NCBI GenBank assembly: GCA_902775355.1
Contig: CACYLY010000051.1
Location: 1 to 33,018, forward strand
Direction: 5' to 3'
From: Oscillospiraceae bacterium
GTDB lineage: Bacteria > Bacillota > Clostridia > Oscillospirales > Oscillospiraceae
Length of the DNA: 33,018 nt
Of the stretch, positions 1-33,018 are shown piece by piece (position 1 is the first letter of the stretch; each line of letters starts with the position of its first letter). Position numbers and translations under genes: made by a program. The notes under the pieces are model-generated. The model was given only the letters and a program-made list of their open reading frames with translations. It did not search any database and had not been told where the DNA came from.

Positions 1-1
1 C

Positions 2-448
2 CTGAAGGACGAGTCCACCGAGACCACCGTTACCGGCACCGAGATGTTCCACAAGACCCTCGAGTACGCCGAGGCCGGCGACAACGTGGGCTGCCTGCTG
101 CGCGGCATCGACAAGAAGTCCGTGGAGCGCGGCCAGGTTCTGGCTGCTCCCAAGAGCATTCACCCCCACACCAAGTTCAAGGGTCAGGTTTACGTTCTGA
201 CCAAGGAAGAGGGCGGCCGTCACACCCCGTTCTTCAACAACTACCGTCCCCAGTTCTACTTCCGTACCACCGACGTGACCGGCGTCATCTCCCTGCCCGA
301 AGGCACTGAGATGTGCATGCCCGGCGACAACGTCGACATGGACGTGGAGCTGATCACCCCCATCGCCATTGAGAAGGGCCTGCGCTTCGCTATCCGCGAG
401 GGCGGCCGTACCGTTGGCTCCGGTGTTGTCATCGCCATCAACGAGTAA
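2..448 (+). CDS. tuf: Elongation factor Tu, C-terminal part (5' end outside window)
   Basis: EF-Tu is the GTPase that delivers aminoacyl-tRNA to the ribosome. The reading frame is open from base 2 and covers domains 2 and 3. Visible hallmarks are [25 protein letters not shown], the block GGRHTPFF followed by [14 protein letters not shown], and the C-terminal [13 protein letters not shown]. The GTPase domain lies upstream of the window, so the ATG at 44 is internal and not the start. The stop is TAA at 446-448 and a strong intrinsic terminator follows within 15 bases, so this is the last gene of its operon (usually the str operon, rpsL-rpsG-fusA-tuf; that part is inferred). Confidence 0.98.
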
Positions 449-460
449 TCTACCAAAATA

Positions 461-498
461 AAAAGAGGATGTGAAAGTTGATTTCACATCCTCTTTTT
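461..498 (+). terminator. Intrinsic terminator of tuf
   Basis: A perfect 16-bp stem (461-476 with 482-497, loop GTTGA) ends in a run of T and sits 12 bases after the tuf stop codon. The A-rich left arm makes it potentially bidirectional. Confidence 0.95.
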
Positions 499-624
499 CA
501 TGTTTTAGTTTTTTTCTGTCAAATGACTGGAAACTTCATAAAAACAGCAGCGACGGGCATTGCCCGGCGTTTTCTTTTACCCGTTGGGGCGACGACGCAC
601 CCGATATATACGCGGTAACGCGTT

Positions 625-735
625 GTCTGCGGAGCGATCAGGGGATCGCTCCCTACGCGCCCCTCTTCCCAGCGCCCGTCGTCCCGTGCCAAAATGCGTA
701 TTACAACGTAGGGGTCGACGCCCTCGGCGACCCGC
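625..735. repeat. Intergenic palindromic repeats in a gene-free stretch (449-1015)
   Basis: The 567 bases between tuf and the DUF1015 gene hold no credible gene. This part contains a 9-bp inverted repeat (GGAGCGATC at 631-639 with GATCGCTCC at 644-652) followed by CCCTACGCG, and then GTAGGGGTCGACGCC with a short GGGTCG/CGACCC stem. Repeats of this look are, to my recollection, common between genes in gut Clostridia. The open frames across this stretch are low-complexity products of the repeats and carry no recognisable domain. Confidence 0.55.
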
Positions 736-736
736 T

Positions 737-800
737 GCCTTCCCCTTGAGGGGAAGGTGTCGCGGCGCGTCTCACGCAAGCGCCGTGACGGATGAGGTGT
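737..800 (+). repeat. Two-hairpin repeat, copy R1
   Basis: This is the first of several copies of a roughly 60-bp repeat. Its parts are GCCTTCCCCTTGAGGGGAAG (hairpin 1), the spacer GTG, a second hairpin (TCGCGGCGC at the left, GCGCCGTGA at the right) and the end CGGATGAGGTGT. Copies R2 (3250-3343) and R3 (4501-4569) are nearly identical. R4 (4931-4987, inverted) and R6 (5640-5690) share hairpin 1 but carry a different second hairpin. Confidence 0.85.
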
Positions 801-867
801 ACCCGCCGTCCGCGCCTTGCCGTCTGTCCGGGGCGCTTCAGGTCGCCGCCCGCCGTCCCTCTCAGCT

Positions 868-941
868 GTCATCCTGAGCGGAGTACATATTCTCTTCACG
901 AAGGATCTTTCGACTACGGCTTCGCCTTCGCTCAAGATGAC
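868..941. repeat. Inverted pair of the TCATCCTGAGCG-type repeat
   Basis: GTCATCCTGAGCG at 868-880 and CGCTCAAGATGAC at 929-941 are inverted copies with one mismatch. They enclose GAAGGATCTTTCGACTACGG and related sequence. The same motif, as TCATCCCGAGCG, is the core of the tandem array at 11571-11995, and the last unit of that array is almost the reverse complement of the right half of this element. Confidence 0.8.
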
Positions 942-963
942 AAAAACTGCTCTCAACAACGCA

Positions 964-993
964 TAAAAACTCCCGCACCCGAAGGTGCGGGAG
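964..993 (-). terminator. Intrinsic terminator after the DUF1015 gene
   Basis: On the minus strand a perfect 10-bp stem (970-979 with 984-993, tetraloop TTCG) is followed by a T run (the A run at 965-969 on the plus strand). It lies about 20 bases beyond the DUF1015 stop codon and ends the serC-serA-DUF1015 unit. Confidence 0.93.
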
Positions 994-1015
994 TCTTGCA
1001 TTATTTCTGCCTTGT

Positions 1016-2266
1016 TCAGCGGATCTTGCGGCCTTCCAGGTAATAGCGCTTCTCCCGGCTGTGGCCCATGGAGAAGGTCTTTCTGGGCAGGGCCCCGTCC
1101 CGGATAACGCCGCGGAAGAGGGAGCTCTTCTCCATGGCTGGCAGCAGGAAGCCGATGGCTTTGTCCTGCTTCGCCAGGGCAATGAGGGCGTCGTCGTCAT
1201 GGATATAGTCGATCTCGCCGGGCTGCTTGTCCTCTTTCAGGTATTTGTCCAGGAAAGCCTGGAGCACGCCCACGGGCAGCTCGCTCCTGGCCGGATCCAA
1301 GGTGACCGTGCCGGTCCTGTCCCCGCTGTACCACTGGACGGGATAGCCGCCGGGGGCGCAGTAGTCCTGCAGCGCGGCCAGCAGCTTCTCGGGCTCGGTG
1401 TTCACCACGACCCGGTGGATGGGCTCAAAAACCTGGGCCTCGTCGTGGATGTTTTCCAGCTCCACCAGGGCGTAACGGGCGGGATGCCTGCTCAGATCCT
1501 CGCCGGGATGGGCGGCCTTCAGTTCCTCATAGCAGCTCTTCGCGGTGGCCAGGGAGTGGTTCCCGTCGCCCACGGCGAAGACCATGGGCACGCCGGGCAG
1601 GCCCGTGTACTTCTCGGCCACATGGGCGCAGTAATCGGTCAGCGCGGCGTCGAAGGCTCTGGCGTCATCGTCGGCCACCAGCCAGCCGCGGATGCGGCCG
1701 CCGCCCTCCATGAGATCGAAGTCGTAGAGCTTTTTCATGCCGTCCTTCTTGGCGGCAACCGGCTCGATGAGCTTCTTTTCATGGTCGTCGCAGAGCATGA
1801 GGATGTGGGGCAGCTCGATGGGAGCGTCCCGCCGGACCCGCTGCCGGGGCGGGATGCGCTCGGGCACGGTCTTCTCCGTGGCGCGAACGCCGGAAACCGA
1901 GCCGGGATTGTAATCATAGGCGTCCAGGTCGATCTTGCCGATCAGACCCTTGCGGATCGTGCCGTTTTCCAGGGTCCGCTCCACATAGACATAGCTGTCG
2001 GGATACACGGCGAACACGCCCTGTTCCATATAATCCTGCATGGTGCGGTTGATCTGGGCGACCTCCTCAGCCTCCCGGGGAGAGCCCAGCTCGGCCTCGG
2101 GCAGGATCAGGTTGATGGTGGAGGGGGCGTCCCCGGCCTTGGCCCGGACACGGTCCCAGTAGGCCTGGTCGGAGGTGAACTGGTCGCAGGCGATGACGGC
2201 CCACTTCTCCATATCGGCGTCCTTGGGCAGCAGGATATCGGCAGGCTGAAAGATATTCTTGTTCAT
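1016..2266 (-). CDS. DUF1015 family protein, serine-operon associated
   Basis: This 416-residue protein is a full-length DUF1015 member. It starts MNKNIFQPADILLPKDADM and carries the family signature VFAVGDGNHSLATAKSCYEE near the middle, with ELENIHDEAQVFEPIHRVV and a C-terminal IDYIHDDDALIALAKQDKAIGF. No signal peptide or membrane segment is visible, so it should be cytosolic. The start at 2266 is supported by GGGAG about 9 bases upstream. It lies 21 bases after serA on the same strand, a neighbourhood I recall as recurrent in Clostridia. DUF1015 is regarded as related to ParB-like folds, in which free-serine kinases are known; a role in serine metabolism is inferred from that and from position, not shown by the sequence. 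Confidence 0.9.
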   Translation of the reverse strand: MNKNIFQPADILLPKDADMEKWAVIACDQFTSDQAYWDRVRAKAGDAPSTINLILPEAELGSPREAEEVAQINRTMQDYMEQGVFAVYPDSYVYVERTLENGTIRKGLIGKIDLDAYDYNPGSVSGVRATEKTVPERIPPRQRVRRDAPIELPHILMLCDDHEKKLIEPVAAKKDGMKKLYDFDLMEGGGRIRGWLVADDDARAFDAALTDYCAHVAEKYTGLPGVPMVFAVGDGNHSLATAKSCYEELKAAHPGEDLSRHPARYALVELENIHDEAQVFEPIHRVVVNTEPEKLLAALQDYCAPGGYPVQWYSGDRTGTVTLDPARSELPVGVLQAFLDKYLKEDKQPGEIDYIHDDDALIALAKQDKAIGFLLPAMEKSSLFRGVIRDGALPRKTFSMGHSREKRYYLEGRKIR

Positions 2267-2287
2267 GGTCGATCTCCCGCTTTTGGC

Positions 2288-3196
2288 TTACTTGGTGAAG
2301 TCCTTGATGATCTCCACGATCTCCTGACCGATGCGGGCCTGGGCCTCGGCGGTCTGGGCGCCGATATGCGGCGTGCAGGAGACGTGGGGGTGGCCGTAGA
2401 GCGCGGCGTTGGGGGAGGGCTCAGCGGCCCATACGTCCAGACCGGCGGCCCGGACCTTGCCGGAATCCAGAGCCTCCAGCAGGGCGGCCTCGTCCAGGTT
2501 GGCGCCGCGGGAGGTGTTGATGATGACCACGCCGTCCTTCATCTTGGCGATGGTCTCCGCGTTGATGATGGGCCCTTCGGCGGCGGGGGCGTGGACGGAG
2601 ATGAAGTCGGAGCGCTCCAGCAGCTCGTCCAGGGTGACGTAGGGGACGCCGTCCCTGGTGGTGGTGCCCGGCTCGTGGTGGGCGCCGTAGGCGATGACGG
2701 TCATGCCCAGGGCCTTGCACATCTCACCCAGGCAGCCGCCGATGCGGCCGTAGCCGATGATGCCCAGGGTCTTGCCGCCGATCTCCATGCCCTTGCCGTA
2801 GGTCTTTTTCTCCCAGGCGCCGTTGCGCATGGTGAAGCCGGCGTGAGAGACGAAGCGGGCGCAGGAGAGCATGTGGGCCAGAGCCAGCTCGGCCACGCTC
2901 CGGGAGGAAGCGCGGGGGGTGTTCTTCACGGTCATGCCCTTCTCTTCGGCATATTTGACGTCGATATTGTCCACGCCGACGCCGCCGCGGATGATGAGCT
3001 TCAGCTTGCCCTGAGCGGCCTCGTCGATATGATTGGCGCGGACCTTGGTCTTGGAACGGACGACCACGGCGTCGAAGTCCTTCAGCGCGGCGCCCAGCTG
3101 ATCGGGCTCATAGAACTGCTCCACGACCTCATGGCCCATTTCCCGCAGGGTGGCCATGGCCTTCTTGTCCATACCGTCGGTAACCAGAATACGCAT
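2288..3196 (-). CDS. serA: D-3-phosphoglycerate dehydrogenase, short form
   Basis: It oxidises 3-phosphoglycerate to 3-phosphohydroxypyruvate with NAD, the first step of serine synthesis. The 302 residues contain an N-terminal substrate-binding half (VVVRSKTKVRANHIDEA, LKLIIRGGVGVDNID), the Rossmann motif GIIGYGRIGG, INTSRGANLDEAALLEAL, and the C-terminal SCTPHIGAQTAEAQ with the catalytic histidine. There is no C-terminal ACT domain, so it is the short type and probably lacks serine feedback through ACT. The start is supported by GGAGGC at the right distance. It lies between serC and the DUF1015 gene, but about 190 bases of repeats separate it from serC, more than expected for an operon. Assignment to serA rather than another 2-hydroxyacid dehydrogenase rests mainly on serC next door. 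Confidence 0.93.
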   Translation of the reverse strand: MRILVTDGMDKKAMATLREMGHEVVEQFYEPDQLGAALKDFDAVVVRSKTKVRANHIDEAAQGKLKLIIRGGVGVDNIDVKYAEEKGMTVKNTPRASSRSVAELALAHMLSCARFVSHAGFTMRNGAWEKKTYGKGMEIGGKTLGIIGYGRIGGCLGEMCKALGMTVIAYGAHHEPGTTTRDGVPYVTLDELLERSDFISVHAPAAEGPIINAETIAKMKDGVVIINTSRGANLDEAALLEALDSGKVRAAGLDVWAAEPSPNAALYGHPHVSCTPHIGAQTAEAQARIGQEIVEIIKDFTK

Positions 3197-3220
3197 GATA
3201 AAAGCCTCCTATTTATAATT

Positions 3221-3248
3221 CGGAATGCGGAATGCGGAATGCGGAATT
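3221..3248. repeat. Four tandem copies of a 7-bp unit
   Basis: CGGAATG is repeated three times and followed by CGGAATT, directly beside repeat R2. It is a simple-sequence tract that can change copy number by slippage, and it lies upstream of serA in the serC-serA gap. Confidence 0.9.
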
Positions 3249-3249
3249 G

Positions 3250-3343
3250 ACGCCTCATCCGCCCCAATTTACGCGTCAAGCCTTCCCCTTGAGGGGAAGG
3301 TGGCACGGCGCGTCTCACGCAAGCGACGTGACGGATGAGGTGC
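3250..3343 (+). repeat. Two-hairpin repeat, copy R2, with inverted ends
   Basis: The core at 3280-3342 matches R1 and R3. This copy also has ACGCCTCATCCG at 3250-3261, inverted relative to CGGATGAGGTGC at 3332-3343 (10 of 12 positions pair), so the element is bounded by terminal inverted repeats. Immediately after it, 3348-3372 (GCCTTCACCTTGAAGGGAAA) looks like a degenerate extra copy of hairpin 1. Confidence 0.8.
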
Positions 3344-3386
3344 CGATAGCCTTCACCTTGAAGGGAAAGCTGAGCAGGGGAGTGCC

Positions 3387-4428
3387 TTACTTGTGCTCGG
3401 CCTCGAACTTGGTCAGGAACTCGACCAGGGCGACGACGCCCTCCTTGGGCATGGCGTTGTAGATGCTGGCGCGCAGGCCGCCCACGCTCTTGTGGCCCTT
3501 CAGGTTGTCGTAGCCGGCGGCCTTGGTGGCCTTTCATCAGGCTGCGGAACTCCTTGTCCACGGTGCCGCGGAACATCTTGGAGGAATCCAGGAAGTCGTA
3601 AAGGACCTTGGCCTTGTCCTCGTTGCGGCGGGCCATCTCTTCCAGACCGCCGATGCTCTTGAGGTACTTGAAGACCTTGCCGCAGCAGTAGATCGCCCAG
3701 CAGTTGGGGGTGTTGTACATGGAGCCGTTCTTGGCCTGGATGTCATAGCGCATGTAGACGGGCATCTTCGGGTCCAGATCCTCGCGGATCAGATCCTCGC
3801 GGATGATGACGACGCTCATGCCGGCGGGGCCCACGTTCTTCTGGACGCCGGCGTAGATCAGGCCGTAGTCTTCCACGTTGCAGGGCTTGGAGAGGAACAT
3901 GGAGCTCTGGTCGGACACCAGGATGTGGCCCTTGGTGTTGGGCAGCTGCTGGTAGGTCAGGCCGTGGATGGTCTCGTTCTCGCAGATGTAGACGTAGTCG
4001 GCGTCCTCGGGAATGTCCAGATCGGAGCAGTCGGGGATATAGGAGAAGTTGCGGTCCTTGGAGCTGGCGGCCACGATGACCTCGCCGTACTTCTTGGCCT
4101 CGGTGATGGCCTTCTTGGACCAGGCGCCGGTCTCAATGTAGACGGCTTTGCCGTTTTTCATCAGGTTCCAGGGGATGGCGGCGAACTGCAGGGTAGCGCC
4201 GCCCTGAATGAAGAGCACTTTGTAGTTGTCGGGGATGTGCATCAGCTCGCGCAGGTCCTGCTCGGCCTCGTCGGCGATCTGCTGGAAGACCTTGGAGCGG
4301 TGGGACATCTCCATGACGCACATACCGCTGCCGCGGTAGTTCATCATCTCGTCCCGGATCTCCTCCAGGACAGCCTCGGGCATCATCGCGGGGCCGGCGG
4401 AAAAGTTGTAGGTGCGGCCGTAATTCAT
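3387..4428 (-). pseudogene. serC: Phosphoserine aminotransferase, broken by an internal deletion
   Basis: SerC converts 3-phosphohydroxypyruvate to phosphoserine with glutamate and pyridoxal phosphate. The start at 4428 has AGGAGGAACC just upstream, and the protein reads well for 298 residues: YNFSAGPAMMP, the FIQGGATLQF phosphate-binding segment, and AGVQKN with the cofactor lysine K197. After EFRSLM the frame is lost at about 3534. The rest ([31 protein letters not shown], ending [10 protein letters not shown]) continues in another frame to the TAA at 3387-3389. Compared with E. coli SerC about 16 residues (NVPF to LFL) are missing; the two parts plus 16 give 362 residues, the E. coli length. 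So about 47 bases are deleted out of frame. As written the gene cannot make a normal enzyme; a sequencing or assembly error is possible. Confidence 0.9.
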
Positions 4429-4500
4429 GGTGGTTCCTCCTATAAAAAAATTTTTTTGCACTGTTCTATCTGCACGGCGCGCCGCGCCGCTGCATACAAA

Positions 4501-4569
4501 TCAAGCCTTCCCCTTGAGGGGAAGGTGGCACGGCGCGTCTCACGCAAGCGCCGTGACGGATGAGGTGTC
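4501..4569 (+). repeat. Two-hairpin repeat, copy R3 (flanks the DUF559 gene)
   Basis: It begins TCAAGCCTTCCCCTTGAGG, has the second hairpin CACGGCGC/GCGCCGTG, and ends CGGATGAGGTGT. Its last bases run into the stop codon of the DUF559 gene (TCA at 4568-4570 on the plus strand). It is inverted relative to copy R4 on the other side of that gene. Confidence 0.88.
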
Positions 4570-4927
4570 AGATTCCCTCTGACGTAAGGTGATGTAGAAT
4601 ATCTTCACAGACTGAGTCGAAATGCAGATTCACATCCAGATTGGAGTATCGTAGGACTTGCAAACCAAGTCCGGAAAGATAGTTGTCACGAATACGGTCT
4701 GCATCCATACCTTCGAGTTCAAAATGCTGAGATCCGTCCAACTCAATCACAAGTTTGGAGCTGGCACAGTAAAAATCTACGATATAGCTGCCAAGAACCT
4801 TTTGCCGATAGAAGTTGACGGGAAGCGTACGGAGAAAAACATACCAGAGGTGACGTTCCTCCTTGGTCATTTCTCGTCGAAGCTTCTGTGCATATGGGCG
4901 AAGCCGGGAATTGTTTGTCTTGTTCAT
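4568..4927 (-). CDS. DUF559 (Vsr-like) endonuclease domain protein
   Basis: A 119-residue single-domain protein of the DUF559 family, placed in the PD-(D/E)XK nuclease superfamily with Vsr mismatch endonucleases. Visible are a helical N-terminus (LRREMTKEERHLWYVFLR), then FYRQKVLGSYIVDFYCASSK and LVIELDGSQHFE, with likely metal/catalytic residues D51, E62, D64 and H68 in the usual order. I chose the ATG at 4927 rather than an in-frame ATG at 4957, because the extension would run through repeat R4. The start lies 4 bases inside R4 and the stop overlaps the end of R3, so the gene fills the space between two inverted repeat copies. The DNA substrate is unknown. It sits between the glycine riboswitch and serC and may be co-transcribed with them. 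Confidence 0.9.
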   Translation of the reverse strand: MNKTNNSRLRPYAQKLRREMTKEERHLWYVFLRTLPVNFYRQKVLGSYIVDFYCASSKLVIELDGSQHFELEGMDADRIRDNYLSGLGLQVLRYSNLDVNLHFDSVCEDILHHLTSEGI

Positions 4928-4930
4928 AGA

Positions 4931-4987
4931 ACACCTTATCCGCCCCAGTGTGAGCACTGGGGCACCTTTCCCTCAAGGGGAAGGCTT
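4931..4987 (-). repeat. Two-hairpin repeat, copy R4 (flanks the DUF559 gene, inverted)
   Basis: Read on the minus strand it starts AAGCCTTCCCCTTGAGGG, has the second hairpin GCCCCAGTG/CACTGGGGC (4942-4950 with 4955-4963) and ends CGGATAAGGTGT. Ends and hairpin 1 match R3, but the second hairpin has entirely different, still perfectly paired, arms. Confidence 0.88.
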
Positions 4988-5004
4988 TGCGGCTCTCTTT
5001 ACCA

Positions 5005-5044
5005 GGGCAAAGAAAAAGAGACAAAAAGACTCTTCGTCTTTTTG
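5005..5044 (-). terminator. Terminator after the glycine riboswitch (expression platform)
   Basis: On the minus strand CAAAAAGAC and GTCTTTTTG pair (5036-5044 with 5022-5030) around a 5-base loop, followed by a T-rich tract. It directly follows the second aptamer, whose 3' strand it could compete with, so it probably is the switch that decides read-through into the DUF559-serC-serA genes. Confidence 0.75.
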
Positions 5045-5222
5045 CCTCCGTCCTTACCTGAGAGATTCCCTTCGGCCTGAAAAAGCCTCCGGTTGCCCCT
5101 TTGGTGTGCGGGCGAGCCCGCACTTTCCGAAGTGTCGTCCGGATCCGATCCTTTTGCCTGAGAGTTTTTGCATTCCCCTTCGGCGCCGCGGCCAGCGCGG
5201 TCTCTCTCGGTATCCTTCAACC
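5044..5222 (-). promoter_or_regulatory. Tandem glycine riboswitch
   Basis: On the minus strand there are two aptamers in a row. The first runs from GGATACCGAGAGAGACC through GCGCCGAAGGGGAA to ACTCTCAGGCAAAAGGA. The second runs from about ACTTCGGAAAGTGCGGG through GGCCGAAGGGAA to TCTCTCAGGTAAGGACGG. The pairs CCGAAGGGG...CTCTCAGGCAAAAGGAC are the conserved core of glycine riboswitches, and the two-aptamer arrangement is typical. The second aptamer is the more divergent one. It lies about 90 bases after a strong promoter and just before a terminator. Downstream are a DUF559 gene and then serC-serA, so glycine probably tunes serine synthesis; whether it acts as an on or off switch cannot be read here. 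Confidence 0.9.
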
Positions 5223-5317
5223 GACCCAGATTCAGTTTTATCGCCCGGAAACCGGCACTTTCCGTGCAAACTGACCAAAAAAACGCGGAACACTCTCTTG
5301 GAATTTCGTACATAGCG

Positions 5318-5346
5318 AGTATAACATTCCAATCCAGCAAAGTCAA
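5318..5346 (-). promoter_or_regulatory. Sigma-A promoter of the riboswitch-serC-serA transcript
   Basis: On the minus strand TTGACT (5341-5346) and TATACT (5318-5323) are separated by exactly 17 bases. The predicted transcript start near 5310 gives a leader that contains the glycine riboswitch. Confidence 0.88.
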
Positions 5347-5426
5347 GCCAAAACCCGGAGAATTCCGGTACTCCCGCCGCTCCTTGCCTCCCTCTCTGAA
5401 CGTCCCTCCGCCCACGGCGGCCCGCC

Positions 5427-5604
5427 AACCTCCCCTGTGCAAGGGGAAATGCGGCTTCGCGCTGCCAGTGGCAGAGGAAGCGAAGCCGCAATTTCCGCAG
5501 CGGTCGGAAAAATGGAGCAGGCGAATGCGCGATCATTTTTCCGGGCACCGCAAGGCGGAGGGTGTCATCCGCCGATCTCCCGCGAGGAGGATGACGGAGG
5601 GGTT
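5427..5604 (+). repeat. Large composite palindromic repeat R5
   Basis: It starts AACCTCCCC and ends GGAGGGGTT, thus with inverted ends. Inside are several hairpins in series: TCCCC/GGGGA, TGCGGCTTCGC with GCGAAGCCGCA (5450-5460 with 5480-5490, perfect 11 bp, with a smaller CTGCC/GGCAG hairpin inside), and an arm ending CGGAAAAATG paired with CATTTTTCCG. No gene is seen in the whole gap from about 5350 to 6092 apart from these repeats and the promoter at 5934. Confidence 0.7.
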
Positions 5605-5639
5605 GCTCTCCGCCCCTCCCGCCGCCGCACGCCGCCGCC

Positions 5640-5690
5640 TTGCCCCCCTTGCCTAAAGGGGGGTGCCCCAGTGCGCACACTGGGGCGGGG
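5640..5690 (+). repeat. Two-hairpin repeat, copy R6
   Basis: Hairpin 1 is CCCCCCTT/AAGGGGGG (5643-5650 with 5656-5663); hairpin 2 is GCCCCAGTG/CACTGGGGC (5665-5673 with 5678-5686), the same second hairpin as copy R4. The ends are less conserved than in R1 to R4. Confidence 0.75.
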
Positions 5691-5933
5691 GGATATACCC
5701 CGCATTTCCCCGTTTTCCGGGAACAAAACCCGCGCCGCATCGTCTGATAAATGGTGTCTCTCCGGACCCTGTGCTCGTCGCACCTGCGCCCTCAGCCGGG
5801 GGCCGACGCTCCCCGGGAGCCCTCTGGAACCTGCCCCGCACTTCCGTTGTTGTCAATATGTACAAATTCTGCTTTCGTCCCACAATCTCTTGTGTTCTTA
5901 GCTGATAATTCAATTTTTTCATGAAAGTTCTTG

Positions 5934-5962
5934 TTGACTTTCTGGACAAAACGTGTCATACT
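5934..5962 (+). promoter_or_regulatory. Promoter of the giant exported protein gene
   Basis: TTGACT (5934-5939) and CATACT (5957-5962) are 17 bases apart. The predicted 5' leader is about 120 bases. This AT-richer stretch contrasts with the GC-rich repeats before it. Confidence 0.75.
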
Positions 5963-6092
5963 TTACATGTATGAATATGCTTAGGGATTACTGCGCGCAC
6001 AAGGAAATTTTTGCAGCCCGGGCCCTTGATTCATACGAGATTCAACGTAAGTAAAGGGTGCGGATTTGCGCCCATTTAAGGAGGTAACAAGC

Positions 6093-9000
6093 ATGAGCAA
6101 GAGAACGACCAGACTGCTCTCTCTGATCCTCACGCTGGTGATGTTCCTCTCCGTGGCCACCCCGGCTTACGCCTGGGGCCCGGGGGACTTTGGCGGCGGC
6201 TGGGATCGCGACATCGGGGAGGATGAGATCCGCGACCCCGATTTCGGTCCTGTTGAGGATGTTGAAGAGTACGACTATTTCCAGGCCCTGGACGAGGAGA
6301 ACAATGTCCAGGTAACGATCGAAGCCCCCATGGGCTCTCTGCCTTCCCTGGCGGAAGTTCGCCTGGAGGCCATCCCTGCGGTGGATCTGCAGGAAGCGGT
6401 GGACGCCATGGTCGAGGGCACGCCCCGGATCCTGGTGGCAATGGATATTTCCTTCTGGCTGGGCGAGGATGAGATCGAGCCGGAGGAGCCCGTGCGCGTG
6501 AAGATCTCCGCCCCCGAGCTGGAGGGCAAGACCAACCTGCAGGTCATCCACTTCCCGGACGACGCCGAGGAGCCCGAGACCGTGCAGCTGATCCCCGAGG
6601 AGGATCTGACCTTCGCTCTGGGCACCAACGAGGTCGCCTTCCAGGCGGACAGCTTCTCTGTCTACGTCGTGGTTGACGACGGCAGCATTGACGACAACTC
6701 CCGTCTGACTGTCAACTTCATCAATCCGCACCTGGAAGGCGAGAACAAGATTGTCGCTACTGTGTACGTAAAGAACAGCGATACTCTTGAGGATCTGGAG
6801 AAGATCGTTTACGATCCCGGTATCGGCGAGGAGTTCGATCCCGAGGACCCGGTGGAAAAGAACTATATGTTCCGCGGCTGGTCTATCGACGCGGCGGACG
6901 CCAACCCTCAGCCTCAGCCGACAACGGAGGATCCGAATCCCGCTCCCATCCCCTACGGCGCCAGCTACAACAGCAAGACGAAGTCCTATTCTGTTGAGGA
7001 TCTGCGTGAATATCTGCTTGACAAGGAAATCTCCGAGGGCCAGGTTCTGAATGTTTACGCCATGCTGTTCCAGAAGGCAACCGTGACTTATCTCGGCCAG
7101 GATCCGGACGTCTCTCTGGGCTCTTTTGCGGTCCTTCGTACGCTGACCGAAGCCAGCGTTGCGTATGAAGTCAACATGCTGTATACGCCGGATGAGAACG
7201 ATGAGAACTTCGAAGGCTGGATGATTTTCAATCCTTCCGAGAAGGACCACATCCTTTCTGCGACCTATGGCGAGACTACGATCCCCAAGCCCTACAAGGC
7301 CTCTACCGAAGAGAATCCTACGCTGTTCCCGAACACCACGATCCTTGAGATTAACGGCGACCTGACGCTCTCCGTCAGCACGCCCAAGGGTTCCTGGCTG
7401 ATCTTCAACGAGAACGGCAAGGGCGCGACTTACAACGCTCCTATCTTTGTCAAGGCAGGCCAGCACATTGAAAAGCCTACGCTTGCGGAAGACGCGAACA
7501 TGGAGCGCAACGGCTATACCTTCGGCGGCTGGTACACGGATGAAGCCTGCACGGACGGCAATGAGTTCGACTTTTACACGATCCTGCAGAAGAACACCAT
7601 TATCTACGCCAAGTGGACGGTGAAATCCACGGCTCCCTATACCGTCGTGATCTGGAAGCAGAATGTAGCGGGCGACGGATATGATTTTGAGGAAAGCTTC
7701 CAGCTGACCGGCAATTCCAATCAGGCGATCACTACGGTCTCTGTCTCCGGCACCCCCGGCTCGGATAGTGCTTACGCCCGTGTGACGGGTCGTCCTAAAG
7801 GAACGGACATTCAGTTTACCGGCTTCCATCTGAAGGAGATCACCTATGCCAACAGCAAGGACGATGATCATAAGGTGGCTCCCGAAGGCAACACCATCGT
7901 CAACATCTATTATGACCGCACGAAGTATACTCTGACCTTCCAGGATTACACCTACACCCAGAACAACAACGGCACTTATGTGTACTGGCCGGGCGGGTAT
8001 TACAGGACAGGCAACTATTATTATACGTATTATTATTTCCCCGAAGGCTATTATTCCAGGGATACTTATTATGGAACGGATGAAGGCAATTACGGCGAAG
8101 GCCCCAGCCCCGTCTACAGCGTCAACAACAACGCAACCGTAACCTATTATACGAAGAACGCCAACGGTTACACCTCTCATACGTACACGGCACATCGTTA
8201 CAACCGCTCCAACAACAGGACCACGGTGAAAACCATCACGGCTGTCTATGAGGGAAATATCATTGCAGAGTTCCCCATCGTCGGCACCAATAGTATGACC
8301 TATGACGACGGCCAGCGTTGGGAACCTGTCGGAAGCAGTTCGTTTTCCGCTGTGCTTCTCTCCCTGGAGCTTATGCCTGCGGAGAACGTGACCTTCTATA
8401 TGAACCCCGGCACCAAGCGTCCCCTGAAGACGATGAACTACTATGTGGAGGCGCTCCCGGACGATACGACCAATATCGTTACCTACCAAAATACGCGGTA
8501 TAAGCTATACTCCTCTCGCGTTGCCCGATACAACTACGTTACGGAGAGCGAGGACTTCATCGACCTCAAGGGCTTCACGAAAGTCACTTCCAATCCTGCG
8601 TATGGCAGCAACGGCAGAGCTCTGGATGATTCGTCCGCTGATGGCACCATCAACATGTATTACTCCCGTAATAAGTATCAGATCCACTACATGGATGGCG
8701 GCTATTACGATGGCGACAATAAGCCGATCGCGGATGAAATCAGCTTGGGCGATATGGGCTACAGCGATCTGGAGTACTACGACTCCGATATCACGGCCTA
8801 CAACCAGGGCGGCGCAAAGGCTAAAACCCCGACGAAATACGGCTATGTGTTCGAAGGCTGGTATCTGGACAGCTCCTGCAGCACCGCCGCAAAGTTCAAC
8901 AGAATGCCGGACGGCGGCATCACCGTCTACGCCAAGTGGCGGATCGTCCAGTTCCGTGTTTTCCTCCATCCGAATGCCGGCGACTCGGCTGCTACTGCCG

Positions 9001-11171
9001 ACCCGACCCTGAGCTGGGGCAAAGATGAAAATAACCAGGAAGTCGATCAGGCGATGAACTTCCGTAAATCCAACGGCGAATTTGTGAGCTTGCCCACAGG
9101 CACCCGTGACACCTATGAATTCGTCGGCTGGTATACCGACGAGGCGTTCGAACATCCCTTCAACGCAGACGTTGTCTCTCTCAGCCCCAGAAATGTCACC
9201 ACGCCTTATGACATGACCGTTGATAAGACGGATAATGCTGAGATGATCACTTTGATCGATTCGTCAACAGGTCAACCCTATCAGGACAATAAGCCGATCA
9301 ACAGGTGGGGCTATCTGGAGGACGAAGGCGTCAACAAGGATTACGATAAGAATCGTTTCTGGATCACTGCCAAGCTTGATCTGTATGCCAAGTGGAAGGC
9401 AAAGCTGGAAGGCGCAGAAGGCATTGCCATCATCTATGACGTGGGCGAGGGCAGCGGAGAGATCGTTGACCCGATGCTCTATGAAGATAATTCCAAGGCG
9501 ATCGCTCAGCAGGCCAGCACTCCTCCTGCAGTTGGAGAGGGCGAGCGTGAGCTGCAGTTCAGCTACTGGCTCGTACAGAAGTGGAACGGCACCGCGTTTG
9601 AGGACACCGAAGAGCACGTCTATCCTGCAGACAACTTTGTTGTCCATGTTGCGAATGCCCGCAAGTCCCCCATCATGGATGGTGATGTGCAGGCCACGGA
9701 TCCGGCGGGCAATAAGCTCTATGAGTACGCGATCCAGCTTCGTGCAGTGTATGAGCCCAAGGATGCTCCCGAGCCTACCTATATCACTTGGTACTCCAAC
9801 GTGTATGACGCTGCAGGCAACGAGATTCCCAATGCTGAGAACATACTCACTGCCACAAATCCCAGCACCCAGGATATGCCTTACACGCCTTATGAGAACG
9901 GCGCGTTCGTTGAGGGCAAGGGCAAGGGCTTCGATCGCCAGGACGTCCAGATCAACAAAGCGATTCTGATTCCTCCTGCCGATACCTTCAAGATGGAGGG
10001 CTACAACTTCCTTGGCTGGGGCAAGATCGACAAGTCCCAGTCCAGTGGTCCCAACGCCACCGGCATTCTGAACAACAAGGATCTTAGCGACGAGAACCTG
10101 TTCCTCAAGTGGGTCCCTGTTGAGGGTGAGACGAACGGCGGACACTACGAGGCCCTGCTCCCCAAAGACAATCTCACCAACGACTCAACTCTCAGCTACA
10201 CTACCGGCGATGCCCCCAGTGGGGATATTGCTCCTATGAACCTCAGAGCCGGTGAAGAAGAGCTGGAGTGGAAGAAGGTTACCGCTGTGGCAGCAGACGA
10301 GGATAATCCGTATCAGGACCTCTACGCTGTTTGGGGCGGCGAGTTCAAGGTTTACCACTCAGGTATCAAGGGCGGCGCTGTGGAGACCTATCAGATCACC
10401 AGAGCCAACAAGACACTTGACCTGACCCGGTACTACACCGAACCCAAGAGAGACGAAACCGATCCGCATGCCGGCGAGTATAAGGACAGCGGCTTCCTCT
10501 ACGGCGGCTACTACCTGAAGGGCGGCTTCACCGCTCCCGCCATGGATGACAAGGGCGTTCCCACGGCCGACTGCGCAGCCTATAACGGCGCCAACTGGAC
10601 CTGGAACACTGCTCAGACCGAGAACGGTATGAAATTGCAGCCCAAGGCCGGCGTGACCTACTACATCAAGGAAGTCCCGGCGGACAAGTACGAGCTGCCC
10701 TATCTGCACTACACCTACAAGACCGGCTATGACCTGATCACGGCCATCTGGCTGGTTTCCAACATCGACGACGCCCAGTACAAAGAGGTGGGCTTCGTGG
10801 TGGACGGCGAGCTGCTCCCGGCGGACATTTCCCAGTACGCTTACATGGGCAAGGCCTGCAATTCCCTGACCATCACCGCGGCCAACGATCCGGATCACCC
10901 GTTCAAGCTGACCCCGAATGTGGTGTTTGGCGTGGACGACGGTCACCTGACCTACCGCAAGGTGATGAGCGCCATGGGTCCCTGCGAGGTTGGCGAAGGC
11001 AAGCTGGTGCGTCAGTACTGGGTGACGCTGGACAACGTACTGGTCACCGGTGCTGTGGGCCGGTACTACACGAACATGACCACGACGTCCATTCGGTATG
11101 ACGCGACCGAAGGCCATGAGGCCAACGTGACGGTGAACTACACGGGCAAGACCAGTAAGCCCTTGAGCTGA
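6093..11171 (+). CDS. Giant exported protein with InlB/Listeria-Bacteroides repeats
   Basis: A 1,692-residue secreted protein. Residues 1-27 are a clear signal peptide (KRTTR, a hydrophobic core, cleavage after AYA). The start at 6093 follows AAGGAGG by 8 bases. Repeats of the InlB B-repeat/Flg_new type, recognised by xGYxFxGWYxD...IxxYAKW, are clear at about residues 472-508, 915-950 and 1007-1101, with degenerate ones near 258, 372, 1303 and 1400. A tyrosine-rich segment (residues 618-672) separates two groups. Such repeats form beta-rich stalks in surface proteins. No LPXTG motif, C-terminal membrane segment, S-layer or cell-wall-binding domain is visible, so attachment is unclear. A 104-residue acidic gene follows after 18 bases and then a terminator, making a two-gene operon. 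The partner is unknown; adhesion or a surface layer are guesses. Confidence 0.88.
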   Translation: MSKRTTRLLSLILTLVMFLSVATPAYAWGPGDFGGGWDRDIGEDEIRDPDFGPVEDVEEYDYFQALDEENNVQVTIEAPMGSLPSLAEVRLEAIPAVDLQEAVDAMVEGTPRILVAMDISFWLGEDEIEPEEPVRVKISAPELEGKTNLQVIHFPDDAEEPETVQLIPEEDLTFALGTNEVAFQADSFSVYVVVDDGSIDDNSRLTVNFINPHLEGENKIVATVYVKNSDTLEDLEKIVYDPGIGEEFDPEDPVEKNYMFRGWSIDAADANPQPQPTTEDPNPAPIPYGASYNSKTKSYSVEDLREYLLDKEISEGQVLNVYAMLFQKATVTYLGQDPDVSLGSFAVLRTLTEASVAYEVNMLYTPDENDENFEGWMIFNPSEKDHILSATYGETTIPKPYKASTEENPTLFPNTTILEINGDLTLSVSTPKGSWLIFNENGKGATYNAPIFVKAGQHIEKPTLAEDANMERNGYTFGGWYTDEACTDGNEFDFYTILQKNTIIYAKWTVKSTAPYTVVIWKQNVAGDGYDFEESFQLTGNSNQAITTVSVSGTPGSDSAYARVTGRPKGTDIQFTGFHLKEITYANSKDDDHKVAPEGNTIVNIYYDRTKYTLTFQDYTYTQNNNGTYVYWPGGYYRTGNYYYTYYYFPEGYYSRDTYYGTDEGNYGEGPSPVYSVNNNATVTYYTKNANGYTSHTYTAHRYNRSNNRTTVKTITAVYEGNIIAEFPIVGTNSMTYDDGQRWEPVGSSSFSAVLLSLELMPAENVTFYMNPGTKRPLKTMNYYVEALPDDTTNIVTYQNTRYKLYSSRVARYNYVTESEDFIDLKGFTKVTSNPAYGSNGRALDDSSADGTINMYYSRNKYQIHYMDGGYYDGDNKPIADEISLGDMGYSDLEYYDSDITAYNQGGAKAKTPTKYGYVFEGWYLDSSCSTAAKFNRMPDGGITVYAKWRIVQFRVFLHPNAGDSAATADPTLSWGKDENNQEVDQAMNFRKSNGEFVSLPTGTRDTYEFVGWYTDEAFEHPFNADVVSLSPRNVTTPYDMTVDKTDNAEMITLIDSSTGQPYQDNKPINRWGYLEDEGVNKDYDKNRFWITAKLDLYAKWKAKLEGAEGIAIIYDVGEGSGEIVDPMLYEDNSKAIAQQASTPPAVGEGERELQFSYWLVQKWNGTAFEDTEEHVYPADNFVVHVANARKSPIMDGDVQATDPAGNKLYEYAIQLRAVYEPKDAPEPTYITWYSNVYDAAGNEIPNAENILTATNPSTQDMPYTPYENGAFVEGKGKGFDRQDVQINKAILIPPADTFKMEGYNFLGWGKIDKSQSSGPNATGILNNKDLSDENLFLKWVPVEGETNGGHYEALLPKDNLTNDSTLSYTTGDAPSGDIAPMNLRAGEEELEWKKVTAVAADEDNPYQDLYAVWGGEFKVYHSGIKGGAVETYQITRANKTLDLTRYYTEPKRDETDPHAGEYKDSGFLYGGYYLKGGFTAPAMDDKGVPTADCAAYNGANWTWNTAQTENGMKLQPKAGVTYYIKEVPADKYELPYLHYTYKTGYDLITAIWLVSNIDDAQYKEVGFVVDGELLPADISQYAYMGKACNSLTITAANDPDHPFKLTPNVVFGVDDGHLTYRKVMSAMGPCEVGEGKLVRQYWVTLDNVLVTGAVGRYYTNMTTTSIRYDATEGHEANVTVNYTGKTSKPLS

Positions 11172-11189
11172 GAAAGAGGTGAAAGAACC

Positions 11190-11504
11190 ATGAAGAAAAC
11201 TTTTGATCCCTTTATTCTTCTGCTGAATCCGGGCGATGATACCGGAGGAGACGACGGCACGGGTCAGGGCGGACAGGATCCCATCACCACGCCTGCGCCG
11301 AATCCGAACGTGAGCGGACCGGTCAGCTTCGGGGACTGGAACGCGAGCGTGGGCGCCGACGTGAACGGAGACGGGGGAGTGGACTTCTCCGACTACGGAC
11401 AGTGGTGGGCCGACAGCGGCTTCGGCATGGACGCGTGGGCGGAATTCAATCCCGACGTGCCCTTCTCCTGGGGCCCGGCAGTCGAGCCGGAAGTATCCGA
11501 ATAA
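11190..11504 (+). CDS. Small acidic protein with one EF-hand/dockerin-like loop, unknown function
   Basis: A 104-residue protein that I do not recognise as a family. It starts MKKTFDPFILLLNPGDD, without a signal peptide, then has a Gly/Asp/Pro-rich linker, a calcium-loop-like stretch (DVNGDGGVDFSDY, residues about 66-78) of the kind found in dockerins, and an aromatic, acidic C-terminus ending VEPEVSE. AGAGGTG lies just before the start. It follows the giant exported protein by 18 bases and is ended by a terminator. The short hydrophobic N-terminal block before an acidic Gly-rich part looks like a leader plus core, and a PqqD-type recognition protein lies 1.5 kb downstream, so a modified-peptide precursor is one possibility; a calcium-binding accessory of the giant protein is another. 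Confidence 0.7.
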   Translation: MKKTFDPFILLLNPGDDTGGDDGTGQGGQDPITTPAPNPNVSGPVSFGDWNASVGADVNGDGGVDFSDYGQWWADSGFGMDAWAEFNPDVPFSWGPAVEPEVSE

Positions 11505-11518
11505 TCCCATAACAAACG

Positions 11519-11549
11519 ACAGCGCGGAGAGCGATCTCCGCGCTGTTTC
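11519..11549 (+). terminator. Intrinsic terminator after the 104-residue gene
   Basis: A perfect 12-bp stem (11519-11530 with 11535-11546, loop GCGA) is followed by a short T run. It separates the giant-protein operon from the repeat array and the next operon. Confidence 0.9.
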
Positions 11550-11570
11550 ATGTTATAACAAGCTTCGAAT

Positions 11571-11995
11571 CCTGTCATCCCGAGCGCAGCCGAGGGATCT
11601 TTTGTTCCGCGCCCTCGTCGCCGTTCCTGTCATCCCGAGCGCAGCTGAGGGATCTTTTGTTTCCCGCCCTCGTCGACGTTCCTGTCATCCCGAGCGCAGC
11701 CGAGGAATCTTTTGTTCCTCGCCCTCGTCGCCGTTCCTGTCATCCCGAGCGCAGTCGAGGGATCTTTTGTTTCCCGCCCTCGTCGACATTCCTGTCATCC
11801 CGAGCGCAGCCGAGGGATCTTTTGTTTCATGCCCTCGTCGACATTCCTGTCATCCCGAGCGCAGCCGAGGGATCTTTTGTTCGCGCCTTCGTCGCCGTTC
11901 CTGTCATCCCGAGCGCAGCCGAGGGATCTTTTGTTCCGCGCCCTCGTCGCCGTTCCTGTCATCTTGAGCGAAGGCGAAGCCGAAGTCGAAAGATC
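11571..11995. repeat. Tandem array of eight 55-bp units
   Basis: Units start (CCTGTCAT) at 11571, 11626, 11681, 11736, 11791, 11846, 11900 and 11955, so the period is 55 bases with one 54. Each has CCTGTCATCCCGAGCGCAGC, CGAGGGATCTTTTGTT and a conserved tail like GCCCTCGTCG plus CCGTT or ACATT. The last unit is different (TCTTGAGCGAAGGCGAAGCC) and resembles the element at 868-941. Because 55 is not a multiple of three and no unit holds a stop, all three forward frames stay open and give look-alike peptides (VIPSAAEGS, CHPERSRGI); these are not genes. The tails are also conserved between units, so it is not a CRISPR array. Confidence 0.95.
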
Positions 11996-12086
11996 TGAAT
12001 CCCTGACTATTGCAGCCACCCCCGTACCATGTCATTGCGGCCCCGTGCGCACTCCTGTCCGCCATTATGCACTCACTCCCCGAATC

Positions 12087-12122
12087 CTGTCATTGCGAGC
12101 CAGCGCACGCTGGCATGGCAAT
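12087..12122. repeat. Palindromic intergenic repeat (TCATTGCGAGCC type)
   Basis: CCTGTCATTGCGAGCC opens a hairpin in which ATTGC, GCCAGCG, CGCTGGC and GCAAT pair (12092-12122). A related fragment (GTCATTGCGGCC) lies near 12030. The stretch 11996-12240 holds nothing else that I can name. Confidence 0.7.
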
Positions 12123-12241
12123 CCGTTCTCTTCTATCTCCTCACCGCTGCCCGTTCAAACGGACAAAGGAACCCCGATCCGCTGCGCTCCCTCCGCTGTA
12201 CAAGAACAAAATGTAAACTTTCGCTACTTGCGGCATAAACG

Positions 12242-12270
12242 TAGACTTTTCCCGACTTTCGTGTTATGAT
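12242..12270 (+). promoter_or_regulatory. Promoter of the kinase-PqqD-nucleotidyltransferase operon
   Basis: TAGACT (12242-12247) and TATGAT (12265-12270) are 17 bases apart. The start codon of the kinase gene is 37 bases beyond the -10 box. Confidence 0.7.
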
Positions 12271-12306
12271 ACATAAAAATCAGCGTTAGGGGGATCGTCT
12301 GTTCGC

Positions 12307-13038
12307 ATGGTATATCAGACGGAATTTGCCGGTCATTCGCTTCGATACAGCTTCAAAAAGCCGAATACCAGATATTTTTTCCGTCCTATTCCGCGTAGGG
12401 TGGAACAAAATGAATACGATCTGCGTCTGACGGAAGAGCAGTTCTCCCGCATGCGAAAGCTGGTTCCGCCCACGTCCACGGATTCCTATACGGAGTACCG
12501 GGCGCTGATCGCGCCTACCGCGCGCAAGCTGCTTCACTGGGACTGCTGCATCCTCCATGCGGTTTCTTTCGTGTATCGGGAAAAAGCCTGGCTTCTGATC
12601 GGCCCCAGCGGCATCGGAAAGAGTACCCAGTATTTTAACTGGCAGCGCCTGTTCCCCGGTGAAATCACCATGATTTCCGGCGATATGCCCGTGATCGAGC
12701 TGAGGAAGGACGCATTTTGGATTCATCCCAGCCCCTGGAACGGAAAGGAGAGGGTATGCAGCAGGCTGTCCGCCCCTTTGGGTGGCCTTGTTTTGCTCTC
12801 CCAGGAAGGGGAGAACCGGATGGAACGCGTCACGGAGAAGGAGATGATCCTGCCGGTGCTCATCCACCTGCTGGCTCGTCCCGAAGAGGAGTGGGAGGCG
12901 CGTGCCATCGCCCGGATCGTGGACGGGATGCTGCGGAACGCCGCCTGCTGGAAGCTGGCAAACAAAGGAGACGACGATTCCACCGCTTTGCTCCGCGGCA
13001 GGATCGGGGAGGAGGCTGATTTGCGTGGAAGAGCTTAA
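12307..13038 (+). CDS. HprK-related serine kinase-like protein
   Basis: A 243-residue protein with the P-loop GPSGIGKST (residues 99-107), a following MISGDMPVIEL with D126 in the place of the catalytic aspartate of HPr kinases, and FWIHPSPWNGKE, equivalent to the PW-G-E block of HprK-like peptide kinases. The N-terminal 90 residues precede the kinase core and end in LLHWDCCILHAVSFVY. True HPr kinase/phosphorylase is longer and carries other hallmarks, so this is the short HprK-related type, some of which phosphorylate serine in lasso peptides (PadeK of the paeninodin cluster). It is the first gene of a four-gene operon with overlapping ends. The substrate is unknown. The Shine-Dalgarno AGGGGGA is 12 to 13 bases upstream, rather far. 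Confidence 0.8.
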   Translation: MVYQTEFAGHSLRYSFKKPNTRYFFRPIPRRVEQNEYDLRLTEEQFSRMRKLVPPTSTDSYTEYRALIAPTARKLLHWDCCILHAVSFVYREKAWLLIGPSGIGKSTQYFNWQRLFPGEITMISGDMPVIELRKDAFWIHPSPWNGKERVCSRLSAPLGGLVLLSQEGENRMERVTEKEMILPVLIHLLARPEEEWEARAIARIVDGMLRNAACWKLANKGDDDSTALLRGRIGEEADLRGRA

Positions 13039-13327
13039 AATCAGACCGGGCGTCATACTCACGGAAATATGCGGAGAACACGTCCTGGTCGCCGCAAAAG
13101 AAGCGCGGGAAGTCTGCCCCTACGTTTCCATGATCAGTGAAAGCGGCGCGTTTATCTGGCGGCAGATTTCCCGGGGCGCAAAAAGCTCTGACCTGTTGCC
13201 CCTTGTGCTGGAGGAATATGAAATCGAAGACCCGGAGCAGGCCAAAACGATGATGAACGGATTTATCCGGCAGATGCTCGAAAGTGGCTATCTGCTGGAG
13301 GAAGGAGAAGAAAATGAAAAAGAATAA
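13025..13327 (+). CDS. PqqD family RiPP recognition element
   Basis: A 100-residue PqqD-like protein (EELKIRPGVILTEICGEHVL, then SMISESGAFIWRQISRG, LLPLVLEEYEI and FIRQMLESGYLLEE). This is the winged-helix fold that binds leader peptides for modifying enzymes in ribosomally made peptide pathways (PqqD, lasso B1 proteins). The start is GTG at 13025, inside the kinase gene, because GGGGAGGAGG ends 9 bases before it; the earlier ATG at 12902 lacks such a site. It overlaps the kinase gene by 14 bases and the next gene by 14 bases, so the three are probably translationally coupled. Its presence suggests that the kinase and the nucleotidyltransferase act on a peptide or protein substrate. Confidence 0.85.
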   Translation: MEELKIRPGVILTEICGEHVLVAAKEAREVCPYVSMISESGAFIWRQISRGAKSSDLLPLVLEEYEIEDPEQAKTMMNGFIRQMLESGYLLEEGEENEKE

Positions 13328-13625
13328 GATTTGGATTGGGGTGCTTGTTTTGCTGGTAGTCGCGGCGATCGTCTTTGCCGTGACCCGCAAGAACGACCCT
13401 GCTCCGGCGCAGGAGCAGCCGACCGCGGAGGATTCCGCGCAGAAGGAAGAGGCGGCGCCCTCTGCCTCGGAAACGAACAAGACCGAGCCCGATCCTGCGG
13501 CGCAGGAGCCTTCCGCGACGCCGGAACCCGAGACGGAGCCGGAGGAGCCTTCCCCCATTGAGGTCGAGGAAGACGGGGAGGCCGTGATCGAAGTACCCGA
13601 AGGGGAAGCTTCCGGTGGACTCTGA
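13314..13625 (+). CDS. Small single-pass membrane protein with acidic Pro/Glu-rich tail
   Basis: A 103-residue protein: a short basic N-terminus (MKKNK), one membrane helix (about residues 6-24, IWIGVLVLLVVAAIVFAV), then about 75 residues rich in Glu, Pro, Ala and Ser (TPEPETEPEEPSPIEVEEDG) ending GEASGGL. No conserved domain is recognised. It could be a membrane anchor, or itself a substrate: the tail is exported by the positive-inside rule only if RK after the helix is tolerated, so topology is uncertain. ATG at 13314 has GGAGAAG just before it. The stop overlaps the next start (TGATG). Confidence 0.75.
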   Translation: MKKNKIWIGVLVLLVVAAIVFAVTRKNDPAPAQEQPTAEDSAQKEEAAPSASETNKTEPDPAAQEPSATPEPETEPEEPSPIEVEEDGEAVIEVPEGEASGGL

Positions 13626-14854
13626 TGACGGTCTTGACAGAGCCGGAGCGTTTGCTGCTGCTTTGCCTTCGTTCTGCCATTCGACGGGATTCGATATCGC
13701 TTGACGCTCCCCTGAGCTTGGAGGATTGGAAGTCGCTGCGAACGCTTGCTGTTCAGCAGCGACTGATCCCGCTTATGGCGGAAAGCTTTTCCGATGGCAG
13801 GGTGCTTTCTTCCGTTCCGGGCGAATGGAACCGTCTGCGCGAAGCCGCGCGGAAGCTGACGATCCGCCAGGCGGCCGGCACGGCGGAGTTTCTGCTGCTG
13901 TATGAGCGCCTGCGTTCTCTGGGCCTGTCTCCCGCCGTCGTGAAGGGGATCGTCTGCCGCAGCCTGTATCCGGAACCGGAACAGCGCGCTTCATCGGACG
14001 AGGATCTGTTGATCGCGCCGGAAGATTATCCCGCATATCGGGATGCGCTGCTGGACTGCGGCCTGCATCTGCTGGACCCGGACACGCCCGCTGAGGGGAA
14101 TGACGAGGTCACCTTTGTGGACCCGGAGAGAAAGCTGTATCTGGAAGTACACATGCGGCTCTTTTCCACGAGTGAAGAGGCGAAGGGCTACCGCGACCTT
14201 AACCGTTTTTTCGAAGGTGTGCTTGCGCGGACCGTTGAGCTGCCGGTATACGGGCAGAAAGTGCGGACTCTGGAGCCCACGGATCATCTGCTGTTTCTGC
14301 TGTGCCACGCCTATAAGCACATGCTCTACGGCGGCGTGGGGATCCGGCAGATCTGTGATCTCTGCCTCTTCGCTGCTCGCTATGAGAATGACGTCGACTG
14401 GACGCGTCTGCGGCAGAGCTGTTCGGAGCTGAACATGCTGAAGCTGGCGGCGGCTTTTTTCCGCATCGGCCAACAGCGTCTGGACATTTCCGCGCCTGCC
14501 GTATTTGCCGGCCTGGAAGTGGACGAGCTGCCTTTGCTGAAGGACTGCCTCGGAGGAGGACTCTACGGCGCGGACGATCCGGATCGCCTGCACAGCAGCC
14601 ACCTGACGCTGGACGCGGTGGCAGCGGACAGGCAGGGGAGAGGACGGCGCGGAATGCTCCGGGCGCTGTTTCCCAAGGGAGACGGCTTGAAGCGCAGCTA
14701 TCCGTATCTCAAGCAAAAGCCCTGGCTTCTGCCGCTGGCCTGGGGGCAGAGGATGTGGCGATACGCCTCCGCGCGGGATACCAGCGCCGGAAAGTCTCTC
14801 GAAATCGGGCGAGAGCGCATTGCCCTGCTGAAACAGTATGAGCTGCTGAAATGA
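13625..14854 (+). CDS. NTP_transf_5 family nucleotidyltransferase
   Basis: A 409-residue protein of the uncharacterised nucleotidyltransferase family NTP_transf_5. The core is KGIVCRSLYPEPEQRASSDED with LLIAPEDYPAYRDAL, where D125 and D127 are the likely metal ligands, followed by EVTFVDPERKLYLEVHMRLF with a third acidic position, and LEPTDHLLFLLCHAYKHMLYGGVGIRQICDL, a typical family block. Members occur in lasso peptide clusters next to an HprK-like kinase; one (PsmN of pseudomycoidin) was reported to add a hexose after phosphorylation. Here it overlaps the preceding gene by one base and ends the operon before a terminator. It may further modify what the kinase phosphorylates; this is inference. 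Confidence 0.82.
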   Translation: MTVLTEPERLLLLCLRSAIRRDSISLDAPLSLEDWKSLRTLAVQQRLIPLMAESFSDGRVLSSVPGEWNRLREAARKLTIRQAAGTAEFLLLYERLRSLGLSPAVVKGIVCRSLYPEPEQRASSDEDLLIAPEDYPAYRDALLDCGLHLLDPDTPAEGNDEVTFVDPERKLYLEVHMRLFSTSEEAKGYRDLNRFFEGVLARTVELPVYGQKVRTLEPTDHLLFLLCHAYKHMLYGGVGIRQICDLCLFAARYENDVDWTRLRQSCSELNMLKLAAAFFRIGQQRLDISAPAVFAGLEVDELPLLKDCLGGGLYGADDPDRLHSSHLTLDAVAADRQGRGRRGMLRALFPKGDGLKRSYPYLKQKPWLLPLAWGQRMWRYASARDTSAGKSLEIGRERIALLKQYELLK

Positions 14855-14871
14855 AGAAAGACAGCAAAAAA

Positions 14872-14908
14872 CGCCGCTGCTCCCTTTCCGGGAGCGGCGG
14901 CGATTTTT
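14872..14908. terminator. Bidirectional terminator between the nucleotidyltransferase and SDR genes
   Basis: A 13-bp stem (14872-14884 with 14890-14902, one G-T pair) is flanked by an A run on the left and a T run on the right. It serves the plus-strand operon and the converging minus-strand SDR gene. Confidence 0.92.
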
Positions 14909-14976
14909 CGGATAACGCGGGAAAAGCCTGGATCGAAAGCTGCCGGAAAGAGGCGGCTTTTCGTTTCGCGGGAGGA

Positions 14977-15768
14977 TCACCTGGCGTAGATCAGGCCAAC
15001 GATCCAGTTGGAGAGGCGGCGGGGGAGAAGCTTGGTCAGAACGGCCGCACCCTTATAGGCAAAACCCAGAGCCACCAGCGGCTTGCTGCGTTTTTTCAGC
15101 GCCATTTTGGCGACATAGGCTCCGGCGTAGGCCGGCGTCATGCCGCCCCGCTCGTCCTTCTCCATGACGGACACGGAACGCTCGATCCGCCCGGCGTACA
15201 CGTCGTCCCCGGCGCTGGATTTCTTCCGCGCGTCGGTGAATCCGGAGGCGATGTCCCCAGGCATCACCGCGCACACCGTGATCCCGAAGGGCCGCACCTC
15301 GTTCTGCAGCGCCAGCACATAGGCGCAGATCCCCGCCTTGCTGACGGAATACCAGAGCTGGAAGGGGATGGGCAGGATCCCGGCGATGGAGCTCATGCAG
15401 ACGATCCGCCCGCCGCCCTGGCTGCGCATGGCCGGGAGCACCGCCTTGGTGGCGTAATCCATGCCGAAGAGATTCAGCTCCAGCTGGGCGTGGGCGTCCT
15501 TGCTGTCGGTGGTTTCCGCCGCGCCGGAGATGCCGAAGCCGGCGTTGTTCACCAGAATATCGATCCGCCCCTCCCGGCGCAGGACTTCCTCCACCGCGGC
15601 CTTCACCTGGCCCTCGTAGGTCATGTCGGCTGTGATATGTCTCACGCCTCGCTGGGGTTTCTCGTGCCGGGAAAACTCATAGACGATGCAACCGGCGCGA
15701 TGCAGCTCCGCCGCGGTGCAGCGGCCGATCCCGCCGCTTCCGCCGGTGACGATGGCGACCTTATTCAT
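14977..15768 (-). CDS. Short-chain dehydrogenase/reductase (SDR)
   Basis: A 263-residue classical SDR with the cofactor motif TGGSGGIG (residues 8-15), NNAG, the active-site serine in MSSIAG and the YxxxK pair in WYSVSKAG. R and the lack of an acidic residue at the end of strand 2 (EFSRHEK) hint at NADP(H). The C-terminus carries a moderately hydrophobic stretch (GFAYKGAAVLTKLLPRRLSNWIVGLI), as in SDRs that touch membranes or lipids. GGAGG precedes the start by 8 bases and its own promoter lies upstream. The substrate cannot be deduced; no pathway neighbour is present. Confidence 0.9.
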   Translation of the reverse strand: MNKVAIVTGGSGGIGRCTAAELHRAGCIVYEFSRHEKPQRGVRHITADMTYEGQVKAAVEEVLRREGRIDILVNNAGFGISGAAETTDSKDAHAQLELNLFGMDYATKAVLPAMRSQGGGRIVCMSSIAGILPIPFQLWYSVSKAGICAYVLALQNEVRPFGITVCAVMPGDIASGFTDARKKSSAGDDVYAGRIERSVSVMEKDERGGMTPAYAGAYVAKMALKKRSKPLVALGFAYKGAAVLTKLLPRRLSNWIVGLIYAR

Positions 15769-15802
15769 GGCAAACCTCCGAAAGTCTTCAGATTTTTATG
15801 AT

Positions 15803-15831
15803 ATTCTATACCCTTCGCCTGTTTCCGTCAA
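15803..15831 (-). promoter_or_regulatory. Promoter of the SDR gene
   Basis: On the minus strand TTGACG (15826-15831) and TAGAAT (15803-15808) are 17 bases apart, about 35 bases before the start codon. Confidence 0.8.
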
Positions 15832-15865
15832 TGCAAAAACTTAAGGAATCTTAACCGTGCGCCCG

Positions 15866-15894
15866 TTGCGTTCTTGCTCCGGCTATGCTATAAT
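15866..15894 (+). promoter_or_regulatory. Promoter of the COG2426 membrane protein gene
   Basis: TTGCGT (15866-15871) and a perfect TATAAT (15889-15894) are 17 bases apart. It is back to back with the SDR promoter. Confidence 0.8.
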
Positions 15895-15927
15895 GCATCC
15901 AAAATGTAGCAAAGGTAAGGATTTGTC

Positions 15928-16407
15928 ATGTTGGCCTGGCTCAGCGGCACTACCCTCGGCAAGTGCATAGTGACCTTTTTCATCTCCATGGTCCCCATCG
16001 TGGAGCTGCGCCTTGGCCTGCCCTATGGCATCGCTCTCGGCCTGCCCTATTGGCTGGCGCTGACGGTCTCGCTCCTGGGAAACATGCTCCCCGTGCCCTT
16101 CATCATCATCTATATCCAGCGGATCTTCGCCTGGCTGCGGAAGCACTGGCCCTGGCTGGACGGGTTCATCACCCGCCTGGAGCGCAAGGCCGAGGGGAAA
16201 GGGGAGAAGGTGGAAAAATACGGCACCTGGGGCCTCCTGATCCTGGTGGCGATCCCGCTTCCCGGCACCGGTGCCTGGACCGGCTCCCTGGTGGCCGCCC
16301 TTTTGCACCTGAAAGTGCAGAAAGCGACGCCGGTGATCTTCGTCGGTGTCTGCATCGCGGCCTTCATCATGTCCGTCCTGACCTATGGCGTCATCAAGCT
16401 TATATAA
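15928..16407 (+). CDS. COG2426 / Sm_multidrug_ex family membrane protein
   Basis: A 159-residue membrane protein of the family named small multidrug export protein (COG2426), whose real function is not established. It has about four hydrophobic segments: residues 10-40 (ending VPIVELRLGLPYGIALGLP, the family signature), 42-65, a basic loop (KHWPWLDGFITRLERKAEGKGEKVEKYG), 95-120 (LLILVAIPLPGTGAWTGSLVAALL, second signature) and 130-155. The PGTGAWTG block recalls re-entrant loops of DedA-like proteins. It is a single-gene unit with its own promoter and terminator, AAGGTAAGG serving as ribosome site. Confidence 0.88.
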   Translation: MLAWLSGTTLGKCIVTFFISMVPIVELRLGLPYGIALGLPYWLALTVSLLGNMLPVPFIIIYIQRIFAWLRKHWPWLDGFITRLERKAEGKGEKVEKYGTWGLLILVAIPLPGTGAWTGSLVAALLHLKVQKATPVIFVGVCIAAFIMSVLTYGVIKLI

Positions 16408-16447
16408 AAAGATCTCCCGAGAGTCTTGACTCGGGAGATCTTTTTTA
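16406..16447. terminator. Bidirectional terminator between COG2426 gene and tadA
   Basis: AAAAAGATCTCCCGA and TCGGGAGATCTTTTTT pair around a 10-base loop (stem 16411-16420 with 16431-16440). It overlaps the stop codons of both converging genes. Confidence 0.92.
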
Positions 16448-16891
16448 TCGTTTGTCGGAGAAGAAATCCCGCAGCAGCGCCGCGCATTCATCCTCCATTA
16501 CCCCGCCGTAGACCTTTGGCTGGTGCCCGTAGCGCTCGAAAAACAGGTCGATCACGCTGCCGCAGGACCCGGAAACCGGCTCCCGCGCGCCGTAGATCAC
16601 CACCGGGATCCGGGCGTTGATGATGGCCCCGGCGCACATGGGGCAAGGCTCCAGAGTCACTGTCAGGCTGCAGCCTTCCAGCCGCCAGTCTCCCAGCGCG
16701 GCACAGGCCTCCCGGATGGCCTCCATCTCCGCGTGAGCTGTGGCGTCCGCGTTTTCCTGCCGACGGTTTCGCCCGCGCCCGATGATGCGGCCCTCTCTGT
16801 CCGTCACGACGCAGCCCACCGGCACCTCCCCGGCGGCAAAGGCTTCCCGCGCCAGGGCGAGGGCGGCGCTCATTTCCTTTTCGTAAACCAT
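16445..16891 (-). CDS. tadA: tRNA adenosine(34) deaminase
   Basis: TadA converts A34 to inosine in tRNA-Arg. The 148-residue form, starting at the ATG at 16891 (VYEKEMSAALALAREA), fits the family; the in-frame extension upstream to 17011 runs through palindromic leader sequence and is not credible. Zinc and catalytic residues are H53 and E55 in HAEMEAI and C83/C86 in EPCPMCAGAI. The C-terminal part includes YGAREPVSGSCGSVIDLF and QPKVYGGVMEDECAALL, as in bacterial TadA. A GGGGA ribosome site lies about 7 bases upstream. The gene is flanked by terminators, so it is probably transcribed alone. Confidence 0.93.
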   Translation of the reverse strand: MVYEKEMSAALALAREAFAAGEVPVGCVVTDREGRIIGRGRNRRQENADATAHAEMEAIREACAALGDWRLEGCSLTVTLEPCPMCAGAIINARIPVVIYGAREPVSGSCGSVIDLFFERYGHQPKVYGGVMEDECAALLRDFFSDKR

Positions 16892-16920
16892 GCTGGATTC
16901 CCCATTGTAGAGGCAGCTAA

Positions 16921-16970
16921 CAGCCGCCCGCTGTGCCTCGGCTTTTTTTCGGGCGGCTGACAGCCGCCCC
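16921..16970. repeat. Inverted and direct copies of CAGCCGCCC before tadA
   Basis: CAGCCGCCC (16921-16929), GGGCGGCTG (16951-16959) and again CAGCCGCCC (16961-16969) allow two mutually exclusive hairpins in the tadA leader, one of which holds an A run on the minus strand. It could be a leader control element or just repeat debris. Confidence 0.5.
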
Positions 16971-16978
16971 TTAGGCTG

Positions 16979-17004
16979 GAAAGAAGGCGGCCCGGAGGGC
17001 CGCC
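16979..17004 (-). terminator. Terminator of pta
   Basis: On the minus strand GGCGGCCC and GGGCCGCC form a strong 8-bp GC stem (16986-17004, loop of 3) followed by TTCTTTC. It lies about 28 bases after the pta stop. Confidence 0.7.
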
Positions 17005-17031
17005 CTCTCAAAACGTAAAATGCAGAATGTC

Positions 17032-18033
17032 TTATGCCAGTGCGGCGGTGATGATGGACATCTGGTAGACCTCTTCCGCGTCGCAGCCGCGGCTCAGGTC
17101 GTTGATGGGGGCGTTCAGACCCTGCAGGATGGGGCCGTAAGCCGCGTAGCCGCCCAGACGCTGGGCGATCTTGTACCCGATGTTGCCGGACTGGATCTCT
17201 GGGAAGATGAAGGTGTTGGCATAGCCGGCGACCTTGCTGCCCGGGAACTTGAGCTGACCGACCACGGGGGAGACCGCGGCGTCAAACTGCATCTCGCCGT
17301 CCAGATCCAGCTCGGGGGCCATCTCCTTGGCGATGGCGGTGGCATTGCGGACCAGGTCCACGCTGGCGCCCTTGCCGGAGCCCTTGGTGGAGAAGCTCAG
17401 CATGGCGACCTTCGGATCCATGCCGAAGACCTTGGCGGTGTGGGCGGTGGCTACGGCCACCTCGGCCAGCTTCGCGGCGGCAGGCAGGACCACATTGCCT
17501 TCCTTGTCCACGGTGTCCTGGTAATCGATGTTGATGGCGCAGTCGCCCATGCAGAGCATGGGAGCGCCTTCCTTGACCAGAATAAAGCAGGAGGACACCA
17601 GGTTCGCGCCCTTGCGGGTCTTCACCAGCTGCAGCGCGGGACGGACCGTGTCGGCGGTGGAGTAGGTGGCGCCGCCCAGCAGCGCGTCTGCCACGCCCAT
17701 CTTCACCAGCATGGTGCCGAAGTAGTTGCCCTTCTGCAGAGCGGCGCGGCACTCCTCGGCGGTCATCTTGCCCTTGCGCAGGGCCACCATGGTCTCCACC
17801 ATCTCGTCCATCTTGTCATAGGTGGCGGGATCCAGGATCTCCAGTCCCTCGATGTCGAAGCCGCCCTTCTCGGCAGCGGCCTTGACCTCGTCCACCTTGC
17901 CCACCAGGATGGGGGTCAGGAAGCCGTCCTTCTTCAGGCGGGCGGCGGAGGAGAGGATGCGGGCGTCAGGTCCTTCGGTGTAGACGATCTTGCGGGGATT
18001 GGCTTTCAGGATTTCAATGAGATTTTCAAACAT
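17032..18033 (-). CDS. pta: Phosphate acetyltransferase
   Basis: Pta interconverts acetyl-CoA and acetyl phosphate, the first half of the acetate/ATP-forming pathway with acetate kinase. The 333-residue protein aligns throughout with the single-domain Firmicute enzyme: RKIVYTEGPDARILSSAARL, NYFGTMLVKMGVADALLGGA, STADTVRPALQ, VAMLSFSTKGS, LDGEMQFDAA, and the C-terminal GNIGYKIAQRLG...GPILQGLNAPINDLSRGC. The start at 18033 (MFENLIEIL) is supported by GGAGGG 7 bases upstream; an in-frame ATG at 18078 lies too close to the promoter. Acetate kinase is not next to it in this window. It is a single-gene unit. Confidence 0.96.
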   Translation of the reverse strand: MFENLIEILKANPRKIVYTEGPDARILSSAARLKKDGFLTPILVGKVDEVKAAAEKGGFDIEGLEILDPATYDKMDEMVETMVALRKGKMTAEECRAALQKGNYFGTMLVKMGVADALLGGATYSTADTVRPALQLVKTRKGANLVSSCFILVKEGAPMLCMGDCAINIDYQDTVDKEGNVVLPAAAKLAEVAVATAHTAKVFGMDPKVAMLSFSTKGSGKGASVDLVRNATAIAKEMAPELDLDGEMQFDAAVSPVVGQLKFPGSKVAGYANTFIFPEIQSGNIGYKIAQRLGGYAAYGPILQGLNAPINDLSRGCDAEEVYQMSIITAALA

Positions 18034-18078
18034 TGGTTTACCCTCCAGTTGTTTTAGTGTGAAGTACTCAACATTCAT

Positions 18079-18107
18079 AATGTACCACTATACGGCAGCT
18101 TTTTCAA
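18079..18107 (-). promoter_or_regulatory. Probable promoter of pta
   Basis: On the minus strand TTGAAA (18102-18107) and TACATT (18079-18084) are 17 bases apart. The -10 box is weak. Confidence 0.55.
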
Positions 18108-18127
18108 GTTTTTCGCACAAGTTTCTG

Positions 18128-18156
18128 TTTACAAAAACGCAAACAGCCGTTATAAT
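18128..18156 (+). promoter_or_regulatory. Promoter of the XRE regulator and lepA
   Basis: TTTACA (18128-18133) and a perfect TATAAT (18151-18156) are 17 bases apart, 33 bases before the regulator start codon. Confidence 0.85.
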
Positions 18157-18188
18157 ACTGCCTGTTATCACACTGTACGAGGTTTGTT

Positions 18189-18499
18189 ATGGAACGACTT
18201 TTTTCTGAGACCCTCTCCGCCCTGCGGAAGGGGCGCGGCGTCAGTCAGCGGCAGGCCGCGGCGGACCTGGGCATCAGCCAGGCCCTGCTGAGCCATTACG
18301 AAAACGGCGCCCGGGAACCGGGCCTGCGCTTTGTGTGCAAGGCCTGTGATTACTATGGGGTCACGGCGGATTACATACTGGGCCGCTCCGCCCATCCGGG
18401 AGACGTGAGCGTGCGGGAGATCCGCGCTTTTTTGGCGCAGCTCCGCGAGCTGACGGATCGGGCCGAGAACGCGGTCAACAGCATTGAGGGGGAAGAGCC

Positions 18500-18503
<4 letters not shown>
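18189..18503 (+). CDS. XRE-family helix-turn-helix regulator
   Basis: A 104-residue DNA-binding protein with a Cro/CI-type HTH at about residues 8-62: [40 protein letters not shown] and [16 protein letters not shown]. The remaining 40 residues ([25 protein letters not shown]) look like one or two helices, perhaps for dimerisation. It overlaps lepA by four bases (ATGA), so the two are co-transcribed and coupled. Its operator is unknown; autoregulation of this promoter is an obvious but untested possibility. Confidence 0.9.
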
Positions 18504-20247
<1,744 letters not shown>

Positions 20248-20253
20248 TCCCAT

Positions 20254-20287
20254 CAACAGCAGGTCCCTTAGGCCTGCTGTTGTTCTT
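20254..20287 (+). terminator. Terminator of lepA
   Basis: CAACAGCAGG and CCTGCTGTTG (20254-20263 with 20273-20282) form a perfect 10-bp stem followed by TTCTT. Confidence 0.85.
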
Positions 20288-20323
20288 AATCGTTTCTTAA
20301 AGACTTGCCGACTTTTATCTTAA
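20285..20323 (+). promoter_or_regulatory. CTTAA direct repeats before the response regulator gene
   Basis: CTTAA occurs at 20285, 20296 and 20319, the first two exactly 11 bases apart and the third 23 further on. OmpR/PhoB-type regulators bind direct repeats spaced about one helical turn. A possible -10 box TACAAT lies at 20336-20341, without a good -35, as expected for an activated promoter. It could be the autoregulatory site of the following gene. Confidence 0.45.
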
Positions 20324-20363
20324 AGCTTGTTTTGCTACAATACAGCCACAAGAGGTGAAAAGC

Positions 20364-21056
20364 GTGACCAACATACTCATCTGTGACGACGAAAAGGATA
20401 TCGTCTCCGCGCTGAAGATCTATCTGGAGGCCGAGGGCTACCGGACCTTCTCCGCCTATAACGGGAAGGAGGCTCTGGCGATCCTGGAGCGGGAGGACAT
20501 CCAGCTGGTGCTGCTGGACATCATGATGCCCGTGATGGACGGGGTCAGCACCCTGGCAAAGCTCCGGGAGTTCTCCAACGTGCCGGTGATCCTGCTCACA
20601 GCCAAGAGCGAGGATACGGACAAGGTGCTGGGCCTGAACGTGGGGGCGGACGATTACATCACCAAGCCCTTCAATCCTGTGGAGCTCCAGGCTCGGGTCC
20701 GCTCCCAGCTCCGGCGCTATCTCCGCCTGGGCGGGGGAGCCGTGCGGGAGAGCGTGCTGACCATCGGCGGCGTCTGCCTGGACGACGGCAGCAAGACCGT
20801 CACCGTGGACGGGGAGCCGGTGAACCTGACCCCCCGGGAGTATGAGATCCTGAAGCTTCTGATGCAGTACCCCGGCCGCGTATTTCACCCCCGGGATCTC
20901 TACCGCAAGGTCTGGAACGAGGAGCCCTTCGGCGCCGAGAGCACCGTGGCGGTCCACATCCGGCACCTGCGGGAGAAGATCGAGATCGACCCCGCCGCGC
21001 CCCGGTATATCCGGGCCGTGTGGGGACAGGGCTATAAGATCGAAGGGGGCAAATGA
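20364..21056 (+). CDS. OmpR/VanR-type response regulator
   Basis: A 230-residue two-domain regulator. The receiver domain has the acidic pair in ICDDEKD, the phosphorylation site D52 in LLDIMMPVMDG, the threonine in LLTAKSED and the lysine in DDYITKPFNP. The C-terminal winged helix shows VNLTPREYEILKLLMQYPGR, ESTVAVHIRHLREKIE and the end RAVWGQGYKIEG. GTG at 20364 is preferred to the in-frame GTG at 20355 because AGAGGTG lies at the right distance from the former. It is followed after one base by its sensor kinase gene. The likely targets are this operon or the lipoprotein. Confidence 0.93.
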   Translation: MTNILICDDEKDIVSALKIYLEAEGYRTFSAYNGKEALAILEREDIQLVLLDIMMPVMDGVSTLAKLREFSNVPVILLTAKSEDTDKVLGLNVGADDYITKPFNPVELQARVRSQLRRYLRLGGGAVRESVLTIGGVCLDDGSKTVTVDGEPVNLTPREYEILKLLMQYPGRVFHPRDLYRKVWNEEPFGAESTVAVHIRHLREKIEIDPAAPRYIRAVWGQGYKIEGGK

Positions 21057-21057
21057 A

Positions 21058-23115
21058 ATGAAAAAACTATACGGAAGCTTTGCTGCGAAGCTGTTTGCGG
21101 TGATCCTGCTTTGCCTGCTGGTGCTGGGCTTCATCGGCTCGGCGCTCTCGGCCATGCTTCTCTTGGATTGGGACGCCTATACCGATTCCTATGAGACCTT
21201 CCGCAAATTTATGGTGGCGGACCGGGCCATGTCTATGGTCCGGGAGACCGGTTCGATCTACCGGGTGGAGCGGGAAGGCTATGTGAGCGATCCCAACCTC
21301 CGCTGCACGGTGCTGAATCAGGCGGGCGAAGTGCTGTATACAAACTATGCCGACGAGGAGACGATCTGGCAGACTTCGGTGCGCGTTACGCCCAATTACT
21401 CGGTGGAGTACGTGGAGGATGATACCGCGAGCTATTACCGGGAGCGGAGCGAGACCTACCCCGACGACCGGGGCGAGAGGATCGAGGTTACCCCCACGCC
21501 CCGGCCCACCGTGACGCCGGAGACGGAGTCGGTTTCCGCGACTGAGACAGAAGAACAGAGCGGACAGGTGTGGCACGTGCTGGACTATGACAGCAGCGGA
21601 CGCTATACCTTCTACAGCCATCAGGACCTGGAGAACTGGGAGCAGGAACACTCTCTTACCGTGAAGGGCTATGTGGTGCGGGATATGGAGCAGCGGGGCG
21701 ACCTGTGGCAGCGGGTGAGGCTTTCCGCCTTCCTGTATAACTGGCGCTTTGCCGTTCTCTGGATCGCCGGGCTCAGCCTTATTGCAGGGATCTTGCTCTT
21801 TATCTTTCTTCTCCGCGCCGCCGGCCATCGGAAGAATACCGAGGCCGTGGTCCCCAGCTTTGTGGAGAAGATCCCCTTTGATGTGTTCACGGTCCTGGTC
21901 ATTGCCGCCATCGCCATTTTCATGACCCCCATGATGGCGGGCTTCAACTGGCCGGAGATCCTCTTTGCTCTCATCCCCTGCATTCTGCTCATCGGGCTCA
22001 GCTTCCTTCTCTGGTGCCTGAGCTTTGCCGTGCGGGTGAAGCTGGGGACCCTTTGGAGCGGCTGCCTGACCGTGCGCTTCTGCCGCTGGTGCTGGCGCAG
22101 TGTCACCGCAATCTTCCGCCATCTCCCCATCCTGTGGAAATGGATCCTGGGCCTTGCCGCGGCGGCCTTTGTGGATCTCATCTTCCGCATGAATGCGGTC
22201 TGGTCTGAAAACCGCGCCGCCTTCTTCTGGTTCCTCTTCTGGCTGCTGGCCGCCGCTGTCACGCTTTACGCCGTGCTGGCCTTCCGCCGCCTGCGTCTGG
22301 GGGCCAAGGAGGTCGCCTCCGGCAATATGAGCTTTACCGTGGACGAAAAATACCTGGTGGGCGATCTGAAGGACCACGCCCGGGATCTGAACCATATCCG
22401 GGACGGTCTCAACGGCGCGGTGGAGCAGCGCATGAAGTCCGAGCGCTTCCGCACGGAGCTGATCACCAACGTGTCCCACGACATCAAAACGCCCCTGACC
22501 TCCATCATCAACTATGTGGACCTCCTGCAGAAGGAGGAGCCCAAGACCGAAAAGCAGCAGGAGTATCTGGAGGTCCTGTCCCGCCAGTCCGGGAAGCTCA
22601 AAAAGCTGATCGAGGACCTGATCGAGGCCTCCAAGGCCTCCACCGGCAGCCTGACCGTGGAGCTCCAGCCCTGCGACCTGGGGATCCTGCTGGACCAGAC
22701 GGCGGGGGAATACGGCGAAAAGCTGGAGCAGGCCGGCCTGGAGCTGGTGCTGCAGAAGCCGGAGACGCCGGTGACGGTCCTGGCCGACGGGCGGCACCTC
22801 TGGCGGGTATTTGACAACCTGCTGAACAATATAGTAAAATATGCCATGCCCGGGACCCGGGTCTATCTGAGCCTGCAGGAGCAGCTCGGAGAGGTCCGCG
22901 TGACCTTCCGCAACATCTCCCGGGAGCCGCTGAACATCAGCGCCGAGGAGCTGACCGAGCGCTTCGTGCGGGGAGACAGCTCCCGCCACAGCGACGGCAA
23001 CGGGCTGGGCCTGGCCATCGCCATGAGCCTGATGCGCCTGCAGAAGGGCGACCTGAGCATCGACCTGGACGGCGACCTTTTCAAGGTGACGCTGCGCTTC
23101 CAGGCCCTGCGATGA
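21058..23115 (+). CDS. Sensor histidine kinase with multi-pass membrane region
   Basis: A 685-residue kinase. A first membrane helix (residues 8-35) is followed by an extracytoplasmic part of about 190 residues with a Thr/Pro/Glu-rich linker (VTPTPRPTVTPETESVSATE), then a run of about five to six membrane helices between residues 230 and 410, a HAMP-like connector, the dimerisation domain with H474 in LITNVSHDIKTPLTSIINYV, and an ATPase domain with the N box DNLLNNIVKYA and G box DGNGLGLAIAMSLM. It pairs with the response regulator upstream. The additional membrane block is unusual for a simple sensor and might couple to a membrane signal or to the lipoprotein encoded next. Confidence 0.92.
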   Translation: MKKLYGSFAAKLFAVILLCLLVLGFIGSALSAMLLLDWDAYTDSYETFRKFMVADRAMSMVRETGSIYRVEREGYVSDPNLRCTVLNQAGEVLYTNYADEETIWQTSVRVTPNYSVEYVEDDTASYYRERSETYPDDRGERIEVTPTPRPTVTPETESVSATETEEQSGQVWHVLDYDSSGRYTFYSHQDLENWEQEHSLTVKGYVVRDMEQRGDLWQRVRLSAFLYNWRFAVLWIAGLSLIAGILLFIFLLRAAGHRKNTEAVVPSFVEKIPFDVFTVLVIAAIAIFMTPMMAGFNWPEILFALIPCILLIGLSFLLWCLSFAVRVKLGTLWSGCLTVRFCRWCWRSVTAIFRHLPILWKWILGLAAAAFVDLIFRMNAVWSENRAAFFWFLFWLLAAAVTLYAVLAFRRLRLGAKEVASGNMSFTVDEKYLVGDLKDHARDLNHIRDGLNGAVEQRMKSERFRTELITNVSHDIKTPLTSIINYVDLLQKEEPKTEKQQEYLEVLSRQSGKLKKLIEDLIEASKASTGSLTVELQPCDLGILLDQTAGEYGEKLEQAGLELVLQKPETPVTVLADGRHLWRVFDNLLNNIVKYAMPGTRVYLSLQEQLGEVRVTFRNISREPLNISAEELTERFVRGDSSRHSDGNGLGLAIAMSLMRLQKGDLSIDLDGDLFKVTLRFQALR

Positions 23116-23127
23116 AAGGAGAAGAAC

Positions 23128-25509
23128 ATGAAAAAACTGAAGCTGCTGCCCCTGCTCTTTCTGCTTTGCCTCTGCGCCTGCCTGCTGATCGGTTGCGGAG
23201 CGGGGGAGGAGCAGGAGACCGCAAACGAAAGCGAACTGGTATACACCGCCGCCTTTCAGGAGATCAAGGCGGATAAGCAGGAGGATCTCTGGCCCCTGTG
23301 CTTTACCGAGGACGGTTTTTACGTTACCCGGTCAGACATCGTCGAGAAGGGCGAGGTGCCCGAGGGCGTGACGCCGGAGTTTGAGGGCCAGTACGACACC
23401 TTTGCCCAGCGCCTCTATTTCGTGGGTCTGGACGGGGCGATGCAGCCTCTGGATTTCACCGTCAGCCAGCCGCCCACGGATGTGGACGAGCGGAAGGATT
23501 ACAGCGCCGGCTCCTATCTGCAGGGCCTCTATCCCGCTGCCGACGGTTCGCTGACAGCCCTGGAAACGGTCTACGAATCCTGGTATGAAGGCCCGGAGAG
23601 CCTGGATCAGAGCAATCCCGGGTATTGGGACCATTATAAAAACCAGAACGCCTATTGGCTCTATCATCTGGATCAGAAGGGCGCGGTCCTCTCCTCCGCC
23701 AGGCTGGAATGGGAGGAGCAGGAGGGCGTCTGGCTGAATCTGCAGGAGGCCGTGCTGGACAAGGAAGGCAGGCTCGTCGCCGCCGGGGACCAGAAGATCT
23801 ATGTTTTCTCGCCTGACGGCGCGCTGCTCCGGGAGATCGAGATGGACGACTGGATCAATCAGACGATTCTGCTCTCGGACGGCCGTGTGGGCGCGGTGAC
23901 CTCCGGCAGGAGGGGCGGCTGCGTGTGCGTGCTGGACCTGGACAAGGGCGCCGTCACGGAGAAGATGGACCTGAACAACTGGCCCCAGCGCTGCTATCCC
24001 GGTTTCGGAGATTACGCATTCCTGTATACCAGCGGCACCAAACTCTACGGCTATGCACCTGCGGAGAAGCAGGAAATCGAACTCGTGAACCTGCTGGACT
24101 GCGACCTCAGCGCCCAGAGCCTCAACTGGCTGCGGGCAACGGAGGACGGCGGCTTCCTGGCCTACTGCGTGGACGGGCAGGAGATCGACCGGGTGGAGCT
24201 CAAGCAGATGGAGCGCTCCAGTCTTCCGGAAAAGCGCACCCTGACCCTGGGCGTCATGAATACCGATTCCGTCAGCGAGCAGGTGATGCGCTTCAACCGC
24301 ACGCATCCGAGCATTCGGATCCAGATCCTGGACTACTCCGAATACCTGTCCGGCGATACGATGGACGCCGCTCTGGACAGCGTCAACAAGCTGAACACCC
24401 AGATCATGGCCGGAGAGATGCCGGATCTGCTGGCCCTGGAGAACCTGCCCTATGAGCAGCTGGCCGGCAAGGGCCTGCTGGAGGACCTCTATCCCTATCT
24501 GGACGCGGACCCGGACTTTGCCAGAGAAGACTTCCTGCCCCAGGTGCTGAAGGCGGCGGAGATCGACGGCAAGCTCTATCAGCTCTCCTCCGGCTACCGG
24601 ATCAGTACCATGATCGGCGCGGCCAGCGTGGTGGGGACGGAGCCGGGCTGGACCATCCCGGAGCTGGAGCAGGCCTTCGCCTCCATGCCGGAGGACTGTG
24701 AGATCCTGGGACCCTACAGCACCCGGGACATGGTGCTGATGGAGCTGCTGCTTGCGGACATGAACAGCTATGTGAACTGGCAGCAGGGCACCTGCGACTT
24801 CGACAACGCGGATTTCTGCGCGCTGCTCGAATTCTGCGGCCGCTTCCCGGCTCAGGTGGACTACGGCGCGGACCTGGGATCGGAGTACGGCCGGGTCGCC
24901 CAGGGGAAGCAGATGCTCATGGAATGCAGCATCAGTTCTCTGGAGGATCTGGGCTACAGCGACCAGTATTTCGGCGGGACCTGCACCTATATCGGCTTCC
25001 CGGTGCGCAGCGGCAGCGGCAGCTATCTGGTGCTGAACAACGGCTTTGCCATGAGCGCCTCCTGCAGCGACAAGGAGGCCGCCTGGGACTTCCTGCGGCT
25101 CTTCCTGCGGGCGGATTATCAGCGGGACCAGTACGGGCTTCCCCTGCGGCAGGACGTGTTTCAGGAGCAGCTGGAGGACGCCATGCGCATCGAATATCTG
25201 TGCAACGAGGACGGACAGTATGTGCTGGATGAAAACGGCCAGCGCATCCCCCAGTCCCGGGGAGGCATGGGCGTGGCCGACGAAGGCGGCGGCATGTTCT
25301 CCTTCGAGTATTACGGTCTTTCCCAGGAGCAGGCGGACCGCTTCCTGGCCCTGCTCGACAGCGCAAGCCCCATGCCGGGCATGAACACGAAGATCTTTGA
25401 GATCGTCAACGCCGAGGCGACGCCGTTTTTCAACGGCGAGCGCAGTGCGGAGGACACCGCGAAGATCATCCAGAACAAGGTCAGCCTGTACCTCAGCGAA
25501 CAGAGCTGA
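23128..25509 (+). CDS. Lipoprotein with N-terminal propeller-like half and solute-binding-protein half
   Basis: A 793-residue lipoprotein: signal peptide with lipobox LIGC (C23). Residues 40-360 are rich in short beta-blade-like repeats (DGSLTALETVYESWYEG, LDKEGRLVAAGDQKIYVFSP, DGRVGAVTSG), suggesting a propeller. From about residue 369 (RTLTLGVMNTDSVSEQVMRF) the rest resembles a family 1 extracellular solute-binding protein (MAGEMPDLLALENLPYEQLAGKG, LYQLSSGYRISTMIG, SGSYLVLNNGFAMSASCSDK, AWDFLRLFLR). No permease or ATPase gene is adjacent, so the binding domain probably presents a ligand to the sensor kinase encoded 12 bases upstream rather than to a transporter. AAGGAGAAG precedes the start, and the gene ends the operon. 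Confidence 0.82.
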   Translation: MKKLKLLPLLFLLCLCACLLIGCGAGEEQETANESELVYTAAFQEIKADKQEDLWPLCFTEDGFYVTRSDIVEKGEVPEGVTPEFEGQYDTFAQRLYFVGLDGAMQPLDFTVSQPPTDVDERKDYSAGSYLQGLYPAADGSLTALETVYESWYEGPESLDQSNPGYWDHYKNQNAYWLYHLDQKGAVLSSARLEWEEQEGVWLNLQEAVLDKEGRLVAAGDQKIYVFSPDGALLREIEMDDWINQTILLSDGRVGAVTSGRRGGCVCVLDLDKGAVTEKMDLNNWPQRCYPGFGDYAFLYTSGTKLYGYAPAEKQEIELVNLLDCDLSAQSLNWLRATEDGGFLAYCVDGQEIDRVELKQMERSSLPEKRTLTLGVMNTDSVSEQVMRFNRTHPSIRIQILDYSEYLSGDTMDAALDSVNKLNTQIMAGEMPDLLALENLPYEQLAGKGLLEDLYPYLDADPDFAREDFLPQVLKAAEIDGKLYQLSSGYRISTMIGAASVVGTEPGWTIPELEQAFASMPEDCEILGPYSTRDMVLMELLLADMNSYVNWQQGTCDFDNADFCALLEFCGRFPAQVDYGADLGSEYGRVAQGKQMLMECSISSLEDLGYSDQYFGGTCTYIGFPVRSGSGSYLVLNNGFAMSASCSDKEAAWDFLRLFLRADYQRDQYGLPLRQDVFQEQLEDAMRIEYLCNEDGQYVLDENGQRIPQSRGGMGVADEGGGMFSFEYYGLSQEQADRFLALLDSASPMPGMNTKIFEIVNAEATPFFNGERSAEDTAKIIQNKVSLYLSEQS

Positions 25510-25516
25510 ACATGAA

Positions 25517-25549
25517 AAAACGGAGGGAACACACCGTTCCCTCCGTTTT
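25517..25549. terminator. Bidirectional terminator after the two-component/lipoprotein operon
   Basis: AAAACGGAGGGAAC pairs perfectly with GTTCCCTCCGTTTT (25517-25530 with 25536-25549, loop ACACC). It also faces the converging cupin gene. Confidence 0.9.
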
Positions 25550-25602
25550 CAAACCCTTCGACTCGCTGACGATCGCGAAGCCGTGACATACTCCGAAAAA
25601 CC

Positions 25603-25950
25603 CTATTTATACAGGACCAGGGCGATCATCTCCAGCGGCTCGTCGCTGATGCACTTCATGGAGTGACCCTCGCCGTCGTCTACAAAGGTCACGTCCCCGG
25701 GGCGGACTTCCCTGGTAATCCCGTTGTCATTATACAGACCCAGGCCCTTCAGGATCAGATAGGTCTCCCCATCGCCGTGGTGGATGTGCCAGCCGATCTC
25801 CGTGCCCTTTTCCAGCACCACATGGGAAAAGACCCGGCCCTTGCCGAACATCTCATCCGGACCGTTCAGGACCCGGTGGAACAGGGCCTCGCCCTGGCCG
25901 CCGAACATCTGCTTTCTCTCGTGGATCCGCTCGTCATAATGTCTGACCAT
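25603..25950 (-). CDS. Cupin-domain protein
   Basis: A 115-residue single-domain cupin. Motif 1 is GWHIHHGDGETYLILKG with metal-ligand histidines and glutamate, motif 2 is PGDVTFVDDGEGHSMKC with the last histidine. AGGAGG lies 7 bases before the start. It starts 12 bases after the LUD-domain gene on the same strand, so the two form an operon. Small cupins of this type may be sugar isomerases, dioxygenases or binding proteins; no substrate can be named. Confidence 0.9.
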   Translation of the reverse strand: MVRHYDERIHERKQMFGGQGEALFHRVLNGPDEMFGKGRVFSHVVLEKGTEIGWHIHHGDGETYLILKGLGLYNDNGITREVRPGDVTFVDDGEGHSMKCISDEPLEMIALVLYK

Positions 25951-25962
25951 GACAGTACCTCC

Positions 25963-26553
25963 TTACATGCCCAGATCCTCGTCGATGAGGATCACTTCCG
26001 CCTCCATGCCCATCATGGGCGCCCAGAGCACCAGCAGACCGCGGCAGATCCGCTCGGCGCTGCGGCAGTCATGACAGCGATCGTCGAGCTTGCAGGGGGT
26101 CTGGGCGGGGAAGCGCTTGCAGTTCTGCACGGCGGCCACGTTCCGGGCCCGCTCCAGAGCGGAGGCGAAGTCCGGCCGGAGCTTGTTGACGCCGGCGATG
26201 ATATAGAGTTTCTTGTTGCCGAAGACCTGGCCCGCCAGCCGGTTGCCCCGGCCGTCGATGTTCAGGATCTCCCCATCCTCGCTGATGGCGTTGGCGCTGG
26301 TGATGTACACGGGGGCGGCGTTGGCCTTCTGCAAAGTCTCCATCCCGGGGACGCGCCAGTGCCAGAAGACGCTGTTGTGTTCGCTGAGCTTTTCATAGAG
26401 GCCCAGTTGGTCCGCGGTCTTGCAGCCGCCGATGCCCACCTCGGTGTCCCGGATCTGCTCGCAGAGATAGGCCGCGGCCTCCTCGCCGGTGGCGAAATGC
26501 TGCACGCCGAAGCCGCGAAGCTGTAAATTACGGATCGCTTTTTCTATATTCAT
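25963..26553 (-). CDS. LUD-domain protein (lactate utilisation/LutC-like)
   Basis: A 196-residue LUD-domain protein (formerly DUF162): GFGVQHFATGEEAAAYL at the N-terminus, EVGIGGCKTADQLGLYEKL, ITSANAISEDGEILNIDGRGNRLAGQ and the C-terminal LLVLWAPMMGMEAEVILIDE. A cysteine cluster (CKRFPAQTPCKLDDRCHDCRS, then C in ERIC) could bind a metal or an iron-sulfur cluster, as in anaerobe versions. LutA and LutB partners are absent, so a role in lactate use is not implied; stand-alone members have no settled function. GGAGGG precedes the start, and a palindrome overlapping the promoter suggests repression by an unlinked regulator. Confidence 0.85.
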   Translation of the reverse strand: MNIEKAIRNLQLRGFGVQHFATGEEAAAYLCEQIRDTEVGIGGCKTADQLGLYEKLSEHNSVFWHWRVPGMETLQKANAAPVYITSANAISEDGEILNIDGRGNRLAGQVFGNKKLYIIAGVNKLRPDFASALERARNVAAVQNCKRFPAQTPCKLDDRCHDCRSAERICRGLLVLWAPMMGMEAEVILIDEDLGM

Positions 26554-26561
26554 GAAAAACC

Positions 26562-26612
26562 CTCCCGACTTGATAGTAAATCCATTTTACTATCAAGCCG
26601 GGAGTTTTGCAA
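26562..26612 (-). promoter_or_regulatory. Promoter overlapped by a 19-bp palindrome (operator) before the LUD gene
   Basis: On the minus strand TTGCAA (26607-26612) and TAAAAT (26584-26589) are 17 bases apart. The -10 box and the start site lie inside an inverted repeat whose inner arms are TTGATAGTAAA and TTTACTATCAA (26570-26580, 26586-26596) and whose full arms are 19 bp with one mismatch (26562-26580, 26586-26604). This is the geometry of a repressor operator. The same hairpin, followed by GGTTTTTC, could also terminate transcripts from the upstream nucleotidyltransferase gene. Confidence 0.75.
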
Positions 26613-26619
26613 CGCATTT

Positions 26620-27648
26620 TCAGAATGATTCTTCAAGGATCTCCGCCAGATCCCGGGCGGAGAAGGCCAGACGCCTGGCAAATTCCGCGTCCTCGGCGTT
26701 CACCGCGATGCGCAGCGCGCTCTTTTCGTCCTCCGGACAGATGTGCAGCTCATAGCGGGGAGCGTGGAGACGGATCCCGTCGGCGTAGTCCGTGGGCAGC
26801 TCCAGCATCCAGCGGGAGAGCCTCCCCATCAGGGCGGCCCGGTCCCGGCAGGGCAGCTCCAGCACAAAGCCTTCGGGCGGACCATCGGTTTCCCGGAGGG
26901 CGGGGGAGGGCTGAAAGCTCTCCTCCGGCTCCAGACGGAGACGGCCCTCTAAAGCGTCCACGCAGCAGCGATAGTAGGACAGCGGCGTCCCCACGTCGCA
27001 CCAATAGCCCTCCAGGGGCACGCCCAGCAGCAGCTCGCCCCGCTGCAGCAGCAGGGGGAAAAGGTCCCGGGCAAAGTCAAAGGGCCGGTCCGCGGGAATG
27101 GCGGCCAGAGCCCGGGGAGAGAGCACATAGATCCCCGTGTTCACCAGGTCCGTCACCACCCGGGACCAGGCCGGTTTTTCCACAAAGGCCCGGATCGCGT
27201 CGCTCTCGTCCGTTACCGCCAGGCCGAAGCGCAGGGGAGAGGCGTCCCGGTGCAGGGCAAGGGTCACGGCGGCGTCCCGCTCCCGGTGACGGCGCATCAA
27301 TTCTCCCAGATCCAGGTCGCAGGCGGCGTCGCCGCTGATCACCAGCACGTCCTCGCCGCCGATGAAGTCCGCGCAGTTTTTCACCGCCCCGGCAGTTCCC
27401 AGCTCTTTTTCTTCCCTGCGATATTCCAGGCGGACTCCCGAGCCCCTGCCGTCTCCCAGGGCCTTCATCACGTCCTCGGGACGGTAGCAGAGGGCGGCGC
27501 AGACTTCGGTATAGCCGTGCCGACTCAGCAGGCGGAGGATATGCTCCGCCAGGGGCCGCCCCAGCAGGGGGACCAGGGGCTTGGGCAGGTCTCCGGTCAC
27601 GGCTTTCAAACGGGTCCCCTGACCGCCTGCCAACAGGATCGCTTTCAT
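26620..27648 (-). CDS. Sugar-phosphate nucleotidyltransferase with a phosphomutase-like C-terminal end
   Basis: A 342-residue protein whose first 230 residues are a sugar-1-phosphate nucleotidyltransferase: KAILLAGGQGTRLKAVTGDLPKP (the G-G-G-T-R...K signature), ELGTAGAVKN, VISGDAACDLDL, VTDLVNTGIYVL and YWCDVGTPLSYYR. It activates a sugar phosphate with NTP; the closest named family members are mannose-1-phosphate guanylyltransferases, but base and sugar cannot be read here. The last 70 residues (RLHAPRYELHICPEDEKSAL, RIAVNAEDAEFARRLAFSA) look like the final domain of phosphomannomutases, while the middle domains seen in long fused homologues are absent. GGAGGT precedes the start by 6 bases. 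Confidence 0.82.
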   Translation of the reverse strand: MKAILLAGGQGTRLKAVTGDLPKPLVPLLGRPLAEHILRLLSRHGYTEVCAALCYRPEDVMKALGDGRGSGVRLEYRREEKELGTAGAVKNCADFIGGEDVLVISGDAACDLDLGELMRRHRERDAAVTLALHRDASPLRFGLAVTDESDAIRAFVEKPAWSRVVTDLVNTGIYVLSPRALAAIPADRPFDFARDLFPLLLQRGELLLGVPLEGYWCDVGTPLSYYRCCVDALEGRLRLEPEESFQPSPALRETDGPPEGFVLELPCRDRAALMGRLSRWMLELPTDYADGIRLHAPRYELHICPEDEKSALRIAVNAEDAEFARRLAFSARDLAEILEESF

Positions 27649-27715
27649 GCGCCACCTCCCGCGTTCGGTTTTGTATTTCCTCTGCAGTATTCCCCACCGA
27701 CACGAAAAAATGCAG

Positions 27716-27744
27716 TTGTAAAGCGTGGGAAGTTTTGATATAAT
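27716..27744 (+). promoter_or_regulatory. Promoter of the gdpP-rplI-dnaB-tilS genes
   Basis: TTGTAA (27716-27721) and a perfect TATAAT (27739-27744) are 17 bases apart, about 66 bases before the gdpP start. Confidence 0.85.
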
Positions 27745-27810
27745 AATAAACTGATTTAATGGTGCAATTTTTTGATTTCTTCCCTCATCCCTTTTTCAGG
27801 AGGTGCTGTG

Positions 27811-29805
27811 GTGAAAACGAATAAGAACATACGGCGGCTTTCCGAGCCGGGAGTCGGCATCCATCTGTTTTTCATGGTGATTTTTGCCGCTGCCACGCTG
27901 TATTTCAAGATGCCCATGCTGGCGGCGGCGGAGGCCGGCGTGATCCTGGTGCTGCTGGTTTATGCCTTCATCGCCAGAAAGATCCGGGAAAAACAGCTCT
28001 CGGCCTATATCGAGTCCGTGGCCTACGATTCGGAAAACGCCAAGAACAATACCCTGATGCATTTCCCGCTGCCCATCGCGGTGTTCCGGCTGGACGACGC
28101 CTGCATCGTCTGGGGCAACGATATGTTCTTCTCCATGTGCGGGGTTTCCAAAAAGCGTCTGGACGCCCGAATCACCGATCTGGTGCCGAGCTTTTCCGGA
28201 AAATGGCTGATGGAGGGCAGAAACCGCTATCCCAGCGTGCTGGAACTGGCCGGGCGGAAGTATCAGGTCCACGGCAATCTGATCCGCTCCGAAAAGAGCG
28301 AGGAGTCCAATGCGTTTTTGGGCATCACCTACTGGGTGGATATCACCGAGTATGAGGATATCCGGCAGGAGTACGAGGAGTCCCGTCTGGTTCCCGGCAT
28401 CGTGGTCATCGACAACCTGGACGAGCTGTACAAGAACCTGCCCGAGCGCGCCCGCAACGATCTGCGGGACGAGGTGGAGGACAAGCTGCATCAGTGGTGC
28501 GAGCGCTTCCACGGCATTCTGCGCCGCTATGATCGGGACCGTTACCTGGTGATGCTGGAAAAGCGCAACATGGACCTGCTCCGGGATGAAAAATTCAAGA
28601 TCACCGACGAGATCCACGCGGTGGAGAGCCCCAACGGCGTCGCCGCCAGCCTCTCCTTCGGCTTCGGCGAGGACGCGGCCAATCTGGGCGAAGGGCTGCA
28701 GTTTGCGGATATGGCTCTGGAGCTGGCCCTGTCCCGGGGCGGCGACCAGGCGGTGGTGAAGAACCGCCTGAGCTTTGAATTCTTCGGCGGCCGCGGCCTG
28801 GAGGTGGAGAAGCGCACCAAGGTCAAGTCCCGCGTGATGGCAAACACCCTGGCTCAGCTGATGCGGGATTCCTCCAAGGTCTACGTCATGGGCCACCGCT
28901 TCGCGGATCTGGACTCCTTGGGCGCCAGCGTGGGCGTCTGCGCCATGGCCAGAGCCTGCGGGGTCCGGGCCAACATCATCATGGATCTGGAACACAACGC
29001 TTCCAAAGCCCTCCTGGCCCGCCTTCGGGAGGACCGGGATTACAAGGACGCTTTCCTCAGCGTGGAGGACGCCATGCTGAGCGCGGACGGCAGGACCCTG
29101 CTGGTGGTCGTGGATACCAACCGGCCCGAGCAGGTCGAGGACGCGGATCTGCTGGCCGCCTGCAACCGGGTAGCCGTCATCGACCACCATCGGGTAGCCG
29201 CCACCTATATCCAAAACGCGGCCCTGGGCTTCATCGAGCCCTATGCCTCCTCTGCCTGCGAACTGATGACAGAGATCCTGCAGGAGTTGACGGATCAGAG
29301 CCAGATCACCCGCTGCGAGGCCGAAGCGATGCTTGCCGGCATCGTGCTGGACACCAAGAGCTTTTCTCTGCGTACCGGCGAGCGTACCTTTGACGCCGCC
29401 GCCTGGCTTCGGAGAGCGGGCGCGGACACCGCCGCGGTCAAAAAGCTCTTTCAGTCGGATCTGGAGGACACCATCGCCCGCTACAAGATCCTGCAGAACT
29501 TCACTTTGTATAAAAACGTGGCCATCGCCGCTCCGGCGGAGCCTCAGAAGCGGGTTGTCGCCGCCCAGGCCGCGGATGAGCTGCTGAGCATTTCCGGCGT
29601 GGAGGCCTCTGTTGTTATCGTTCCGGACGGGAAGGGAAAAATTTTCGCCTCCGCCCGCTCCATCGGCGATCTGAACGTGCAGATCCTGATGGAGAAGCTG
29701 GGCGGCGGCGGCAACCGCAGCGCGGCTGCGGTGCAGTTCTCCGGCATCGGTTCGGATGAGGCGGAGAAACGGGTCCGCGCCGCTATCGACGATTATTCAG
29801 GCTGA
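27811..29805 (+). CDS. gdpP: Cyclic-di-AMP phosphodiesterase GdpP
   Basis: GdpP hydrolyses c-di-AMP to pApA at the membrane and so controls potassium and wall homeostasis. The 664 residues have two membrane helices (about 15-60), a PAS-like domain, a degenerate GGDEF domain (residues about 170-310, with no intact GGDEF) and the catalytic DHH-DHHA1 part: GHRFADLDSLGA (361-372), VVVDTNRPEQ, VAVIDHHRV with D458-H459-H460, GIVLDTKSFS and the terminal GGGGNRSAAAVQFSG. GTG at 27811 is chosen because AGGAGGT ends 6 bases before it. Length matches B. subtilis GdpP (659), and gdpP-rplI-dnaB is a conserved Firmicute order. Confidence 0.96.
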   Translation: MKTNKNIRRLSEPGVGIHLFFMVIFAAATLYFKMPMLAAAEAGVILVLLVYAFIARKIREKQLSAYIESVAYDSENAKNNTLMHFPLPIAVFRLDDACIVWGNDMFFSMCGVSKKRLDARITDLVPSFSGKWLMEGRNRYPSVLELAGRKYQVHGNLIRSEKSEESNAFLGITYWVDITEYEDIRQEYEESRLVPGIVVIDNLDELYKNLPERARNDLRDEVEDKLHQWCERFHGILRRYDRDRYLVMLEKRNMDLLRDEKFKITDEIHAVESPNGVAASLSFGFGEDAANLGEGLQFADMALELALSRGGDQAVVKNRLSFEFFGGRGLEVEKRTKVKSRVMANTLAQLMRDSSKVYVMGHRFADLDSLGASVGVCAMARACGVRANIIMDLEHNASKALLARLREDRDYKDAFLSVEDAMLSADGRTLLVVVDTNRPEQVEDADLLAACNRVAVIDHHRVAATYIQNAALGFIEPYASSACELMTEILQELTDQSQITRCEAEAMLAGIVLDTKSFSLRTGERTFDAAAWLRRAGADTAAVKKLFQSDLEDTIARYKILQNFTLYKNVAIAAPAEPQKRVVAAQAADELLSISGVEASVVIVPDGKGKIFASARSIGDLNVQILMEKLGGGGNRSAAAVQFSGIGSDEAEKRVRAAIDDYSG

Positions 29806-29844
29806 ATCAATCCGGATGGAGATTGCGAAAAGGAGTTGACCGAA

Positions 29845-30294
29845 ATGAAGGTTATTTTCAACGAAGACGTGAGAGGACAGGGCAAAAAGGGAGAGATGAA
29901 GGAAGTCTCCGTCGGTTATGCCCGCAACTATCTGCTGCCCCGGGGACTGGCTTCGGAAGCGACTCCCGACCTGCTGAACGATCTGAAGCAGCGGGAGAAG
30001 GCCAGAGCCGCGAAAGCTGCCAAGGAGAAGGCCACGGCGGAAGAATACGCCAAGCGTCTGGGCGGCGTGCAGGTGATGGTGCGCGCCAAGGCCGGCGCCT
30101 CCGGCAAGCTTTTCGGCGCCGTCACCTCCGAGGCTATCAGCAAAGCCCTGAAGGAGCAGTTCGGCATGGATATCGAAAAGAACAAGATCGTCCAGACCGA
30201 ACCCATCAAGACCTTCGGCAGCTTTACCGTCAAGGCCAAGCTGGGCTATGAGGTCAGCGCCAACATCCACCTGCTGGTGGTGGAGGAAAAGTAA
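29845..30294 (+). CDS. rplI: 50S ribosomal protein L9
   Basis: L9 binds 23S rRNA domain V at the base of the L1 stalk. The 149 residues show the L9 signature [26 protein letters not shown], the long connecting helix ([20 protein letters not shown]) and the C-terminal domain with [19 protein letters not shown] and [15 protein letters not shown] at 29845 follows AAGGAG by 9 bases; the upstream in-frame TTG at 29836 is unlikely. It lies 39 bases after gdpP and 45 before dnaB. Confidence 0.98.
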
Positions 30295-30339
30295 TCCGGC
30301 TCTGCAAGACCGAGCCTTCATGAAGAAGAGGTGCCCGTG

Positions 30340-31686
30340 ATGGACGAGCTTTTAGGAAGAAGAACGCCCTATTCCGCCCAGGCGGAGCAGGCGGTGATCG
30401 GCTCCATGCTGATCGACCCCCGCTGTATCCCGGAGGTCCTGGATAAGCTGAAGGCGGATGAGTTTTATCTCAAACGCAATCGGGATATCTATGAGACTAT
30501 CTATGCCATGTTTGCCTACGGGCAGACCATCGACCCGGTGACCGTGCTGGATCAGACCAAGGTCCGCGGCGTTTACGAGGAGACGCTGGACGGCTATATG
30601 GCCGAAGTGATGCGCATGACGCCCACTGCGGCAAACGTGCTGGAATACGCCGCCATTGTCCGGGACCGGGCTCTGCTGCGGCGTCTGGGCGAGACGGCGG
30701 ATGAGATCAACAAGATGGTGGGAGAGGGCTCCGGCGAGGCGGACGCGCTGCTGGAGGCTGCGGAGCGGAAGATTTACGCCCTCCGTCAGGGCCGCAACGT
30801 GGGCGGGTTGATGCCCATCGCCGGCGTGGTGCAGAATGTGTTCGACAATCTGTCTGAGGCGGCTGCCTCCGGGAACAAGATCCCCGGCATTCCCACGGGC
30901 TTCGTGGATCTGGACAGGACCATCCTGGGCCTGAACAAGTCGGAGCTCATCCTGGTGGCCGCACGACCCGGTATGGGCAAGACCAGTATCGCGCTGAATA
31001 TGGCTTTGCACGCCGCGGTGTTCGAGGGCAAGTCCATTGCTATCTTTTCCCTGGAAATGTCCCGGGAGCAGCTGGTCAGCAGACTGCTCTCCAAGGCGGC
31101 CCTGGTCCCCTCCCAGAATCTGATGACCGGGCAGCTCACGCCCCAGCAGTGGCGGGATCTCACCGACGCCGCCCAGACCCTGAGCGCCACGGATATCCGC
31201 ATCGACGACAACCCGACCCTTACGGTGTCGGAGATGAACGCCCAGTGCCGCCGGATCCCCAAGCTGGATCTGGTGATCATCGACTATCTGCAGCTGATGC
31301 AGTCCGCCGGAAGCGGTCACTCCTGGTCCAACGAAAGCCGGACCCAGGCGGTCAGCGACATCAGCCGCATGATGAAGATCATGGCCAAGGAACTGAACGT
31401 GCCCGTGATCTGCATCAGCCAGCTCAGCCGCGCCAACGAGTCCCGGCAGGACAAGCGCCCCATGCTCTCGGACCTGCGGGAATCCGGCGCCATCGAGCAG
31501 GATGCGGACGTGGTCATCGGCCTGTATCGGGACGGGTACTACAACAAGGAAAGCGAAAATCCCAACCTGGCGGAGGCCATTGTGCTGAAAAACCGCAAGG
31601 GCTCCACCGGCACGGTAGAGCTGACCTGGATCCCGGAATTCACGTCTTTCGGAAACGTGGAGAAATGGCACGAGGATGAATATTGA
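30340..31686 (+). CDS. dnaB: Replicative DNA helicase
   Basis: The hexameric helicase of the replication fork (called DnaC in Bacillus). In 448 residues it has the N-terminal domain (TPYSAQAEQAVIGSMLIDP), the linker and the RecA-like core with Walker A ARPGMGKTS (K214), the block IAIFSLEMSREQLVSRLL, Walker B LDLVIIDYLQLM, and QDKRPMLSDLRESGAIEQDAD (positions about 373-393) followed by a C-terminal GSTGTVELTWIPEFTSF. No intein is present. The ATG at 30340 is preferred to GTG at 30331, which lies in the ribosome site GAAGAGGTG. Its end overlaps tilS by 11 bases, suggesting translational coupling. Confidence 0.97.
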   Translation: MDELLGRRTPYSAQAEQAVIGSMLIDPRCIPEVLDKLKADEFYLKRNRDIYETIYAMFAYGQTIDPVTVLDQTKVRGVYEETLDGYMAEVMRMTPTAANVLEYAAIVRDRALLRRLGETADEINKMVGEGSGEADALLEAAERKIYALRQGRNVGGLMPIAGVVQNVFDNLSEAAASGNKIPGIPTGFVDLDRTILGLNKSELILVAARPGMGKTSIALNMALHAAVFEGKSIAIFSLEMSREQLVSRLLSKAALVPSQNLMTGQLTPQQWRDLTDAAQTLSATDIRIDDNPTLTVSEMNAQCRRIPKLDLVIIDYLQLMQSAGSGHSWSNESRTQAVSDISRMMKIMAKELNVPVICISQLSRANESRQDKRPMLSDLRESGAIEQDADVVIGLYRDGYYNKESENPNLAEAIVLKNRKGSTGTVELTWIPEFTSFGNVEKWHEDEY

Positions 31687-32974
31687 CCGCAAGCTGATCC
31701 CCGCGGGCAGCCGCGTCCTCTGCGCGGTTTCCGGCGGAGCGGATTCCATGTGCCTGCTGCACCTGCTGTGGAGCAGGGGAGACCTGACGCTCACCGCGGC
31801 CCACTACGAGCATGGTCTGCGGGGGGAAGAATCCCTGCGGGACGCCCGCTTCGTGGAGGACTTCTGCCGGTCCGAGGGGATCCCTTTCGTGCTGGAGCAT
31901 GGGGACGTTTCGGCTTATGCCCGGGAAAAGGGCCTGGGGATCGAGGAGGCCGCCCGGGAGCTCCGCTATGCATTCCTGGAAAGAGAAGCGGAGAAGCGGA
32001 ACTGTGATTGGATCGTCACCGCCCACAACGCGGACGACAACGCCGAAACTCTGCTGCTGAACCTTTGCCGCGGAGCCGGGACCCTGGGGCTGAGCGGCAT
32101 CCCGCCGCGGCGGGGAAAGCTGCTGCGCCCGCTGCTGTGTTTCACCCGGGCCGAGATCCTGGCCTATCTCGAAGAGCAGGGGATCGGCCATGTGGAGGAC
32201 AGCAGCAATGAAAGCGACGAATACCGCCGCAATCTCCTGCGCCACCGGGTGATGCCGGTGCTGCGGGAGCTGAATCCCCGCTTTGCCCGGGCAGCCGGCC
32301 GCACGGCCAAGCTCCTGCGGCAGGATGAGGACTGCCTGGCCGCGCTGGCTGAGGACTTTGTCCGGCGGGAATACGACGGAGAGCGCCTTCCGCTTCCGGC
32401 GCTGCTTGCGCTGCACCCGGCCATCTCGTCCCGGGTCCTGCGGCGGCTCTGCCCGGAGAGCATCGGGCAGGAGCAGATCGAGGCGTCGCTGTCCTTCTGC
32501 GCCGGAGAGGGTCTGGGCTTCCTGGACCTGCCGGGACTCCGGCTGCGGCGGGAGCAGGGGAGCCTGTATTTCTCCGCGCTTCCGAACACGCCCATCCCGG
32601 ATCGGGCGATCCTGCCCGGCGAAGAGCTGGAGATCCCAGAGGCGGGGCTAAAGCTTCGGGCGGACCTGGTGAGATACGGGGGAGAAGTTTACGACTTGTT
32701 CAAAACTTATCTCTTCAAATTTGAGAGCATCTGTGGTACACTTTACTGCACCGGCCGTCGGCCGGGGGATCGGTTCCACCCCAGGGGACGAGGCTGCGGC
32801 AAAAGTCTGCACGACCTGTTTCGGGAGGATGGACTGACTCAGGCCCAGAGGGACAGACGCCTCGTCCTGCGGGACGACAAGGGCGTTGTGGCCGTTTTGG
32901 GCTATCCTGAGGACGAACGGGTTCGATCCGCGCCGGGCGATCTGTGCCTGCGCGTACAAATAACAGAAAAGTAG
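31676..32974 (+). CDS. tilS: tRNA(Ile)-lysidine synthetase
   Basis: TilS attaches lysine to C34 of tRNA-Ile(CAU), changing its codon meaning from AUG to AUA. The 432 residues contain the PP-loop SGGADSMC (residues about 20-27), HYEHGLRGEES, TAHNADDNAETLLLNLCRGAG, LLRPLLCFTRAEILAYLEEQ, EDSSNESDEYRRNLLRHRVMPVL, and a C-terminal GRRPGDRFHPRGRG, all family blocks; an additional C-terminal domain gives the long form. It overlaps the dnaB end by 11 bases and is followed after 9 bases by hpt. tilS-hpt is a conserved Firmicute pair; dnaB directly before tilS is less usual. Confidence 0.96.
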   Translation: MNIDRKLIPAGSRVLCAVSGGADSMCLLHLLWSRGDLTLTAAHYEHGLRGEESLRDARFVEDFCRSEGIPFVLEHGDVSAYAREKGLGIEEAARELRYAFLEREAEKRNCDWIVTAHNADDNAETLLLNLCRGAGTLGLSGIPPRRGKLLRPLLCFTRAEILAYLEEQGIGHVEDSSNESDEYRRNLLRHRVMPVLRELNPRFARAAGRTAKLLRQDEDCLAALAEDFVRREYDGERLPLPALLALHPAISSRVLRRLCPESIGQEQIEASLSFCAGEGLGFLDLPGLRLRREQGSLYFSALPNTPIPDRAILPGEELEIPEAGLKLRADLVRYGGEVYDLFKTYLFKFESICGTLYCTGRRPGDRFHPRGRGCGKSLHDLFREDGLTQAQRDRRLVLRDDKGVVAVLGYPEDERVRSAPGDLCLRVQITEK

Positions 32975-32983
32975 GGGGATACT

Positions 32984-33018
32984 ATGGAGAGAGCCATTGA
33001 GAGCGTTCTGATCTCTGC
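32984..33018 (+). CDS. hpt: Hypoxanthine phosphoribosyltransferase, first codons only
   Basis: Only about 11 codons fall in the window (MERAIESVLIS). They match the start of Firmicute hypoxanthine phosphoribosyltransferases (DIEKVLIS in B. subtilis), and hpt regularly follows tilS. AGGGGGAT precedes the ATG. The call leans on position as much as on sequence. Confidence 0.7.
   Translation, partial: MERAIESVLIS

Follow-up and report, generated by a model that had tools for sequence, protein, structure and literature searches.

DUF559 nuclease genes of distantly related bacteria often lie between inverted hairpin repeats: a possible, largely overlooked type of very small mobile element in which the nuclease would spread the repeats

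The DNA analyzed in this study (33,018 nucleotides; hereafter, the window) is contig C51 (CACYLY010000051.1) of the 2.86-Mb draft genome of an Oscillospiraceae bacterium (GCA_902775355.1; 92 contigs). Along its minus strand, a tandem glycine riboswitch, the repeat R4, a gene whose product matches Pfam DUF559 (E = 1.1e-29), the repeat R3 and an aminotransferase class V gene follow one another (Table 1). The initial annotation of this DNA, made from the sequence alone, had described the DUF559 gene as enclosed by R3 and R4 in inverted orientation. Our analyses bear this out: R3 and R4 possess 34-nt arms (4503-4536 and 4954-4987) that are 85% complementary, and each of them folds into two hairpins that are stabler than 100 mononucleotide shuffles (R3, -18.7 vs. 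-10.2, sd 2.2; R4, -16.4 vs. -7.1, sd 2.2). R4 consists of a first stem (CCTTCCCC..), a second hairpin (GCCCCAGTG..CACTGGGGC) and a tail (GGATAAGGTG) that lies immediately ahead of the start codon. As had also been claimed, the stop codon shares bases with the end of R3; three bases separate the start codon (position 4927) from the inner end of R4. Of the solo copies noted elsewhere in the window, R1 and R2 are indeed without a gene; a copy with a different first stem lies at 5643-5695. In the whole genome, the sequence of R3 has 42 matches, counting R3 and R4, and there are three DUF559 genes.

Table 1. Coordinates of the DUF559 unit, the other repeat copies and the flanking features in the window.
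Feature	Position	Strand	Remarks
DUF559 (PF04480) nuclease gene	4568..4927	-	encodes 119 aa; start codon at 4927-4925, stop codon at 4570-4568
R4, 5' repeat of the unit	4931..4987	-	type A by eye
R3, 3' repeat of the unit	4501..4569	+	inverted relative to the gene; type A by eye
R1, solo repeat	737..800	+	type A, without gene
R2, solo repeat	3276..3342	+	type A, without gene; 99% identical to R3
Further repeat copy	5643..5695	+	different first stem (CCCCCCTTG..); second hairpin almost identical to that of R4
Tandem glycine riboswitch (RF00504)	5046..5219	-	upstream of the unit; anchor for the orthologous site
Aminotransferase class V gene (serC-like; stretch used as query)	3403..4425	-	downstream of the unit; anchor for the orthologous site

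Some other features of the window were also noted. Compared to its relatives, the serC-like gene matches with residues 1-298 in one stretch and with residues 294-341 in another, and this copy, or its assembly, seems to be frame-shifted near codon 298 (window ~3403-3540). A second dispersed inverted repeat with 47-nt arms (CTTTCGACTACGGCTTCGCC..) is located at 904-942 and 11957-11995, and a tandem array of 7.4 copies of a 55-nt unit at 11570-11977.

In the general form of the repeat, derived from 62 diverse copies picked by our repeat detector, a loop separates a pyrimidine arm from a purine arm; these are followed by TG, a second hairpin without fixed sequence and a third arm, again of purines (GGATGAGG, GGAGGG and similar). 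The repeat occurs as type A (CC..GG), with GGTGNC...GACGGA, and as type B (GC..GC), with GCTGTC...GACTGA. In 18 distinct inner segments, which were found with a pattern that does not require pairing, the second hairpin pairs over a mean of 5.9 bases, compared to 0.6 in shuffled segments. Because the first stem was misaligned by MAFFT, copies were counted with fixed A and B patterns; these patterns miss subfamilies, such as CTCTCCCC.

The two types show a usual order around the gene. Among 110 units scanned, 35 carry a sense repeat upstream of the gene together with an antisense repeat downstream of it, and the order type A, gene and inverted type B is found in 21 of the 25 that were typed at both ends. 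The window's own unit, in which both ends are type A by eye, departs from this usual grammar. Among the 5' repeats detected, 36/51 end 4-11 nt ahead of the start codon, which places their third purine arm at the position expected for a ribosome-binding site, and in 13 of the 48 detected 3' repeats the stop codon occupies a constant place inside the repeat (+20 to +23). Adjacent repeats no more than 150 nt apart, among 243 detector hits, are oriented +- (33), -- (24), -+ (19) or ++ (18).

DUF559 was detected in 32 of 61 genomes of the genus. Of the 60 matches, 57 were examined, with two weak matches in frames of >1500 aa and a 57-codon fragment at a contig end left out. In a sample of the order, DUF559 was found in 40/147 genomes and 31/86 genera; the order set consisted of 53 of the 65 listed places, after exclusion of three from the window's own genome and nine with E > 1e-12. 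Whether DUF559 genes are flanked by the repeat more often than random genes was a check proposed in the initial annotation, and the answer is affirmative. By one rule for all genes, 21 of the 57 DUF559 genes of the genus had a repeat on each side at a distance of up to 100 nt, compared to none of the 467 other ORFs in these loci; when an overlap of 60 nt was permitted, the counts were 24/57 and 1/467, respectively. A repeat on at least one side was found at 49/57 and 59/467, respectively. The initial annotation had also considered that DUF559 genes elsewhere might lack the repeats. At least one repeat within 260 nt was detected at 50 of the 57 DUF559 genes in the genus and 40 of the 53 in the order, while the remaining 7 and 13, respectively, had no detector hit within this distance. 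No repeat was recognized by eye at the DUF559 genes G020:C131, G058:C14 and L131, and none by the detector and the arm comparison at L244, L261 and L281.

It should be noted that the repeat detector was designed after inspection of the genus flanks; it was also applied to two control families from the same order. The two-hairpin repeat was detected at none of the 30 IVP loci returned and at none of 16 small GIY-YIG genes (the 16 of 30 loci with frames <200 aa). A second test, which compares only the two flanks of a gene and is independent of the detector, identified inverted arms at 27/56 DUF559 genes versus 13/465 ORFs in the genus and at 35/51 versus 4/198 in the order. Of these 17 of 663 control ORFs with inverted arms, ten were named and included genes for GNAT and peptidyl-tRNA hydrolase as well as dnaN and gyrB. 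The 5' and 3' arms of a unit match each other better than they match arms of different units (median scores 24.5 vs. 9.0 in the order and 15.5 vs. 9.5 in the genus), and an arm score of 16 was reached by 13 and 11% of the cross pairs of different units in the genus and order sets, respectively, and by 17% of those in the set of 80 named loci described below. Inverted arms by themselves are not unique to DUF559, as they are also found at 13/30 IVP genes, where they belong to other repeats, and at 2/16 GIY-YIG genes.

The IVP genes (PF05635; L184-L213) were considered as a second cargo of the DUF559 two-hairpin repeat, which was rejected because they have a repeat of their own. Their inverted arms are, by eye, mostly copies of another dispersed repeat that consists of AT-rich arrays with a unit of ~7 nt (e.g., GCATAAT or GCAGAAT); one 7-nt array of that kind (AATGCGG x 4.4) is located at 3217-3247 of the window. 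IVP would thus seem to be another small gene that is paired with a dispersed repeat of its own.

The presence of DUF559 is linked to the number of repeats. The fixed A and B patterns were counted in the 61 genus genomes with the reversed patterns as controls, which yielded one hit in total for A and none for B. Such a comparison had been proposed with the initial annotation, for which repeats equally common in genomes without DUF559 would be an adverse result. The repeats are commoner with DUF559: copies were found in 26 of the 32 genomes with DUF559 (541 copies, median 11), compared to 9 of the 29 genomes without it (74 copies, median 0; MWU p = 7.7e-6, with genomes treated as independent of kinship). 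Among genomes at least 90% complete, 12/14 with and 3/10 without DUF559 contained A/B copies (p = 0.006). The patterns had no hit in 6 of the 32 DUF559 genomes.

In an alignment of 42 DUF559 proteins, E24, L27, Q42, D51, F52, E62, D64, G65, H68, D77 and R80 are invariant, as would be expected of a working PD-(D/E)XK nuclease. A profile search of solved chains returned 3hrl (NGO0050; E 6.5e-25) and 3r3p, a mobile intron protein (E 1.9e-4), along with chance matches to unrelated chains (E > 0.2). The AlphaFold model (mean pLDDT 89.8) was matched by Foldseek to 3hrl (E 1.8e-5) and I-Bth0305I (E 4e-5; TM 0.82 on the target), which were followed by mitoribosomal chains, PvuRts1I and, at rank 8, Vsr (E 0.023, probability 0.99). 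Vsr, to which the initial annotation had related DUF559, is among the nearest folds.

Two contexts of the gene deserve mention. At L074 (4220-6098, minus strand), DUF559 directly precedes mutS (Pfam MutS), and its stop codon overlaps the mutS start; by their 3' flanks, G036:C5, G049:C47, G017:C63 and G032:C85 have the same arrangement, and neighbor grouping puts those of G049, G017 and G032 together with G026:C64 and G043:C107. Vsr acts together with mismatch repair, and the copy before mutS may therefore be a domesticated one. At L044 (7204-8403, minus strand), DUF559, the 3' repeat and RNase H are joined in a single open frame of 400 aa. The DUF559 frames at G060:C65, G033:C14, G036:C30 and G030:C28, which form a group by their neighbors, are long as well (256-359 aa); RNase H is confirmed in L044 only. 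Both contexts, by mutS and by rnhA, look old and vertical, which would suit a repair role there.

At other sites, the unit is present in some relatives and absent from others. At the riboswitch-serC site of the window, we compared 5 of the 10 genomes with a serC match of at least 93%, leaving out L100-L102 (whose upstream DNA differs by eye), L099 (without anchor) and L103. The gene and its repeats are present in G000 and G043; G006 contains a 154-nt composite of type A, spacer and type B without the gene and with the same flank end (AAGCCTTGATATGTATGCAGCGG against AAGGCTTGATTTGTATGCAGCGG); G036 has no repeat; and G021 has, by eye, a collapsed stem and a composite of a different subfamily. Thus, the unit is not fixed at this site, contrary to one of the outcomes that the initial annotation had regarded as unfavorable. 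The empty site that it had suggested searching for was found for another unit. In Sinorhizobium meliloti Ak57, a DUF559 gene is flanked by two composites, the second of which is interrupted by a copy of ISRm16, and the genes that border this unit are adjacent in Shinella sp. PSBB067 (L308 1208-3299 and 5418-6682 match L344 1-2092 and 2086-3350 with 81 and 79%, respectively). No repeat lies within 200 nt of the Shinella junction, and the site is cleanly empty, in a genus other than that of S. meliloti. Presence and absence are therefore observed at two orthologous sites; excision or insertion between near-identical strains was not seen.

Other observations also bear on movement. The 57 units of the genus occupy 37 to 50 gene contexts, and in three Deinococcus hpa operons the unit is found at three different positions, the junctions being approximate. 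Gene and matching repeats stay associated between families: protein identity tracks the similarity of the 5' flanks (Spearman 0.27, reached by 0 of 500 permutations). For example, L143, L148 and L149, which belong to three families, share 84-86% protein identity; their 5' flanks score 76-80 out of 109, and for DNA lying 300-1200 nt beyond, the scores are 27 to 39.5 (vs. a median of 23.5). The block shared in this clade (~540-640 nt) is somewhat longer than the unit. The members of the DUF559 clade of L082, L143, L148, L149, L165 and L253 also have stretches on either side of the unit in common; a terminator-like hairpin lies to the right, and look-alike AACTG.. motifs, recognized by eye at both borders, are perhaps the ends of a larger element. 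Among the 58 of 110 units with an arm score of at least 18, no consistent short target-site duplication was found (k = 4, 5/58 vs. a shuffled mean of 3.3; k = 6, 2 vs. 0.3). Longer direct repeats outside 13 units were mostly additional repeat copies; the 56-bp direct repeat around the unit of L130 is, by eye, not such a copy.

The association extends beyond the order. In the best 80 of 583 loci from named genome contigs, nearly all of them Clostridia MAGs by title and at least five of them (L225, L228, L233, L260 and L273) seemingly counted already among the genus genomes, inverted arms were found at 46 loci and the two-hairpin repeat on either side at 73 and on both sides at 47. At L248, on a contig named Anaerolineaceae, the DUF559 unit is accompanied by the Clostridia-type repeat, as would result from transfer or from mis-binning, and at L291, on a contig named Nitrospirae, repeats of the CCCCCTTT type flank the DUF559 gene on both sides (arm score 19). 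From a plasmid collection, 20 of 42 records with a relative were picked by hand for spread, several of them from one genus. Inverted arms (score 16) were found at 12 of these 20 loci, compared to 2 of 38 control ORFs from 12 of the loci. Those with arms belong to Pseudanabaena, Deinococcus (four), Sinorhizobium (two), Azospirillum (two), Sphingomonas, Sphingobium and Picosynechococcus PCC 7003; those without arms at this score (8/20) belong to Neisseria, Photobacterium, A. brasilense, Picosynechococcus PCC 7002, Synechocystis (two), Azospirillum TSH58 and Methylobacterium, and some of these eight have a one-sided repeat by eye. The arm sequences differ across phyla, and the shape of pyrimidine arm, purine arm and purine arm is, by eye, kept. 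When the DUF559 region of S. meliloti was used for a search, 26 of the 40 matches listed (of 152 records) were confined to stretches of 45-50 nt in the two repeats at its flanks, which indicates that these repeats are dispersed in rhizobia. The RIME repeats of rhizobia, which are intergenic repeats with two palindromes, have a look similar to that of the DUF559-flanking repeats.

In anatomy, the DUF559 unit resembles the REP/REPIN and RAYT (TnpA-REP) system, in which short intergenic hairpin repeats form inverted doublets and bound a small nuclease gene (PMC3116915, PMC3733652). Both have scattered intergenic hairpins, inverted doublets, a boxed gene for a small nuclease and many copies without the gene. 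By membership, the DUF559 unit is not a REP/RAYT system, as the boxed nuclease has a Vsr-like fold and is not a HUH tyrosine (Y1) transposase; moreover, in the Clostridia studied, each repeat comprises two hairpins and a third purine arm, and the left (A) and right (B) ends are distinct. The GTAG tag of REPs is, by eye, absent from the consensus A1. The complement of the type A tail GACGGA contains CGTC, and we considered whether the repeats were CGTC REPs without a transposase; this was rejected, as the CGTC families, in their published description, have one 8-9-bp stem beginning with AT, which does not fit (PMC3733652). In that REP survey, one whole super-family is apparently without a dedicated transposase, and it is not the DUF559-linked family (PMC3733652).

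The DUF559 protein also shares its catalytic fold and core residues with the EDxHD homing endonucleases, which include I-Bth0305I (PMC3943268) and to which a cyanobacterial DUF559 gene has already been assigned (PMC9403480). The sequence similarity to I-Bth0305I is distant (E 1.9e-4), the 119-aa protein leaves no room for a long additional DNA-binding region, and DUF559 is bounded by hairpin repeats dispersed over the genome. No intron was seen, and Rfam gives the glycine riboswitch only in the window. Vsr is similar in fold, and the Caulobacter protein VsrA carries a DUF559 domain (PMC12907096), but the DUF559 unit studied here is carried in a mobile-looking hairpin box. With MITEs and classical transposons, the unit shares terminal inverted ends (27/56 genus units, 35/51 order units) and short gene-less copies; it differs from them in that the boxed gene belongs to no known transposase family and that a fixed-length target duplication was not found. 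Arrays of integron cassettes differ in having varied cargo, as no other ORF of the 467 was boxed by the strict rule and one by the looser rule. Consistent with the initial annotation, which knew of no such system, no description of a DUF559-hairpin repeat system was found in the open-licence literature, although absence there is not proof.

The hairpin-pair anatomy, the oriented ends, the gene-less relatives and the tie between copy number and DUF559 are best explained by a small mobile unit and its offspring. We consider it probable that the 487-bp stretch of the window is a copy of a tiny mobile element and that the solo repeats and composites are its offspring, in a REP/RAYT-like arrangement with an unrelated nuclease. 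The element would consist of a left end (type A), the gene for the Vsr-fold DUF559 protein and, in inverted orientation, a right end (as a rule type B; type A in the window). The tail of the left end can provide a ribosome-binding site, and the stop codon is often provided by the right end. Solo repeats dispersed through the genome and A-spacer-B composites would be non-autonomous offspring, comparable to the REPs and REPINs of RAYT. DUF559 is predicted to bind the hairpins and probably to nick them, or DNA close by, in their single-stranded or extruded state, after which repair or replication would copy the freed element to other places.

The main rival to such a mobile element is a homing nuclease for which the composites are targets. 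Under this explanation, which we regard as unlikely, the repeats are older and were made otherwise; DUF559, as a free-standing homing endonuclease, would cut A-B composites in their center and enter them through repair, so that gene-less composites are uncut targets. Of the two solved folds nearest to DUF559, one is indeed that of the homing endonuclease I-Bth0305I, the gene-less composite at the orthologous site in G006 could be such an uncut target, and at L056 composites are recognized by eye next to the unit, only one of which contains the gene. The S. meliloti unit, however, came or went with its repeats, as the Shinella site has neither repeat nor composite, and the repeat sequence varies across phyla, yet the matched pair is kept, for which repeated re-targeting would be needed. 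That copy number follows DUF559 also argues against homing, though persistence dependent on targets would give the same pattern. Another possibility, which appears improbable, is that the repeats are moved by a different enzyme, such as a Y1/RAYT transposase, with DUF559 as a passenger. Matches to the RAYT-type family Y1_Tnp are found in 33 of the 61 genus genomes, and G039, which is 97% complete and without DUF559, has 25 repeat copies and two Y1_Tnp matches. The presence of Y1_Tnp, however, shows no link to repeat number in the 61 genomes (p = 0.22), G043, G036, G060, G046, G019 and G042 have 17 to 72 copies without a Y1_Tnp match, and nothing else was boxed among the 467 ORFs (0 strict, 1 looser), 30 IVP and 16 GIY-YIG genes.

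An equally improbable alternative is that DUF559 is a domesticated repair gene, encoding a Vsr-like mismatch nuclease, with the hairpins as regulatory flanks that serve as ribosome-binding site and terminator. The Vsr-like fold and the unit located directly before mutS with overlapping stop and start codons are consistent with it, as is the SOS response of a methyltransferase mutant that is caused by the DUF559 protein VsrA in Caulobacter (PMC12907096). It would nevertheless leave unexplained the scattered solo copies, the matched inverted ends, the occurrence in at least 37 contexts and the patchy presence in 32/61 genomes. That DUF559 lands by chance in repeat-rich intergenic DNA, like other small genes, is hardly credible: the repeats are dense at some loci, and a one-sided repeat occurs at 59 of 467 control ORFs, but repeats on both sides occur at 0/467 ORFs and at 0/30 IVP and 0/16 GIY-YIG genes of the same order.

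The arguments for and against a wider reading of the mobile element are, in our view, evenly balanced: DUF559 units may constitute a previously undescribed class of minimal mobile elements in several phyla, in which DUF559 propagates asymmetric A/B ends and which would be the engine of many non-RAYT families of palindromic repeats, independent of HUH transposases. REP-like palindromes occur in many bacteria, and a second nuclease family, unrelated to RAYT, that is tied to hairpin repeats would supply a candidate engine for such palindromes. If true, this would also point to a function for DUF559, which is a domain of unknown function present in several phyla, and the spread of the repeats would become directly testable.
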